Positions 1 through 64,000 of a DNA stretch of 64,000 nt are shown one piece after another. The DNA is from Clostridiaceae bacterium (GTDB taxonomy: Bacteria > Bacillota > Clostridia > Acetivibrionales > DUMB01), in contig DUMB01000017.1 in NCBI GenBank assembly GCA_012840085.1, positions 1-64,000 on the forward strand, read 5' to 3'. Numbering within the stretch: the first letter of the stretch is position 1; each line of letters opens with the position of its first letter. The position numbers and the translations under genes were made by a program. Under the pieces are notes generated by a model that worked only from the letters and a program-made list of their open reading frames with translations, searched no databases and was not told the origin of the DNA.

Positions 1-125
1 ACACATTTTTCTGGGATTACTACAAAACCGTAACGGCGTAAACTTGGGAACCGCCTAGTACGGGACCGTAGGCTAGGTGGTGTGAGAGGTCGGTAGGTGA
101 ATTAATCACCTACCTCCTACTCGAT
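1..125 (+). mobile_element. 3' end of a group II intron (domains V and VI)
   Basis: A domain V-like hairpin starts near 50: ACCGCCTAG pairs with CTAGGTGGT, and an inner TACG/CGTA stem is separated by a 2-nt GG bulge, as in bacterial group II introns. A domain VI-like hairpin follows at about 88-118, with arms GGTAGGTGA and TCACCTACC. The segment ends CTACTCGAT at 125, which fits the AY 3' end of these introns. The intron body and any maturase gene lie upstream of the window. I infer the 3' splice site at about 125/126; the exon interrupted cannot be seen. Confidence 0.85.
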
Positions 126-289
126 AGTCATCCTCACAAATTCTATAAGGCAGCATATTCTGATAATAGATTTCAAACAATGAATAGATTCAAATAATGA
201 ATAGATTTAGGTAAATAATATATTTTGATGAATGTGATAGTTAACTATTAAATAATGGAATGATCTGTTGAGTATAAAGGAGGATTTGT

Positions 290-1381
290 ATGTCAAGAGG
301 AAAAGTCAGACATATGTTTGCAGGTGGGAATACCTCTTTAGGATTCTATAGTTTTTTTCACAATATTTTGCCTTTGAATGATGCGCAGAGGATATTTATT
401 ATTAAAGGAGGGCCAGGAACGGGCAAATCTCACTTCATGGAATATATAGCCAAAGAAATGAACGAAAAAGGATATGATGTAGAATATATGCATTGTTCAA
501 GTGACCCAGACAGCCTTGATGGAGTTGTATTACCTCAAATTGGTATAGCTCTTGTAGACGGTACTGCTCCACATATAGTGGACCCTAAAATTCCCGGGGC
601 TGTTGATGAGATTATAAATTTAGGAGACTACTGGAATGATGATGGAATAAGCAAGCATAGGGATAAAATCCATGCAATAAGTGAGGAAATAAGTATGACT
701 TTTGCCAGGGCTTACCGATACTTAAAGGCTGCTGCCAGTATATATGAGGATACTTCAGTCATATTTGATATGGCGCAAGATACCGGAAAGATAAATACAA
801 TTGCAAATGATATAGAAAAGACTCTTATGAATGGAATAGATGTTTCGGAAAAGGAAGGAAAACAAAGAAACATGTTTGCAAGTGCGATTACACCTGACGG
901 GCTTAAGAATCATCTGGATACAGTACTTATGAATTCAAAAGTATATGTTCTGAAATGTGAAGAGGGGAGGAGCAGTGAAAGAATTCTGAACAGGATAAAG
1001 AAAGCAGCTATTGAAAGAGGGCTGGATGTAGAGTGTTTCTACTGTGCATTGAACCCGACAAAACTGGAACATATCATTATTCCGGAGTTGACAGTATCGT
1101 TTACAACATCCAATTTTTATCATAATCTGGATGCAGATATTTATATGACTCTTGACCTTAATGAATACGCGGATAAAAACATTTTAGAAAAATACAATGA
1201 AGTTATTCAATATAACAGAAAAGAATTCGATGCCATTCTGCAAAGGGCTGTGTATACTTTGAGCAGAGCTAAATCATTACATAGTGAGCTCGAGTCATAC
1301 TATGTGCCGAATATGGATTTTGAAGCAGTACAGGTGTGCAGAAATGTTATTATTGAAAGGATATTGAACTATACACAGTAA
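290..1381 (+). CDS. P-loop ATPase of the PRK06851 type
   Basis: This is a cytoplasmic P-loop NTPase of 363 residues with no assigned reaction. The Walker A motif GGPGTGKS is at residues 40-47. The protein looks internally duplicated: a second half from about residue 205 repeats the strand and 'DVECFYCALNP' pattern of the first half ('DVEYMHCSSDP'), but its P-loop position reads KCEEGRSS and lacks the GKS/T. Only the N-terminal copy should therefore bind nucleotide. The start is set by AAAGGAGG about 8 nt upstream of ATG 290. I recognise the overall pattern from hypothetical ATPases of spore-forming Firmicutes. It is the first gene after the group II intron end and appears monocistronic. Confidence 0.75.
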   Translation: MSRGKVRHMFAGGNTSLGFYSFFHNILPLNDAQRIFIIKGGPGTGKSHFMEYIAKEMNEKGYDVEYMHCSSDPDSLDGVVLPQIGIALVDGTAPHIVDPKIPGAVDEIINLGDYWNDDGISKHRDKIHAISEEISMTFARAYRYLKAAASIYEDTSVIFDMAQDTGKINTIANDIEKTLMNGIDVSEKEGKQRNMFASAITPDGLKNHLDTVLMNSKVYVLKCEEGRSSERILNRIKKAAIERGLDVECFYCALNPTKLEHIIIPELTVSFTTSNFYHNLDADIYMTLDLNEYADKNILEKYNEVIQYNRKEFDAILQRAVYTLSRAKSLHSELESYYVPNMDFEAVQVCRNVIIERILNYTQ

Positions 1382-1497
1382 GTAATTGATATAGCTGCGG
1401 CAGGATAAGGATTGAATATGTGGAAATTAATGTAAATTTTCTATTGAAAAAGTTATTTAGTAATGATATAATTTTCCATACAAGGAGAGTGCTATGT

Positions 1498-1947
1498 ATG
1501 GAAGAAAGATTTTTTAATTTACTCGAAAAAATGTATATTGAGTTCAGCGAGTTCAGGCAGGAGACAAATACAAGATTTGACAATCTGGAAAGCAGGTTTG
1601 ACAATCTGGAAAGCAGGTTTGACAATCTGGAAAGCAGGTTTGACAATCTGGAAAACAGATTTGACAATCTGGAAAGCAGGTTTGACAATCTGGAAAGCAG
1701 GTTTGACAATCTGGAAAACAGATTTGACAATCTAGAGAACAGGTTTGACAATCTGGAAGGCAAAGTAAATAAGAATACCTTATTACTTGAGCGTATGGAT
1801 AATAAGCTTAAGTTACTTGCTGAGATACAGCAGAACCACTTTGAGATAAACGAACGACAGCATGAAGAAATGAATAAAGCTCATAAAGAGCAAATAGAAC
1901 TTCTGAAGAGCGCTCTAAAGCATGTTATACATACACATAATGTATAA
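1498..1947 (+). CDS. Heptad-repeat coiled-coil protein
   Basis: A protein of about 149 residues beginning MEERFFNLL. It contains nine tandem seven-residue repeats (RFDNLES/N) and then a helical, charged C-terminal tail. The repeats have the hydrophobic spacing of a continuous coiled coil, so the protein probably oligomerises. No enzymatic motif, signal peptide or membrane segment is seen. I place the start at ATG 1498 because AAGGAG lies about 10 nt upstream; the frame is open further back to 1420 without a comparable SD. Similar heptad-repeat proteins of unknown role are common in clostridia. The function is unknown. Confidence 0.75.
   Translation: MEERFFNLLEKMYIEFSEFRQETNTRFDNLESRFDNLESRFDNLESRFDNLENRFDNLESRFDNLESRFDNLENRFDNLENRFDNLEGKVNKNTLLLERMDNKLKLLAEIQQNHFEINERQHEEMNKAHKEQIELLKSALKHVIHTHNV
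1573..1761 (+). repeat. Nine tandem 21-bp repeats inside a coding region
   Basis: Nine consecutive 21-bp units (consensus AGGTTTGACAATCTGGAAAG plus C) encode RFDNLES/N without interruption. The units are almost identical at DNA level, differing mainly at the last codon (AGC or AAC) and the first (AGA or AGG). This implies recent unit duplication and possible copy-number variation, always in frame because 21 is divisible by 3. Confidence 0.95.
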
Positions 1948-1980
1948 AAAAGATTATTTTACAATAAAAAATAATAAGAT

Positions 1981-2009
1981 AAGGACGCACTTAGAAAAGT
2001 GTGTCCTTT
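1981..2009. terminator. Hairpin between convergent genes
   Basis: An imperfect inverted repeat, AAGGACGCACTT / AAGTGTGTCCTT, lies between the coiled-coil gene (+) and the sulfatase gene (-). The flanks are only moderately T-rich, so it is a probable terminator, possibly bidirectional. Confidence 0.6.
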
Positions 2010-2032
2010 AGCGTTCCGGAGATGTATTTTCT

Positions 2033-3928
2033 TTAGTCCATTTTTGCAAGGGCATTCTTCTGTATAATTATATCTGATATAAAGAGATCTTGCTGAAGAG
2101 ACTCGATTTCATCGTCGTATAATGATTGGTCAAGTTCTTTGCCCGTATTAATGTCATATACTTTTCTTGTATTACTAAGATAAATATATTTGTCCGTTAT
2201 CACCGAACTGTTCCTTAAAACTGCATAACCATAATCGGTGTTGAACAAATCCTTACCCAAGGCATAAGGGGTGTCAATGCCCATCAAATTCATAATAGTT
2301 GGGAGAAGGTCAATCTGTCCGGCTGTAATATCAAATACCTTTCCGTTTTCAACACCTGGATAGTGGATAAGGCATGGAACTTTTTGAAGTTTAGCCCAAT
2401 CGAACTCGTTAAATTCCATCCCGAGGAAATTCATAAGCTCGTCTGCCTTGTCTCTTGGTACCGCCATATGATCACCATAAATTACCAGGAGAGAATTATC
2501 ATAAAGCCCTTGTTGCTTGAGATTCTCTATAAATTCGCCAAGTGCCTCATCAGCGTAGTGGATGGATTTTATATAATACCCCATGAATGTACCTTCATAC
2601 TTGCCGGTATCAAAGTCATATTCCTCAAAATACTGGTATTTATAAGGAAAATGGCTGGATAAAGATATCATGAACCCGTAAAAAGGTTTGGATTTATCTA
2701 TTCTCTCAAGGGATTGCCTGTAGAACGACTTATCTCCCAAACCCCATCCAACGTATTCATCCAAAACATACCTTTTATTGGTCATAAATTCATCAAACCC
2801 TATGGATTTGTAAATTACATTTCTGTTCCAGAATGTAGGGTTGTTCGCATGAAAAGCGTAAGTATCGTATCCTTGCTCTTTCAACATATTACCGATTGAA
2901 TGATAAGTATTGCTTGGGAACCTGAAATATACACTTCCTTCTTTTATAGGAAAAAGGGAGGTGTTCACAAGAAATTCCGCATCGGAAGTATTTCCGCCAC
3001 CAATCTGGTAATAGAAATTATCAAAATATGCACTTTCATTAATTAGTTTGTTAAGGTTTGGCGTTATTTCTCTGCCATCCTCCAATTTACGGTTGATAAC
3101 AAAATGCTGGAGGGCTTCAACCTGGACAATGATTAGATTTTTACCTTTTGCAACACCTCTGTACTTAGGGTTATCTGAATCATTTTTCTTTTCATTAAAA
3201 AAGTTTTCTATCTGCTGTTTTTCTTCTGCAGTAAGATTTCTGTCTGTGAGAAAATTCTCTTTTATAAATCTTTTGATGTCATAGCCATGGAAATATGAAA
3301 CACCCATATATCTGGATACATAATTGTCGTCATATGGAAAAGTGGATGTATCTACATTGTTGTACGTAATCTTAATGCAAGAAAAACCAAGTATAAATAT
3401 AATTACTGCAATAGCCAGTCTTTTATAGATATGGAAATGGGCAACGGTCTTTCCCCAGAGCTTTCTCATAAATAAAAGTGTACCAATTAAAAAAGGAAAA
3501 TCAATAAAGAATATTATATCCTTAACCTTGAAGAGGCTGGTAATACTGTCGCCAACAGAACCTACCAGGCCCATTTGATACAGTACCGATACTGAAATTG
3601 CAGCATTGTAATAACGGTAGTATATAGTGTCTGCCAAAAGCAGTAATGACATAATGATATCTACAATAAGAAGCACAATGCGCCGCTTTTTATTAAAAGC
3701 AAGTATTACAATTGAAGCAATTATCAGCAGTACACCAAATGACGACAGAAGCATGTATCTGTTCATTACAGAAAAGAAAGGTCTTCCATTAAGCTTCGTT
3801 GTAATTTGAAAATAGAAGCTTTTTATCAATAAGGCTCCAATCAACATCCCCCAGTAAAGCAACTCAACTGAAGAGACGGGCTTGACTTTGTTTTTTATCC
3901 CCTTGAAAAAATTATTTAACATATTCAA
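2033..3928 (-). CDS. LTA synthase-family membrane sulfatase (phosphoglycerol transferase-like)
   Basis: A polytopic protein of about 631 residues. Some five N-terminal membrane helices are followed by a large extracellular alkaline-phosphatase-fold (sulfatase) domain, the architecture of lipoteichoic acid synthase LtaS. Visible motifs are NLIIVQVEAL, the nucleophile region GGGNTSDAEF (Thr in LtaS), SLSSHFPY and the metal-ligand motif YGDHMAVP. Family knowledge: LtaS moves glycerol-phosphate from phosphatidylglycerol onto a growing polymer at the membrane surface. The frame is open to a GTG at 3958, but GGAAGGAG at 3937-3944 best serves TTG 3928 (8 nt), with ATG 3922 as an alternative. It is divergent from the murA remnant and appears monocistronic. 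Whether it makes LTA here is inferred. Confidence 0.88.
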   Translation of the reverse strand: MNMLNNFFKGIKNKVKPVSSVELLYWGMLIGALLIKSFYFQITTKLNGRPFFSVMNRYMLLSSFGVLLIIASIVILAFNKKRRIVLLIVDIIMSLLLLADTIYYRYYNAAISVSVLYQMGLVGSVGDSITSLFKVKDIIFFIDFPFLIGTLLFMRKLWGKTVAHFHIYKRLAIAVIIFILGFSCIKITYNNVDTSTFPYDDNYVSRYMGVSYFHGYDIKRFIKENFLTDRNLTAEEKQQIENFFNEKKNDSDNPKYRGVAKGKNLIIVQVEALQHFVINRKLEDGREITPNLNKLINESAYFDNFYYQIGGGNTSDAEFLVNTSLFPIKEGSVYFRFPSNTYHSIGNMLKEQGYDTYAFHANNPTFWNRNVIYKSIGFDEFMTNKRYVLDEYVGWGLGDKSFYRQSLERIDKSKPFYGFMISLSSHFPYKYQYFEEYDFDTGKYEGTFMGYYIKSIHYADEALGEFIENLKQQGLYDNSLLVIYGDHMAVPRDKADELMNFLGMEFNEFDWAKLQKVPCLIHYPGVENGKVFDITAGQIDLLPTIMNLMGIDTPYALGKDLFNTDYGYAVLRNSSVITDKYIYLSNTRKVYDINTGKELDQSLYDDEIESLQQDLFISDIIIQKNALAKMD

Positions 3929-4321
3929 AACATTATCTCCTTCCATAACCTCATACACATTGCAATTATTTTAACTCAAAAGACTGCTATTTTCAATAAG
4001 ACGAACCGTGAACATTTATCAGCGAATGGCACTTTTCCTTATTTAGATAATTGCTCAGGCAATATATGGATATGTATTATGAAAAATTATTGCTAAAGAA
4101 TTGCTACACCTTATCCGAAATGATAAAATATGAATGATAATGAATTAGGATAAATTAAAAAGTTAATGTTATAAGTTAATTATATAAGTTAATTATATAA
4201 GTAATGATTTAGGCCAGTGATATAAATTAATGATATTAATGATATAAGTGAATGATATAGGTCAATAATATATGCCAATGGTATATTATTATATTGAAAA
4301 ATTAAATATACAGTAAGTGCC
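3929..4321. other. AT-rich intergenic region with degenerate repeats, no gene seen
   Basis: No coding sequence is visible. 4141-4290 carries degenerate 15-17 bp repeats. The missing 5' part of murA is not found here in any frame that I could read. Confidence 0.7.
4141..4290. repeat. Degenerate AT-rich tandem repeats
   Basis: Repeated variants of ATATAAGTTAATT / ATATAAGTGAATG recur every 15-17 bp immediately before the broken murA. They look like a decayed minisatellite, with units diverging towards the 3' side. Confidence 0.55.
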
Positions 4322-5263
4322 AATGCAATAACACAACCAGGTGGATGTGAAATAGGCCCAAGGCCTATTGACCTTCACTTAAAGGCTCTAAGAAGCATGG
4401 GTGCTGTTATAAACGATACAAATGGTGGATTTATATACTGTGAGGCTGACACACTTAAAGGATGCGAAATTCAGCTTGACTATCCGAGTGTAGGAGCTAC
4501 TGAAAATATAATGCTTGCATCAATATTTGCTGAAGGCGACACTTATATTTATAATGCTGCAAAGGAACCAGAGATTGTTGATTTACAAAAGTTCCTTGTC
4601 GGAATAGGTGTGAATGTTTCAGGAGCTGGAACGAGTGTTATTAGAATCAGCGGAAGCAAGAAAAAACTTGGTACTGCAGAACACTATGTAATGCCCGACA
4701 GAATTGTAGCAGGTACATACATGGTTGCTTCAGGGATAACCGGTGGCGAAATTCTTATTAAGGGCATTATTCCTGAACACCTAAGTTCTGTTATTTACAA
4801 CCTGAGGGAAGTAGGGTGCCACATTAGTGTTAAGCAGGATCAGATGCTTATTACCGGTCCGTCAAGACCAAAAGCTGTAGATATTATACGAACGTTACCG
4901 TATCCTGGATTTCCGACCGATATGCAGGCACAAATGGTTTCTCTTCTTTCAGTAGCATCCGGAACCAGTATTGTTATTGAAACTGTTTTTGAGAATAGGT
5001 ATAAACACGTAGAGGAATTGCTAAGAATGGGAGCGAATATCAAACTTGAGGGCAGACTTGCAGTTATCAAAGGAGTAAACAAACTAAAAGGTGCAAGTGT
5101 TACAGCAAGAGATCTCCGAGGCGGTGCAGCCCTGGTACTTGCAGGATTAGCCGCAGAAGGCGAAACGGTGGTAAGCGGAGTTAGGCACATTGACAGAGGA
5201 TACGAGAGCATTGAAAATAAACTTCTGCAATTAGGCGCCATTATTAAAAGAGTTGAAGATTAA
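4322..5263 (+). pseudogene. murA: 5'-truncated UDP-N-acetylglucosamine 1-carboxyvinyltransferase (murA remnant)
   Basis: The translated frame matches MurA (EPSP-synthase fold; adds enolpyruvate to UDP-GlcNAc, the first committed step of peptidoglycan synthesis) from the active-site loop onward: TQPGGCEIGPRPIDLHLKAL, which contains the Cys equivalent to E. coli Cys115. About 105-110 N-terminal residues, including the KNA substrate-binding segment, are absent. Upstream the frame closes at TGA 4295, with no in-frame ATG, GTG or TTG before ATG 4397, and that ATG lies after the catalytic Cys. A product from 4397 (288 residues) would lack the catalytic loop and should be inactive. The rest is intact and ends ...IIKRVED, so the damage looks recent or the fragment is tolerated in the ftsQ transcript. 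Position before ftsQ is typical for clostridial murA. A functional murA must exist elsewhere (inference). Confidence 0.8.
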
Positions 5264-5315
5264 AATAATTTTGCAGTATGAATAAAATAGCAAAGTTATT
5301 AAAGGTGATAGACTC

Positions 5316-6164
5316 TTGAAAATACAAAAGATAAATGAAAACATTAGAATTATGGCAAACGATACAGATAAGAAAATAAAAAAGCCCAATAGAATACGCT
5401 TTTGGATAAAACTTATATTAACTTTGGTACTGTTTGGAGCAATGCTGGTACTGATAACGTTTCTGCCCTTCTTCAATGTAGCCAGAATAGAAGTTAACGG
5501 AAACTTACATTATGATGCAGAAACTTATATAAACGCTATTGAGGCTGATGTAGGGGACAACGGTTTTAAGTTTATATCCGGAGGTCTGTTGAACATACTT
5601 TCCTTCAGGTATGGGAGATCAGAGTTGAATATACTGGAAAACTATCCATACGTGAAAGACGTTATTGTTAGATATGTAATACCTGACAGGGTTGTTATTG
5701 ATGTAATTGAAAGGAAACCTGTTGTTCTTGTTCCTTATTATGGAACGTATCTTGTAATGGATAATGAAGGATATATAGTTGATTCTGTAAAAGACCCGGG
5801 AGATGAAAATCTTCCCGTGGTCAGAGGGTTTGTTTTTGACAACTATGAAATTGGACATGCACTCATAGTTGATAACCCGCAAAAGATAAAGCAATTGGTA
5901 AAGTTAACCTCACAAATAAGAGAGTCTGATGAAGTTGGAGGATATACGTTAAGTGATAAAATTCTGTTCTATGATGTAAATGATATTAATAATATTCTTG
6001 TGACTTTAAATGAAGAGTTGATAGTCAATTTGGGAGATTTAAGAGATTTACGTTATAGATTGGATACTTTGAAAGAGATATTAAAATCTGCACTTAAAAA
6101 CGAAAAGGGATTGCTTGATTTTACAGCAGGTGAGAATCCTGTTTTCATACAGAATTATCAATAG
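5316..6164 (+). CDS. ftsQ: Cell division protein FtsQ/DivIB
   Basis: A bitopic divisome protein of 282 residues that bridges cytoplasmic and septal machinery. It has a short basic cytoplasmic N-terminus, one membrane helix at about residues 31-52, then a POTRA domain (FFNVARIEVNGNLHYDAETY) and the FtsQ/DivIB beta domain outside the cell. The start is TTG 5316, with AAAGGTGA ending 7-8 nt upstream. It follows the murA remnant by about 50 bp and precedes sbp by 17 bp. The gene order (murA)-ftsQ-sbp-ftsA-ftsZ supports the call. Confidence 0.9.
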   Translation: MKIQKINENIRIMANDTDKKIKKPNRIRFWIKLILTLVLFGAMLVLITFLPFFNVARIEVNGNLHYDAETYINAIEADVGDNGFKFISGGLLNILSFRYGRSELNILENYPYVKDVIVRYVIPDRVVIDVIERKPVVLVPYYGTYLVMDNEGYIVDSVKDPGDENLPVVRGFVFDNYEIGHALIVDNPQKIKQLVKLTSQIRESDEVGGYTLSDKILFYDVNDINNILVTLNEELIVNLGDLRDLRYRLDTLKEILKSALKNEKGLLDFTAGENPVFIQNYQ

Positions 6165-6181
6165 AAGCAGGAGGCAATTGT

Positions 6182-6535
6182 ATGATACCGATTTTGGGAC
6201 TTATTATAGGGATATTGATAGGAGTATTTTTTATTCCAGTTAATATACCACAGCAATATTCAAACTATGTTGCTGTAGCAATACTTGCAGCGCTTGATTC
6301 TGTTTTTGGGGGAGTAGCTGCAACTGTACAAAACAAGTTTAACATAAAAATATTTTTGTCGGGTTTCTTTGGTAATGCACTGTTGGCTGCAGCACTTGCT
6401 TATATTGGTGACCAGTTAGGTATTGATATATACCTGGCTGCAATTTTTGCTTTTGGAAATAGACTTTTCCTGAACTTTGCTGTTATCAGGAGGCACATAT
6501 TGGACAAGATGCAGAAGAAAGACAGGATATTATAG
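6182..6535 (+). CDS. sbp: Small basic protein Sbp (DUF1290)
   Basis: A 117-residue membrane protein with three hydrophobic segments (about residues 3-20, 27-45 and 55-95) and a basic tail ending MQKKDRIL. It matches the DUF1290/Sbp family found between division genes in Firmicutes, as in the B. subtilis ylxX-sbp-ftsA-ftsZ region. The start is ATG 6182 with GGAGG about 7 nt upstream. The molecular role is unknown. It lies in one transcription unit with ftsQ and ftsA. Confidence 0.85.
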   Translation: MIPILGLIIGILIGVFFIPVNIPQQYSNYVAVAILAALDSVFGGVAATVQNKFNIKIFLSGFFGNALLAAALAYIGDQLGIDIYLAAIFAFGNRLFLNFAVIRRHILDKMQKKDRIL

Positions 6536-6575
6536 TAATTCTTTGCATTCAAATTTTATCAGGGGGTTTTTCCAA

Positions 6576-7811
6576 GTGGATGACATTATTGTAAGCATAG
6601 ACATTGGTACTTCTAAAGTTTGTACATTAATAGGAAAAGTGAATAATGCAAACAATATAGAAATAATTGGAAGTGGAATTGCTCCGTGCAATGGCGTTAA
6701 GAAAGGAATAATTGTAGATGTTGAAAGTACTTCCCGGTCAATAATGGAATCGGTAAGGAACGCCGAAAGTGAAGCTGGAATGAAAGTTGGTTCTGCATAC
6801 ATAAATATAATAGGCATGCACATTGATGTAATAAGAAATAAGAGCTGGCTGAACATGTCAAGTGACAACCGGGAAATAACTCGCAAGGATGTGGACAGGC
6901 TTCTGCAGGAAGTATGTTATGTGGATCTTACTGAAGATAAACAAATAATTGATGTTGTTCCACATCAGTTTATTATTGATGGATATGATGAGATAATGGA
7001 TCCCATAGGGATGATGGGCGTTAAGCTTGAAGTAGAGGCAGACATTATAGCTGGCAAAATAACATCAGTTAGAAATATTGTCAGAAGCGTGGAAAAAGCC
7101 GGTTTGAAGATAGACGGACTTATAGCCGAAGCTTATGCATCCGGACATATTCTCCTTACACCCGAAGAGAAGGAAATGGGCACTATATTGATTGACGTGG
7201 GTGGAGGAGTTACTAATGTAGCAGTATTTAAAAATAAAAGGCTTGTTTTTTATGATTCAATTCCTGTAGGAGGAGATCATATTACAAATGATATATCGAT
7301 AGGTTTAAAAATCCCATATTCTGAATCCGAAAAAATAAAAAGACAATATGAACTGGCACTGTCATCGCTTATAAAAAATGACCAGCTGATTACCGTAAGC
7401 GATATTAATGATAATAAAAGGAAGAGCATAAGAATCTCTGAAGTTATAGAAGTAATTGAAGCAAGAGTGTATGAGATTTTTTTACTGTGTAAAAATTTAG
7501 TTCAAGAATCTGGTATTTCTATAGATTCCGGTATGAACGTAGTTCTTACCGGAGGGGGAATTTCTTATGTTGACGGAAACTGGCAGCTTGCAGAGGAAGT
7601 ATTTGAACTGCCTGCAAGAGTAGCATCATTCAAAGCTGTTAATTTGGAAAAGCCTGAATATGCTGTTGCGGCAGGGATGATTATGTACATATCGTCCATG
7701 TACAGCAGGGAGAAATCGGGAAGCACCATAAGTGAACAAAAAGTAGATAAAACTGAAAAGAAAACCGGATTATTAGATAAAATTATTGAATTTTTCAGGA
7801 GGTTATTTTAG
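6576..7811 (+). CDS. ftsA: Cell division protein FtsA (actin-like)
   Basis: An actin/HSP70-fold ATPase that tethers FtsZ filaments to the membrane. I start it at GTG 6576 (VDDIIVSIDIGTSKVCTLIG), 8 nt after AGGGGG at 6561-6566, giving 411 residues; the frame is open back to 6477 but that would overlap sbp. Visible motifs are phosphate-1 DIGTSK, the SHS2/1C region (AYINIIGMHIDVI), phosphate-2 LIDVGGGVTN and the adenosine motif VLTGGGISYVDG. The C-terminus, LLDKIIEFFRRLF, is an amphipathic membrane-targeting helix as in FtsA. It is shorter than many FtsA proteins and divergent, as is usual in clostridia. Confidence 0.88.
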   Translation: MDDIIVSIDIGTSKVCTLIGKVNNANNIEIIGSGIAPCNGVKKGIIVDVESTSRSIMESVRNAESEAGMKVGSAYINIIGMHIDVIRNKSWLNMSSDNREITRKDVDRLLQEVCYVDLTEDKQIIDVVPHQFIIDGYDEIMDPIGMMGVKLEVEADIIAGKITSVRNIVRSVEKAGLKIDGLIAEAYASGHILLTPEEKEMGTILIDVGGGVTNVAVFKNKRLVFYDSIPVGGDHITNDISIGLKIPYSESEKIKRQYELALSSLIKNDQLITVSDINDNKRKSIRISEVIEVIEARVYEIFLLCKNLVQESGISIDSGMNVVLTGGGISYVDGNWQLAEEVFELPARVASFKAVNLEKPEYAVAAGMIMYISSMYSREKSGSTISEQKVDKTEKKTGLLDKIIEFFRRLF

Positions 7812-8007
7812 CCAATGAAAGCTGTATAATAAATTTTCGGTTTCTTAAATCCGATATTGCTTTAATCAAAATAATAATATATATTTATAATATGGATAAT
7901 GGAAACATTATGTGCACTCGATGAATGGAAAAATATGTTAATTGCTTATTGTGATTTGTAGCATATTGGTTTAGGTTGTATAAGCAAATGATAAAGGGGG
8001 ACTTGAA

Positions 8008-9096
8008 TTGCTGGAGTTTGACATCGATATGGAACAATTTGCGCAGATAAAGGTGATTGGCGTCGGGGGCGGTGGGAATAATGCTGTCAACAGGATGATA
8101 TCAGCCGGCCTTCGTGGTGTTGAGTTTATAGCGGTTAATACAGATAAGCAGGCTTTGTTTCTTTCAAAGGCAAATACAAAAATACAGATTGGGGACAAGC
8201 TGACAAAAGGTCTTGGAGCAGGTATGAATCCTGAAATAGGTGAGAAAGCTGCCAACGAAAGTAGGGATGAAATCAGTCAAGCTATTAAAGGAGCGGATAT
8301 GGTGTTTGTTACTGCCGGTATGGGAGGCGGGACCGGTACAGGAGCCGCTCCGATTGTTGCACAGATAGCAAAGGAAATGGGAATACTTACGGTTGGCGTT
8401 GTTACAAAGCCTTTCATGTTTGAAGGCAGAAAAAGGATGCAATATGCTGAGCGAGGGATTGAAAACCTTAAAGCAGCAGTAGACACACTGGTTGCCATTC
8501 CTAATGACAGGCTTCTGCAGGTCGCTGAGAAAAAAACATCTATAGTTGAAGCTTTTAGGATGGCTGATGAGGTTTTAAAGCAGGGTGTACAAGGTATTTC
8601 TGATATAATCGCTGTTCCTGGCCTAATAAACCTTGATTTCGCTGATGTCAAAACGGTTATGCAGAATACCGGATTAGCTCACATGGGTATAGGAAGGGCG
8701 TCTGGTGACGGTAGAGCTGAAGAAGCTGCAAAAATGGCAATACAAAGTCCTTTGCTTGAAACTTCAATAGATGGTGCGAAAGGCGTACTCCTTAATATTA
8801 CCGGTGGTTCCGATCTCGGACTATTTGAAATCGATACGGCAGCAGGGCTGATACAGAAGTCTGTAGACCCTGATGCGAACATAATTATCGGAGCAATTAT
8901 AGATGAAAACCTGAATGACGAAATACATATAACAGTTATTGCAACAGGTTTTGATAAAGGACCTATAATAAAGAAGCCTTCTGAAAAGGTACCCGATAAA
9001 TCAGGCAGAGGTGGTATTGATAAAACACCTGTTATTGATACATCAAGTGACGAGCTAGATATACCGACATTCCTCAGGAGGAACAGATTTAAATAA
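8008..9096 (+). CDS. ftsZ: Cell division GTPase FtsZ
   Basis: A tubulin-like GTPase of 362 residues that forms the Z-ring. The nucleotide-binding loop is intact: [13 protein letters not shown] near residue 18 and the tubulin signature GGGTGTG at residues 106-112. The T7 synergy loop is visible as [12 protein letters not shown] variable linker is followed by the conserved C-terminal peptide [15 protein letters not shown] that binds FtsA and other tethers. The start is TTG 8008, 7 nt after AAAGGGGG. About 196 bp separate it from ftsA, enough for its own promoter, and a terminator follows at 9154. Confidence 0.97.
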
Positions 9097-9153
9097 TTTC
9101 CAATAATTCTGTAAGACAATCTGCAAAATAAAACAGATATTGTATAGTTGTCA

Positions 9154-9192
9154 AAAACATTCTGATTGATACAAGTCAGGATGTTTTTTTTG
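9154..9192 (+). terminator. Intrinsic terminator after ftsZ
   Basis: AAACATTCTGA / TCAGGATGTTT forms a hairpin followed by a run of eight T. It separates the division genes from the spoIIG operon. The T-run borders a candidate Spo0A box (TTGTCGTA, 9190-9197). Confidence 0.85.
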
Positions 9193-9222
9193 TCGTACTT
9201 TTTATTTTTTCTACACTAGCTT

Positions 9223-9255
9223 TTGACAAAAATAATAAGCGTTTAATAGTATAAT
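9223..9255 (+). promoter_or_regulatory. Candidate spoIIG promoter with wide spacing and Spo0A-box-like sites
   Basis: A perfect TTGACA (9223-9228) and a perfect TATAAT (9250-9255) are separated by 21 bp instead of 17. The B. subtilis spoIIG promoter has the same unusual feature (22 bp) and depends on Spo0A binding over the -35 region. Spo0A-box-like sequences are TTGTCAAAA (9149-9157), TTGTCGTA (9190-9197) and TTTGTCAAAA on the opposite strand over the -35 (9222-9231). The regulatory role is inferred from this similarity. Confidence 0.7.
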
Positions 9256-9346
9256 GAACAATATAGTTGTGAAGCAATGAAGTAATAAAAGTACAGGCAT
9301 TTGAATATATGTAAAATAGGTTATGTCTGATTGTGAGGTAAAAGCA

Positions 9347-10261
9347 TTGGAAATTTTTCTGGATGTTTTGTTTTTGGAAAATATCGTTATGAACTATTTT
9401 ATACTGGTAGTTACTTCAAAGCTTTCCAGGAGCAAGACGACTAACCTGCGAATGTTTCTGGGAGCTCTTGCGGGTGCAGTGTATGTTGCACTTATGGTGC
9501 TGATGCCAGGTTTGAAAATACACTATACAGCATTTGCAAAAATATTGCTTTCTATTGTGATTATTTTGATAACCTTCAGGCCCAAAAATATCGGCTCATT
9601 GTTCAAGAACCTGGCAGTTTTTTACATATCTACTTTTATATTTGCAGGAGCTGCACTTGCTTTTGTGTACTTTGATCAGGGGGAAGGCTTCATAAGAAAT
9701 GGGGTTATTTATGTTTTCTGGCAGTCTAAGTGGACTGTGCTTGTATTATCAGTAGTTTTGGTTGGAATTATAGTAAGGATATTCTGGGAGATAATTCAGT
9801 TTAAGTTTGTAAAGGAAAAACTTCTTATACAGCTCAAAATATCCTTTGAAAATAAGACAAGTAATCTTCCGGCACTAATTGATACGGGAAATTCGCTGAG
9901 AGATCCCATAACAAATATGCCGGTTATAGTGGTAGAATTCAGTGCGATAAAAGAGATTCTGCCTCCAGACATAAAAAGCATTTTTGAAGAGTCAAGAGAG
10001 AATGACCTTGATTCTATAAGCGGTATAATTTTAAATTCCAGATGGTTTTCAAGGTTCAGACTTATACCGTACATGTCCCTTGGCAAGGAAAATGGCATGC
10101 TGATCGGTTTTAAGCCTGACTATATTGAAATAGGTGACGACGAGGAAAAGAAGGGGATGAGTGATGTAATAGTAGGTATCTACAACAAGGCATTAACAAA
10201 AAATGAAAGGTACAGGGCACTTTTAAGTCCGGAATTGCTTTTAAGTCCGGAACTGGTTTAA
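9347..10261 (+). CDS. spoIIGA: Sporulation sigma-E processing peptidase SpoIIGA
   Basis: A membrane-embedded aspartic protease that activates pro-sigma-E in the mother cell. I start it at TTG 9347, giving MEIFLDVLFLENIVMNYF, the typical family N-terminus, 7 nt after GTGAGGT (9333-9339); the frame continues upstream to 9323 without an SD. About five membrane helices fill residues 1-150. The C-terminal cytoplasmic domain carries the catalytic aspartate in LPALIDTGN (Asp about 179). A short direct repeat, LLSPELLLSPEL, ends the protein. It is about 50 bp upstream of its substrate gene sigE. Confidence 0.93.
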   Translation: MEIFLDVLFLENIVMNYFILVVTSKLSRSKTTNLRMFLGALAGAVYVALMVLMPGLKIHYTAFAKILLSIVIILITFRPKNIGSLFKNLAVFYISTFIFAGAALAFVYFDQGEGFIRNGVIYVFWQSKWTVLVLSVVLVGIIVRIFWEIIQFKFVKEKLLIQLKISFENKTSNLPALIDTGNSLRDPITNMPVIVVEFSAIKEILPPDIKSIFEESRENDLDSISGIILNSRWFSRFRLIPYMSLGKENGMLIGFKPDYIEIGDDEEKKGMSDVIVGIYNKALTKNERYRALLSPELLLSPELV

Positions 10262-10310
10262 GAAAAGAATTTACACAAGTTATGACAATACAATCTGAAA
10301 GGTGATGAAT

Positions 10311-11042
10311 ATGAACATAATAAAAAAATTCAAGCTATCCATTACAATCGCGTATATAAATCTATTCAGAAGAACTGGAAAATATGTCAGGCTGCCTGTA
10401 CATTATATTGGTGGAAGCGAGGCATTACCACCCCCTTTAAGCAATGAAGAGGAACATTATCTTTTAAACAGGCTTGAAAAAAGTGATTATGCGGTAAAAT
10501 CCATTCTAATTGAAAGAAATTTAAGACTTGTTGTGTATATTGCACGTAAGTTTGAAAATACCGGTGTTGGAGTGGAAGATCTTGTTTCAATCGGGACAAT
10601 AGGCCTTATTAAGGCAATAAATACATTTAATCCGTCAAAAAATATCAAGTTGGCAACTTATGCTTCAAGATGCATAGAAAATGAAATCCTGATGTATTTA
10701 AGGAGAAATAACAAGGTAAAAGCTGAAATTTCAATTGATGAGCCGCTTAATATAGATTGGGATGGCAATGAGCTTCTTCTTTCTGATATTCTGGGTACGG
10801 ACAATGATATTATACACAGAAGTATAGAAGATGAAGTAGACAAGGAACTATTAAAAGCGGCAATGAAAAAATTATCAGTTCGCGAAAAAAAGATTATGGA
10901 GCTGAGATTTGGACTTACAAACGGTGTTGAAAAAACACAGAAGGAAGTGGCCGACATGCTGGGAATCTCCCAGTCTTACATATCAAGGCTGGAAAAAAGG
11001 ATAATAAGCAGGTTAAAAAAGGAAATCAGCAGGATGGTTTAG
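10311..11042 (+). CDS. sigE: Mother-cell sporulation sigma factor sigma-E (pro-protein)
   Basis: The 243-residue precursor of sigma-E. The first roughly 28 residues are the basic pro-sequence, ending near [15 protein letters not shown], which closely resembles the region cleaved by SpoIIGA in B. subtilis. Region 2 follows ([51 protein letters not shown]), then region 3 and region 4 with the helix-turn-helix [22 protein letters not shown] choose ATG 10311 because AAAGGTGA (10298-10305) is ideally spaced; GTG 10302 and ATG 10305 overlap that SD. It is co-transcribed with spoIIGA. Confidence 0.96.
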
Positions 11043-11143
11043 CAAAATTTTTATATTTCAGAAAACATGCTGATTGTATGAAATTATTGATTTTGTCAAG
11101 GGTTTTTGCGAAAATTTTATTATTATTTTTACCCTGTTTTTCA

Positions 11144-11203
11144 GTATAAAATTAACCTCCTAGGCAATAATGATACTGACTGAAAATTGATTGCCGGGAG
11201 GTT
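11144..11203 (+). promoter_or_regulatory. sigG leader: sigma-F/G-type promoter and SD-sequestering hairpin
   Basis: GTATA (11144-11148), a 14-bp spacer and GGCAATAATG (11163-11172) match the sigma-F/sigma-G pattern GyATA - N14-16 - GGnnAnAnTR. Overlapping it, AACCTCC-TA-GGCAAT (11154-11168) can pair with ATTGCC-G-GGAGGTT (11190-11203), a 13-bp stem with a small internal loop. The 3' arm contains the sigG SD (GGGAGGT). Initiation from the predicted promoter, about 7 nt after the -10 at about 11179, would leave out the 5' arm; read-through RNA from sigE would contain it. Confidence 0.7.
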
Positions 11204-11209
11204 TTACTT

Positions 11210-11983
11210 ATGTTGGTCAACAAAGTGGAAATATGCGGTGTAAACACTTCCAAACTGCCTTTATTAACAAATGAGCAAAAAAAACAACTCTTTGAAAGAA
11301 TACACAAAGGGGATGCCTCGGCAAGAGAAGAGTTTATCAATGGGAATCTCAGACTTGTTTTAAGTGTTATTCAGAGATTTAACAACAGAGGAGAATATGT
11401 GGATGACCTTTTCCAGGTCGGTTGCATAGGTCTGATAAAAGCAATTGACAATTTTGATCTGAACCAGAATGTAAAGTTTTCAACGTATGCAGTTCCTATG
11501 ATAATAGGTGAGATTAGAAGATATTTGAGGGACAACAATCCCATACGCGTAAGCAGATCCCTCAGAGATATTGCATATAAGGCCCTTCAGGTCAAGGAAA
11601 AACTTACAAACAAGAATTCGAAGGAGCCGACTATTAATGAGATAGCAGAAGAATTAAAACTTCCTAAAGAGGAGGTAGTGTTTGCGCTTGATGCTATACA
11701 GGATCCGATTTCGCTTTTTGAATCGGTTTATCATGACGGAGGAGATGCCATATTTGTAATGGATCAGGTTAAAGACGAAAAGAATAATGATGAGAACTGG
11801 CTGGAAGGTATTTCTCTGAAGGAGGCGATGAGAAAGCTGAGTGAAAGAGAAAGACTTATACTAAATCTCCGTTTCTTTGAAGGAAGAACTCAAATGGAAG
11901 TTGCGGAAGAAATCGGTATATCTCAGGCTCAGGTTTCAAGACTTGAAAAAACAGCTTTAATGCATATGAGAAAGTATATATGA
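11210..11983 (+). CDS. sigG: Forespore sporulation sigma factor sigma-G
   Basis: A 257-residue late forespore sigma factor. The N-terminus NKVEICGVNTSKLPLL is the family hallmark that in B. subtilis contacts the anti-sigma factor CsfB/Gin. Regions 2-4 are complete: RLVLSVIQRFNNRGEYVDDLFQ, NFDLNQNVKFSTYAVPMIIG, and a region 4.2 helix-turn-helix (RTQMEVAEEIGISQAQVSRLE). The start is ATG 11210 with GGGAGGT 7 nt upstream, buried in a predicted hairpin. The gene lies 167 bp after sigE in the classic spoIIGA-sigE-sigG order, with its own forespore-type promoter in between. Confidence 0.96.
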   Translation: MLVNKVEICGVNTSKLPLLTNEQKKQLFERIHKGDASAREEFINGNLRLVLSVIQRFNNRGEYVDDLFQVGCIGLIKAIDNFDLNQNVKFSTYAVPMIIGEIRRYLRDNNPIRVSRSLRDIAYKALQVKEKLTNKNSKEPTINEIAEELKLPKEEVVFALDAIQDPISLFESVYHDGGDAIFVMDQVKDEKNNDENWLEGISLKEAMRKLSERERLILNLRFFEGRTQMEVAEEIGISQAQVSRLEKTALMHMRKYI

Positions 11984-12011
11984 GACATGCAGGGCTAAAA
12001 TATAATATATG

Positions 12012-12067
12012 GGGGGACATTCCTTAACGAAAAGGGAAATATCCTGTTCTTAGAAGGAATGTCCCCC
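12012..12067. repeat. Long perfect-arm palindrome (REP-like)
   Basis: GGGGGACATTCCTT pairs perfectly with AAGGAATGTCCCCC around a 28-nt loop. It could terminate sigG, but no T-run follows (TTACTGTT). It resembles the GGGAC...GTCCC palindromic intergenic repeats of many clostridial genomes; compare the element at 31176-31262. Confidence 0.7.
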
Positions 12068-12178
12068 TTACTGTTAAAATGGGCACCAGACAGGTGTCTT
12101 TTTTTATATGCTTTCATACGCAAAATTAAAATAGCATATATTATACCGAATAAAAAAGAAGGAAGGGCTGTATGCATT

Positions 12179-12439
12179 ATGAACCGTGCTTCCGAATTCA
12201 GACAGAAGGAAGTAATAAATATTGCGGATGGAAGAAGGCTTGGTTTTGTAAGTGACGTTGAAGTAAATCTGGAAGATGGAAGAATCGAAGCAATAATTAT
12301 ACCGGGCGGAGGCCGCTTTTTTGGTCTTATCGGTAAAGACAATGAGTTTGTAATACCATGGGAAAGGGTTAAAAAAGTCGGAGAGGATATAATACTCGTA
12401 GACATGGATGAGCGATTCATCAGAAAGTATTTTGATTAA
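12179..12439 (+). CDS. ylmC: YlmC/YmxH-family sporulation protein (PRC-barrel)
   Basis: An 86-residue protein with a PRC-barrel fold: MNRASEFRQKEVINIADGRR then ...AIIIPGGGRFFGLIGKDNEFVIPW. It matches the YlmC/YmxH family, small conserved proteins of spore formers often found next to sigG. The start is ATG 12179, about 12 nt after GGAAGG; the frame is open back to 12059 but that part overlaps the palindrome. The biochemical function is unknown. Confidence 0.85.
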   Translation: MNRASEFRQKEVINIADGRRLGFVSDVEVNLEDGRIEAIIIPGGGRFFGLIGKDNEFVIPWERVKKVGEDIILVDMDERFIRKYFD

Positions 12440-12666
12440 AGCCTAATATGCAGAATCGAAGTAAAAATGTGTAACTTTGAGTAGCTCCATTCCTTATATC
12501 TTTTCATATGTCCAAAACTTTATGTAAACACAACTTTGAGAAAATGTATGCTATTATTAGAAAAATTAGACAATAGTTAAAATTTATAATATAATTAAAA
12601 CAGCTGAAAAGCAATTTGCCGATGAAAATAAATATTGAATAATAACTTACAAAGGAGTTACTAATT

Positions 12667-14637
12667 ATGAAGAGAATAATTTCGATGGTTCTGGCATTAC
12701 TGATATTGATGCCTTCATTAACTGCATTTGCATCAAGTGATGATGAGATATTGGATGCACTATTTGATTCAGAATATTTAAGCGGGGAACTGAACTATAG
12801 AATTACTATTGATTCCAAATTACCACTGCCCGCATTCCTGGATGCTGACGGCAATATTACTGAGATGCTTTCAAATGCGGAGTTTTTATACAACATAAAG
12901 TATGATACAAGTGAAGACAAGAAAAAGACGCAGGCCGAGATGGATATCTGTATTTCTTTACAGGGTATGGATTCATTAAATATGAAATACTGGATTGATT
13001 TTGACTTATCCGATACCGAAAATCTAAAGTATAAAATTATAATGAAATTAGCTGACAGTGAAAAATTTATGTACATGGATTTAGTAAATGATCCTGACTC
13101 CACAGAAGTACAAATAATGTCGGATTACATAGATAATATTAATGCTGTAAGAAGTGAATTTACGAAAGATTACAAGTCAAAACTTATACCGGAATATAAG
13201 GAAGGAAAATATGTCATTATCCTGGATGAAAAAGTTGTCAAGGATTTATTGAAGGATATCTTTACCAGAATAAGCAGCATTGCTTTTAACTATTTTGCTG
13301 TTTCTTCCGCAGAAGCCAAAACTACTGGCTCGTCAGTGGGAATAATAGGCGGAGCTGACGGACCTACAGCTGTTTTTATAACCGAAGGTAATGTATCTGA
13401 AGACAATAGCATTGAAGTGTTTGATACTGATGAAATTATGCAGGAATTCGAAAAAGAAATAGCAGAATTTTTTGAAAAATTGAAAAATGTTCAACTTTTT
13501 GATGAGAATGCTGTTGTCATAGAAATTGAACTGGATGACAGAAATCTGATTAAGAATCAAAAGGCTACAATTAATATAAAAACGAATTTGGCAGAGCTTA
13601 TGGAATTGTATAATACTCAAAATGAGACTGTTACAAAGGAAAATTCCGATATTGAACTGAGCATAGTAATGGATTTGTCCTATTCAAAGATTAATGAGCA
13701 GATAGATATAGAGTTTCCTGAACTTACTGAAGAAAACTCAATTGACCTGATGAACGTTTTTCCTGAAGAGTCCCCTATTGATGAAAATAAAATCAATGTA
13801 ATAGCAAACGGCCGGATTATGAAATCCGATGTGGATCCGGTTATTAAAGACGACAAGGTATATGTACCCGTAAGGGCGTTTTTAAACACAATTGGAGTAA
13901 GTGATGATGATATAGTATACATTCATAAAGGCAAAGTAGATATAAATTATTTCGGTACTGAAGTGAAGTTGATTATTGGCAGCGACATTGCAAAGATTAA
14001 CGGAAAAGAAGTAATACTGGATGAGCCTATATTTACGGTAGGAGACAGGACAATGGTTTCTACTGACTTTATAAGTGAGACTTTTAATTGTTATGTAGAT
14101 TGGTCACCTTTTTATAATGATGAAGGTGAGCCATTAGCTGCGGGTATTCTGTATATATCAACAAGAACAGAGAGCCGTGTTTTGAATATAATGATACCGT
14201 CAAGCATGACTGCTGAAGAAGTAAAAATTCTTGATGAAGCATCCTTTTATACAGGTATAAATGCCAATATAGTTACTGTACCAATAGATAATTACAAGGA
14301 AAAAGTTATGGTAATGATAGCAGCGGGAGAGCCCTGCGCGTTTCTTAACTGGGAATTTGATGATGAGTGGAAACAAAGATGGATAGAAATGGATTTGTTT
14401 GTGCCTCTTGAAAAACTGATAGAAGAATATGCACCCAATATCATGAATTATCTTGAAGAAAATCCTGACATCAGAAAAGTCATTACAAGTGATGACGGGC
14501 ATATATACTACATTCCTTTACTGCAATTGGACAAAGAAGGAAGTTGTGGATTTTCTCTTACCAAAACTGTCAGAAATCCCGAGGATGTAATAATGTGGCT
14601 TGACTATTTATTTACAGAGCAGATTCATCAGCATTAA
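12667..14637 (+). CDS. Secreted copper-amine-oxidase-domain protein fused to a solute-binding-protein-like segment
   Basis: A 656-residue protein with a signal peptide (residues 1-22, ending ...LTAFASS). Residues 25-370 are a beta-rich region of unknown fold. At about residues 220-236 sits SVGIIGGADGPTAVFI, a motif otherwise familiar from Na+-translocating decarboxylase beta subunits. Residues 375-500 form a copper-amine-oxidase N-terminal-like domain (VIANGRIMKSDVDPVI, VYVPVRAFLNTIGV), common in clostridial cell-surface proteins and not catalytic. Residues 505-650 resemble the first part of an extracellular solute-binding protein (FLNWEFDDEWKQRWIEMDLF, then DDGHIYYIPLL) but stop early. The start is ATG 12667 after AAAGGAG. 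The role is unknown; probably a cell-envelope protein. Confidence 0.7.
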   Translation: MKRIISMVLALLILMPSLTAFASSDDEILDALFDSEYLSGELNYRITIDSKLPLPAFLDADGNITEMLSNAEFLYNIKYDTSEDKKKTQAEMDICISLQGMDSLNMKYWIDFDLSDTENLKYKIIMKLADSEKFMYMDLVNDPDSTEVQIMSDYIDNINAVRSEFTKDYKSKLIPEYKEGKYVIILDEKVVKDLLKDIFTRISSIAFNYFAVSSAEAKTTGSSVGIIGGADGPTAVFITEGNVSEDNSIEVFDTDEIMQEFEKEIAEFFEKLKNVQLFDENAVVIEIELDDRNLIKNQKATINIKTNLAELMELYNTQNETVTKENSDIELSIVMDLSYSKINEQIDIEFPELTEENSIDLMNVFPEESPIDENKINVIANGRIMKSDVDPVIKDDKVYVPVRAFLNTIGVSDDDIVYIHKGKVDINYFGTEVKLIIGSDIAKINGKEVILDEPIFTVGDRTMVSTDFISETFNCYVDWSPFYNDEGEPLAAGILYISTRTESRVLNIMIPSSMTAEEVKILDEASFYTGINANIVTVPIDNYKEKVMVMIAAGEPCAFLNWEFDDEWKQRWIEMDLFVPLEKLIEEYAPNIMNYLEENPDIRKVITSDDGHIYYIPLLQLDKEGSCGFSLTKTVRNPEDVIMWLDYLFTEQIHQH

Positions 14638-14740
14638 GACAGCGCGCAAGGAGATGTATAATTAGAAACATATCCGTTGATTTAACTTGTGAATTAGTGT
14701 AACATAATTTTAAAACCAAATGCAGCAGAGGTGATATTAA

Positions 14741-15196
14741 TTGAAATGTCCGTACTGTGGTTATGAGGATGACAGAGTTATAGATTCACGGCCTACTGAA
14801 GAAGGAGCTGCTATAAGGAGAAGAAGGGAATGTTCCAAATGCCTAAGAAGGTACACAACCTATGAAAAGGTTGAAAGTGTGCCGCTTATGGTAATAAAGA
14901 AAGACAAGACCAGGCAGCCCTTTAATAGAGAGAAGATTATAAACGGACTTCTGCGTGCGTGTGAGAAACGTCCCGTTTCCATAGATGATGTTGAGAAACT
15001 GGTAAATGAAATCGAAAGCCAGCTTTATAATTCTCTGCAAAGAGAAGTAACCACCAAAGACATCGGGGAAATGGTTATGATGAAATTAAAAAACCTGGAT
15101 GAAGTGGCATATGTCAGATTCGCTTCAGTTTATCGCCAGTTTAAGGATATTAATACTTTTATGGACGAGCTTAGAAAACTTCTGAATGAAAAATAG
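14741..15196 (+). CDS. nrdR: Transcriptional repressor NrdR
   Basis: A 151-residue ATP/dATP-responsive repressor of ribonucleotide reductase genes. The N-terminal zinc ribbon ([19 protein letters not shown], then CSKC) binds NrdR boxes. The ATP-cone domain follows from about residue 47 ([20 protein letters not shown]). Length and motifs match the family throughout. The start is TTG 14741 with AGAGGTGA 6 nt upstream. It appears monocistronic; a terminator-like hairpin lies at 15441-15466, beyond the short opposite-strand gene. Confidence 0.95.
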
Positions 15197-15221
15197 ACGA
15201 TATCTTTGCTGATTGACAAAG

Positions 15222-15413
15222 CTAATCTTCTATGTCAAATTTATCCTTAATAAGGTTGTTATATTCATTCAGTACTGCATCCAGCATTTTACTTGCGGCA
15301 AGGACTTCCGGATCACGGAGATCATTTTTCTTTTCTATAAGATTATGTATATATTTTCTTAAACTTTGTATTTTACCATTTAATTCAACAAGTTTTTTTT
15401 CTTTTTCAGTCAA
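15222..15413 (-). CDS. Spo0E-like aspartyl-phosphate phosphatase
   Basis: A 63-residue all-helical protein: MTEKEKKLVELNGKIQSL, then DPEVLAASKMLDAVLNEYN. The S-x-x-L-D core (SKMLD) after a 'DPEV' turn is the signature of Spo0E-like proteins, which remove phosphate from Spo0A~P and delay sporulation. The small size fits the family. It is convergent with nrdR and 57 bp downstream of the CBM gene on the same strand. Which regulator it targets here is inferred. Confidence 0.8.
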   Translation of the reverse strand: MTEKEKKLVELNGKIQSLRKYIHNLIEKKNDLRDPEVLAASKMLDAVLNEYNNLIKDKFDIED

Positions 15414-15440
15414 CGGTAATCACCAACATTTTAATAATTT

Positions 15441-15466
15441 GGAGCGGAAAGTTCCGCTCCTTTTTT
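15441..15466 (+). terminator. Intrinsic terminator
   Basis: GGAGCGGAA / TTCCGCTCC with a 2-nt loop is followed by six T on the + strand. It would stop transcripts running from nrdR. On the - strand no T-run follows, so it is a poor terminator for the CBM gene. Confidence 0.8.
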
Positions 15467-15470
15467 GTTG

Positions 15471-15806
15471 CTATTGTATTACATCAAAGGAGTAGTTTTT
15501 GCCGGAATTGTTATCCCAATTGTTTGCGCAGTCTTTAAAGCAAACATTTATTGCCTCAGGTCTTGTTACGGGAATTGATACTTCGAATCCTGTATCTGTG
15601 CGCTTCATTTGATAGTCATATACATTTTCCCACTTGCTGCCGAAACCAACATGTGCATAGACATGTGTAGCACCACTTTTAGACAGCAAACCATCATAGA
15701 TAATTTTTACTTTTTCACCTACTGTAGGCAAAGCAGGACTAACGGATACACCATTCTCTAAATAGTGGTTGTTTATCAAATTTTGTTTCTTTGCTGCTCT
15801 CGGCAT
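15471..15806 (-). CDS. Carbohydrate-binding module protein (CBM53/starch-binding-like)
   Basis: A 111-residue single-domain protein. After a basic N-terminus it shows the pattern of a starch-binding-type beta sandwich: SPALPTVGEKVKIIYDGLL, VYAHVGFGSKWENVYDYQM, and the end CFKDCANNWDNNSGKNYSF. The family binds alpha-glucans. There is no signal peptide and no catalytic domain, so an intracellular glycogen-binding role is possible (inference). The start ATG 15806 has GAAAGGAGG upstream. Similar stand-alone proteins occur in cellulolytic clostridia. Confidence 0.8.
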   Translation of the reverse strand: MPRAAKKQNLINNHYLENGVSVSPALPTVGEKVKIIYDGLLSKSGATHVYAHVGFGSKWENVYDYQMKRTDTGFEVSIPVTRPEAINVCFKDCANNWDNNSGKNYSFDVIQ

Positions 15807-16029
15807 AGAACATTTCCTCCTTTCATGCTTTAGTTATTATTCACACGAAACATTAAAATATACATTTCAAATTAAGGTTATTGATAATAAGAATGGTGTA
15901 TTTGGAAAAAGAAATTGCAGAAAAAAAAGGAGATATAATTCAGAGTCAGATTTGTATTAAAACAAGCAATAATACAAAAACTTTAGATATAAAGAAAAAA
16001 AATCAAAATTTTATGAAAGGATGAAATGA

Positions 16030-18492
16030 ATGAAAGCTGTCATTATGGCAGGAGGACAAGGAACAAGATTAAGACCTCTTACATGCAGCCGGCCGAAGCC
16101 TATGGTTCCAGTTGCTAATAAGCCTATAATGGAGCATATAATAGAGCTGCTAGTAAAGCATGACATTAATGATGTTGCTGTGACATTACAATATTTGCCT
16201 GAGTTGATAAAAGACTACTTTCAGGATGGTAGTGAATTTGGAATAAATATGAGGTACTACATTGAAGACATACCGCTGGGAACTGCAGGCAGCGTGAAAA
16301 ATGCTGAAGAATTTCTGGATGATACATTTATTGTAATAAGCGGTGATGCCTTAACAGACATTGATTTAAAGAAAGCAATAGACTTTCATTTTACGAAGGG
16401 ATCTGTTGCCACACTCGTATTAAAAAAAGTGGATATACCGCTTGAATACGGTGTGGTGGTCACGGATGCAGAAGGCAGGATAACAAGATTTTTGGAAAAA
16501 CCTAGTTGGGGCGAAGTCTTCAGTGATACCGTAAACACCGGAATATATATTCTGTCACCTGAGGTTTTAGGTTATATTAAGAAAAATGAGATTTTTGATT
16601 TTAGTAAAGACCTGTTTCCAATGTTACTTAATAAGAAAATGCCCATGTATGGATATATAACTGAAGATTACTGGTGTGACATAGGGGACCTGGCAGCATA
16701 TAACCAGGCTCATATTGATATAATGAATAGCCAGGTAAAAGTAAATATTGAGGGTAGAATGGTCAAAGAGGGAATATGGGTGGGTGAAGGTACAGAAATA
16801 GATGAAGAAGCCCAAATAAGTTCACCTTGTATAATAGGGAAAAATAACAGAATAAAGGCTAATGTGAATATCGAAAAATACTCGGTAATAGGCGATTATA
16901 ATATAATCAATGAGAAAAGCAGCATAAAAAGAAGCATAATATGGAAGAATTGCATAATTGACAAAAACGTGCAATTGCGTGGTACTGTTGTTTGTAACAA
17001 GGTTCATCTTCAGGATAACACCTCTGCATTTGAACATGCAATTATTGGTGATGAATCTGTAGTAAAGCAGAATGCAATAATAAAACCAAATATAAAAATA
17101 TGGCCAAATAAGCTTGTAGAAATGGGTGTTGAGGTAAATTCGAATCTTGTCTGGGGTTCAAAATGCGTTCGCTCCATATTTGGCAACAGGGGAATAGCAG
17201 GAGAGATAAATGTTGATATAACGCCTGAATTTGCATCAAAGCTTGGTGCAGCTTATGGGGCTTTATTTGATGGAAAAGGAAAAGTTGGACTCAGTTGTGA
17301 CGATTCAAGCTCAGCTGAAATGATAAAGAATGCTTTTATGACAGGGCTGATGTCATCGGGTGTTGAGGCATATGATTTTGGTAAAATGCTTTTACCCATA
17401 ACCAGATCTGCCGTAAGATTTTATTCTACTGACGGAGGAATACACATAAGCACCTGTACTGATAATAGAGCAAAAATATTTATTGATTTCCTGGACAAAA
17501 ATGGAAGCAACATTGACAGAGGAATGGAAAGAAAGATAGAAAACATATTTCTCAGAGAGGATTTCAGCAGATGTGAAGGAGACTGCATAAAAGAAGTAAA
17601 AGTAATTCCTGGTTACAGTGAGTTTTATTTGAGAAATATTATAAATAATGTTAAATCTTCAAAAATGGGTTACAGGATAGCTCTGAATTCCCGTTCAGCT
17701 TTTATTGCCAATACCATAAGCAGATTGTTAAATGAACTCGGATGTGAAGTTGAGCTTACCAATTTAAGACTTATGAATGCCAAAACAATGAAAGAAAGCA
17801 AAACTGCAGGAGACGTCAAATTCTTTACGAGCCATATCAAGCTTGGAGGATTTGATGTGGGTGTATCCATAGAGGATACATCTGAAAAAATGATGCTGGT
17901 TGATAATAAAGGAAGAATTATTACTGAAGATATGTTTATAGCGCTTATATCAATAATCTTTTTGAAAACTGTTCAAGGCGGAACTGTAGTTGTTCCGATA
18001 TCTGCAAGTGATGTGGTTGAAAGGATTGCATATGAAAACAAAGGAAAGGTTATCAGAGCCAAAACTTCGGAACAGGATATAATGAAAAAAATTCTTGGCT
18101 GTGATGTCAAGGAAGGAATGCTGGAACAATTTACAATGCATTTTGATGCTATTGCAGGACTTGCAAGGATACTGGATTTTATGTCCATAAATAATCTCAG
18201 GCTGTCAGATATTGTGGATATGATACCTGAATTCCATATTGATAAAAAAGAGGTAGAATGCCCATGGAATGCAAAGGGCAAAGTTATCAGGAAGATAATG
18301 CAGGAAGAGAATTATAAGAGCATTGAGACACTGGAAGGTATTAAAATATATCAGGATGAAGGCTGGGTACTTGTTCTTCCGGATGCAGAAAGACCCGTTT
18401 GCAAAGTCATAAGTGAAGGCTATTCTGCGGAATTTGCAGAAGAACTCTCGAATATATATGTAAAAAAGATAAGAGAAATAAGTAGGGGCTGA
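16030..18492 (+). CDS. Sugar-nucleotidyltransferase fused to a degenerate phosphomannomutase domain
   Basis: An 820-residue protein of three parts. Residues 1-235 are a nucleotidyltransferase with an intact signature ([20 protein letters not shown]) of the mannose-1-phosphate guanylyltransferase/glucose-1-phosphate thymidylyltransferase type. Residues 250-370 form a left-handed beta-helix of hexapeptide repeats. Residues 380-820 have the fold pattern of phosphoglucomutase/phosphomannomutase, but the phosphoserine loop expected as TASHNP reads STCTDN (about 473-478) and the Mg loop expected as DGDADR reads EDTSEK (about 613-618). The mutase half is therefore probably inactive and perhaps regulatory. 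The start is ATG 16030 after GAAAGGATG. It likely supplies a nucleotide sugar for surface polysaccharide; the substrate is uncertain. Confidence 0.82.
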
Positions 18493-18496
18493 GTAA

Positions 18497-19069
18497 TCAG
18501 CCCTCATAATCTTTTATGCATTCAAAAAATCTTGTGTCATCAGTTCTTGAAAATGCACTGAATACTATATCGTCCATGTAGTCATCAAAAAAGGCGGTTA
18601 TAAGATATATTTGCACCCGCTTGTCAGTAAGCCCTCTGAAGTAGTTCCTTGCAGGGGTTAGGCCAATATCGATTGTGGCACTGAGATCGGTGGTCACTAT
18701 GTCGTAATTGGAGTTTTCATGAAGAATATTCATGTCTCCCACATCTGTGAAAGGCATAGTTTCAATTCCCAGATTTTCGAGTTCCTCCTGTAACATTGTT
18801 CTGCATAAAAAATGCCTGCTGCTTTCAAAGTTAGCTTTTTTGTACTTATCAAGGTAATATACCTCGGGAAGGCCAATTTTGTTTCGCTTCATAATTGCTT
18901 CCCTTAATAAAAGAGCTTTGTTGTCAATGAGATATTTCAGAAAATCTACATCCCTTCTACCGCCACTGTCCGCTTTGGAGTTGTCGAGAATATGTTCTAA
19001 AGTAACAGAGTTTTCCCTGAATTTAAGGTTTTCTAAAAGTTTACAATTTGTTTGCGTGCAGTTTATCAT
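18497..19069 (-). CDS. Conserved hypothetical protein, unrecognised
   Basis: A soluble protein of about 190 residues, beginning MINCTQTNCKLLEN if started at ATG 19069, which lies 7-8 nt after GAGGTG; the frame is open to 19114. I recognise no domain. Visible features are an N-terminal cysteine pair, a helical middle (YLIDNKALLLREAIMKRNKIG) and a mixed C-terminal half with conserved-looking acidic segments (NYDIVTTDLSATIDIG, YMDDIVFSAFSRTDD). It has no signal peptide or membrane helix. It is convergent with the nucleotidyltransferase gene, which ends only 4 bp away. Confidence 0.6.
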   Translation of the reverse strand: MINCTQTNCKLLENLKFRENSVTLEHILDNSKADSGGRRDVDFLKYLIDNKALLLREAIMKRNKIGLPEVYYLDKYKKANFESSRHFLCRTMLQEELENLGIETMPFTDVGDMNILHENSNYDIVTTDLSATIDIGLTPARNYFRGLTDKRVQIYLITAFFDDYMDDIVFSAFSRTDDTRFFECIKDYEG

Positions 19070-19099
19070 CACCATCACCTCAAAGATGCTTAATTTAGC

Positions 19100-19141
19100 T
19101 TGTTGTGCCGGCACTTCAACAGCAGGAGTTCAGCACAACAA
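19100..19141. repeat. Short (42 bp) member of the TTGTTGTGCC repeat family
   Basis: It begins TTGTTGTGCC and ends AGCACAACAA, forming near-perfect terminal inverted repeats upstream of the - strand gene. The same ends bound the 101-bp elements at 31756 and 47983. The rest of 19142-19373 holds no gene that I can see. Confidence 0.7.
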
Positions 19142-19373
19142 GTTCATTTAAGTTATTATATAAGTAGTATGAATTTAGTATTTCCTAAACTGAAGATACA
19201 ATTACATTCCGGTATATTAACTGTATTATTGATGTATTTTTGAGCGAATTTTTCAGGAATGCACCGCAGGGAATTGTTTATATTAATATATTTCCCAATT
19301 TATTTTAACTTGAAATATTAAAGCATTATAATTAGAATTAAGTATAAGAAAAAATGTTTATTTAGAGGGTTGT

Positions 19374-20099
19374 ATGGGAAATTCGGACAGAAAGTTTATT
19401 TTATTACTGGCATTTATAATTCTTGGCATTCTTGTTGCTGTTCAATTCAGGAGCACTGTATTTGCAAACAAGAAAAAGTCCAGTGATTATCATGATATTC
19501 AGGCTCTCACCGAAAGCATAAAAAAAGCAACTGAGATAGGTGAGGAACTGAGAAATGAAATTGATGATTATCTTAGCAGGAATGAAAATCTGATAAGAGA
19601 CTATATCAAGGACCAGAATGATAACGAACTCCGGAGAGAATGGGATGGAGTGATGCTGAAGGCTGGACTTACCGATGTAAAAGGAAAGGGTGTTATTATA
19701 CAGCTGGATGATGCCAAGTATAGAGAAATAGAAGAAAAATCATGGCTTCTGGTTCATGACCAGGATGTCAAGATTATTCTTAATGACTTGAAAAAAGCCG
19801 GGGCACAAGCTATATCAATAAACGGAGAGAGAATTACTCCCGTCAGTGAACAAGTTTGTGCAGGACCGACTATTCTTGTTAATCAGAACAGGTATTCTGT
19901 TCCTTATATTATTAATGCCATTGGAGATCCTGATGTGCTTTACGAAAGTTTGATAAACAGTGAACGAGTTATACTATTAAAAGAGTATGGTATAAAAGTA
20001 GAAATAAAGAAATCTGATGAAGTGGTAGTACCAAAGTTTAAAGGTAAGCCTGAAAATTATATTACAGGGCTGGAGGTAGCTGGAAATGAAAAAAAGTAG
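19374..20099 (+). CDS. DUF881 membrane-anchored coiled-coil protein (first copy)
   Basis: A 241-residue protein. One membrane helix (about residues 8-26) is followed by a predicted coiled coil and then the conserved DUF881 domain, marked by DVKGKGVIIQLDDAKY, AGAQAISINGERITPVSE and INAIGDPDVLYESL. The bulk is expected outside the membrane. DUF881 proteins (YlxW/YlxX-like) sit near division genes in Bacillus; the function is not established. Its stop overlaps the start of a paralogue by 14 bp, so the two are translationally coupled. A GAGGG SD precedes ATG 19374. Confidence 0.85.
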   Translation: MGNSDRKFILLLAFIILGILVAVQFRSTVFANKKKSSDYHDIQALTESIKKATEIGEELRNEIDDYLSRNENLIRDYIKDQNDNELRREWDGVMLKAGLTDVKGKGVIIQLDDAKYREIEEKSWLLVHDQDVKIILNDLKKAGAQAISINGERITPVSEQVCAGPTILVNQNRYSVPYIINAIGDPDVLYESLINSERVILLKEYGIKVEIKKSDEVVVPKFKGKPENYITGLEVAGNEKK

Positions 20100-20796
20100 A
20101 AATATAGCTATAACATTGGTGTGTATAATACTAGGTATTATGATAGCATGGCAGTATAAAAGCATAAATTACAATCAAAACATTGCCAGCTTTCAAAGCA
20201 AGAGAACCGAGGAGCTAATGGAACAGCTCATTGAACTTCAGAATACAAATCTTGACATGAGGGCAAGGCTGCAGGAGCTTCAGGAAGAGAACAGAAAATA
20301 TGAAAGTGTAAGAGCAGGAGATACCGAAGCGGTTGAGAATCTTAAAAAACAGCTTGAGATTGCAAGGATATTTGCCGGACTTGTTGATGTAAAAGGAAAG
20401 GGAGTTATCATTACACTGGACAACGGTGAATTGACAGATGTTGAGGAAGGTGACATTCTTGACATTATTAATGAATTAAGAGCAATTGGGGCACAGGCTA
20501 TCTCGGTCAACGAGGAAAGAGTTGTTGCCACAACAGAAGTAAGACAGGCAGGCAATTATCAGGATGGAATGTATATTTTGATAAATGGGGTAAGAATGAA
20601 GGCGCCATTTGTCATTAAGGCAATATCCGACCCTGTTAAGCTTGAGCGTTCTCTTACAATGATAGGCGGAGTTATAGAAAAACTTGAAAAATTCGGATTA
20701 AAAATTACAATAAAGCAGTCTGACAACATCATTATACCAAAAGTCAGAGATGATGGTTCTGTACTCAAGTATGACATGCTTACACCTGTAAAATAA
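20086..20796 (+). CDS. DUF881 membrane-anchored coiled-coil protein (second copy)
   Basis: A 236-residue paralogue of the preceding protein with the same layout: N-terminal helix (IAITLVCIILGIMIAW), a longer coiled coil (EELMEQLIELQNTNLDMRAR), then the DUF881 motifs DVKGKGVIITLDNGELTD and IGAQAISVNEERVVATTE. The start ATG 20086 overlaps the upstream gene, with the SD inside it (GGAGGTAG). A tandem pair suggests a hetero-oligomer through the coiled coils (inference). A terminator follows at 20877. Confidence 0.85.
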   Translation: MKKSRNIAITLVCIILGIMIAWQYKSINYNQNIASFQSKRTEELMEQLIELQNTNLDMRARLQELQEENRKYESVRAGDTEAVENLKKQLEIARIFAGLVDVKGKGVIITLDNGELTDVEEGDILDIINELRAIGAQAISVNEERVVATTEVRQAGNYQDGMYILINGVRMKAPFVIKAISDPVKLERSLTMIGGVIEKLEKFGLKITIKQSDNIIIPKVRDDGSVLKYDMLTPVK

Positions 20797-20876
20797 CGTC
20801 AATCATTTATTTCTGTTATTTTTTCCCCTTTTCAATAATATGAATATATTATGGACTATTTGTACAGAAGATTATA

Positions 20877-20914
20877 GGTCTTAATTTCAAAAGATATGGA
20901 ATTAAGGCCTTTTT
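20877..20914 (+). terminator. Intrinsic terminator after the DUF881 pair
   Basis: GGTCTTAATTTC / GGAATTAAGGCC forms a stem followed by five T. It separates the DUF881 pair from pdaA. Confidence 0.8.
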
Positions 20915-20954
20915 CACTATGCCTTCTATGAATAGACTGGGAAGGGGGATAAGT

Positions 20955-21893
20955 ATGAAAAAGAAGGCAATAGCTTTGCTGTTAGTTGCAATTCTGTCTA
21001 TTATGACGATTATGTGCAGCGGCTGTTCAAAAAAAGATGACCTGTTATTGCTGAGTGACCTTGGCGGTGTGTATGCATGGGATTTTGACGATCTGGATCT
21101 GAGCATTGAAGTCAGCGGCAGTTTGACGGAAGGCGTAGCTGCAAGTATTAGCACTGAGGATGATATGGCAGATACTCCGGTTGATACCAAAGGAGTATAC
21201 AGTAATAAGCTGATGAGATGGGGCATTAGAAGAAAACCGGGAAATCAGACCCCCGATGCGGATCCGGGTGCACCTGAACTGATTGCAAAATATGGTGGCA
21301 TTTATATCGGAGATACATCTCAAAAGGTAATTTATCTTACATTTGATGAAGGTTATGAAAACGGTTATACACCAAAAATACTTGATGTGCTTAGAGATAA
21401 TAATGTTAAGGCAGTATTTTTCATCACAGGGCCGTATTTGAAGGAACACCAGGACCTTGTCAGAAGGATGGTGGAAGAAGGACATACAGTCGGAAATCAC
21501 ACAATACATCATCCCAGCCTGCCTGAAGTAAGTGATGAGCAGCTTGAGGAAGAAATATTGGGGCTGGAGCGGGCTTTCAAGGAGAAATTTGGCAAGGAGA
21601 TGAAATTTTTACGTCCTCCCAAAGGAGAATACAGTGAAAGAACACTTGCGATAACACAAAAACTCGGGTACACAAATCTGTTCTGGAGCTTTGCCTATGA
21701 TGACTGGTACAGGGATAAGATCCGTGGAGCTGATTATGCATATCAAATGGTAATGAGGAATCTTCATAACGGAGCAATTCTGCTGCTGCATGCAGTCTCA
21801 AAAGACAATGCTGATGCACTGGATATGATAATTAAAGGCGCAAGAGAAATGGGGTATACCTTTGGGGACATTAACGACTTAATAAGTAATTAA
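20955..21893 (+). CDS. pdaA: Polysaccharide deacetylase of the PdaA type (spore cortex)
   Basis: A 312-residue exported protein. The N-terminus MKKKAIALLLVAIL...CSGC looks like a lipoprotein signal. The NodB domain covers about residues 115-305: motif 1 YLTFDEGYENGYTPK, metal-binding GNHTIHHPSLPE, then RPPKGEYSERT and LLHAVSKDN. The 'TFDEGYENG' form is typical of PdaA, which deacetylates N-acetylmuramic acid on the way to muramic delta-lactam in spore cortex. I start at ATG 20955 because AAGGGGG lies 7-8 nt upstream; an in-frame ATG at 20919 lacks an SD. It lies upstream of yqfC-yqfD, consistent with sporulation use. Confidence 0.87.
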   Translation: MKKKAIALLLVAILSIMTIMCSGCSKKDDLLLLSDLGGVYAWDFDDLDLSIEVSGSLTEGVAASISTEDDMADTPVDTKGVYSNKLMRWGIRRKPGNQTPDADPGAPELIAKYGGIYIGDTSQKVIYLTFDEGYENGYTPKILDVLRDNNVKAVFFITGPYLKEHQDLVRRMVEEGHTVGNHTIHHPSLPEVSDEQLEEEILGLERAFKEKFGKEMKFLRPPKGEYSERTLAITQKLGYTNLFWSFAYDDWYRDKIRGADYAYQMVMRNLHNGAILLLHAVSKDNADALDMIIKGAREMGYTFGDINDLISN

Positions 21894-21954
21894 TGGATTT
21901 TTTCCGGCATAAATTTAGTAATAAATAAAGGCAATATTAAGGAGAATCCTGTCC

Positions 21955-22263
21955 ATGGGAAGGAAAAAACATAAAAAAAATAAAAAAGAAAAAAACGAAG
22001 TGAACCTTAAGGAAAAATTGACTGAAGTGCTTGAACTTCCTAAGGAAATTGTTCTCAACGTTCCAAAACTTACAATAATGGGCAACACTGACATTATGAT
22101 AGAGAACTATAAAGGAATAGTAGAGTATGAAGAAAACCGCGTCAGAATAAATACTGCAATAGGTATTATAAAAATAACCGGCAGCAAGTTAACCATAAGG
22201 GAAATAACTTCGGAAGATATTATGGTAATTGGAGACATAATTTCACTGGAATTTTTAAGATAG
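21955..22263 (+). CDS. yqfC: Sporulation protein YqfC
   Basis: A 102-residue protein with a very basic N-terminus (KKHKKNKKEKNE) followed by a YabP/YqfC-type domain (ELPKEIVLNVPKLTIMGN, then ITGSKLTIREITSEDIMV). The family is mother-cell expressed under sigma-E in B. subtilis and acts at the forespore membrane by an unknown mechanism. The start ATG 21955 has AAGGAG about 9 nt upstream. yqfD follows 9 bp later. Confidence 0.88.
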   Translation: MGRKKHKKNKKEKNEVNLKEKLTEVLELPKEIVLNVPKLTIMGNTDIMIENYKGIVEYEENRVRINTAIGIIKITGSKLTIREITSEDIMVIGDIISLEFLR

Positions 22264-22272
22264 GGGAATACT

Positions 22273-23469
22273 ATGTTAATTCTGAGATTATGGAATTATA
22301 TACGAGGATATGTTATTATTATAGTTAAAGGTTATTTCCTTGAGAAGTTTATAAATATATGCACGCGCAGGCAAATACTTCTGTGGGATATTAAGGTGCG
22401 CGGAAGCGGAGTAATGACCCTTAAGATAAGCATTAAAGGGTTCAAAATGCTTAGGCCTATAGCCAAAAAGACTAACTGCAGTGTAAGGATTTTGCGAAAG
22501 AAAGGGTTGCCTTTTGTATTCAGCAGGTACAGGCGCAGGAAGGCATTTGTTGCAGGAGCAGTTCTTTTTGTATTTTTGCTTTATGTATTGACATCATTTA
22601 TATGGTCAGTTGAAATAACAGGAAATGAAAACATTGAAACAGCTGTTATTGAACAGAAACTTGCTGAGAATGGCGTAAAGGCAGGCAAACTAAAGTATAA
22701 TATAGATACCGACAGGGTTGCTAACTCAATGATGTTGGCTATAGACCAGCTCAGATGGATAAGTATAACCATAAAGGGTACAAAGGCAAAGATTCAGGTA
22801 GCAGAAAGAGTTTTGCCGCCGGAATTGGTGCCTATGGATCAGCCTTGCAACATTGTTGCTAGAAGGGATGGTGTTATTAGTTCAATTGTAGTAAAGGAAG
22901 GATATGCTGCAGTCAAACCCGGGGATACGGTAATTAAAGGACAAATGTTAGTTTCGGGCAGTATACCGATAAAGGGTGAGGAAGAAAGAAAAAGACTTGT
23001 TCATGCTATTGCGACGGTAGAGGCGCGAACCTGGTATGAGGAAAGCTGTGAGGTAAAGACAAAAATTACAGAGAAAAAAAGGACAGGTAATGTGTTAGAA
23101 CATAAGTCTATTGAACTATTTACGAAAAGAATTAAGCTTTTTCCGAAGAAAATCGAATTTGACGAATATGATAAAATAGAAACTGAAAAAAGGATTTCCC
23201 TTGGCGGAGATCTGGTTTTGCCATTTGCTATTGTAACTGAAAGGTTTTATGAAAGCACTGAGGTGGAAAAGGAGCTAAGCCTTGAAGAAGCAAAACAGCT
23301 TGCGGCAGATACTGCTTACAAAAAAGCATTGGAGAAAATCCCTGATGGTGCTAAGATAGTAAAACCTATTGCAAACTTTAAAGAAGATGAAAATGGTAAT
23401 TTGACAGCACATGTAATAATAGAGTGCCTTGAGGAAATCGGAATTGAAGAGAAAATTGGAGGGGAATAA
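22273..23469 (+). CDS. yqfD: Sporulation protein YqfD
   Basis: A 398-residue protein. A cytoplasmic N-terminal part with a Cys/Arg-rich segment precedes one membrane helix (AFVAGAVLFVFLLYVLTSFIW). A POTRA-like start follows (VEITGNENIETAVIEQKLAE), then the YqfD extracytoplasmic domain. Its partner YqfC is immediately upstream. Family members are sigma-E-dependent and needed for later sporulation stages in Bacillus. The 3' end abuts phoH directly (stop at 23469, next start at 23470). Confidence 0.88.
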   Translation: MLILRLWNYIRGYVIIIVKGYFLEKFINICTRRQILLWDIKVRGSGVMTLKISIKGFKMLRPIAKKTNCSVRILRKKGLPFVFSRYRRRKAFVAGAVLFVFLLYVLTSFIWSVEITGNENIETAVIEQKLAENGVKAGKLKYNIDTDRVANSMMLAIDQLRWISITIKGTKAKIQVAERVLPPELVPMDQPCNIVARRDGVISSIVVKEGYAAVKPGDTVIKGQMLVSGSIPIKGEEERKRLVHAIATVEARTWYEESCEVKTKITEKKRTGNVLEHKSIELFTKRIKLFPKKIEFDEYDKIETEKRISLGGDLVLPFAIVTERFYESTEVEKELSLEEAKQLAADTAYKKALEKIPDGAKIVKPIANFKEDENGNLTAHVIIECLEEIGIEEKIGGE

Positions 23470-24444
23470 TTGGAAGGACAAGTAGAAAAAACAGTGCAAT
23501 TTGAAAAAATTGAACAAGCAATGAACTTATTTGGGAGTTTTGATGAAAATATAAGGATAATTGAAGATGCATTTGATGTAAAAGTTATTTCCAGAGACAA
23601 TGACATCAGAGTCAGTGGCAGCGAAAACGGTGTAGAGAAAGCAAGTGCAGTGATTAAAAAGCTTTTGGAGATAGCATCAAACGGGGATATAATTACAAAA
23701 CAAAATGTAAATTACCTTGTTGAACTGGCAAATGAAGAGCAACTCGGCATGGTAAAGGACTATCTGGAAGATTATATATGTCTTACTGCCAGGGGAAAGC
23801 CTGTAAAGTCAAAAACTCACGGGCAGAGCAGGTATGTAGAAACTATAAGTAAAAATGTTATAACTTTTGGCATAGGGCCTGCAGGAACAGGTAAGACTTT
23901 TCTTGCTGTTGCCCTTGCTGTGAAATCATTCAAGAGCAAAGAAGTAGACAGAATTGTTCTGACACGCCCAGCTGTAGAGGCAGGAGAAAAGCTGGGTTTT
24001 TTGCCTGGTGACCTTCAAAACAAGGTGGACCCCTATTTGAGGCCGCTCTACGATGCATTGTATGAATTGATGGGCCCGGAGACATATCTCAAGTATCTTG
24101 AAAAGGGAATGATAGAAGTAGCGCCTCTTGCTTATATGAGAGGAAGGACTCTGGATAATTCGTTTATTATACTTGATGAGGCCCAGAATACCACACCCGA
24201 ACAAATGAAAATGTTTCTAACCCGTATTGGGTTTGGTTCAAAAGCGGTTATTACCGGAGATATAACTCAAATAGATTTGCCGGGAGATAAGAAGTCAGGG
24301 CTTAAAGAAGTAATGAATATCTTAAAAGATATAAAGGGGATTGAATTTGTATACTTAAGTGAGAAGGATGTGGTAAGGCACGAGCTTGTACAGAAAATAA
24401 TTAAGGCATATGAAAAATACGACACGCAGAAAAAGCATAGGTAA
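23470..24444 (+). CDS. phoH: PhoH-like ATPase
   Basis: A 324-residue P-loop ATPase. An N-terminal KH-like region is followed by the PhoH domain: Walker A GIGPAGTGKTFLAVALA, Walker B SFIILDEAQNTTPEQMKMFL, and the sensor region SKAVITGDITQIDLP. Family members are linked to RNA metabolism, consistent with YbeY two genes downstream. The start is TTG 23470, 5 nt after GGAGGGG. It forms part of a yqfC-to-recO order also known from Bacillus. Confidence 0.92.
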   Translation: MEGQVEKTVQFEKIEQAMNLFGSFDENIRIIEDAFDVKVISRDNDIRVSGSENGVEKASAVIKKLLEIASNGDIITKQNVNYLVELANEEQLGMVKDYLEDYICLTARGKPVKSKTHGQSRYVETISKNVITFGIGPAGTGKTFLAVALAVKSFKSKEVDRIVLTRPAVEAGEKLGFLPGDLQNKVDPYLRPLYDALYELMGPETYLKYLEKGMIEVAPLAYMRGRTLDNSFIILDEAQNTTPEQMKMFLTRIGFGSKAVITGDITQIDLPGDKKSGLKEVMNILKDIKGIEFVYLSEKDVVRHELVQKIIKAYEKYDTQKKHR

Positions 24445-24464
24445 GAAACCATTAGGGGGGAGAA

Positions 24465-26717
24465 ATGGTGTCTCGTAATAAAAAAAAGGAAGGCAGAAGC
24501 AAGTGGATCTTTTTAAGAAGCAATACCTTTCAGAGCCTGCTTGTAGGCATTATTTTTATTTTATTAGCTTTTGCTATCATTCAAAACGGCGCTGCTCCCA
24601 AAAAGTATGACCTGAAATTGTGGGACAAGTCCCCATACGATATTTTAGCGCCAAGAGATATTGAAAATACAATAAAAACTGAGGAGAATGCCAGGGCAGC
24701 TGCCGATAATGTAACCCCTATCATGAAGAATCTTTATAACGTACCAATGGATGTTCTCTACTCTGCAAACAATTTCCTTTCAAAAATTGTTGAGATAAGA
24801 GACGGCATAAGCAAGAATCTTCAGGAACAAAATATAACAAAAAAAGATTGGAACTATGCTGAATTGTTGGAAGCTGAGCAGGTAAAAGCCATTGAAAAGC
24901 TGCGCACGGAGGCTGAAAAATACAACGTTTCATTATATGATGAGCAACTTAAATATCTTATAGTTAATGCAGCTGACGAACAACTGGAGCTATTGAAAAA
25001 CAACCTGAATGAGATCATCAAAAATGCAATGCTGAAAGATATTACTAGGGAGAACCTGGCCTCGGTAATCAATGATGCGCAGGATGAGATTCAGGAAACA
25101 GACCTGAATAAAGAGCTGAAGGATTTTGGAAGCGCTATTTTAAGAGTTATGTTGAAACCAAACCGTGAAGTTGATTATGAATTGACCAAGCAGCGTCAGG
25201 AAGAGGCATATAAGAATGCTTTGAGGAACAAAGTCATTATACCTAAGGATTCAAGAATCATAAGTTACGGTGACATAGTTACTGAAGACAAGCTTAAGAT
25301 TTTAGAAGACCTGAACCTGCTGGAGACAGGGCGGTTTGATTATCCATTTGCAGCAGGAATACTGATCATACTTCTGTTATTGGCTTTGCTGCTTGTGCTT
25401 TATATGAATAATTTTTGCAAAAAGATCCTTAGCAACAGGAACGACGTTATACTTTTGGCTGTTGTTATGCTGCTTACCATATTGCTTGCCAGAGTGGCCA
25501 ACGTATATTCTCCTCTCCTGATACCAATATTTATTGCACCTATGCTCATATCAATACTTATCGATTTGAAACTTGCCGTTGTGGTAAACTTTGTGCTGAC
25601 TATCGCAATATCCTTTATTACAAAAGGAGAAACAGGGTTTATTTACATGGCGGTAATCAGCGGCACGTTGTCAGCATTTATGGTATCAAGAGCAAATCAG
25701 AGGAGCAAGCTTTCGGCTGCAGGTTTAGCGGTAGCAGGAATTAATATTATAGTAACGATATGTATGGGAGTAATAAATAAAAGCGGCGTGAAAGATGTAT
25801 TGGAAAACTGCCTTTTTGCAACGATAAACGGTATCGTAAGCGGAATTTTTACAATCGGAATATTGCCGTTTATGGAGACTACGTTTAACATAATTACACC
25901 ATTGAAATTGCTGGAACTGGCAAATCCCAACCAGCCCCTGATGAAAAAACTTCTTATGGAGGCACCTGGCACCTATCATCATAGCCTGATGGTGGGAAAT
26001 CTTGCTGAAGTTGCAACGGAGGCAATTGAAGGAAATGCACTGCTGGCCAGGGTTGGGGCATATTACCATGATATCGGAAAGTTGAAAAGGCCTAACTTTT
26101 TTGTTGAAAACCAGCTCTCCGACAATCCTCACGACAGGATGACACCAAGTCTCAGTACCCTTGTTATTACTTCACATACACAGGATGGTATAGAGCTGGC
26201 TAAAAATTACAAGCTGCCCCAGGCTATTATAGATATAATAGCACAGCATCACGGAAATACTCTTGTTGCATTTTTTTATCATAAAGCCAAAAAACTGGAC
26301 AAGTCAGATACTGTTAAGCAGGATGACTTCAGATACTCAGGACCTACTCCTTCCACGAAGGAAGCTGCTGTTGTAATGCTCGCGGATTCAGTGGAAGCAG
26401 CAGTCAGAGCAATGCCTGACAAGACTGAAGGTAAAATTGAAGGATTGATAAGAAAGATAATAAAGGACAAGCTGGATGACGGACAACTTGATTTGTGCAG
26501 CCTGACGCTGAAAGACCTTGACCTTATAGCCAAGAGCTTTATGCGAGTGTTCAGCGGTTACTTCCATGAAAGAGAAGTATATCCGGAAATAAAACCATTG
26601 GTTAATAATAAGGCAAACTATGAAATAATATATCAGGATGATGTACAAGAGAAAGTATCTGGTGAAAGGAGAGCCGTTTGTGAAAATCTCAATAGAGAAC
26701 CTGCAGGACAAAGTTGA
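24465..26717 (+). CDS. pgpH: 7TM-HD phosphodiesterase PgpH (YqfF family)
   Basis: A 750-residue membrane enzyme that in relatives hydrolyses cyclic di-AMP. An N-terminal helix (about residues 27-45) is followed by a large extracytoplasmic 7TMR-HDED domain (50-285), seven membrane helices (about 290-480) and a cytoplasmic HD domain. The HD motifs are visible: APGTYHHSLMVGNLAE, AYYHDIGKLKRPNFF, ITSHTQDG and IAQHHGNTLVAFFY, with a metal-binding Asp in VMLADSVEAAVRA. The start is ATG 24465 after GGGGGGAG. It overlaps ybeY by 38 bp. Confidence 0.93.
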   Translation: MVSRNKKKEGRSKWIFLRSNTFQSLLVGIIFILLAFAIIQNGAAPKKYDLKLWDKSPYDILAPRDIENTIKTEENARAAADNVTPIMKNLYNVPMDVLYSANNFLSKIVEIRDGISKNLQEQNITKKDWNYAELLEAEQVKAIEKLRTEAEKYNVSLYDEQLKYLIVNAADEQLELLKNNLNEIIKNAMLKDITRENLASVINDAQDEIQETDLNKELKDFGSAILRVMLKPNREVDYELTKQRQEEAYKNALRNKVIIPKDSRIISYGDIVTEDKLKILEDLNLLETGRFDYPFAAGILIILLLLALLLVLYMNNFCKKILSNRNDVILLAVVMLLTILLARVANVYSPLLIPIFIAPMLISILIDLKLAVVVNFVLTIAISFITKGETGFIYMAVISGTLSAFMVSRANQRSKLSAAGLAVAGINIIVTICMGVINKSGVKDVLENCLFATINGIVSGIFTIGILPFMETTFNIITPLKLLELANPNQPLMKKLLMEAPGTYHHSLMVGNLAEVATEAIEGNALLARVGAYYHDIGKLKRPNFFVENQLSDNPHDRMTPSLSTLVITSHTQDGIELAKNYKLPQAIIDIIAQHHGNTLVAFFYHKAKKLDKSDTVKQDDFRYSGPTPSTKEAAVVMLADSVEAAVRAMPDKTEGKIEGLIRKIIKDKLDDGQLDLCSLTLKDLDLIAKSFMRVFSGYFHEREVYPEIKPLVNNKANYEIIYQDDVQEKVSGERRAVCENLNREPAGQS

Positions 26718-27162
26718 ATTTAATGAAAGCATAGAAAAATTAATAACGAAGGTATCAGGGCTTGTAATTGATACCGAGGGTGTCAAAATTGACTGTAAAG
26801 TTGATATAACGCTTGTTGACGATGCTAAAATTCAAGAGATCAACAATGAATACAGAAATATCAATTCACCTACTGATGTGCTGTCATTTCCCATCATTGA
26901 GGGCTGTGAAGGACAAATTAACCCTGAAGTGGGAGATTATGATGAAGATGGGCATGCCATGCTCGGAGATATAATAATATCCCTCGAAACAGCTAAAAGA
27001 CAGGCGGAGGAATATGGCCATTCCTTTGAAAGGGAAGTTGCATTCCTTGTAACGCATGGCATGCTGCACCTTTTAGGGTTTGATCACGAAGAGGAAGAAC
27101 AAGAAAAGAAAATGCTGGAAGAGCAGGAAAAGATATTGACAAAAGCAGGATTAAAGAGATAA
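26680..27162 (+). CDS. ybeY: Endoribonuclease YbeY (rRNA maturation factor)
   Basis: A 160-residue zinc-dependent endoribonuclease for 16S rRNA 3' processing and ribosome quality control. The zinc signature H-x3-H-x5-H is intact in THGMLHLLGFDHEEEE, and the upstream Arg region NNEYRNINSPTDVLSFP is present. I start at GTG 26680, 7 nt after AAAGGAGA, inside the pgpH 3' end; the frame continues to 26638 without an SD. A strongly acidic and lysine-rich tail closes the protein. Confidence 0.93.
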   Translation: MKISIENLQDKVEFNESIEKLITKVSGLVIDTEGVKIDCKVDITLVDDAKIQEINNEYRNINSPTDVLSFPIIEGCEGQINPEVGDYDEDGHAMLGDIIISLETAKRQAEEYGHSFEREVAFLVTHGMLHLLGFDHEEEEQEKKMLEEQEKILTKAGLKR

Positions 27163-27205
27163 TTTTGTATATAAATTTGTTTGTGAATTTATTGCGGTGA
27201 AACTC

Positions 27206-27937
27206 ATGGAAAAACCGGACAAAAACAGAATAAAAAAAAACAAAACCATTGTAGAAAGCTTTAATAATGCCATACACGGAGTGTTTTTTGCAATAAAATC
27301 TGAAAGGAATATGAAGATTCATATAACCTCTGCTGTATTCATACTCATTTTAAGTATGTTTTACGATCTGTCAAGGATTGAATTTGTTGCTGTGTGCATT
27401 ACGGTTGCTTTGGTACTGATATGCGAGCTTTTTAATACTGCAATTGAGGTACTGGTGGATCTTGTAACGGAAGAATATCATCCAAAAGCCAAAGCAGCCA
27501 AGGATATTGCCGCAGGAGCTGTTTTCATTTCTGCACTGGCATCACTTGCTATAGGATATATCATTTTCTTTGACAGGGTCAGCACTGACCTTGACATTGT
27601 CATAAACAGGCTTGAAAATTCTCCTGCACACATAACACTGATTTCACTGATAGTAACGGTAATTCTTGTTGTGGTTCTAAAATATATTTTTAAAAAGGGA
27701 ACACCTTTTAGCGGTGGGATGCCAAGCGGACATTCCGCTGTTGCTTTTTCTATAACAACGGCAATTGCCCTTTGGGTACGGAATGCGAAGGTGACTTTTT
27801 TGTGTTTGATAATATCTCTGCTTCTCATGCAGAGCAGGCATGAAGGCAAGATTCACAATGTAATTGAGTTATTGGCAGGAGCGATTATCGGATTTCTTAC
27901 CACTTTACTTATATTTCAAGTATTTTCAAACGTATGA
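27206..27937 (+). CDS. dgkA: Undecaprenol/diacylglycerol kinase fused to a PAP2 phosphatase
   Basis: A 243-residue membrane protein with two enzyme-family halves. Residues 15-125 are the DgkA family: SFNNAIHGVFFAIKSERNMK, ICELFNTAIEVLVDLV and HPKAKAAKDIAAGAV, which in Gram-positives phosphorylates undecaprenol. Residues 135-240 are PAP2 (type-2 phosphatidic acid phosphatase): GMPSGHSAVAF and SRHEGKIHNVIEL. PAP2 motif 1 is altered (KYIFKKGTP, lacking the usual RP) and the final Asp of motif 3 is Glu. I place the start at ATG 27206, 5 nt after GGTGA; GTG 27197 overlaps that SD. The fusion joins a lipid kinase and a lipid-phosphate phosphatase. Confidence 0.88.
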   Translation: MEKPDKNRIKKNKTIVESFNNAIHGVFFAIKSERNMKIHITSAVFILILSMFYDLSRIEFVAVCITVALVLICELFNTAIEVLVDLVTEEYHPKAKAAKDIAAGAVFISALASLAIGYIIFFDRVSTDLDIVINRLENSPAHITLISLIVTVILVVVLKYIFKKGTPFSGGMPSGHSAVAFSITTAIALWVRNAKVTFLCLIISLLLMQSRHEGKIHNVIELLAGAIIGFLTTLLIFQVFSNV

Positions 27938-28002
27938 TAGGAATGCTATATTTAATAGGAATGATATTTTTTAAACTTGTTGTTTGCTGAGGGGGAGGTT
28001 AT

Positions 28003-28407
28003 GTGAACAATAAAGAACTGGTGAGATTGGCACAGGAAATAGAAGAAAAAGCATATGCCCCATATTCAGGGTTCAGAGTCGGTGCTGCACTGCTCACAGG
28101 AAACGACAGGGTTTTTTTAGGTGTCAATATAGAGAATGCTTCCTTTGGTGCAACTAATTGTGCTGAAAGAACTGCTATTTTCAAAGCAGTGTCAGAGGGA
28201 GAAAAACGTATAAAAGCTATTGCTATCGCAAGTGACAGCGATGACTTTGTGTTTCCATGCGGTATATGCAGACAGGTAATTGCAGAATTCAGTGATATAG
28301 ATACTAAAATAATTTGCAGCAGAAAAGATGGAGAATATAAGGTTTATACATTAAAGGAGCTTTTGCCCCATGCATTTACGGAAATAAATACAGGAGGTGG
28401 GTTTTAA
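28003..28407 (+). CDS. cdd: Cytidine deaminase
   Basis: A 134-residue homotetramer-type cytidine deaminase for pyrimidine salvage. The zinc site is complete: NCAERTAIF (Cys ligand and catalytic Glu) and PCGICRQVI (two Cys ligands). Substrate-binding GVNIENASFG is present. The start is GTG 28003, as the ATG two bases earlier runs into TGA; GGGGGAGG precedes it. era begins at the next base after the stop. Confidence 0.96.
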   Translation: MNNKELVRLAQEIEEKAYAPYSGFRVGAALLTGNDRVFLGVNIENASFGATNCAERTAIFKAVSEGEKRIKAIAIASDSDDFVFPCGICRQVIAEFSDIDTKIICSRKDGEYKVYTLKELLPHAFTEINTGGGF

Positions 28408-29298
28408 GTGACATTTAAATCAGGATTTGTAGCAGTGATAGGAAGACCGAATGTCGGTAAATCAACTTTGATAAATAGACTTACGGGGGAAAAAGTTTCA
28501 ATAATATCTGACAAACCACAGACCACAAGAAATGCTATAAGGGCAATAATAACTGAAGAGGATTGTCAGATAGTTTTCATAGACACTCCGGGTATACACA
28601 AGCCAAAGAATAAACTCGGAGAATACATGGTTACTGTCGCGACAGATACCATGAATGAAGTGGATGCTATTATTTATATCGTAGAGGCTACAGACGTTAA
28701 GCCCGGTCCCGGTGACATGCATATAATTCAACAGCTGAAGGAAGTCAGGACTCCAATTATACTTCTTATTAACAAAATTGACCTGGTAGAAAAAGAGAAA
28801 CTGCTATATCTTATTTCTGAATATAAAGATAAACTTGATTTCGAATCTATAATTCCGATTTCGGCAGCAACCGGGGAAGGAACGGATTTAATAATGAATG
28901 AATTAAAGAAAATCCTTCCTGAAGGCCCGAAATATTTTCCTGAAGACATGCTGACAGACCAAACGGAAAGAATACTTGTAGCTGAGCTTATAAGAGAGAA
29001 GATATTGCACTTTTTAAGCGAAGAGGTACCCCATGGAGTTGGCGTGGAGGTGGTATCTTTTACTGAGAGAGAGGAAAAGAATTTAATAGACATTCAAGCT
29101 AATATTTACTGTGAAAAGGAATCTCATAAAGGAATTTTGATAGGTAAGCAGGGAAAAATGCTCAAAAAAATCGGCATGACTGCAAGACAGGAGATAGAAA
29201 ACATACTTGGCTCAAAAGTCTTCCTCCAGTTGTGGGTTAAAGTCAAACCAGACTGGAGAAACAGCAATCAAATGCTGAAGATTTTAGGCTATAATTAG
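28408..29298 (+). CDS. era: GTPase Era
   Basis: A 296-residue GTPase that binds the 3' end of 16S rRNA during 30S assembly. G motifs: [14 protein letters not shown] (G1), TT in switch I, DTPGIHKP (G3), NKIDLV (G4) and SAATGEG (G5). A C-terminal KH domain carries [15 protein letters not shown]. It starts at GTG 28408, directly after the cdd stop, with GGAGGTGGG inside the cdd end, so translation is probably coupled. Neighbouring ybeY and recO match the conserved cluster. Confidence 0.97.
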
Positions 29299-29487
29299 CA
29301 GTTTTATTTTGGGGTTATAATTATCAGCTTATGTGAAATTTGCTGGACTGATAATGCATTTAATGTTATTTCCGCCCAAGACATAGAACTTTAAACAAAC
29401 ATAAATTTTCAAGTATACAAAATATTTTTTAGAGAAACCTAAATATAAAGGTTAAATTACTCTATGATCGAAGGGGGATTGCATTAA

Positions 29488-29631
29488 ATGCTGAGAGATT
29501 TTGCATGGAGAGCTTTTGAACAAACAGGAAGCATTGAATCATATATGTTCTTTAAAGAGATAGAGGAATTCAAAAAGGCGCGTAATGAAACAAAAATGGC
29601 CGAGGAAGAGGCAGCTCCAAGCAACTCATGA
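29488..29631 (+). CDS. yqzL: YqzL family small protein
   Basis: A 47-residue protein: MLRDFAWRAFEQTGSIESYM, then FFKEIEEF and an acidic tail. It matches the YqzL family, short proteins encoded between era and recO in Firmicutes; the 'RDFAWRAFEQTGSI' core is diagnostic. AAGGGGG lies about 10 nt before ATG 29488. No function is known. It is easily missed because of its length. Confidence 0.85.
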   Translation: MLRDFAWRAFEQTGSIESYMFFKEIEEFKKARNETKMAEEEAAPSNS

Positions 29632-29681
29632 TTACTATGCTGTAAAAGCATATTCATAGATTTTTCAGGGGTTAGTTTCAG

Positions 29682-30428
29682 ATGAGTTATTTAAGAACAA
29701 AGGGAATTGTAATAAAAGAGGTAAATACAGGTGAGGCTGATAAAATAATAACTATTTTCTCAAAAAGTCAGGGTAAAATTTCTGCGCATGCAAAGGGTGC
29801 AAGAAGACCCAGAAGCAAGCTTGTTGCGTCTACACAACTTTTATGTTACAGCGATTTTATGCTTTTTAAGGGCAGGGATATGTTCTCAATAAATTCATGT
29901 GAAGTAATTGAGCCTTTTTATGAGATAAGGAATGATATAATCAAATTGACATATTCCGCCCATCTGATTGATATAATAAATGACGTTATACAGGAAAATC
30001 AGCCTTCTTCACGAGTTTTACAGCTCCTTCTTAATACTCTTTATATGCTTGCAAAGACAGACAGAAAACCTGAATTACTTGCAAAAATATTTGAAATACG
30101 ATTATTGTCGATACTTGGCTATGCTCCCTTTGTAAAGGGATGTATGGTATGCGGAAAGGATGAAATGGATAAGGCCTTTTTTAGTTTTAAAAACTGTGGT
30201 CTTATTTGTTCAGCTAAAGATTGCTTATCAACCGACCCTTACGCAATGAGTGTTGCACCGGGCACAGTGAAGGCACTTTGCCATATAATTTACTCCAGAA
30301 TGGATCAATTATTTAATTTCAACGTTTCCGAGGAAGTTCTTGCAGAATTGGCTTATATATCACGAAGATATTTAAGAGAGCGGCTGGAAAAGGATTACAC
30401 AAAACTTGATTTTTTGAAAGAGCTTTAA
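29682..30428 (+). CDS. recO: DNA repair protein RecO
   Basis: A 248-residue recombination mediator that helps RecR load RecA on SSB-coated DNA. An N-terminal OB fold (TKGIVIKEVNTGEADKIITI, then KGARRPRSKL) is followed by a helical domain with a four-Cys zinc site (CMVCGKDE, then CGLICSAKDC). The size is typical. The start is ATG 29682, with the weak SD AGGGG 9-10 nt upstream. It is the last gene of the conserved yqfC-recO block. Confidence 0.93.
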   Translation: MSYLRTKGIVIKEVNTGEADKIITIFSKSQGKISAHAKGARRPRSKLVASTQLLCYSDFMLFKGRDMFSINSCEVIEPFYEIRNDIIKLTYSAHLIDIINDVIQENQPSSRVLQLLLNTLYMLAKTDRKPELLAKIFEIRLLSILGYAPFVKGCMVCGKDEMDKAFFSFKNCGLICSAKDCLSTDPYAMSVAPGTVKALCHIIYSRMDQLFNFNVSEEVLAELAYISRRYLRERLEKDYTKLDFLKEL

Positions 30429-30547
30429 AAAGCTTAAAAAATGCTATAAAAGAGCTTCAAAATTAAAAAAACAATGACAATTATGAGAGAAGTTGAATAG
30501 CTTATATTGTAACGACTTTTTAGTATTATGAAAAGAAGGGATTATAT

Positions 30548-31168
30548 ATGAGCAATATTCAACTTCCTGTACAATTAATAACAAGAAGAATCACAAAGCC
30601 TAATCTTGATGTATTTTATCCGGTCATTGTAGCCGGAACAAATCCAAATGCTATGCAAAAGATGAATCAACAGATATACAATCTGGTGAACAAGCTGATT
30701 ATAGATCAGGGATATTACCAGGATCCTCAGACAACAAGCGTAACCGGTTATTATGAAATAAAAACAAATGAGCGCGGAGTCCTGAGCCTTACTGTAATCA
30801 ATTATACATACAAACAGTATGCAGCTCACGGACTTACAATTATAAAGTCTCTCAATTTTGATATAAATACCGGAAGAAATTACCAGTTATTTGAGCTGTT
30901 TAAACCAGGATCCGATTATCAAAAGAAGCTGTCAGAAATTATTGAAAGACAAATCAAAGAAAGAGATATACCTCTGCTGGATGAATTTAAGGGTGTAAGC
31001 CCAAATCAGGATTACTATATAGCTGATAAAGCATTAGTGATTTATTACCAGCTGTATGAACTGACTGCATATGTTTATGGATTTCCGTATTTTCCTATAT
31101 CAGTGTATGAAATACAGGATATCATAAATGAAAATGCTCTTTTAGGTGTTATGGCTGTAAATAATTAA
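30548..31168 (+). CDS. DUF3298 (RsiV-like) domain protein
   Basis: A 206-residue protein with the DUF4163/DUF3298 arrangement: N-terminal 'FYPVIVAGTNPNAMQKMNQQ' and C-terminal 'ADKALVIYYQLYELTAYVYG'. The same domains form the extracellular, lysozyme-binding part of anti-sigma factor RsiV in Bacillus. Here no signal peptide, membrane helix or anti-sigma region is present, so it looks like a stand-alone, probably cytoplasmic, version. GAAGGG lies about 10 nt before ATG 30548. The function is unknown. Confidence 0.75.
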   Translation: MSNIQLPVQLITRRITKPNLDVFYPVIVAGTNPNAMQKMNQQIYNLVNKLIIDQGYYQDPQTTSVTGYYEIKTNERGVLSLTVINYTYKQYAAHGLTIIKSLNFDINTGRNYQLFELFKPGSDYQKKLSEIIERQIKERDIPLLDEFKGVSPNQDYYIADKALVIYYQLYELTAYVYGFPYFPISVYEIQDIINENALLGVMAVNN

Positions 31169-31175
31169 GAGAAGG

Positions 31176-31262
31176 AGACAAGGGACGGTTCTGTGTCTTA
31201 GATAGACAGCAGGGACGGTTCCGGTGTCTATGTCCTCAGACACCAGAACCGTCCCTGTTGTC
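31176..31262. repeat. GGGACGGTTC palindromic intergenic repeat
   Basis: A partial copy (AGACAAGGGACGGTTCTGTG, 31176-31195) is followed by a long palindrome: CAGGGACGGTTC and GGTGTCT at 31209-31229, and AGACACC and GAACCGTCCCTG at 31238-31258. GGGACGGTTC/GAACCGTCCC repeats are widespread intergenic elements in Clostridia, similar in design to REP sequences. The palindrome overlaps the 3' end of the thioesterase gene. Confidence 0.85.
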
Positions 31263-31685
31263 TGTGCTGTCTGCCTCTAAAATTGTTCCGGAAGTAGTAT
31301 AGCCGGTTGCTGTGAATCTTGCGACGATGTCTTCATTCTCATCAAAAACATCAACAGTGTAAAAGCAGAGCCTTTTTCCTGATGAGATTTTTGAGGCTTT
31401 CGCAGTTAACACATTTCCTTTGGGAGGTTTAAAATATGAAATATTCGCACTTGCTCCTAAAGTAATAAAACCATAAGAATTAGCTGCGGCAGCAAAATCA
31501 AAATCAGCGAGTGTGAAAATTGCTCCGCCCTGAACAACGTTTGCCGCGTTCAAATGATTTTCAGTTACTGTCATCTGTGCTACAGCAAATCCGGGTTCAA
31601 CCTTAATAAGTCTGATACCGTTATTATATGCAAAGCGGTCTTTTTTGAAAAAATTCAACAAATTGTTACTCATTTCATGACTCAT
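31236..31685 (-). CDS. Hotdog-fold thioesterase (PaaI family)
   Basis: A protein of about 149 residues, probably an acyl-CoA thioesterase. The hotdog core has the PaaI pattern: HLNAANVVQGGAIFTLADF followed by LGASANISYFKPPKGNVL. I start at ATG 31685 (MSHEMSNNLLNFF), 7 nt after AAAGGTG; the frame extends to 31694. The last residues, DSTDNRDGSGV, and the stop codon are encoded by the palindromic repeat at 31176-31262, so the native C-terminus was probably replaced. The hotdog core is unaffected. Confidence 0.83.
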   Translation of the reverse strand: MSHEMSNNLLNFFKKDRFAYNNGIRLIKVEPGFAVAQMTVTENHLNAANVVQGGAIFTLADFDFAAAANSYGFITLGASANISYFKPPKGNVLTAKASKISSGKRLCFYTVDVFDENEDIVARFTATGYTTSGTILEADSTDNRDGSGV

Positions 31686-31755
31686 TTTTTTCACCTTTAA
31701 CTCTTATTGAAAGTAATTTCGATATAATTGATTATTAATTATATACTAAATTAAC

Positions 31756-31856
31756 TTGTTGTGCCAAGTAATGAGACAGTATTGTGGAGAACTTTAGAGC
31801 TGTTTTTATCAGCTCTTGGGCTCGGAGCTTCTGCTAACAAAATACCGGCACAACAA
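31756..31856. repeat. Full-length (101 bp) TTGTTGTGCC repeat element, copy A
   Basis: It has perfect 10-bp terminal inverted repeats, TTGTTGTGCC and GGCACAACAA. An internal AGAGCTG / CAGCTCT stem is present. The copy at 47983-48083 has the same length and is strongly similar throughout. No coding potential. Confidence 0.85.
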
Positions 31857-31924
31857 TTTATATCTTTTTAAAAAACATTGCCGATTTACATAATAACTAT
31901 TATCAAATACATTAATTTTATCAA

Positions 31925-31953
31925 TTGACAAACTTCGCTGCATTTGATACTAT
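31925..31953 (+). promoter_or_regulatory. Sigma-A promoter for the purine permease
   Basis: TTGACA (31925-31930), a 17-bp spacer and TACTAT (31948-31953) with an extended TGA just before the -10. Predicted initiation near 31960 precedes the guanine aptamer. Confidence 0.75.
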
Positions 31954-31995
31954 TATTTCGTCAACTCGACAATTTAATATTTGGTAATGATGCAA

Positions 31996-32064
31996 GCTCA
32001 TATAACTTCGATAATATGGATCGAAGGTTTCTACCAGACAACCATAAATTGTTTGACTATGAGT
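31996..32064 (+). ncRNA. Purine (guanine/hypoxanthine) riboswitch aptamer
   Basis: P1 pairs CTCATA (31997-32002) with TATGAG (32058-32063). P2 is TTCGAT/ATCGAA with loop AATATGG; P3 is AGACAA/TTGTTT with loop CCATAAA; J2/3 reads TTTCTACC. All are hallmarks of the purine riboswitch. The specificity base in TTTGACTATGAG is C (32057), predicting guanine or hypoxanthine rather than adenine. It controls the downstream NCS2 permease, with a terminator at 32205. Confidence 0.95.
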
Positions 32065-32099
32065 GAGCGCAATATGTTTTATACATATTCGTAAACTTA

Positions 32100-32178
32100 A
32101 TGGGGTCTAGGTATGTTGGTTTTAATTGGACGTGCTTGGATTCTAAAGATGCATAGCCATATGGAATTCTAACCCCAT
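32100..32178 (+). other. Unassigned structured segment between guanine aptamer and terminator
   Basis: ATGGGGT (32100-32106) pairs with ACCCCAT (32172-32178) and encloses about 65 nt without a motif I recognise. It lies in the leader after the complete guanine aptamer and before the terminator hairpin. It may be part of the expression platform or a second aptamer. Confidence 0.5.
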
Positions 32179-32204
32179 AGGGTGGATGTGTCTTAGGTGA
32201 CTGG

Positions 32205-32251
32205 TAGACAAATAGATTTCTTTAAATATCTGTTTGTCTATTTTTGTTTTT
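32205..32251 (+). terminator. Riboswitch terminator before the purine permease
   Basis: TAGACAAA (32205-32212) pairs with TTTGTCTA (32233-32240), extended by inner AGAT/ATCT pairing, followed by TTTTTGTTTTTT. It ends about 120 bp before the permease start and fits transcription attenuation. Confidence 0.88.
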
Positions 32252-32371
32252 TAGGGGTTATAATAACTAGGGATGGCAGAAATGTTGACAACTGTCGAAT
32301 TTCTTAATCTTTAGTTATTAACAATGTTATTATAAATGCAATTATACAAATTTTAAGGGGGTAAACTCTTT

Positions 32372-33790
32372 ATGGACAACTTTTTTAAGCTTAGGGAAAA
32401 TGGCACTAATGTATCAACTGAAATTATGGCAGGGTTAACGACATTCTTTGCTATGGCTTATATTATCTTTGTTAATCCGGCTATGTTGTCACAAACAGGT
32501 GTACCTTGGGGGGCGGTATTCCTTGCAACAATTTTTGCTTCGGCAGTTGGTACTCTCGTAATGGCTCTTTTTGCTAATGTACCTTATGCACAAGCTCCTG
32601 GTATGGGTTTAAATGCTTTCTTTACCTATACTGTAGTATTTGGATTAGGATTTACCTGGCAACAGGCACTTGCAATGGTTTTCCTTTGTGGAGTAGTTAA
32701 CATTATAATTACTGTTACAAGACTTCGCAAATCCATTATTAAATCAATACCTGTCAGTCTGCAAAATGCAATAGGCGGCGGTATTGGAATATTTATTGCC
32801 TATATTGGTGTTAAGAATGCTGGTCTTCTCAGCTTTACTTCTGATCCCGGTACGTATGTTCAATTAGATAGCGGCACGGTTATAGCTAATGCCAGTGCAG
32901 TACCGGCTCTCGTTGACTTTAATACTCCAGGCGTTCTACTTGCTGTAATTGGTTTGGTTATAACTATTATTTTACTTTTGTTCAAAGTAAGAGGAGCAAT
33001 ATTAATTGGTATTATAGCAACCACAATAATAGGAATTCCTATGAAAGTTGTTGATGTTTCTTCTATAGGTGCTACAAGTGGTATTGCTGATGCTTTCAAA
33101 GAATTGGGATCAACAATAGGCATTGCACTGGGTAAAGAAGGTATGCTTTCGCTGTTCAATGATCCTGCTAAGATACCTCTTGTTTTGATGACTATTTTCG
33201 CATTCAGTCTTTCCGATACTTTTGATACAATTGGAACCTTTATTGGTACTGGACGTAAGAGCGGCATTTTCAGTGCTGAAGATGAAAAGGCAATGCATGA
33301 AAGTGCAGGATTTAAGTCCAAGATGGATAAAGCTTTATTTGCTGATTCAATTGCAACTTCTATTGGTGCTTTGCTCGGTACTTCAAATACTACAACATAT
33401 GTTGAAAGTGCGGCAGGAATTAGTGCCGGTGGACGTACAGGTTTAACCAGCCTTGTTACAGCTTTGGCATTCATTGCTTGCATTTTCTTGGCTCCTGTCG
33501 CTGGTATAGTTCCTGCACAGGCAACCGCTCCGGCACTGATTGTAGTTGGTATAATGATGTTGTCATCCTTTGCTGAAATCAAGTGGAATGATCTTGAGGA
33601 AGCAATACCAGCTTTCTTTGCAGGCATATTTATGGCACTTTGCTACAGCATTTCTTACGGTATTGCAACGGGCTTTATTTTCTACTGTATCGTTAAAATA
33701 TGCAAGCGTGAGTTTAAGACTGTACATCCAATTTTAGTTGTATCAACATTGCTCTTTATTTTGAACTTTATTATTCTTGCTTTTATATAA
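32372..33790 (+). CDS. NCS2-family purine permease (guanine/hypoxanthine, AzgA/PbuG type)
   Basis: A 472-residue transporter with about 12-14 membrane segments. AzgA-type signatures are MAGLTTFFAMAYIIFVNPAM, QAPGMGLNAFFTYTVVFGLG and SLQNAIGGGIGIFIAYIG, plus FSLSDTFDTIGTFIGTG in the second repeat half. Family members import hypoxanthine, guanine or adenine with a cation. The upstream guanine-type riboswitch, with a terminator, supports a guanine/hypoxanthine substrate and shut-off when purine is plentiful. AAGGGGG lies about 9 nt before ATG 32372. Monocistronic, with a terminator at 33866. Confidence 0.93.
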   Translation: MDNFFKLRENGTNVSTEIMAGLTTFFAMAYIIFVNPAMLSQTGVPWGAVFLATIFASAVGTLVMALFANVPYAQAPGMGLNAFFTYTVVFGLGFTWQQALAMVFLCGVVNIIITVTRLRKSIIKSIPVSLQNAIGGGIGIFIAYIGVKNAGLLSFTSDPGTYVQLDSGTVIANASAVPALVDFNTPGVLLAVIGLVITIILLLFKVRGAILIGIIATTIIGIPMKVVDVSSIGATSGIADAFKELGSTIGIALGKEGMLSLFNDPAKIPLVLMTIFAFSLSDTFDTIGTFIGTGRKSGIFSAEDEKAMHESAGFKSKMDKALFADSIATSIGALLGTSNTTTYVESAAGISAGGRTGLTSLVTALAFIACIFLAPVAGIVPAQATAPALIVVGIMMLSSFAEIKWNDLEEAIPAFFAGIFMALCYSISYGIATGFIFYCIVKICKREFKTVHPILVVSTLLFILNFIILAFI

Positions 33791-33865
33791 GATAAAAGGA
33801 AAGAATATTAATAAAAGAAGAATATAAATATAAATAGGGAAATAAAAGAAGAAAATAATAATAAA

Positions 33866-33910
33866 AACAAAGGAAGCGAGGGAAGAGTACCCCTCGTTTC
33901 CTTTGTTTTA
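33866..33910 (+). terminator. Strong intrinsic terminator after the permease
   Basis: AAACAAAGGAAGCGAGGG pairs with CCCTCGTTTCCTTTGTTT around a short loop. The A-rich and T-rich flanks would allow function in both directions. Confidence 0.85.
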
Positions 33911-34029
33911 TGGCTTTATTTGAATAGTTGAAGCAAGTTTCAAACAAAATCGGATAATAAAGTATTATGACATTGTGTCAATAACTTAAATGTGTCAACA
34001 GCTTAAATGTATCAATAACTTAAACAGGT

Positions 34030-34401
34030 CTACAGTTTGCTTCCGCAATATGGACAATAGCTGTATGCAGATTCAACCCTGGCTCTGCAGTTTGCACATA
34101 TTTTGTACGGACAATAGCCGTTTATCATATTTAGGTGCTCTTTTCCTATATCCGGTGATTTACCACTTTCATACTGCATGCCAATGTAAGGGTCAAGTTC
34201 ATAAATACAACTGCAGCAAGCTGATCTGATTAAGTATTTCGTATTCCATCTAAAAGTGGGAATAAAGAAAATATGAAAGAATGAATACGTTTTATAGATT
34301 TCAAAACGTGTCATTGCCCTGCAAGCAGGACATATAGCATTATTATACGTGCCAACATGTTTTTCTTTTTGATCAATACCAAAGACACCGATAAAAAACA
34401 T
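34030..34401 (-). CDS. Zinc-ribbon protein
   Basis: A 123-residue protein with several CxxC pairs: CPACRAMTRF, the pair CCSC, CANCRARVESAYSYCPYCG at the C-terminus, and a lone Cys in YCPYKI. The C-terminal pairs form a zinc ribbon. Between them lies a short hydrophobic segment (SFFHIFFIPTFRW), the 'ICPAC...TxYxxFHxFFIPxxRW' layout of a known zinc-ribbon family in Firmicutes. The function is unknown. No good SD is evident before ATG 34401. Confidence 0.72.
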   Translation of the reverse strand: MFFIGVFGIDQKEKHVGTYNNAICPACRAMTRFEIYKTYSFFHIFFIPTFRWNTKYLIRSACCSCIYELDPYIGMQYESGKSPDIGKEHLNMINGYCPYKICANCRARVESAYSYCPYCGSKL

Positions 34402-34859
34402 ATTGATTCAGCTCCATTTTATAAATTTCAACATATAAATTAATTTGAATCTGATAATAATTTCAGACTGTATTACATTAGTCTAAATCTACTATGTAAC
34501 AGTCTAAAAATAAATATAACGTCAAAATTTAAAATATAACAGTCTAAATATAAATATAGCAGTTTAAATATAAATATAGCAGTTTAAATATAAATATAGC
34601 AGTTTAAATATAAAATATAGCAGTCTAAATATAAAATATAACAACCAAAATATAAAGTATAACAGTCTAAATCTAAAATAAAATTAAGTTGTCCTACTTC
34701 TCATAGTATGACAGCCTAAATCTAAAATTAAGCAGTCTAAATTCAAAATCTTACAGCCCTAAAAAATTTTAAACATACCAATCCCAAATTTAAAATAAAA
34801 TAGCCTAATCTAATAATATAATAGCTTAGATCGGCTCAATATAAAAGTATATGTAATAA
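34402..34859. other. AT-rich intergenic region carrying a minisatellite
   Basis: No gene or RNA structure is visible. Most of the segment, 34488-34830, is an AT-rich tandem repeat. The rest is unremarkable AT-rich sequence. Confidence 0.75.
34488..34830. repeat. AT-rich minisatellite, about 19-bp units
   Basis: Units of the form TATAGCAGTTTAAATATAAA recur about every 19-20 bp. At least three central copies (34556-34617) are near identical and copies diverge outward, the pattern expected of a slippage-expanded minisatellite. Confidence 0.8.
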
Positions 34860-35390
34860 TTATAACGTATCAATACCTGTGCCCGTAAATCGCATGTATT
34901 CTTCCAGGACTCCTGACAGCTTAATCAGGAATTCTCTGATATCACAGTCCTGTGACAATAGCTGAAATACCTTGCGGACATCTCTTTTAAAGAATGGGCT
35001 TATTTTTATCTGTCCAATCCCTGTCAGCAGAGGACAAAGATACCTAGCCCTGGGGTCATTTATGATTCGCAGAAAGCCATCTTTATTAATATAAGGAACC
35101 AGCGGAAAGATCCTACAGGACAGGGGTCGTAGGTTCCTGTCACATTTTCCCCTGCAGGTGGCAAAAAGGACTTTAGAATTGCAGAAACCCTTCTCTTCAA
35201 TTGCTAAAAATGACTTACTTTCAAATAACTTATTTGCGTACATGATTTCCTCACCGGGGAAGAGGATCATTCCTTTATTATTATCGCCTTTACAACATTT
35301 GTTTTGGCACAGAATACCGCAATCATAATTCAATGGAGTTGAAGTATTAAGTATTCTATATGCCTTTTTATATATTATTTTCTTATACAT
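34860..35390 (-). CDS. YkgJ-family cysteine-cluster protein
   Basis: A 176-residue protein with a clustered set of cysteines: YDCGILCQNKCCKGD near the N-terminus, then GFCNSKVLFATCRGKCDRN and LSCRIFPLVPYI. The arrangement matches the YkgJ/cysteine-cluster family (UPF0153-like), thought to bind a metal or Fe-S centre. The typical 'RPxxCRxFPL' segment is present as RPLSCRIFPL. No reaction is known. It lies between the minisatellite and tRNA-Leu on the same strand as both cysteine-rich genes. Confidence 0.75.
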   Translation of the reverse strand: MYKKIIYKKAYRILNTSTPLNYDCGILCQNKCCKGDNNKGMILFPGEEIMYANKLFESKSFLAIEEKGFCNSKVLFATCRGKCDRNLRPLSCRIFPLVPYINKDGFLRIINDPRARYLCPLLTGIGQIKISPFFKRDVRKVFQLLSQDCDIREFLIKLSGVLEEYMRFTGTGIDTL

Positions 35391-35442
35391 TATCGAAATC
35401 CTCTATAAATTACTCCAAACTTGCACAATCAGTTGAATAAAT

Positions 35443-35470
35443 AAAAACTACTGATTTCTCAGTAGTTTTT
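35443..35470 (-). terminator. Intrinsic terminator after tRNA-Leu
   Basis: On the - strand AAAAACTACTGA / TCAGTAGTTTTT forms a perfect stem with a 4-nt GAAA loop directly after the encoded CCA, ending in a T-run. Confidence 0.92.
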
Positions 35471-35554
35471 TGGTGCGGTTGATGGGACTTGAACCCATAC
35501 GGTATCACCATACGCCCCTCAAACGTACGCGTCTGCCAGTTCCGCCACAACCGC
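35471..35554 (-). tRNA. tRNA-Leu (anticodon GAG)
   Basis: An 84-nt class II tRNA read on the - strand. The acceptor stem GCGGTTG/CAACCGC is followed by A and an encoded CCA. The T arm is ATGGG-TTCAAGT-CCCAT and the long variable arm is TGGTGATACCGT. The anticodon loop TTGAGGG gives anticodon GAG (codons CUC/CUU). A terminator follows immediately, so it is a solitary tRNA gene. Confidence 0.96.
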
Positions 35555-35746
35555 ATATTAAATAATCTTTACTTTATTAAATTCTCTGTTGACAAAAACA
35601 ATCAGCTGCAAAACAGCTTCAAATATGCATATTTACTGGTGTTGTAGCAACTGAGTGAGTCAACGTTATTAATTATACTAGCATAAATTAATAGTGTCAA
35701 TACCTTTTTTAAAAAATTCTGAAGAAAATGTTCTAAGCATACTATT

Positions 35747-36841
35747 TCACCCTTTCAAGCTTTTTTCCTTTTTATTTGAAGACTTGCTTCTTCTTAAGGA
35801 TAACAAAAGCAGCAGCAGGGGAATAACAATCTGAAAGGGGATGGAATAGTAAGGCCATACCTTTTCAGACCAACTAAACAAATCAAGTGTGCTTTCATGT
35901 ACCCATATTGAAAGAACGACGCAGAATGTTGTAATTGCCCCGGTCATAGTCCTGTAGTCATCGATTCCTACAATCTGGCATAAAGCTTTTGAAGCTGCGT
36001 AAATACAAACTGAAATTTTTATTCCTCCGCCAATCAGAAGATTTATGTCTACAAGAGGTTCCACATTCAGTCCTGGAATGAGCAGTGATGTCAGGTGGGG
36101 GATAAAGGTTGCGCGAGCCATCAAATCACTTCCTAAGACAGATATATCTCTGAAGAATATTACAGTTCCGGCCAAGATTATAATTCCTGCGGATAAAAAT
36201 ACAACTTTCTTTAGCTTCTCCTTTTTGTTTAAATGAGGAAACACCATCAGGAAAGCAACAGTTTCACCAAAAGGAAATGTTAAAAAGCTTAAAGCTGCTT
36301 TGAGCACAGGTGTTATACCGTTTTCCAGGATGGGAAGAAAGGCTGTGAAATCATGGACGGAGATAAGCGACAGGCCGATAATGAAGATTACTATAGGTAT
36401 GATGGGCACCAGCAGCTCGCTTAACCTTCCCAACACCTCTATGCCACTGTTAACTGCGTACAACAGAACAACTGCAAAAAGCCCTATGACTACAATCATA
36501 GGTGTTTCCGGAAAAGTCACAGTGCAGATAAACTCGCCAAAATCTCTGAACACCAGTGAAGCCAGGTGAATGAAATACCATATGTACAGAACTGCGAGAA
36601 TATTGCCGGCGACTTTTCCTAACCTTTCCATTAAAATATCTACCAGAGTTTTTGATGGATTCAACAATGCTATGGCCGAATAAACTCCCATCAGTAATAT
36701 ACCGGCTGCTCCTCCAACGAGTATCGCCAGCCATCCATCGTTTTTTGCTCCTACTGTAGGAGTCATTATTACAGTGCTTCCAAAAAGGAAGCCCAATAAA
36801 AGCATAAAAAGTTGAATCTTCGATATCTGTGTTTTTACCAT
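35747..36841 (-). CDS. gerKB: Spore germination protein, GerKB/GerAB permease subunit
   Basis: A 364-residue protein with about ten membrane helices. It belongs to the endospore germination permease family (APC superfamily) that forms the membrane core of nutrient germinant receptors. Family features are the N-terminal QLFMLLLGFLFGSTVIMTPT and helix 10 followed by a basic tail (LRRSKSSNKKEKSLKG). It is the last gene of the gerKA-gerKC-small gene-gerKB operon and its start abuts the small gene. Acts in the spore inner membrane. Confidence 0.9.
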   Translation of the reverse strand: MVKTQISKIQLFMLLLGFLFGSTVIMTPTVGAKNDGWLAILVGGAAGILLMGVYSAIALLNPSKTLVDILMERLGKVAGNILAVLYIWYFIHLASLVFRDFGEFICTVTFPETPMIVVIGLFAVVLLYAVNSGIEVLGRLSELLVPIIPIVIFIIGLSLISVHDFTAFLPILENGITPVLKAALSFLTFPFGETVAFLMVFPHLNKKEKLKKVVFLSAGIIILAGTVIFFRDISVLGSDLMARATFIPHLTSLLIPGLNVEPLVDINLLIGGGIKISVCIYAASKALCQIVGIDDYRTMTGAITTFCVVLSIWVHESTLDLFSWSEKVWPYYSIPFQIVIPLLLLLLSLRRSKSSNKKEKSLKG

Positions 36842-37071
36842 TACTCCAAAACCCCAATCATTTTAAATATTGCTTCTATCCATCGGGATGGAGGGGAAGG
36901 TCTCCTCCCTGCTGCCAAAAGCAAGCTGATAGTCAGGCTTGCTGCCATAAAGCAAACATATAGCACATATACCTTTGCCGTAACTTTTTTTTTAATGAAC
37001 TTTTGAAGGTCATAAACAATAAGAACAGCAAATACTGCCAAAACTATTATCATTATGTTATTCATCCCCAC
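36841..37071 (-). CDS. Small two-helix membrane protein in the germination operon
   Basis: A 76-residue protein. The first hydrophobic helix is IMIIVLAVFAVLIVYDL, then a basic turn (QKFIKKKVTAKV) and a second helix (YVLYVCFMAASLTISLLLAA), ending with a short amphipathic segment. It overlaps gerKC by 14 bp and gerKB by 1 bp, so it is firmly part of the operon. I do not recognise a named family; small accessory genes occur in some germinant receptor operons (for example gerD- or gerW-type additions), but none clearly matches. An accessory receptor subunit is an inference. Confidence 0.7.
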   Translation of the reverse strand: MGMNNIMIIVLAVFAVLIVYDLQKFIKKKVTAKVYVLYVCFMAASLTISLLLAAGRRPSPPSRWIEAIFKMIGVLE

Positions 37072-38242
37072 TCATAGTACTTTTAATAATACCTGTCCGC
37101 ATTATTTTTGCATCTACCTGAATGTCAACCGGGAGCTTGCTGAAGATATCATTCCAATTTTTCTTTACTTTTTTCCAGTACTTCGCATGGTACTTGCGTA
37201 CATATATGCCAAATCCGAATATATCACTGGAATACTCTTTTTGGGTCTTCTCCAGCGCCATCATTATCTCTTTTTTTATTTCCTCTTTCAGGGTTTCCTC
37301 CAGCACATGCAAGTCGTCCTGTGACTTTAATTTACCTTTACCAGCGTATTCTCCGACATTTGCCTCAATCTCTACCTTGATGGTGAGCGTGGATGGTTCG
37401 CCGTTTTCAAATACCACACCGACTTTGCCATTTGTTCTTATTATTTCTATAGATATTTTGCCATTGTCTGTAGGAACATTAACAATTGCACTTTGCACTT
37501 TACCTATGGCAAACAGGTATCCCCGTGTTTCATATGGATCCAACCAGCCAACCAGCTTTCCATCCTTAAGAACAGCTACACCTTCTGTTCTGACCTCTTT
37601 TTCACTCGCTTTTGTTATTTTTCCAATGGTAAGTTGCCTTGTGCCACTTTCCAAATCTTTAATCAATTCAACCAGCGTGGTTTTCTTTACTGTTCCCCGT
37701 GCAACGGTGTTTTCTATTGTTTCTCTAATATACACGGCAGGTATGGAATCCATATCAGTTTCCATTGCGAGAATTTCTCTGGGTGTCGTATCTTTTGCTG
37801 CGAGGATATCCATTCCATAATCCATTTCGTGATCTCTATGGAAAAAGTCCAGGACTTCTTCCAAGTCACCTTGTAGAAGCCTTTCTCCAAAAATGAGAAC
37901 TCGGGATGAGCTAAGAAACATCTTTTTGTCAATAGTAGACAGTATACCTCTTACAGCTTCGAAGACTGTTTCGCCTTCGTGGGACACTACAAATACAGCC
38001 TTGGATTGAGCATTACCTTTATTATCTTTTCCAGAAGGTACGGACTGGACTGATGCAGGCTCCACTATCTGGACGGTCAAAAGAACTTTGCCGTCTTCCG
38101 TCCGGTCCAGTCCTATACCCACCACAATATTCATTTCAGTTAGATCCCTATTGTTCCAGCAGCCTGTTAGCATCAAAGGAAATATAAGTACAATTGCTAC
38201 CAGGACTATGATGGTTCTTTTTTTTATGTTTCTTAAAATCAA
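37058..38242 (-). CDS. gerKC: Spore germination lipoprotein, GerKC/GerAC subunit
   Basis: A 394-residue lipoprotein of the Ger(x)C family. The signal peptide ends in lipobox LTGC (FPLMLTGCWNNRDLTEMNIV), with the family hallmark 'GCWNNRDL' and the following VVGIGLDRTEDGK. The rest is the three-domain extracellular receptor subunit. The start is TTG 38242 overlapping the gerKA stop (TTGA), a translational coupling. The subunit is lipid-anchored on the spore inner membrane and works with gerKA and gerKB. Confidence 0.92.
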   Translation of the reverse strand: MILRNIKKRTIIVLVAIVLIFPLMLTGCWNNRDLTEMNIVVGIGLDRTEDGKVLLTVQIVEPASVQSVPSGKDNKGNAQSKAVFVVSHEGETVFEAVRGILSTIDKKMFLSSSRVLIFGERLLQGDLEEVLDFFHRDHEMDYGMDILAAKDTTPREILAMETDMDSIPAVYIRETIENTVARGTVKKTTLVELIKDLESGTRQLTIGKITKASEKEVRTEGVAVLKDGKLVGWLDPYETRGYLFAIGKVQSAIVNVPTDNGKISIEIIRTNGKVGVVFENGEPSTLTIKVEIEANVGEYAGKGKLKSQDDLHVLEETLKEEIKKEIMMALEKTQKEYSSDIFGFGIYVRKYHAKYWKKVKKNWNDIFSKLPVDIQVDAKIMRTGIIKSTMSGDE

Positions 38243-39813
38243 TGCTTTGCCTTCACCTCCTGGCGTTTTGTCCCTCTTGTACTCCTTGCATTTTCCTGGC
38301 GCAGTACTCTGGGCCTTGTCACCATAGCCCAGATGGGCACAACCAAAATTGAGTCTTTAAGGTCGCTAACCGTTAACGGTGAAAATGGGGCCATATAGGG
38401 TACTCCAAAGGAACGCAGCCTGCAGAGATGTATAATAACTACAACAGCTGAAAGTGCAATCCCAAGAAAGCCTAAAAAATTTGCCGCAGCCAGAAATACA
38501 AAACGAAGCAGCATGGTAGCACGTATAAGCGGTGGTACTATAAAGCTGCAAACGGCTGTAATAGCTACGATAATCACCATCAGGTTGCTGGCGATTCCCG
38601 CTGCCACTGACGCTTCACCCAATACAATTGCGCCCACAATACTTAACGCTTGGCCGATAGGCCTTGGCATGCGGACACCTGCCTCACGAAGGAACTCAAA
38701 GGCTACAATCATCAATACCGCTTCACTAAAAGGAGAAAAAGGTATACCATGCCGTGAAGACGCCAGTGTGATCATAAGATTAAATGGAATTACCGTTTGA
38801 TGAAAGCTCACAAGAGCTACATACATGCCTGGGAGTATGTTTGATACCAGCAGAGCAATTATTCGCAGCAGACGCATAAAGGTTGCAAAATAGGCATGGT
38901 CATAGTAATCATCCGTAGCTTGTATGGATTCTATGAAAAGATAAGGAACCGTAAGGACATAAGGAGTGCCGTCGCAAAATATGGCTATACGTCCCTCCAG
39001 CAGCTTTGCCGCCAGCTTGTCGCACTTTTCTGTGCTTCCCACTGTGGGGAACAGGGACAAACGGCTGTCGGAAATGAACTGCTCGATAACACCGGATTCA
39101 AGTACGGCATCAATTTTAATTTTTTTGAGCCTCTCCCGGACTTCCCTGACAATCTCCTCATTGGCAATCCCCTTGATATAACATATGCAGACTTCGGTTT
39201 GCGTCTGTTTTCCGATATGCATCATTTCCATCTTGAGATTTGGGTTTTTAATTCTCTTTCTAATGAGAGTTGTATTTGTAAGCAGGTTCTCGACAAAACC
39301 TTCTCTTGCGCCCCTGATGGATGTTTCAGTATCGGGTTCCTCCACCTGCCGTCCCTGAGGAGATTTTACTCCAATTACCAGAGCTTTGTCATCTCCATCA
39401 ATAAAAAGCAGGGCTTCCCCGGATATAATTCCATCCACAGCCTGCTGCATATCATAGGCTTCCTTTATGTCGTTATTGACGACCACACATTCTTTAAGCC
39501 GACAATATATACTTCTGCTTTCATTCAATTCGGTATTTGAAAAAAAGTCAAGAATAGGATGGACCACATCCTGGTTCAATACTCTCTTATCAATAAAACC
39601 GTCGAAATATGCCACCAGTATTCTAATCAAGCCGTTTTTTCCGCACGAAATTTCCCGCTGTATAAAATCAGTGCAATCGGAAAAAATTTCGCTAAGTCTG
39701 GCATTAACATCTTCAACTGATTTCGGTATTGGTCCGTATGTATCGGTATATGTATTATCATTGCTGGTGTTTCGATTTTCTGTTTTGCTTCCTTTTCTTG
39801 ATCTTTTATACAT
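38239..39813 (-). CDS. gerKA: Spore germination protein, GerKA/GerAA subunit
   Basis: A 524-residue subunit of a germinant receptor. A hydrophilic N-terminal domain (residues 1-290, with the typical LLFIDGDDKALVIGVKSPQG and EPDTETSIRGAREGFVENLL) is followed by four to six membrane helices containing GIPFSPFSEAVLMIVAFEFL and a basic C-terminus (RPRVLRQENARSTRGTKRQE). A strong match to a forespore promoter lies upstream at 39832-39861. First gene of the operon. The nutrient sensed cannot be predicted. Confidence 0.94.
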   Translation of the reverse strand: MYKRSRKGSKTENRNTSNDNTYTDTYGPIPKSVEDVNARLSEIFSDCTDFIQREISCGKNGLIRILVAYFDGFIDKRVLNQDVVHPILDFFSNTELNESRSIYCRLKECVVVNNDIKEAYDMQQAVDGIISGEALLFIDGDDKALVIGVKSPQGRQVEEPDTETSIRGAREGFVENLLTNTTLIRKRIKNPNLKMEMMHIGKQTQTEVCICYIKGIANEEIVREVRERLKKIKIDAVLESGVIEQFISDSRLSLFPTVGSTEKCDKLAAKLLEGRIAIFCDGTPYVLTVPYLFIESIQATDDYYDHAYFATFMRLLRIIALLVSNILPGMYVALVSFHQTVIPFNLMITLASSRHGIPFSPFSEAVLMIVAFEFLREAGVRMPRPIGQALSIVGAIVLGEASVAAGIASNLMVIIVAITAVCSFIVPPLIRATMLLRFVFLAAANFLGFLGIALSAVVVIIHLCRLRSFGVPYMAPFSPLTVSDLKDSILVVPIWAMVTRPRVLRQENARSTRGTKRQEVKAKH

Positions 39814-39831
39814 TTTTAATCACCTGCTTTA

Positions 39832-39861
39832 CATTATAACCATTATTTTGGTACGAAATAC
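39832..39861 (-). promoter_or_regulatory. Forespore (sigma-F/sigma-G-type) promoter of the ger operon
   Basis: Read on the - strand: GTATT (39861-39857), a 15-bp spacer, then GGTTATAATG (39841-39832). This fits the GyATA - N15 - GGnnAnAnTR pattern. Germinant receptor operons are sigma-G dependent in Bacillus, so the location is as expected. Confidence 0.7.
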
Positions 39862-40085
39862 ACAAACAGAGAGTTTTTAAGAAGCTTTCAATGAACTTTA
39901 CTTTCGTCATTATAATCATAAAAATAGTGATTTTTTTAGGACAAAAACATATTGAACAGTTGTAAATAGATTGATAGAATAAAACATAAAGTCATATTTA
40001 TTAGCTTGCATTATTTAATATTGCTGTATGCTATTTATTATTATACTGAGTTGTTAATTATTATACTGAAAAGAGGAATGTTTTA

Positions 40086-40943
40086 ATGGCAGGATTTTTT
40101 GGATTTTTTGATTATACGAGACCAGGACCGGGCATACCAAAGGATGCACCACCGAAGCCCAGGATAGTTGTATTTTTTGGTATACTTCAACGTAAGTTTT
40201 GGAATTTGATAAAAATTAATATGCTCTTCATGTTGTTTAACATACCTGCAATAATAGGAATGTTATTAGCAAGCATGTTTATTTTTGAACAGAACACAAA
40301 TGACCCACTTGGAGATTTGATAGTCAGATTTGCCTTCGGTTTGTTTTTTTTAGCAATACCGATTATAACTGTAGGACCTGCACAAGCGGGATTTACATAT
40401 ATCATGAGAAATTATGCAAGGGAAGAACACGCATTTCTCTGGTGGGATTTTAAAGATACAGCATTAAAGAATTTTAAGCAGAGTATTATAATATCGATAA
40501 TTGACTTTGTGGTGATAATAGTTGCAGGTATTGCCATGAGATTTTATTTTCATAAGATTGCTGAAAACAGCATATGGTCTTTCCCGGCAGGTCTGGTTAT
40601 TGTAGCGTTTGTTATTTTCATTATGATGCATCTGTATATATATCCTATGCTTATTACTTTCAAGCTTACAGTTAAACAAATATACAAGAATGCGCTTATA
40701 TTTGCCTTTATTAAACTTATTCCAAATGCTCTTATTCTTCTGTTGTGTTTTGCAATTGTATTTGCAACATTCTTGAATTACCTTATTGGAATACTATTGC
40801 TAATATTGATTACTTACAGTCTTATAGGACTGATAACCAATTTCTATGTAAACCCGATAATTAAAAAATACATGATAGACAGAATTAATGAAAATGCTAA
40901 TAATGAAAAATCCGAAAGCAGGCAGGAAGAGGGAAGTAATTAA
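40086..40943 (+). CDS. DUF624 (YesL-like) membrane protein
   Basis: A 285-residue membrane protein with about five or six helices. The N-terminal 'GFFGFFDYTRPGPGIPKDAP' and the 'FWNLIKINMLFMLFNIPA' segment are characteristic of DUF624/YesL-family proteins of clostridia, often near sugar-uptake genes. No such genes are adjacent here. The function is unknown. AGAGGAATG lies 5-10 nt before ATG 40086. It is divergent from the ger operon. Confidence 0.8.
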   Translation: MAGFFGFFDYTRPGPGIPKDAPPKPRIVVFFGILQRKFWNLIKINMLFMLFNIPAIIGMLLASMFIFEQNTNDPLGDLIVRFAFGLFFLAIPIITVGPAQAGFTYIMRNYAREEHAFLWWDFKDTALKNFKQSIIISIIDFVVIIVAGIAMRFYFHKIAENSIWSFPAGLVIVAFVIFIMMHLYIYPMLITFKLTVKQIYKNALIFAFIKLIPNALILLLCFAIVFATFLNYLIGILLLILITYSLIGLITNFYVNPIIKKYMIDRINENANNEKSESRQEEGSN

Positions 40944-40993
40944 AATTGCACATGGTGCAGGAAAGAAAATTGCTGCAAGGTGCAAGACTAAAA

Positions 40994-41019
40994 GAGCGGG
41001 CTTATTTAAATGCCCGCTC
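40994..41019. terminator. Hairpin between DUF624 gene and ACT gene
   Basis: GAGCGGGC / GCCCGCTC with a 10-nt loop sits between convergent genes. On the - strand it is followed by TTTTAG, so it is a weak terminator for the lysine operon; on the + strand the T-run is poor. Confidence 0.6.
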
Positions 41020-41026
41020 AATGATT

Positions 41027-41500
41027 TTACTGAATATTGTATTCTTTTTTTATTGCGTTTATTGCTTTGTCTACGTCCTTTTCAAGAATCAGATATGAAA
41101 TATCAACTTCAGATGTTGTGACAAGCTTTACTTCAATGCTGTTGCTCGCTAAAATTGTAAATAATCTCGCTGCAACTCCAGGTAAATCTTTCATGTTTTC
41201 TCCATATACTGAAAGTTTTGTGTTATTGTTATCAACCTCAATCCTCAAATCAGGGATATCTTTCTTAAATTTATTCAGTGTGCTGATTGCTTTTATCAGA
41301 TCATCGGAAGGGAGGCTGAATGAAAGATTTATGTAACCTCTGTAAGGTGGTGCCTGGCTTATCATATCAACGTTAATGTTTTGCTGCGCAATTGAGCTGA
41401 ATATATCTGAGATGAGCTTCATGTTATTTGGCAAATTGTCAACAGTTATCAAAGCTACGTTGTAAGTAACAGAAATGCTGGTAACTGGATTATTTATCAT
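41027..41500 (-). CDS. Stand-alone aspartokinase-type double-ACT domain protein
   Basis: A 157-residue protein with two ACT domains resembling the regulatory C-terminus of aspartokinase: SVTYNVALITVDNLPNN, then NTKLSVYGENMKDLPGVAA and ILASNSIEVKLVTTSEVDIS. No kinase domain is present. It is the last gene of the asd-dapA-dapB operon. Such a protein could bind lysine or threonine and regulate an aspartokinase in trans (inference); in relatives it is simply annotated as an ACT-domain protein. Confidence 0.83.
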   Translation of the reverse strand: MINNPVTSISVTYNVALITVDNLPNNMKLISDIFSSIAQQNINVDMISQAPPYRGYINLSFSLPSDDLIKAISTLNKFKKDIPDLRIEVDNNNTKLSVYGENMKDLPGVAARLFTILASNSIEVKLVTTSEVDISYLILEKDVDKAINAIKKEYNIQ

Positions 41501-41530
41501 TTTTGATACCTCCAGATTTTCTTTTAATTA

Positions 41531-41580
41531 ACCGCCAAGCTGCGGCTTTTGGGAGTGAATCCCGCAAGGCCGCAACAGCG
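41531..41580. other. GC-rich structured intergenic segment in the lysine operon
   Basis: TGCGGC (41541-41546) pairs with GCCGCA (41569-41574), with an inner GGGA/TCCC stem. It is markedly more GC-rich than its surroundings and lies between dapB and the ACT gene. It may be an attenuating hairpin or a small repeat; no T-run follows on the - strand. Confidence 0.45.
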
Positions 41581-41611
41581 GAAGCAACGAACAACCAGTA
41601 CAAAGACTAAT

Positions 41612-42367
41612 TTACCCATTTATGAGATCACTCATGCTGTAAAGTCCGGGTTCTTTTGTGCATATAAATGCTGCAGCCCTTAGAGCACCTTCTCCAAATA
41701 CGTCTTTTGACATAGCTGTATGTTTTATTTCAATTATTTCATCATTGCCCGCAAACAGCACGGTGTGTTCACCAACAATTGTACCTCCGCGAATAGCATG
41801 TAACCCTATTTCGTTTTTATTTCTTTTTTTCCTGCGCGAGTGTCTGTCGTATATGTATTCCGGGTTCTGGTTCAGGACCATGCTGATTGCGTCTGCTATC
41901 TGAAGGGCAGTTCCGCTTGGAGCATCTACTTTTTGATTGTGATGCTTCTCAATAATTTCTATGTCAAATTTGCCTTCTAGAGTCTTTGCAGCTTTCTGAA
42001 CAAGATCAATCAACAAATTTATCCCAAGGGACATATTTGCTGTGAAAAATATCGGTATATTTACTGATTCAGTTTTAAGAGCGTCCTTTTGTGCTGATGA
42101 CAATCCCGTCGTTGCCATTACAAGAGGGATTTTGCGTGAAGTGCAAAATCCCAGGACGCTTTCGAAAGCTGCAGGGCTCGAAAAATCTATTACTACATCA
42201 ATTTTTTCGCTGCATTCTTCAATGTTTGTAAATACCGGATAATTATTTTTAACAGCGGTTGAAATATCATAACCTGCCGCAATTCTGCATTCGCTGCTGT
42301 TTTCGGCGAGGCGTGTAATAACACGTCCCATTTTGCCGTTACAGCCGCTCAAAAGAATGTTTATCAT
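41612..42367 (-). CDS. dapB: 4-hydroxy-tetrahydrodipicolinate reductase
   Basis: A 251-residue NAD(P)H-dependent reductase, the second branch step towards diaminopimelate and lysine, also feeding spore dipicolinate. The Rossmann glycine loop is LLSGCNGKMGRVI; the signature EKHHNQKVDAPSGTAL carries the catalytic His and Lys. GGTG precedes the ATG at 42367 (MINILLSG); the frame is open to 42379. It lies in one operon with asd and dapA under the lysine riboswitch. Confidence 0.95.
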   Translation of the reverse strand: MINILLSGCNGKMGRVITRLAENSSECRIAAGYDISTAVKNNYPVFTNIEECSEKIDVVIDFSSPAAFESVLGFCTSRKIPLVMATTGLSSAQKDALKTESVNIPIFFTANMSLGINLLIDLVQKAAKTLEGKFDIEIIEKHHNQKVDAPSGTALQIADAISMVLNQNPEYIYDRHSRRKKRNKNEIGLHAIRGGTIVGEHTVLFAGNDEIIEIKHTAMSKDVFGEGALRAAAFICTKEPGLYSMSDLING

Positions 42368-42463
42368 TTGAAAACACACCCTATCTAAAATTATATTTCT
42401 TTAGTATAACAACTTTGTATATCAACTTATATATCATCTTTATATATCAACTTTATATAAATT

Positions 42464-43342
42464 TTAGATCAAGCCGTAATCCTGCATAGCCTTTCTTAGT
42501 ATCTCCAGATTTTTTTCACTCATGTCTACCAGTGGCATTCGGCATTTGCCTACATTCATTCCCATAAGATTCATTGCTGCCTTCACCGGTATTGGGTTTA
42601 CTTCAATAAACAGGGCTTTTATAAGGTTCAAAGTCTTTAGCTGTATCTGTCTGCTTCCTTCTATGTCACCTTCCATGAATTTTGCAACAAGATCATGAGT
42701 ATCTTTAGGTATTATGTTTGCCATTACAGATATAACACCTTTTCCTCCAAGAGCCAGGAGAGGAAGCACGTTTGCATCTTCACCGGAATACACTGTAAAA
42801 TCACTGCCACACAGGTTGATAATTTCACCTACCTGTGAGAGATTGCATTCTTTGACAGCAACAATGTTTTCAATCTCTGACAGAGCCTTCATGGTGTCAG
42901 GATTAATGTTCAGGCTTGTTCTTGAGGGAACATTATAAAGTACAACAGGAATTTTAATACTTTCTGCAATAGCCTTAAAATGTTCGTATAATCCCTTTTG
43001 TGTAGTTTTATTGTAGTAAGGGGTAACGCTTAGCACAGCATCTGCACCAACATCTTCGGCTTCCTTGCTTAACTTAATTGCATGCCTTGTATCATTGCTG
43101 CCGGCGCCTGCAATTACAGGCACTCTTTTATTAACTTTTTCCACAGTAAATTTAATTACGGAAATATGTTCTTCGTCAGGCATGGTAGATGCCTCGCCGG
43201 TAGTACCGCATGCTATTATACAGTCAGTTCCTTCTTTTATCTGAAATTCTATAAGCTCTTCAAGTTTTTCATAGTCAACATGGTCGTCTTTGAAGGGTGT
43301 TACGATTGCTACACCTGAGCCTGTAAATATAGGTTTTCTCAT
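42464..43342 (-). CDS. dapA: 4-hydroxy-tetrahydrodipicolinate synthase
   Basis: A 292-residue TIM-barrel aldolase condensing pyruvate with aspartate semialdehyde. Signatures: [28 protein letters not shown], the catalytic Tyr in LYNVPSRTS and the Schiff-base Lys in [16 protein letters not shown] with AGAGGTG upstream serves ATG 43342. Sits 22 bp downstream of asd and 96 bp before dapB. Confidence 0.97.
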
Positions 43343-43364
43343 GAAAACAGCACCTCTTTCTTAA

Positions 43365-44363
43365 TTATTCGTTCCACCACTTAACCAATTCTTCTGCAAT
43401 CTGAACGGCGTTTGTAGCTGCACCTTTTCTGATATTGTCTGCTACAACCCACAGGTTAACGCCGCTTTCTACACTTTCATCGCGTCTTATACGGCCAACA
43501 AAAGTCTCATCCCTGCCTGATACGTTTATTGGCATTGGGTATACATTATTTTCAGGATCATCCTGAACGACAACACCTGGTGCGTTTTTGAGTGTTTCTT
43601 TCAGCTCGTCAAGGTCGAACTGTTTTTCAAATTCGAGGTTTATTGATTCACTGTGGCCGTTAAATACAGGAACCCTTACAGTAGTTGCAGTTATTCTGAG
43701 ATCGGGTACACCAAGTATTTTTCTTGTTTCATTTATCATTTTGACTTCTTCCTTTGTATATCCATTAGGAAGGAATGAGTCAATATGAGGCAGGCAGTTG
43801 CCTGCAATAGGATGCGGGAATTTCTGAGGCGGAGCGCCCTTCAGGCCTTCTTCAAGGTCCTTGTAACCTTTCATTCCTGCGCCGGATACTGCCTGATAAG
43901 TAGAATAAACAATTCTCTTTACAGTGTACTTATCATGTAATGGCTTAATTGCAACAACAGCCTGGATTGTGGAGCAGTTAGGATTTGCAATAATACCATT
44001 ATGCTTTCTTACCTCCTGAGGGTTGACTTCAGGTACAACAAGAGGAACTTTCGGGTCCATTCTCCATGCACTGCTGTTGTCAACTACAACGCATCCTTTG
44101 GAAGCTGCGATTGGTGCAAATTTTTCGCTTGCTGATGCTCCTGCTGAGAAGAGTGCGATATCTATTTTTCTGTCAAAAGAATTTTCATTAAGTTCTTCTA
44201 CTGTATATTCCTGACCTTTAAAACTTATTTTTGAACCTGCTGATCTACTGGAGGCGAAGAAATAGATATTTTCAATAGGAAGATTCCTTTCCTCCAATAC
44301 CTTGATAAAAGTTCTACCAACCATGCCCGTTGCACCAACGATAGCAATGTTTACTTTTTTCAT
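43365..44363 (-). CDS. asd: Aspartate-semialdehyde dehydrogenase
   Basis: A 332-residue NADPH enzyme reducing aspartyl phosphate. Nucleotide-binding AIVGATGMVGRTF, the catalytic Cys in IANPNCSTIQ and the His-containing HSESINLEFE are visible. The start is ATG 44363 (MKKVNIAIVG), 8 nt after GGAGG; the frame is open to 44378. First gene of the lysine-riboswitch operon, preceded by terminator 44498-44526. Confidence 0.97.
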   Translation of the reverse strand: MKKVNIAIVGATGMVGRTFIKVLEERNLPIENIYFFASSRSAGSKISFKGQEYTVEELNENSFDRKIDIALFSAGASASEKFAPIAASKGCVVVDNSSAWRMDPKVPLVVPEVNPQEVRKHNGIIANPNCSTIQAVVAIKPLHDKYTVKRIVYSTYQAVSGAGMKGYKDLEEGLKGAPPQKFPHPIAGNCLPHIDSFLPNGYTKEEVKMINETRKILGVPDLRITATTVRVPVFNGHSESINLEFEKQFDLDELKETLKNAPGVVVQDDPENNVYPMPINVSGRDETFVGRIRRDESVESGVNLWVVADNIRKGAATNAVQIAEELVKWWNE

Positions 44364-44497
44364 AAAAAATACCTCCAATTCATCATATTAAATAATATTC
44401 AGTATTTAGCATTAATTGTAATAAAGAATTTACAATGAGAAATCAGATCGTAAATTTTTTATCACTATATATTATTATAGAAAGCGTTTCATTCATA

Positions 44498-44526
44498 ATA
44501 AAAAAGCTGGCAAGGAGTACCAGCAG
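44498..44526 (-). terminator. Riboswitch-controlled terminator before asd
   Basis: On the - strand GCTGG (44524-44520) pairs with CCAGC (44510-44506), extended by neighbouring pairs, followed by six T. It lies about 45 nt after the lysine aptamer, as expected for transcription attenuation. Confidence 0.85.
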
Positions 44527-44570
44527 TTCTTTGCGAGAAAACATAAATATAGTTTTACTTGCTTATTGAA

Positions 44571-44746
44571 CCGATAGCTCTCCACCATGTAAACAATGAT
44601 GACAGTTGCATAGTTATTCACTATACAACCAGGATGAATTCCGTGGGAGAATGCATCCTTCGGCGCTTTCCCCTTTCAGACCACGTCATAAGACCCCAAA
44701 TCCTCGATGGCCCTACTGATGAAAAACGCTCCTCTATCGCTCTCTA
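44571..44746 (-). ncRNA. Lysine riboswitch (L box)
   Basis: Read on the - strand: P1 pairs CGATAG with CTATCG at the ends; the core contains GATAGAGGAGCG, CATCAGTA, GGTCTGAAAGGGGAAAGC, GCCGAAGGATG and CATCCTGG, then the last stem GTTGTATAGTG...CTATGCAACTGTCAT. All are conserved elements of the lysine leader. It controls asd-dapA-dapB-ACT with the terminator at 44498-44526. Lysine is expected to lower expression. Confidence 0.95.
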
Positions 44747-44833
44747 TATTGATTTTATAATAACATTCAACAGATGTATTGTCAATTACTTTAAGCTAAA
44801 GCAGTTTTTTGTTATCAGCCTATGTTATTCAAA

Positions 44834-44911
44834 CTCTATAATACTGTCTATACTTTATAATATTGTCTATACTCTATAATACTATCCATGTTCTATAATA
44901 CTATCCGGACC
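44834..44911. repeat. Short AT-rich tandem repeat upstream of the lysine leader
   Basis: About four units of 18-19 bp with the core CTATAATACTATC/GTCTATA. Each unit contains a -10-like TATAAT (or TATTATAG on the - strand), at the place where the operon's promoter should lie. Confidence 0.75.
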
Positions 44912-45151
44912 CTATATGAAATATTTTCTATATCTATAATAATATTTTAACTGCACTTTATATTATGCACTTCTGAAGTTAATGCGAAAGTGAAAATTAT
45001 AAAGCTCTTGTTACAGTATTGTTAAATTTAAAGCAGCCCAGGAGGAAGATATTGCTTTTTGTCGAATATGAGATGTATTATGTAGAAACAGTCATATTTT
45101 ATTGAAAAAATACTGACAAGGATAATTACAAAAGAGGAGTTGTAGATTAAA
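44912..45151. other. Intergenic region before the SpoIID-like gene
   Basis: No gene is seen. TGTCGAA (45060-45066) matches a Spo0A-box core and GTCATATT (45091-45098) resembles a sigma-E -35, but no convincing -10 follows. TGTCGAA also occurs elsewhere in the window, so the significance is low. Confidence 0.4.
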
Positions 45152-46834
45152 ATGAAGAGGGTACTGAGGATAAGTGTTTTGGCAGTTGCCATTGTTTTGA
45201 TTATGGTGTGGAACATGGCAGGGGGAATGTTGGCTGAGGCTGCCACAAGTCTTCCTGAATACGTGAGAATCGGTCTGTATTTCGAAGATACGAATTCCAA
45301 CATTAAAGCAGTTAGTAGTTTTAATGTCAGTGCAGATAAAGGTTTGCTGCTTGGTATTTATATTGATAATAAATTCAGCCCGCTAATTGAGGAAATGTCC
45401 CCAAATGCTGTTACTGTAAGAAAGGACGGCTATTTTGTAAAAAATAACGGTGGACTTTCCGAATACAATCCTAATAGCGAAAAGATTCCTGAAGGAGAGA
45501 AGATTGGCCCATATCATATAAAAATAGGTGAGACTTATCCGGACTATAAATCTCTTGTTACACAAATTAATGCTGTGAAGGAAAAGGGTATTGATGCATA
45601 TCCTGTCTATGCGGACTCCTGGCAGATGTGGACCGGTTTTTATACTGATCAGGATGCGGCAACAAAATATATTGAGAACACAATTAAGGGTACGCTTGGT
45701 GATGGCAGTTATACCGTTGTTCAGCCGTCTGCCAGCAGAATAACGGTGCTAAGAAGCGATAATAAAGTGGCTTTCATATTCGGCAGTGAGAAAGGTTTGT
45801 TACATATAAAGCCAAGGGAAGAAAACAATCCGTATATTTTACGCCTGGACGGAGTACCGTACAGAGGCTCTCTTGAAGTCAGAAGAATAGCGGGAAGCGA
45901 CATGACCGTTATTAATGTGCTTACGCTTCAAGAATACCTATATGGGGTCGTTCCATATGAAATAGAAGCAAGTTCACACATTGAGGCGTTGAAAGCACAG
46001 GCTGTTGCCGCAAGAACATACACTCTGAATAATCTGAAAAAACACGGCAAACACGGATTTGACCTTTGCCCGACAACATCCTGCCAGGTATACAGAGGCT
46101 ACTCAGGTGAAGCAGAAAGCACAAACAGAGCTGTCGATGAAACAAATGGCAAAGTTGTCATGTATGAAGGAAAACCTGCACAGGTATTCTACTTTAGTTC
46201 CAGCGGTGGCAGAACTGAGGACGTAAAAAATGTTTGGGGCAGCGATATTCCATATTTGAAAAGCGTTGAAGACAAATATGAATCAGGGAAATCAAGATAT
46301 TACAACTGGGAATCTGTATATACCGCTCAGGACTTAAAGCATATTCTGATTGGCATGAATAATGATGTCGGTGACATATTAAGCATTAATATCACTAAAT
46401 TGTCTGATGCAGGCCGGGTAACCGAGCTTGTAATAAAAGGCACAAAGGGTGAGTGTACTTTTGTCAGGGAGGCCTGCAGATACAAATTTAATCAATTGAG
46501 AAGCCAATGGTATAGAATAACGACAGATGCAGATGTGACGATAGCACTGTCGGGTTCACAACAAACAAAGACTACTTTGGGAAATGTGAAAGTTATGACT
46601 TCACAGGGAGCTAAAACTTTGAATTTGAATCAGAAACAAGTAACGGTTAAGGGTTCCGGCGGAAAGACTTACACTGTTCCTGTCGTGCCTACAAAATACA
46701 TTTTTACCGGAAAAGGATGGGGACACGCTGTGGGTATGAGCCAGGAGGGGGCAAAGGGAATGGCCCTGGCCGGTTTTAAATATGATGAAATACTTATGCA
46801 TTATTTTACGGGAACTAAAGTAGAACAGTTGTAA
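45152..46834 (+). CDS. SpoIID/LytB-domain protein with SPOR-like region
   Basis: A 560-residue exported protein. The signal peptide is MKRVLRISVLAVAIVLIMVW...AEAA. Residues 130-200 look like an SPOR (peptidoglycan-binding) domain: YPDYKSLVTQINAVKEKGID, then FYTDQDAATKYIENTI. Residues 255-555 are a SpoIID domain: TLQEYLYGVVPYEIEASSHIE, CPTTSCQVYRGYSGE, VFYFSSSGGRTED, FTGKGWGHAVGMSQEGAKGMA. SpoIID cuts peptidoglycan glycan strands as a lytic transglycosylase; here the Glu of the active site falls in PYEIEA. The extra SPOR-like domain separates it from engulfment SpoIID proper, so the role may be vegetative or sporulation. AGAGGAG precedes ATG 45152. Confidence 0.87.
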   Translation: MKRVLRISVLAVAIVLIMVWNMAGGMLAEAATSLPEYVRIGLYFEDTNSNIKAVSSFNVSADKGLLLGIYIDNKFSPLIEEMSPNAVTVRKDGYFVKNNGGLSEYNPNSEKIPEGEKIGPYHIKIGETYPDYKSLVTQINAVKEKGIDAYPVYADSWQMWTGFYTDQDAATKYIENTIKGTLGDGSYTVVQPSASRITVLRSDNKVAFIFGSEKGLLHIKPREENNPYILRLDGVPYRGSLEVRRIAGSDMTVINVLTLQEYLYGVVPYEIEASSHIEALKAQAVAARTYTLNNLKKHGKHGFDLCPTTSCQVYRGYSGEAESTNRAVDETNGKVVMYEGKPAQVFYFSSSGGRTEDVKNVWGSDIPYLKSVEDKYESGKSRYYNWESVYTAQDLKHILIGMNNDVGDILSINITKLSDAGRVTELVIKGTKGECTFVREACRYKFNQLRSQWYRITTDADVTIALSGSQQTKTTLGNVKVMTSQGAKTLNLNQKQVTVKGSGGKTYTVPVVPTKYIFTGKGWGHAVGMSQEGAKGMALAGFKYDEILMHYFTGTKVEQL

Positions 46835-46918
46835 AATTGGGAAAAATGATGTATTATTTTATTTTGCGTGGACAAAATTGTAATATGTCGGCAATATTAA
46901 TTGAAATTTGGTGTTGAT

Positions 46919-47944
46919 ATGAAAGTAAGCGACTTTGATTACTATCTTCCGACAGAATTAATTGCTCAGGAACCTATTGAGCCGAGAAATATGTCGAGGC
47001 TTTTGGTGCTGGACAGGACAAGCGGAAGTATTGAACATAAGATATTTAAAGATATTGTTAACTATTTGGAAGAAGGAGACTGTCTGGTATTAAATGATAC
47101 AAGGGTAATACCTGCAAGGCTCTTAGGAGTACGTGAGGATACCGGCGGAAAAATAGAATTTGTACTGTTGAAAAAGATTGATAAAGATACCTGGGAAGTA
47201 ATATTAAAGCCGGGTAGACGAGCAAAGAAAGGAACCAGGTTTGTCTTTGGAAATGGTGAGCTGAAAGCTGAAATAATTGATATTGTAGAAGAAGGAAACA
47301 GAATTGTAAGGTTTGAGTATGAAGGTATTTTTGATGAAGTACTTGACAGAGTAGGGATTATACCGTTACCTCCCTATATAAACAAGAAACTCGATGATAA
47401 GGAAAGATACCAGACTGTCTATTCAAGGCATAAGGGCTCGGCAGCTGCTCCTACTGCAGGACTGCACTTTACCGGTGAGCTGCTGGAGCAGATTAAAGCA
47501 AAAGGTGTGAATCTTGTATATGTAACTTTGCATGTTGGACTGGGAACTTTCAGACCGGTAAAGACAGAAGAAGTTACTGAGCACACCATGCACTCGGAGT
47601 TTTACAGTATAAGTGAAGAAGCGTGTGAGATTATTAACAGAACAAAAGCAGCATCAAAAAGGGTAATAGCAGTAGGAACCACAAGCTGCAGGGTACTTGA
47701 AACGGTAAGTGATGAAAATGGTATGGCAAAACCGGGAAAGGGATGGACAGATATATTTATCTATCCCGGGTACAGGTTTAAAACTGTTGATGCATTGATT
47801 ACGAATTTTCATCTTCCCCAGTCAACTTTAATTATGCTTGTCAGCGCTTTTGCCGGCAGGGAGATGATCCTTAATGCGTATAATACAGCAGTTAAGGAGA
47901 AATACAGGTTTTTTAGCTTCGGGGATGCGATGTTTATTTATTAA
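46919..47944 (+). CDS. queA: S-adenosylmethionine:tRNA ribosyltransferase-isomerase
   Basis: A 341-residue enzyme adding the ribosyl group of SAM to 7-aminomethyl-7-deazaguanine in tRNA, on the way to queuosine. Family signatures: [27 protein letters not shown] and [17 protein letters not shown] choose ATG 46919 as the start, matching the usual N-terminus, after a weak GGTG; the frame continues upstream to 46901. It is followed by repeat copy B and then tgt in the same pathway. Confidence 0.95.
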
Positions 47945-47982
47945 TATTTAATTTACTTGTTTTATTTTAATATTTAATTTAC

Positions 47983-48083
47983 TGGTTGTGCCAGGTAATG
48001 GTTCAGCATTGTGGAGAGTTTTAGAGCAAGTTTTATTGGTTCTTAAGCTTGGAACTACTGTTATCGAAATACTGGCACAGATT
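47983..48083. repeat. Full-length (101 bp) TTGTTGTGCC repeat element, copy B
   Basis: It has the same length and overall sequence as the element at 31756-31856 (about three quarters identical by eye), including TAATG, CATTGTGGAGA, TTTTAGAGC, GAAATACTGGCACA. Its ends, TGGTTGTGCC and GGCACAGATT, are less perfect. It separates queA and tgt. Confidence 0.8.
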
Positions 48084-48086
48084 TAA

Positions 48087-49238
<1,152 letters not shown>

Positions 49239-49250
49239 AAATATATTAAC

Positions 49251-49282
49251 TTGTGATGCTGGCTAATGAGACGGCACAACAA
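49251..49282. repeat. Short (32 bp) member of the TTGTTGTGCC repeat family
   Basis: TTGTGATGCT...TAATGAGAC...GGCACAACAA. The inner TAATGAGAC is shared with copy A and the right end is perfect, so this looks like an internal-deletion form. The rest of 49239-49438 shows no gene. Confidence 0.7.
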
Positions 49283-49438
49283 GTTTAACAAAATTTATAT
49301 TTAGGCTTCACATAAATTACTGTAAATGTTATTATTATTCTAAGCAATAATTATGTTTTTCAATGTCTATGCGGGTTTACAAACCGATTTGTGAACCAAC
49401 AAAAATACATAAAAAATTCAATATAAGGGAGGATTACT

Positions 49439-49732
49439 ATGGAAGGAAATACAAGCACAGGTATGACTATTGGCACAATTCTTTATTTTGTGTTTTTTAT
49501 AGTCATTATGTACCTCATAATCTTCTTGCCGCAAAAAAGACGTGATAAGAAAGCAAGAGAAATGCTCAACTCTTTACAGGTTGGCAATGAAGTTATTACA
49601 ATAGGCGGAGTTGCTGGAAAGATAATAAATATCAAGGATGACGAAGTTACGATAGAAACCAGTGTTGAAAAGACTCAGTTGGTATTCAAAAAATGGGCGA
49701 TCAAAGAAGTAATTAAACCAATTGAAGCATAG
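49439..49732 (+). CDS. yajC: Preprotein translocase subunit YajC
   Basis: A 97-residue single-pass membrane protein associated with SecDF. One membrane helix (GTILYFVFFIVIMYLIIFL), then QKKRRDKKAREMLNSLQVGN and EVITIGGVAGKIINIKDDEV, the family core. GGGAGG lies 7 nt before ATG 49439. A terminator follows at 49802. secD and secF lie about 4 kb downstream in the same direction. Confidence 0.93.
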   Translation: MEGNTSTGMTIGTILYFVFFIVIMYLIIFLPQKRRDKKAREMLNSLQVGNEVITIGGVAGKIINIKDDEVTIETSVEKTQLVFKKWAIKEVIKPIEA

Positions 49733-49801
49733 TCTGTTGCGTAATTTTGACCAATCATATTTCTTAAACAATTTTAAGGAACCAAATATTTATTACAAAA
49801 T

Positions 49802-49831
49802 AAAACGCTTGTGTTTTCAGGCGTTTTTTTT
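49802..49831 (+). terminator. Intrinsic terminator after yajC
   Basis: AAAACGCTTG / CAGGCGTTTT with a 6-nt loop is followed by a T-run. Confidence 0.88.
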
Positions 49832-49936
49832 GTTCTAACTTTGTACCTACCTTAATAGATTTATAATGAGATGAGCTGTTGCATGCAAAGTAACAAAGCT
49901 TGTCAATAGAAGTTTGGATTTTTAAGGAGGTACGCT

Positions 49937-50368
49937 ATGTCCAGACAGGAGAAAGCCCAATCGGCTCAGGGTGGAATTAATTTACTTGTAATCGGAAAGG
50001 CAATTCTGATTTCATATATCATAACAATACCTGCATTTATCATTTTTGCACTTATACTTGCAAACACAGAATTTCCCCATAAGTACATATCGCCGGTGGT
50101 GGTAATTACTACGATAATGAGCATTCTCATAGCCGGTTCCATGGTATCCAAAAATGCAAAAAGCAGGGGATGGCTGTATGGCGCGTTGGTAGGATTCATA
50201 TATATGTTTGTGCTTTACATTTTAAGCAGTATTATTTTCAGGGATTTTTCCATTGACAGGTATGTATTGACGATGACGGCTATAGGAGTGCTGACAGGCA
50301 CAATAGGCGGAATAATGGGCATAAATGTAAAAAGGGGTTCGCGCAGCAAAGTAAAGTATAAAAGGTGA
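49937..50368 (+). CDS. TIGR04086-family membrane protein
   Basis: A 143-residue protein with four membrane helices (about residues 17-40, 47-68, 78-100, 110-130), with the typical 'KSRGWLYGALVGFIYMFVLY' segment. It is widely found just before the SCIFF precursor in clostridia; the role is unknown. TAAGGAGG precedes ATG 49937. It ends about 110 bp before scfA. Confidence 0.8.
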   Translation: MSRQEKAQSAQGGINLLVIGKAILISYIITIPAFIIFALILANTEFPHKYISPVVVITTIMSILIAGSMVSKNAKSRGWLYGALVGFIYMFVLYILSSIIFRDFSIDRYVLTMTAIGVLTGTIGGIMGINVKRGSRSKVKYKR

Positions 50369-50479
50369 ATATCCCTGATAAACGACCTGATAAACAAAAT
50401 AATTCTTTTCAATCAATAGCACATGTGCTATAATACTTCAAGAATACTTCAAGGAAAATTTTCGTAGGAGGCATAAAAT

Positions 50480-50620
50480 ATGAAACACATAATAACAATT
50501 TCTGGTTCCAATTTAAATAAGAACATAGATAAAAAAGGTTGTGGCGAGTGTCAGACATCCTGTCAGTCAGCTTGCAAAACTTCATGTACTGTAGCAAACC
50601 AGAAATGTGAAAACAATTAA
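50480..50620 (+). CDS. scfA: SCIFF ranthipeptide precursor (six cysteines in forty-five)
   Basis: A 46-residue peptide: MKHIITISGSNLNKNIDKKG followed by C-rich core CGECQTSCQSACKTSC and a final Cys near the end. There are six cysteines, the hallmark of SCIFF RiPPs, in which a radical SAM enzyme links Cys to a Thr/other residue by thioether bonds. AGGAGG lies 8-9 nt before ATG 50480. It sits upstream of its maturase with a terminator between (50701-50730). A recognised family almost universal in Clostridia, with unsettled function, possibly signalling. Confidence 0.94.
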   Translation: MKHIITISGSNLNKNIDKKGCGECQTSCQSACKTSCTVANQKCENN

Positions 50621-50700
50621 TAAATATTACATATTTTCCGATAATTATATCAAGATTAGTTATTTATAAGTGGCATGACAATTGTAATAACGAAGTAAGG

Positions 50701-50730
50701 GTGAAAAGATCATTCTTTTCACCTTTTTAT
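50701..50730 (+). terminator. Terminator between SCIFF precursor and maturase
   Basis: GTGAAAAGA / TCTTTTCAC with a 4-nt loop is followed by CTTTTTATT. It would give many precursor mRNAs per maturase mRNA. Confidence 0.85.
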
Positions 50731-50856
50731 TGCAAGACAATATGCAAGACACTAAGGGAATATTGCAATAGAGTTGGACAACCGTATATGTCTGTGCTTG
50801 TATGGATGTTTGATGCAGAATATATGTTCGAGGTAGAATAGGAGAACAAGAAGGAA

Positions 50857-52215
50857 ATGATTCATAAGTTTAGACTTTTCGACACTAATATTGTTGTGGA
50901 TGTTAACAGCGGTGCCGTCCATGTTTTTGATGATGCGGCATATGATGTTCTGGACTTTTATCAGAATTACAACAAAGAGCAAATGATTGAAATTCTTTCA
51001 GACAAATATGATAGAGTCATAATTGAAGAAGCTATTGGAGAAATTGATGAACTTGTAAAGTCCGGACAGCTTTTTACAGAGGACGTATACAGGGACTATA
51101 TTCCCAAATGGAAAAGAAATTATGTTGTTAAAGCATTATGCCTGCATGTGGCACATGATTGCAATATGAGGTGCAAGTACTGTTTTGCCTCTACAGGAGA
51201 TTTCGGATGCGAAAGGACTCTCATGAGTGCCGAGGTTGGAAAAAAGGCTATAGATTTTCTGATAAAATCATCAGGCAATAGAAAAAACCTGGAAATTGAC
51301 TTTTTCGGCGGCGAGCCTTTAATGAACTTTGAGGTGGTAAAGGAAATAATCGGTTACGCAAGAGAGCGGGAGAAGGAGTCGGGTAAAAATTTCAGATTCA
51401 CAATTACAACCAATGCCCTTATGCTCAATGAAGAGCATAAAAAATATATTAATGAAAATATTAGCAATATAGTGCTCAGCATTGACGGGAGGCCTGAAGT
51501 TAATGACAATATGCGTACACGAGTGGATGGATCCGGAACATACAAGACTATTTTGCCAAAAATAAAGGATATGGCTGAGTCTAGAAACCAGGATGCCTAT
51601 TATGCCAGAGGAACTTTTACCCGTGCAAATCTTGATTTTTCAAAAGATGTGCTGCATCTTGCAGATGAGGGATTTAAGCAAATATCTGTTGAACCGGTTG
51701 TGCTGGATGAGCAGTCTGAATGGAGTATACGTCCTGAGGATGTAGCTGCCGTTTGCAGTGAATACGAGAAATTAGCGCTGGAATACGTAAGAAGAAGAAA
51801 GGAAGGAAAAGGCTTTAACTTTTTCCACTTCATGATTGACCTTGAACAGGGACCTTGTGTTGCAAAAAGATTATCAGGTTGTGGTTCGGGCTATGAATAT
51901 CTGGCAGTAAGTCCTGAGGGTGACTTATATCCATGTCATCAGTTTGTAGGAATTGAAAATTTCAAAATAGGTAATGTTAATAACGGAATAATAAATGAAG
52001 ATATTGTAAACGCTTTTGCAAATTCCAATATTTACACCAGGAAGGAATGCAGTGAATGCTGGGCAAGATTTTACTGTAGCGGAGGATGTCCGGCTAATGG
52101 TTATAAATTCAATAAAGATATAAACATTCCTTATAAAGTAGGATGTGAACTTGAGAGAAAAAGAGTGGAATGTGCATTGTGGATAAAAACTCAGCAGTTA
52201 TTAACCAATAATTGA
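50857..52215 (+). CDS. scfB: SCIFF maturase, radical SAM/SPASM thioether synthase
   Basis: A 452-residue radical SAM protein. An N-terminal RiPP-recognition-like domain (FRLFDTNIVVDVNSGAVHVF) precedes the radical SAM core with CNMRCKYCFA and the FFGGEPLMNF motif, then a SPASM domain with auxiliary Fe-S Cys: CGSGYEYLAVSPEGDLYPCH and ECSECWARFYCSGGCPANG. This fits the SCIFF maturase characterised from C. thermocellum as CteB. AGAACAAGAAGGA precedes ATG 50857. Partner of scfA. Confidence 0.95.
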   Translation: MIHKFRLFDTNIVVDVNSGAVHVFDDAAYDVLDFYQNYNKEQMIEILSDKYDRVIIEEAIGEIDELVKSGQLFTEDVYRDYIPKWKRNYVVKALCLHVAHDCNMRCKYCFASTGDFGCERTLMSAEVGKKAIDFLIKSSGNRKNLEIDFFGGEPLMNFEVVKEIIGYAREREKESGKNFRFTITTNALMLNEEHKKYINENISNIVLSIDGRPEVNDNMRTRVDGSGTYKTILPKIKDMAESRNQDAYYARGTFTRANLDFSKDVLHLADEGFKQISVEPVVLDEQSEWSIRPEDVAAVCSEYEKLALEYVRRRKEGKGFNFFHFMIDLEQGPCVAKRLSGCGSGYEYLAVSPEGDLYPCHQFVGIENFKIGNVNNGIINEDIVNAFANSNIYTRKECSECWARFYCSGGCPANGYKFNKDINIPYKVGCELERKRVECALWIKTQQLLTNN

Positions 52216-52229
52216 GGCAGGAGGTTTTT

Positions 52230-52751
52230 ATGATGCAAAAATACAAGAATTTTACGCCCAAAATTGATGGGACATGCTTTATAGCACCCGGAAGCGTGGT
52301 AATCGGAAACGTTGAGATTGGGGAAAATTCCAGTGTGTGGCATAATGCAGTTATCAGAGGTGATATAGAGAAAATCGTAATAGGGAATAATTCAAATATT
52401 CAGGATTGCTGCATATTGCATTGTGTTGAAAATATAGAATTGAAAATAGGCGATAATGTTACTGTTGGACACGGTGCCATACTCCACAGTTGCGAAATTG
52501 GTGACAATACTTTGATAGGTATGGGTGCCGTAGTTCTGGACGGTGCTAAAGTAGGCAAGTACTGCCTTGTTGGTGCAGGCACGGTAATTACACCGCGAAC
52601 TGAGATTCCCGACCGTTCACTGGTGCTTGGAAGCCCGGGAAGAGTAAAAAGACAATTGACAGACGAAGAAGTCAATCAGATAAAGATTAATTCTGATGAA
52701 TATGTTAATCTGGCAAGTGAATATAAAAATGCTGAGGAAAATAATAAATAA
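52230..52751 (+). CDS. Gamma-carbonic anhydrase-type hexapeptide protein
   Basis: A 173-residue left-handed beta-helix protein. Hexapeptide repeats run from IAPGSVVIGNVEIGENSSVW to VITPRTEIP; the metal-site histidines are seen in CCILHCVENI and VGHGAILHSCEIG, with conserved Arg-Gly-Asp in VIRGDIEKI and Gln-Asp in IQDCCILHC. Relatives are gamma-carbonic anhydrases (YrdA/PaaY-like), although many lack activity. The start is ATG 52230 with AGGAGG upstream; the frame is open to 52212. It follows scfB by 14 bp, so it may be co-transcribed. Confidence 0.87.
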   Translation: MMQKYKNFTPKIDGTCFIAPGSVVIGNVEIGENSSVWHNAVIRGDIEKIVIGNNSNIQDCCILHCVENIELKIGDNVTVGHGAILHSCEIGDNTLIGMGAVVLDGAKVGKYCLVGAGTVITPRTEIPDRSLVLGSPGRVKRQLTDEEVNQIKINSDEYVNLASEYKNAEENNK

Positions 52752-52979
52752 GACAACAATAAATATGCAAATAATAAGTAAGACAATAATTAGTAAGAAA
52801 ATAATTAGTAATTGGAATAATTAAGACTGCTGTTAAGACTTTTAATTTTTTGTATGGATTGTAGTAAAAATTGTGTAAAGATTGAAGCAAAAAAATTGTG
52901 TATAGCTTGTAGTAAAAAATCTAATTGTTGAAAGAATTAATATCAGAAAAAGCATAAAAGACTGAATGCGAGGATGGCG

Positions 52980-53645
52980 ATGGGCAGTATATCGCTGGAA
53001 GATGTAAGGAAAAATGAAGAGGTTAAAATATTTCTTGAAATAGCAGAAAGACAGATGGAGGCCTTAGGTTTTACTGAACATTCATTCAGACATGTAGGCC
53101 TTGTATCTGCGACAGCAGGTAATATTCTGAAGTCTCTTGAATATCCCGAGAGGGAAGTGGAGCTGGCAAAAATTGCAGGATACCTCCATGATATAGGCAA
53201 TGCAGTAAACAGGGTTGATCATGCCCATTCAGGAGCTATACTTGCTTATAATATTCTTACGAAAATGGGTATGGAACCAAGAGAAGCTGCAGAAATTATG
53301 CTTGCGATAGGAAATCATGATGAAGGATCAGGTACCGCTGTTAACAACATATCGGCAGCTTTGATACTGGCAGATAAATCTGATGTACATCGTAGCAGAG
53401 TAAAAAACAGGGATTTTGCAACCTTTGACATACACGACAGAGTCAACTATGCGGTAGAGAAATCTGTTATTACAGTTGATAAGAATAAGAAAACTGCGCT
53501 GCTGGAGTTAAGCATAGATACAAGAATATGCCCGGTAATAGACTATTTTGAGATTTTTCTCGCAAGAATGACTATGAACAGGAGAGCGGCAGATTATTTA
53601 GGACTTAACTTTCGGCTGGTAATAAATGGCTCTTATCTGCTCTAA
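52980..53645 (+). CDS. HD-domain phosphohydrolase
   Basis: A protein of about 221 residues with an HD metal-binding domain: EHSFRHVGLVSATAGN, GYLHDIGNAVNRVDHA (HD pair), AIGNHDEGSG and ILADKSDVHRSR. Such HD proteins hydrolyse nucleotides or cyclic nucleotides; the substrate is unknown here. ATG 52980 is 6 nt after GAGG; ATG 52974 is possible but too close. It lies in the SCIFF-secDF neighbourhood common to clostridia. Confidence 0.85.
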   Translation: MGSISLEDVRKNEEVKIFLEIAERQMEALGFTEHSFRHVGLVSATAGNILKSLEYPEREVELAKIAGYLHDIGNAVNRVDHAHSGAILAYNILTKMGMEPREAAEIMLAIGNHDEGSGTAVNNISAALILADKSDVHRSRVKNRDFATFDIHDRVNYAVEKSVITVDKNKKTALLELSIDTRICPVIDYFEIFLARMTMNRRAADYLGLNFRLVINGSYLL

Positions 53646-53752
53646 TACCCTAAATATAACAACCAATTTAAAAGCAATTGGTATTGACTTGATTATTTGT
53701 GGAGTTATATAATAACTTCATGCGGACATGCACAAAAGGGGGAATTTTACAA

Positions 53753-55066
53753 ATGAGAGCAATGAATTGGGTTAAGTTTTTCCTCGTAATTATTATAATC
53801 GGGGCATTAACCTACTTGACTTTCACAGGAATACCCGGAGTTATTCCTAATATTTACAGCACAAGGCTGGGAATTGATATCAGAGGCGGAGTTTATGCAA
53901 ATCTTTATCCCGATTTGCCTGAAGGAGAGAAGCCTACTGCAGATCAACTCAATTCAGCCAGATCAATTATTGAGAAAAGGCTCGACAGTAAAAGTATATA
54001 TGACAGAAATATAACTACAGAACCTGAAAATGGTCGTATAATTGTGGAAATACCATACAAACCCGGAGAGACAGACTTAAATCCGCAAAAAGCTATAGAA
54101 GAAATCGGAAAGACAGCCCTTCTTACTTTCCAGGAAGTGGATGAGGATAAATTCAATGGTTATCGTGAAGACGGTACAAAAAATTATGAGCAAACAGGTC
54201 GTATTGTTATAGAGGGAAAGCACGTCGTAGAGGCTAAAGTTGGGCAAAATCCTCAAACAGGTGAAATCGTTGTTACACTGAAGCTCAACGAAGAAGGGGC
54301 AAAGAGATTCGCAGAGGCTACTGAAAGGCTTGTGGGACAGAAGATTGCCATATACATGGATGATGTATTAATAACTGCTCCTACGGTAAACGAAAAGATA
54401 CCGAACGGTGAAGCGATAATTACGGGACAGCGCACTGCAGCAGAAGCGGGCGATCTTGCTGATACTATTAATGCAGGTTCACTGCCTTTCAGAATGGTAT
54501 CAAAGGACCTGAACGCCATCACACCATTGTTGGGTGAAGGTGCATTGAGAGTTACTATAAATGCCGGTATAATCGCATTTATACTCATTTGCCTGTTTAT
54601 GCTGGTAAACTACAGGCTTCCAGGTCTTATTGCAAATATAGCACTTTTTGGACTTATAATAGCTACATTGTTCTTTATATCAGTACTTGGCGTTACTCTT
54701 ACCTTGCCTGGTATAGCAGGTATTATACTGTCAATAGGCATGGGCGTGGACGCTAATGTTGTTATTTTCGAAAGAATAAGAGAGGAAATAAAGAGCGGAA
54801 AGACAGTAGCTGCTTCTATAGATGCAGGCTTTAAGAGAGCATTTGCTGCAATAGTTGACGGAAATGTGACTACGATAATGACCGGCCTTATCCTTTACTG
54901 GTTTGGAACAGGACCAATCAAGGGCTTTGCAGTAACACTTATAATAGGTGTCGTAATAAGCTTTTTCACAGCCGTTACTGCTACCAGAACAATGCTTATT
55001 ACAGTATCTGGTTTGTCCGTAGCTAAAAAGCCCTGGCTGTTTAGAGTTAAGGAGGTATCCAAATGA
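53753..55066 (+). CDS. secD: Protein translocase subunit SecD
   Basis: A 437-residue RND-type membrane protein that helps Sec export using the proton or ion gradient. First helix at about residues 5-27, then GIDIRGGVYANLYPDLPEGE in the P1 domain; the last five helices include INAGIIAFILICLFMLVNYR, SIGMGVDANVVIFERIREEI and the end FKRAFAAIVDGNVTTIMTG. AGGGGGAA precedes ATG 53753; the frame is open to 53699. Overlaps secF by ATGA. Confidence 0.96.
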   Translation: MRAMNWVKFFLVIIIIGALTYLTFTGIPGVIPNIYSTRLGIDIRGGVYANLYPDLPEGEKPTADQLNSARSIIEKRLDSKSIYDRNITTEPENGRIIVEIPYKPGETDLNPQKAIEEIGKTALLTFQEVDEDKFNGYREDGTKNYEQTGRIVIEGKHVVEAKVGQNPQTGEIVVTLKLNEEGAKRFAEATERLVGQKIAIYMDDVLITAPTVNEKIPNGEAIITGQRTAAEAGDLADTINAGSLPFRMVSKDLNAITPLLGEGALRVTINAGIIAFILICLFMLVNYRLPGLIANIALFGLIIATLFFISVLGVTLTLPGIAGIILSIGMGVDANVVIFERIREEIKSGKTVAASIDAGFKRAFAAIVDGNVTTIMTGLILYWFGTGPIKGFAVTLIIGVVISFFTAVTATRTMLITVSGLSVAKKPWLFRVKEVSK

Positions 55067-56019
55067 TTGATTTTGTAGGGAAAAGAAAGTATTTCTTTGG
55101 TTTATCTATAATACTGATTGTGATAGGATTTATTTTCCTGTTTATAAATGGACTTGAACTCGACATACAGTTCCAGGGCGGAACTCTTCTAAAGGTTGAA
55201 ATGCCGGATGAGAATTTTGATGCAGATGAGATTGCAGCTACTGTTGGAAATGAATTGAACAAAGCTGTTACCGGTCAGAAAATGAGAACCTTTAATCCGG
55301 AAAATGCTGAAGAAGCAATAGATATGCTGATGTTAAAGGTTTCAAGTAAGGATACTCTTACTGATGATGAAATAAAAGATGTTATTAATATTTTGAGAGA
55401 AAAGTATAATGTTAAGCAAGACGCACAGAATCAGGTTCAAAGCGTGCAGCCTTTTATAGGGCGTGAAATGCTTAAGGATGGATTGCTTGCAGCTATTATT
55501 TCTTCAGTGGCTATAGTTATCTACGTATGGTGGAGGTACAGAACCATATCAGGACTTTCAGCCGCTGTAATGGGGTTAGTTGCACTGTTCCATGATGTAT
55601 TGGTAATGTTTCTAATGTATCCTGTTTTCAGAATACCTGTTAATGAATCATTCATTGCTGCAATGCTTACAATACTTGGATATTCGATAAACGATACAAT
55701 TATTGTATATGACAGAATAAGGGAAAATAGAAAGCTTTACAGAAAAGCAAGTCTGGCAGAACTGGTTAATATGAGTACAACTCAGACTTTGTCAAGAAGT
55801 ATAAATACAACTATAACGACAGTAATATCCGTCCTGTGTGTATTTATATTTGCATCCATTAATAATATACAGTCCCTTATAGATTTTACGCTGCCTTTGC
55901 TTGTAGGACTTGTAAGCGGATCATATTCCTCAATATTTATAGCAAGTCCGCTGTGGGAAATGTGGCAGACATACCGGGCAAAAAAGGCCGTTCCCGGGAA
56001 AGCTGCAAAAGCAAGGTAA
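55063..56019 (+). CDS. secF: Protein translocase subunit SecF
   Basis: A 318-residue partner of SecD. First helix then GLELDIQFQGGTLLKVEMPD; late helices include SAAVMGLVALFHDVLVMFLM, LTILGYSINDTIIVYDRIRE and SRSINTTITTVISVLCVFIF. AAGGAGG precedes ATG 55063, which overlaps the secD stop, so translation is coupled. A terminator follows at 56043. Confidence 0.96.
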   Translation: MIDFVGKRKYFFGLSIILIVIGFIFLFINGLELDIQFQGGTLLKVEMPDENFDADEIAATVGNELNKAVTGQKMRTFNPENAEEAIDMLMLKVSSKDTLTDDEIKDVINILREKYNVKQDAQNQVQSVQPFIGREMLKDGLLAAIISSVAIVIYVWWRYRTISGLSAAVMGLVALFHDVLVMFLMYPVFRIPVNESFIAAMLTILGYSINDTIIVYDRIRENRKLYRKASLAELVNMSTTQTLSRSINTTITTVISVLCVFIFASINNIQSLIDFTLPLLVGLVSGSYSSIFIASPLWEMWQTYRAKKAVPGKAAKAR

Positions 56020-56042
56020 TATGCAGAAGTAAGGTAATAATT

Positions 56043-56082
56043 AAAATATCCCGTTGCAATAGCCCGACGGGATATTTTTTAT
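56043..56082 (+). terminator. Intrinsic terminator after secF
   Basis: AAAATATCCCGT / ACGGGATATTTT with a 12-nt loop is followed by a T-rich stretch. Confidence 0.9.
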
Positions 56083-56220
56083 CTATTTTATTGATTTTCC
56101 TGCATCAATATGGTATTCTTAAGAAAATAAATGATGGTATCAGCAATGAACCACACATTTATTTTTAAAGTTTAATAAAATTTAATACTCTATTTACTGC
56201 TTTGAGCCTTATTAATATCT

Positions 56221-56357
56221 GCACCGATTGTTTTATTTACATATAATACTATAACACAGCCGGTCAGAATTGCAGGACAGAGACAGGAATTTGGAAATAA
56301 AAGGATATTTGCTTTATCCTTTGCTATTGTCAGTCCTGTTGTGGACTGATTTTTTAA
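56221..56357 (+). promoter_or_regulatory. Candidate attenuator leader of the pantothenate operon
   Basis: A terminator hairpin CAGTCC (56331-56336) / GGACTG (56343-56348) is followed by a T-run. Its 5' half can instead pair upstream: CAGGAC (56273-56278) with GTCCTG (56333-56338). Between lies AAAGGATA (56300-56307) / TATCCTTT (56315-56322), a perfect hairpin. A TATAAT at 56242-56247 could be the -10. This is the layout of a leader choosing between terminator and antiterminator before panB. The rest of 56083-56496 shows no gene. Confidence 0.6.
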
Positions 56358-56496
56358 TATCAGGGAAAATAATTTTGATATTAAATGATAGAATGAGGCA
56401 TTGGTTCAGCGGAAAAGAATAAATGAGAACATAATTTATATATTATTTTTAAATTATGCTTAATATTGTTTGGAAGATGTAACGGAGGCGAATGCT

Positions 56497-57339
56497 GTGA
56501 ATAAAAAATTTACAACTGTTGATTTCAAAAAAGCAAAGGAAAATGGCGAAAAGATAACAATGCTCACTGCATATGACTATCCGACTGCAAAAATATTTGA
56601 CGAAGCCGGGGTGGATTCAATCCTCGTCGGAGATTCTCTGGGAATGGTTGTACTTGGCTATGAGGACACAACAAAAGTTACCATTGAAGATATGATACAT
56701 CATATAAAAGCTGTATGCAGAGGAGTTAAGAGAGCCCTGGTTGTTGGTGACATGCCTTTTCTTTCATATGGAATCGGCAAGTATGAGAGTGTAAAGAATG
56801 CCGGCAGGTTGATACGTGAAGGAGGCTGCAGTGCGGTTAAGCTGGAAGGCGGCGGGCAAGTGGTAGAGGATATAAAAGCTATTATAAGTACAGGTATTCC
56901 TGTAATGGGACATTTGGGTTATACACCCCAGTCAATAAATATTTTCGGCGGTCATAAAGCTCAGGGAAAAACACTGGAAACAGCCAGAAAGATTTACAGG
57001 GATGCACTGCTTCTTCAACAGGCCGGTGTATTTGCAATTGTACTGGAATGTGTACCCTACAAGCTTGCAGCTTTTATAAGCTCAAGGCTGGATATACCTG
57101 TGATTGGTATTGGTTCGGGCGCAGGGTGCGATGGACAGGTTCTTGTGGCTCATGATATACTGGGAGTGTACAGAGACTTTTCTCCAAAACATTCGAAAAA
57201 GTATGCTGATGTGGGAGACATTATGAAAAAGGCAGCCACAGACTTCATCAGCGAAACGAAAAACGGAGTATTTCCAACAGAAAAGAATTCTTTTATCATA
57301 GATGATGACATTCTGGAACAGTTGAAAAAAGAAGTATAA
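56497..57339 (+). CDS. panB: 3-methyl-2-oxobutanoate hydroxymethyltransferase
   Basis: A 280-residue enzyme making ketopantoate, first step of pantothenate/coenzyme A synthesis. TIM-barrel motifs: MLTAYDYPTAKIFDEAGVDS, VGDSLGMVVLGYEDT, VGDMPFLSYGIGKYES, KLEGGGQV, GHLGYTPQSINIFGG and IGIGSGAGCDGQVLVAHD. I start at GTG 56497, 7 nt after GGAGGCG; the frame continues to 56470 without SD. First gene of panBCD. Confidence 0.96.
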   Translation: MNKKFTTVDFKKAKENGEKITMLTAYDYPTAKIFDEAGVDSILVGDSLGMVVLGYEDTTKVTIEDMIHHIKAVCRGVKRALVVGDMPFLSYGIGKYESVKNAGRLIREGGCSAVKLEGGGQVVEDIKAIISTGIPVMGHLGYTPQSINIFGGHKAQGKTLETARKIYRDALLLQQAGVFAIVLECVPYKLAAFISSRLDIPVIGIGSGAGCDGQVLVAHDILGVYRDFSPKHSKKYADVGDIMKKAATDFISETKNGVFPTEKNSFIIDDDILEQLKKEV

Positions 57340-57390
57340 TCTCTTATATGCGCTTTGTAAAAAGTTTCTTGTAAGTAGTTTGATTAATGC

Positions 57391-57447
57391 AGTTGACGGG
57401 GAAAATAAGAATTGACGGGGAAGACATGAATTGATGGGGGAAAAAGA
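57391..57447 (+). repeat. Three short SD-like repeats before panC
   Basis: Three units of 18-20 bp, each with TTGACGGGGAA or TTGATGGGGGA, end at the panC start. Only the last unit is placed as an SD for ATG 57448. Confidence 0.7.
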
Positions 57448-58293
57448 ATGAAAATAGTTAAGACGATAAAGGAAATCAGAGAAATAGTTTTGCAGCAACA
57501 AAAAAAAGGAAGGACAATCGGTCTTGTACCGACGATGGGATACCTTCATAAAGGGCACCTATCACTGGTAGAAGCAGCCAGACGAAATAATGATTTTATT
57601 GTAATGAGCATATTTGTAAATCCAACTCAGTTTGGTCAAAATGAGGATTATGACAAGTATCCGAGGGATTTGGAAAGAGATGCCCGGCTGGCTGAAGATG
57701 CCGGGGTTGATGTTATATTTTCTCCGGAAGTTAAAGAAATGTATCCTGAAGGATATAAGACATATGTCAATGTAGAAGGTATTACGGAAATCTTATGCGG
57801 AAAATCAAGACCCGGCCATTTCAGGGGGGTAACAACTATTGTATGCAAGTTATTTAATATAGTTAAACCAGACAGGGCATATTTTGGTCAAAAGGATGCT
57901 CAGCAGGCTGCTGTTATTAAAAAAATGGTCAGTGATTTGAATCTTGATTTGGAGATTGTCACTTGTCCCATAGTAAGGGAAGAAGACGGTCTGGCTATGA
58001 GTTCGAGAAATGTCTACCTTGACGAGCAGCAACGCAAATCAGCGCTTATTCTTTCAAAGGCACTTTTTGAAGCACAGCGTCAGGTACTTGAAGGTGAACG
58101 CAACAAGCAGAAAATACGTGATAATATTTTAAAAATGCTTCACACTGAAAAAACTGCAGAAGTAGACTACGTGGAAATTGTAAATGCAGATACGCTTGAA
58201 GAAATAGAAGAAATAAAGGGAAAAGTATTAATAGCACTTGCTGTAAGGTTCGGAACTACAAGGCTGATAGATAATGTTATAGTGGAGGTGTGA
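57448..58293 (+). CDS. panC: Pantoate-beta-alanine ligase
   Basis: A 281-residue ATP-dependent ligase joining pantoate and beta-alanine. Motifs: LVPTMGYLHKGHLSLVEAAR (ATP site), FVNPTQFGQNEDYDKYPRDL, GKSRPGHFRGVTTIVCKLFN, YFGQKDAQQ and AMSSRNVYL. ATG 57448 is about 8 nt after ATGGGGG. panD follows 3 bp later. Confidence 0.97.
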   Translation: MKIVKTIKEIREIVLQQQKKGRTIGLVPTMGYLHKGHLSLVEAARRNNDFIVMSIFVNPTQFGQNEDYDKYPRDLERDARLAEDAGVDVIFSPEVKEMYPEGYKTYVNVEGITEILCGKSRPGHFRGVTTIVCKLFNIVKPDRAYFGQKDAQQAAVIKKMVSDLNLDLEIVTCPIVREEDGLAMSSRNVYLDEQQRKSALILSKALFEAQRQVLEGERNKQKIRDNILKMLHTEKTAEVDYVEIVNADTLEEIEEIKGKVLIALAVRFGTTRLIDNVIVEV

Positions 58294-58296
58294 TGT

Positions 58297-58677
58297 ATGT
58301 ATGTAACTCTTATGAAATCAAAGATACACAGGGCAACAGTTACGGAAGCAAATCTTAATTATGTCGGAAGCATAACAATTGACAGTGAACTGATGAAAGC
58401 GGCAGGAATTATTGAAAATGAAAAGGTGCAAATAGTAAATATTAATAACGGAAAAAGGTTTGAGACATATGCTATTCCAGGACAGCCGGGAAGCGGAACC
58501 ATATGCCTTAACGGCGCTGCTGCCCGCCTGGTGCAAATAGGTGATATTGTTATAATTATTTCTTATGGTATATTTGATATCGATGAGGCACAAAATTTTG
58601 AGCCTAAAGTTGTGTTTGTTGATAAGAAAAATAAAATAGTGAGGATAGAAAAAGAGCAGCATGGCGGAATTGAATAA
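58297..58677 (+). CDS. panD: Aspartate 1-decarboxylase (pyruvoyl)
   Basis: A 126-residue proenzyme producing beta-alanine for panC. The self-cleavage site is the Gly-Ser in [13 protein letters not shown], which generates the pyruvoyl group. Family motifs [20 protein letters not shown] and AARLVQIGD are present. GGAGGTG lies about 9 nt before ATG 58297. Last gene of the panBCD operon. Confidence 0.97.
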
Positions 58678-58697
58678 TTAATGAATATATTCATTCT

Positions 58698-58970
58698 TCA
58701 TTTTCCGCCAAAGACATAATCAATTATTAAGCCACCGATAATGGTTTCAGCAAGAATGGTGAAACTTGATTTTATAACCGATGTGGCAATAAACTCCAGG
58801 TACAGGTCATAATTAAGTACAGTACGATTATATACAACCATTATTGTACCCAGAATAAATAACGCAAGGAAGGCATGTGCACCGTATTTCATAATACTTC
58901 TTGGCAGCTTTCCTATTTTTTTGAATGCTTCAAATATCTTTTCCAGTTTTTTAGCTAAATTCGACTGCAT
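58698..58970 (-). CDS. Small membrane protein, unrecognised
   Basis: A 90-residue protein with a basic amphipathic N-terminus (KKLEKIFEAFKKIGKLPRS) and two hydrophobic helices (AHAFLALFILGTIMVVYNR and TILAETIIGGLIIDYVF). I recognise no named family. GGGGGTAAGG lies upstream of ATG 58970. It is convergent with panD. Confidence 0.7.
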   Translation of the reverse strand: MQSNLAKKLEKIFEAFKKIGKLPRSIMKYGAHAFLALFILGTIMVVYNRTVLNYDLYLEFIATSVIKSSFTILAETIIGGLIIDYVFGGK

Positions 58971-59243
58971 ATTGCCCTTACCCCCTTTACATAGTAACCT
59001 TTTTTTATATTTATTTCAACTGTTCAGGCTGATAAACCCGGAGCCATTAGGAAAGACTATATTATGTTAACATAAAGGATTATTTTCTTCAATGCTAAAT
59101 CTTTGCCATTGGTGAATGTTCCTGGTATGACAAGCAAATAACAAAATTAATAAAAAAATATTGGCGAAATATTGAGTTTATGCTACAATGAAGTAGAATA
59201 ATGGCAGTATACAAAAAATTACTTATGGAATCAAGGGAGTGTT

Positions 59244-60281
59244 ATGAAGAAGTTTATTGTTGATATAAGCCAATGCAAGCCTGGCATGCAAATTGCGGAA
59301 ACAATTTTCAGTGACTATGGCGCCGTAATTGTAGCAGAGAACACTATACTTGATGCACACATTATCGATAAACTTGAGAAGCTCAATATTTTAAAAGTCA
59401 AAATATTTGATCAGGCCAATAATATAATAGAATCAAACAGTACTGAAATTTTTGAAGCTCAATATAAAGAAAATGTGGAACAGATGAAAGAAGTAATGCA
59501 TGATATTTCCACAGGCAAAAGCATTAATATTGAAAAAATGAATGAAGTATCTCATTCTATTTTTCTAAAAATAAATGAGAATAGGGATATAGTTGGTTGT
59601 ATAAACCAGATGAGAAAAGTAGATGAATATACCTATACACACAGCATCAATGTATCCTTGCTGTGCATGCTTATAGGTAAATGGCTGAGATATGATTTAA
59701 GTACAGTCAGACTCCTTGTGCAGACAGGACTCCTTCATGATATAGGAAAGACCAAAATATCAAGTGATATTCTGAATAAGCCGGACAAATTGACTGACGA
59801 TGAGATGGCGGAGGTCATAAAACATCCAATATATGGATATAAAATGGTAGAAGATACTGCAGAAATAGATAAAAAAGTAAAAAAAGGTATTCTAATGCAT
59901 CATGAACGGGAAGATGGCTCAGGTTATCCAATGGCATTAAAAAGTGACCAAATAGACAGTTTTGCAAAAGTTGTTGCCATAGCCGACATATATGATGCCA
60001 TGACTTCAAACAGGGTGTACAAGCAAAAAGAATCGCCCTTTACAGTACTTGAGTATTTGGAAAATGAATCATATGGAGTTTTGGATACCAGGATTGTCCG
60101 GGTTTTCATTAACAGCATTGCAGCATATTATTTGGGGGATTATGTCAAATTAAATACTGGTGAAATAGGGCAAATAGTATATGTAAATCCCAGGCAAGTT
60201 TCAAAACCCATTGTCAAAGTTGGGGAGAAATATGTTGATTTATATAAGGAGAAAGGTTTATCTATAACTGAACTTATTTAA
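59244..60281 (+). CDS. HD-GYP domain protein (probable c-di-GMP phosphodiesterase)
   Basis: A 345-residue protein. An N-terminal region (residues 1-110) of the DUF3391-like type precedes the HD-GYP domain: YTYTHSINVSLLCMLIG, GLLHDIGKTKISSDILNKPD, HHEREDGSGYPMAL (GYP) and ADIYDAMTSNRVYKQKESP. The intact HD and GYP motifs suggest c-di-GMP hydrolysis. A C-terminal part after residue 310 resembles a small beta domain (GQIVYVNPRQVSKPIVKV). AAGGGAG lies 8-9 nt before ATG 59244. Monocistronic. Confidence 0.9.
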   Translation: MKKFIVDISQCKPGMQIAETIFSDYGAVIVAENTILDAHIIDKLEKLNILKVKIFDQANNIIESNSTEIFEAQYKENVEQMKEVMHDISTGKSINIEKMNEVSHSIFLKINENRDIVGCINQMRKVDEYTYTHSINVSLLCMLIGKWLRYDLSTVRLLVQTGLLHDIGKTKISSDILNKPDKLTDDEMAEVIKHPIYGYKMVEDTAEIDKKVKKGILMHHEREDGSGYPMALKSDQIDSFAKVVAIADIYDAMTSNRVYKQKESPFTVLEYLENESYGVLDTRIVRVFINSIAAYYLGDYVKLNTGEIGQIVYVNPRQVSKPIVKVGEKYVDLYKEKGLSITELI

Positions 60282-60769
60282 ATATTAAGTCTCTATACAT
60301 ATTTTTATTGATTCCTTTATAGCAATTTTGAGGAATTTTTCCTTAAGCTGCAATATTGCAGCCAGTATATGTATTATTATATCTGTTTTTCAAAAAGATC
60401 TTTTTTGCATTGTAGTTATATTATACAGTGCATTTTTGCTTTTTTCTGTAATAATTTAAGTATAAAAGAATAAAAGAAGAAAAGAATATCAATAAAATAT
60501 TCCTGCATTTGAAGGATATTTATATAAATGTGTAGAATATAGCTTTGCTGCTGTATTGCACTTTAAAGTATTTTTATTTTTAATTTGACTTTTGGCTGTT
60601 TATCGAAGCTGAACGGATAAGGTAAATGTTGGCTTGTCAATTATTTAAATAAAAAAAGAAGGAATATTAATAAATATGTCGAAGTCATATTTATTAAATA
60701 AATGAAAAATGTTATCTTAATGTGCTTTAACTTTGCAGATAGAAAGGTGAAGAACGAAAAAAACAGTAA
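60282..60769. other. AT-rich region upstream of dnaG
   Basis: No gene is seen. It contains the perfect inverted repeat at 60667-60697. Possible promoter elements for dnaG-rpoD are obscured by the AT-richness. AAAGGTGA (60744-60751) lies far from the dnaG ATG. Confidence 0.6.
60667..60697. repeat. Perfect 12-bp AT-rich inverted repeat before dnaG
   Basis: TTAATAAATATG and CATATTTATTAA with a 7-nt loop (TCGAAGT). No T-run follows, so it is more likely an operator-like or fortuitous AT palindrome than a terminator. Confidence 0.6.
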
Positions 60770-62572
60770 ATGTATAAGTATTATCCTGAAGATATTATTG
60801 AAGAAGTTAGAATTAGCAATGATATTGTTGATGTTGTAATGGAATACGTCAGGCTTGAAAGAAAGGGGAAAGATTATTTTGGACTTTGCCCGTTTCACAA
60901 GGAAAAAACACCCTCTTTCAGTGTAGCACCTGCAAAGCAGATTTTTTATTGTTTCGGTTGCGGAAAAGGCGGTAATGTTATCCAATTTATTATGGAAATT
61001 GAAAATCTAAGCTACATTGATGCGGTGAAACTTCTGGCTGATAGGGCAAGGATTCAGCTTCCCGATGGGGATAGCCCCGAAGAAAAGGAAAAAGCTCTGA
61101 TAAAGCGGCGGTTGATAGAAATAAATACTGAAGCAGCAAGATTTTTTTTTAGCATGCTTAATTCACCAAAAGGGGAAAAAGCGAGGTGGTATCTGAAAAA
61201 TAGAGATATTAAGGAATCTATTATCAGAAAATTTGGGATAGGTTACTCCGGCGACAGCTGGAATGAGTTGTTTATATATCTTAAAAAAAAAGGTTTCGAG
61301 GAAGAACATATATTAAAGAGCGGACTTGTTTTATTGAATAAAGCAGGGACGTTTTATGACAGGTTCAGAGAAAGAATAATGTTTCCCATATTTGATATCA
61401 GGGGAAATGTAATTGCTTTCGGAGGTCGTGTAATGGATTCGTCCAAGCCTAAATATATGAATTCTCCCGAAACTGTTGTGTATAATAAAAGTAAAAATCT
61501 GTATGCTTTGAATTTTGCCAAGAACTCTGGTGAGAAAAGATTGATAATTGTGGAAGGATATATGGATGTTATATCATTGCACCAGAGTGGCATAATAAAT
61601 ACGGTGGCTTCGCTTGGCACTGCGCTGACTGAGAGTCAGGGGCGAACCCTGAAAAAGTATGCAGAAGAAGTTATAATTTCCTTTGATGCAGATACAGCAG
61701 GCCAGGCTGCGACCATGAGAGGCTTGGATCTATTAAGCGATATAGGTTGTAATGTAAAGGTGCTGAAAATTCCTGACGGAAAGGATCCGGATGAATTCAT
61801 CAGAAAAAACGGTGTAGATGCATTTAAAAAACTGATTGATAAATCTATTTCGCTGGTAGAGTATAAAATTGAAATACTTAAAAAGAATATTGATACCGAT
61901 ACTGTAGACGGTAAGATAAAGTTTTTGAATAAAACTGCTGATATTTTGTCTAAAATTGACAATAGCGTAGAAAGAGAAATGTATGTTAAAAAGCTGGCTG
62001 CGCAATATAGGATATCAGAAGAGTCTATTTTTTCGGAGGTGTATAAGCGGATAAATAAGACGGCAGGTCTTAAAACTCCCGCAATAAATGCAGCGAGCCG
62101 AAAAAAAATTTCAAAAGGGATTCAGGAAGATGGAATAGACGCAAGGATATTGCATGATGAAAGATTTCTTTTGGCCCTTTTGTGTGTTGATAACTCAATA
62201 TACAGGACTGTTAAGGATAAAATTACTCCTGATATATTCTCTGACAGTCAGAACAAGGAAATAGCACGGATAATACTTGAAAGAATTGAAGATGGACGTG
62301 GGATTGTACCCGGAGAATTATTAGGAATGTTGGAAAATGACATTGCTGACGATTTTGCAAGGCTCTTCAATGAAGAATGCCATTGCGATGATAATAAAAA
62401 AGCTATTTTGGGCACAATTAGAAATATTGAAATGAACAGGCTGAAAAAAAGGCAGAATGAAATACTTGATATTCTTAAGAATCGTGAAGAACTGACAAAA
62501 GGAGATGTTGAAAAATTAGAACAGGAATTAATGTCATTAATTATGAGAATAAAGAATTACAAGAATATTTAG
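60770..62572 (+). CDS. dnaG: DNA primase
   Basis: A 600-residue primase. The CHC2 zinc finger (CPFHKEKTPSFSVAPAKQIF, then CFGCGKGG), the catalytic core and the TOPRIM domain (IIVEGYMDVISLHQSG, SFDADTAGQAA) are complete, followed by a DnaB-interaction C-terminal region. ATG 60770 follows an in-frame stop; the nearest SD-like sequence (AAAGGTGA) is about 20 nt away, unusual spacing. rpoD follows 37 bp later, the macromolecular synthesis operon order, here without rpsU. Confidence 0.96.
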   Translation: MYKYYPEDIIEEVRISNDIVDVVMEYVRLERKGKDYFGLCPFHKEKTPSFSVAPAKQIFYCFGCGKGGNVIQFIMEIENLSYIDAVKLLADRARIQLPDGDSPEEKEKALIKRRLIEINTEAARFFFSMLNSPKGEKARWYLKNRDIKESIIRKFGIGYSGDSWNELFIYLKKKGFEEEHILKSGLVLLNKAGTFYDRFRERIMFPIFDIRGNVIAFGGRVMDSSKPKYMNSPETVVYNKSKNLYALNFAKNSGEKRLIIVEGYMDVISLHQSGIINTVASLGTALTESQGRTLKKYAEEVIISFDADTAGQAATMRGLDLLSDIGCNVKVLKIPDGKDPDEFIRKNGVDAFKKLIDKSISLVEYKIEILKKNIDTDTVDGKIKFLNKTADILSKIDNSVEREMYVKKLAAQYRISEESIFSEVYKRINKTAGLKTPAINAASRKKISKGIQEDGIDARILHDERFLLALLCVDNSIYRTVKDKITPDIFSDSQNKEIARIILERIEDGRGIVPGELLGMLENDIADDFARLFNEECHCDDNKKAILGTIRNIEMNRLKKRQNEILDILKNREELTKGDVEKLEQELMSLIMRIKNYKNI

Positions 62573-62609
62573 TTATATTTGTAAGATTTGAAGAAAGGAG
62601 GGGTAGCAA

Positions 62610-63689
62610 GTGAAGCCTAATAATGAAAGCAAAAAATCCATACTGAAGGATCTTATTGAAAGAGGAAAAGCGAAAGGCATGCTAACCTATAAGGAAATAA
62701 TGGATGCCTTTGAAGATGTTGAACTTCAACCGGAGCAGATAGAAAAAATATACGAGAAAATAGAGAATATAGGAATTGATGTTGTTGGCGATATTGAGCC
62801 TGAATTAGAGGACCTGCAGGACGCAGAAGAAGACCTTGATTTATCAATACCTGAAGGAATAAATATAGATGATCCGGTAAGAATGTATCTCAAAGAAATA
62901 GGCAAGGTACCCCTTTTGTCTGCCGAAGAAGAGATAGAGCTTGCTCTGCGAATGGAAGCTGGGGACACCGAGGCAAAGAGACGTCTGGCGGAAGCAAACC
63001 TCAGACTGGTAGTAAGCATAGCGAAAAGATATGTTGGAAGAGGAATGCTTTTTCTTGACCTTATACAGGAAGGCAATCTTGGACTCATTAAAGCTGTTGA
63101 AAAGTTTGACTACAGAAAAGGATTTAAGTTCAGCACATATGCTACCTGGTGGATAAGGCAGGCAATTACCAGAGCAATAGCAGACCAGGCCAGAACAATC
63201 AGAATACCAGTTCATATGGTTGAAACAATAAACAAGCTGATAAGAGTTTCAAGGCAACTGCTGCAGGAATTGGGAAGGGAACCTCATCCTGAAGAAATAG
63301 CACAGGAAATGAATATGTCGGTGGAAAAAGTCAGAGAGATTATGAAGATTTCACAGGAGCCTGTTTCACTTGAAACACCAATAGGTGAGGAGGAGGACAG
63401 CCATCTTGGTGATTTTATTCCGGATGACGATGCTCCTGCACCGGCGGAAGCCGCAGCTTTTACCTTATTGAAAGAGCAGCTTATTGATGTACTCGACACT
63501 TTGACTCCAAGAGAGGAAAAGGTTTTAAGACTGCGGTTTGGACTTGACGATGGAAGGGCAAGAACTCTTGAAGAAGTTGGGAAGGAGTTTAATGTTACAA
63601 GAGAGAGAATACGACAGATTGAAGCAAAGGCATTGAGAAAACTCAGACACCCAAGCAGAAGTAAAAAATTAAAGGACTATCTTGAATAA
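62610..63689 (+). CDS. rpoD: Primary sigma factor RpoD/SigA
   Basis: A 359-residue housekeeping sigma factor. Region 1.1 (residues 1-75, [20 protein letters not shown]), region 1.2 [20 protein letters not shown], region 2 with [20 protein letters not shown] and [20 protein letters not shown], region 3 and region 4.2 ([20 protein letters not shown]). The start is GTG 62610, 8 nt after GAAAGGAGGGG. The terminator at 63688 overlaps the stop codon. Confidence 0.97.
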
Positions 63690-63717
63690 ACTCGATTGAA
63701 TTTCAATCGAGTTTTTT
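63688..63717 (+). terminator. Intrinsic terminator after rpoD
   Basis: AAACTCGATTGAA / TTCAATCGAGTTT stem with a T-run. Its 5' arm starts in the rpoD stop codon. Confidence 0.92.
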
Positions 63718-64000
63718 AATAGGCTTTTAATGGTTGCATTGACCGGACAAGAACTGTGCAATTAAGTAAAAAAAAGAGCAATTCGGCAAAAATAAATTGT
63801 TCAATTTTGTTAAAAAAATTGTGCAGTCAAGTCAAATTTTACTTAAAAATATATTAAAAGGTTTTGTTCCGTCCGGATTTTCTGCATTGCGAGCGTGATA
63901 ATTAAAGCAATAACTCAATTGATGATGTATAATAAAGAAAGTTAACGGTAATTATAAATAGTTCAGAAAAAGTGCCAAAATAAATCTTGACCTGGAGTAC
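63718..64000. other. Intergenic region at the window end
   Basis: No gene is seen. TATAAT (63928-63933) preceded by TGATG is a possible -10 for the next gene beyond the window. No convincing -35. Confidence 0.5.

Follow-up and report, generated by a model that had tools for sequence, protein, structure and literature searches.

The window analysed here, a stretch of 64,000 nucleotides from contig DUMB01000017.1 of a Clostridiaceae bacterium, carries the gene row ftsZ, spoIIGA, sigE, sigG and a YlmC/YmxH gene. The spoIIGA-sigE pair lies directly upstream of sigG on the same strand, and a sigma-F/G-type promoter sits between the sigE stop codon at 11042 and the sigG ATG (Table 1). Upstream of spoIIGA, the sequences TTTTGTCAAAA (minus strand; 9221-9231) and TTGTCAAAA (~9149-9157) resemble the Spo0A boxes of the spoIIG promoter. 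A long inverted repeat, GGGGGACATTCCTT...AAGGAATGTCCCCC, is found directly downstream of sigG at 12005-12078; it has weak matches to microRNA models only, and could represent either a repeat element or the terminator of sigG.

Table 1. Genes, promoter and hairpin elements of the sigG locus in the window
Feature	Position	Strand	Basis
spoIIGA	9323..10261	+	TIGR02854, 244.4 bits vs cut-off 209.55
sigE (upstream source of read-through)	10311..11042	+	TIGR02835, 412.2 bits vs cut-off 348.6
sigma-F/G-type promoter: GTATA 11144-11148, 14-nt spacer, GGCAATAATG 11163-11172	11144..11172	+	consensus match; equivalents at other sigG loci
5' (anti-SD) arm, AACCTCC-TA-GGCAAT	11154..11168	+	sequence, fold, pair counts in the window's order
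Loop, 21 nt, with the predicted transcription start inside	11169..11189	+	sequence, fold
Predicted start of the short sigG mRNA	11178..11179	+	inferred by distance rule from the -10 element
3' arm, ATTGCC-G-GGAGGTT, with the SD inside	11190..11203	+	sequence, fold, pair counts in the window's order
Shine-Dalgarno (SD) GGAGG of sigG	11197..11201	+	8 nt upstream of ATG 11210
sigG, sporulation sigma factor SigG	11210..11983	+	TIGR02850, 499.5 bits vs cut-off 457

Between the promoter and the start codon, the two arms form a stem of 13 base pairs, all of them Watson-Crick, that buries the SD of sigG; an earlier note had proposed this pairing from the letters alone, and its coordinates were right. 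The 5' arm (AACCTCC 11154-11160, TA, GGCAAT 11163-11168) occupies the promoter spacer and extends into the beginning of the -10 element, so the overlap of promoter and arm described in the same note also stands, while the 3' arm consists of ATTGCC (11190-11195), G and GGAGGTT (11197-11203). The fold of 11144-11230 has a free energy of -23.6 kcal/mol (z -3.67), and none of 200 shuffled sequences was as stable. The 59 genes of the window that carry an SD served as the chance reference for SD burial; with an SD-opening cost of 13.95 kcal/mol, sigG ranks at the top (mean 3.0, sd 2.2, second 7.3). An Rfam search returned only chance-level matches under the gathering scores, none of them covering the hairpin.

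The accessibility of the SD depends on where the RNA begins. For sigG of the window, the cost of opening the SD is 14.1 kcal/mol when the RNA is read-through, 2.6 when it is native and 5.3 when the promoter segment is replaced by a foreign one, and an in silico change of the 5' arm lowers the cost to 5.9 kcal/mol. When the 5' end is moved along the locus, the cost is 10-14 kcal/mol for ends at or before 11156 and about 3-5 for ends at or after 11158. Because the drop occurs already at 11158, the contrast between locked and free RNA is robust to an error of up to ~20 nt in the start site, and with this margin the RNA of the gene's own promoter is predicted, from a start at about 11179, to lack the 5' arm. 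The same start rule applied to Cytobacillus (L083 and L089) places GCTCCT, which pairs with the SD, at +10 to +15, as described for B. subtilis (PMC5942855), and the rule is therefore probably good to a few bases. In the short mRNA, a modest hairpin at 11202-11235 (z -1.25) joins the start codon with the first codons; in B. subtilis, structure within the sigG coding sequence is also reported to dampen expression (PMC5942855).

For comparison, sigG loci were gathered from the window's order and class, from Bacilli and from further groups, so that several hundred spore-formers were compared. An equivalent sigma-F/G promoter was present at nearly all sigG loci examined, and the window's order has a -35/-10 spacing of 14 bp at 54 of its 58 loci. 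In a swap control, the segment from the -35 element to the start site was paired with the SD region of its own locus or replaced by that of another species. Own pairing was -13.7 kcal/mol against -10.0 with the foreign segment in 132 non-redundant loci (Wilcoxon 3e-8), and -19.8 against -11.3 kcal/mol in Bacilli; the control is conservative, since the segments of other species carry anti-SD runs too. Across 107 non-redundant co-directional loci, the maximum of SD complementarity was exactly in the -35/-10 spacer (p ~1e-13). In sliding windows of 14 nt, the excess of pairing reached -3.0 kcal/mol in windows beginning 6 nt past the -35 element (p 4e-13), was ~0 upstream of that element and faded beyond the start site.

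A locus was scored as locked when the SD-opening cost in read-through RNA exceeded that in native RNA by at least 3 kcal/mol. By this measure the window's order had the lock at 52 of its 54 loci, and it was identified in 37 of 43 Bacilli and in 22 of 29 Clostridiaceae (the family of C. paraputrificum), and in none of 29 Tissierellales-like loci (the order of Anaeromonas). Among 57 distinct sequences from the window's order, the core ACCTCC/GGAGGT was retained at 93-100%, and most substitutions in the 5' arm were of the types C to T and A to G, so that G-U pairs remain. The earlier note had asked for compensatory changes in relatives. Two loci (L015 and L165) carry the double change GGTAAT/ATTACC with a -10 element that is still valid, and another (L131) has lost CCTCC and gained CCCGGT/ACCGGG in a shifted register, pairing being kept in both cases. 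In an alignment of 16 sequences, 92.3% of cells pair, compared with 32-55% when the arms are slid, and the covariation score exceeded its letter-shuffle controls only modestly (22/500); the modest covariation and the small number of double changes within the order reflect the near invariance of the SD side. In distant lineages, unrelated stems occur at the same place, such as AAACTCAGC/GCTGAGTTT in L045, ACACACCTC/GAGGTGTGT in L048 and AACTTCCCCCTGT/ACAGGGGGAAGTT in L310. Four loci of one genus (L133, L136, L137 and L139) have gained an extra stem, ATTGACAAAGTCAAT...ATTGACTTTGT, in the loop of the hairpin, with both outer arms kept.

The distribution of the lock also follows the orientation of the neighboring gene. 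At co-directional loci, opening the SD costs 7.1 kcal/mol in read-through RNA, 2.8 in native RNA and 4.1 with a foreign segment, whereas at divergent loci the corresponding values are 4.0, 2.6 and 3.6, and the difference from the foreign segment is not significant. The read-through minus native cost differs between the two classes (p 0.0017), and locked loci make up 3 of 18 divergent as opposed to 54 of 99 co-directional loci (Fisher 0.004). The lock is mostly absent where sigG diverges from its neighbor, including a group in which it is divergent from spoIIGA. Strong locks of 11-17 kcal/mol were identified with co-directional genes other than sigE upstream, namely pgi (L220, L231), the inorganic pyrophosphatase gene ppa (L244) and a gene for a MalK-type ATPase (L230, L237). 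In a strict phylogenetic pair test on a FastTree tree, the orientation effect did not reach significance with the few independent contrasts available; as these number only about three, the effect is regarded as suggestive.

Many lineages have no lock, and intrinsic terminators appear to take its place in many of them. A terminator between sigE and sigG was detected at 65% of the unlocked loci, as compared with 12% of those with a lock (Fisher 7e-6), against a background of 0-2% in shuffled sequences; it occurs in 14 of the 29 Tissierellales-like loci, which have no lock, and at a single one of the 54 from the window's order. Independent pairs on the tree favor the expected direction (4.6 versus 0.3 in the opposite direction; median p 0.125), although so small a number of contrasts does not reach significance. 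A fresh set of 68 loci showed the same trend (odds ratio 0.14, p 0.003), and thinning to 37 or 26 representatives gave p values of 0.08 and 0.62, respectively, the direction being kept in the latter case, which covers novel representatives alone. It is likely, though not proven, that lock and terminator replace each other, and some lineages have neither a lock nor a detected terminator.

Taken at this locus, these observations make it highly probable that the sigG leader acts as a lock on read-through RNA, in which the SD is hidden only when transcription has come from upstream. Polymerase from the spoIIG promoter that passes sigE would produce an RNA holding the promoter-spacer segment of sigG as an anti-SD arm; this arm would pair with the sigG SD, and sigG would as a consequence not be translated from the long RNA. 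Polymerase with sigma-F or sigma-G would begin at about 11179, within the loop, and the resulting short mRNA, being without the arm, would have an open SD. The start site, the presence of read-through RNA and the block of translation are inferred for this bacterium. A single stretch of DNA would serve both as promoter spacer and as the arm of an RNA switch, and the start site would decide whether the mRNA is translated. The claim of the earlier note that read-through RNA is locked and own-promoter RNA free is backed by folding, by conserved pairing placed in the spacer, by the loss of the lock at most divergent loci and by the tendency to alternate with terminators. Its further claim that the start site sets compartment identity goes too far, as read-through RNA would be silenced wherever it is made, in the undivided cell as well as in the mother cell, and sigma-G is also under post-translational control. 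Retention of the hairpin behind vegetative genes such as pgi likewise suggests that it insulates sigG in general and does not encode the compartment.

The geometry had been presented as new in this clostridium; however, such a hairpin is already on record for B. subtilis, where a very large hairpin was proposed to block translation of spoIIGA-sigE read-through RNA and cannot form on transcripts from PsigG (PMC5942855, which cites Masuda 1988 for the proposal). The early sigG transcript of B. subtilis is described as a read-through product that is not translated (PMC2530871). As misplaced sigma-G is reported to be harmful in B. subtilis (PMC5942855), the gene must stay silent despite the early-transcribed operon upstream. 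The window shares with B. subtilis sigG (spoIIIG) the order spoIIGA-sigE-sigG, an own sigma-F/G promoter and a large read-through hairpin, which in the window is an SD-burying stem obtained by folding the long RNA. It differs in the sequence of the stem and in a T-rich tail, and the native SD is fairly open at 2.6 kcal/mol, while a small native hairpin covers the ribosome-binding site in B. subtilis. The window is accordingly a clostridial case of the same arrangement, which shares its overlapping promoter and arm with other loci. Among clostridia, Northern blots of C. acetobutylicum, as cited in PMC2530871, revealed spoIIGA-sigE-sigG, spoIIGA-sigE and sigG transcripts, and read-through together with a separate forespore promoter has been described in C. 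difficile (PMC7438776).

Comparable devices are known outside sporulation. In IS10, IS50 and IS200, the SD of the transposase gene is hidden in read-through RNA and not in the RNA of the element's own promoter; there the lock guards against insertion beside active genes, and the corresponding issue for sigG is developmental timing instead. In phage T4, the SDs of late genes and homing endonuclease genes (I-TevI, segB, soc, e) are buried only in RNA that arrives from early or middle promoters upstream, and RNA from the late promoter omits the 5' part of the hairpin, which leaves the SD free (PMC2988022). The likeness lies in SD burial that depends on the start site; the sequences are unrelated, and sporulation sigma factors here stand in place of the timing of late transcription in T4.

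Of the other readings considered, the least improbable holds that the hairpin is mainly an intrinsic terminator or attenuator halting read-through just upstream of sigG. The T-rich tail after the stem would fit such a role, with an average of 5.7 T in the 8 nt past GGAGG in the window's order (6 in the window itself) compared with 3.2 at 18 genes of the window that have GGAGG. However, the loop is 21 nt long, the T-tract TTTTACTT is interrupted and a terminator scan made no call. Moreover, the tail is not T-rich in Bacilli (1.3 of 8), where the lock is equally common, which identifies SD burial as the common denominator. As the main function, termination thus seems improbable, and it is kept as a minor role that could add to SD burial in the window's order. 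A still smaller chance is given to a hairpin that is also part of the native forespore mRNA, with a start upstream of 11154, and that would dampen translation constantly, as does the small hairpin at the B. subtilis ribosome-binding site (PMC5942855). Such damping would require a different promoter from the conserved sigma-F/G one, whose predicted start omits the arm, and it does not predict that the excess of conserved pairing stops near the start site.

The arms also flank the promoter and start site, as might an inverted repeat in the DNA that serves as operator for a regulator of PsigG. This is very improbable, as the stems are wholly different between lineages, the arms are asymmetric, leaders vary from ~25 to >70 nt, G-U pairs are common and the constant partner is the SD itself. 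Least credible of all is chance complementarity to the SD within a C/T-rich spacer; the anti-SD-like CCTCC is indeed short, but the swap and position controls, the absence of equally stable folds among the shuffled sequences and the top rank among the SD-bearing genes all disfavor it. The operator, the chance match and the damping of native mRNA were rejected on this evidence.

Extending the read-through lock beyond the window calls for somewhat more caution. It appears reasonably probable that an anti-SD arm in the promoter spacer is an insulation device for sigG across Bacillota that has either been retained widely or arisen repeatedly. Its sequence would change freely, an intrinsic terminator could stand in for it and it for a terminator, and it would be retained or lost according to whether upstream transcription can enter. 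If this is true, spore-formers have two answers to the same need for insulation, a lock on translation and termination. The comparison predicts which species use the lock and which the terminator, and removing either should matter only in the absence of the other. Since the mechanism itself has already been proposed for B. subtilis, the comparative support is the new part, and it lends evolutionary backing to a read-through hairpin that was described as a proposal (PMC5942855).

Several features of these loci were noted in passing. In the family of L038, genomes G543 and G550 have three and two full-length sigG matches, respectively, which may reflect either mixed assemblies or genuine duplication of the gene. 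In the window's order, a conserved element, TTGTCAAGG-N9-AAAATTTT (11093-11118 in the window), lies upstream of the sigG -35 element. Its TGTCAA was identified in 51 of 56 loci of the order and in 11 of 251 outside it, at a distance upstream that is mostly 39-40 nt in the order and 50 in the window. The difference between spacings of 40 and 50 nt equals one helical turn, which suggests that the element is a candidate protein site. When eight genomes were searched for TTGTCAAGG-N9-AAAATTTT, exact matches were found only at sigG in six, and at sigG with one mismatch in the other two. The portion TTTGTCAAG of this element resembles a Spo0A box.
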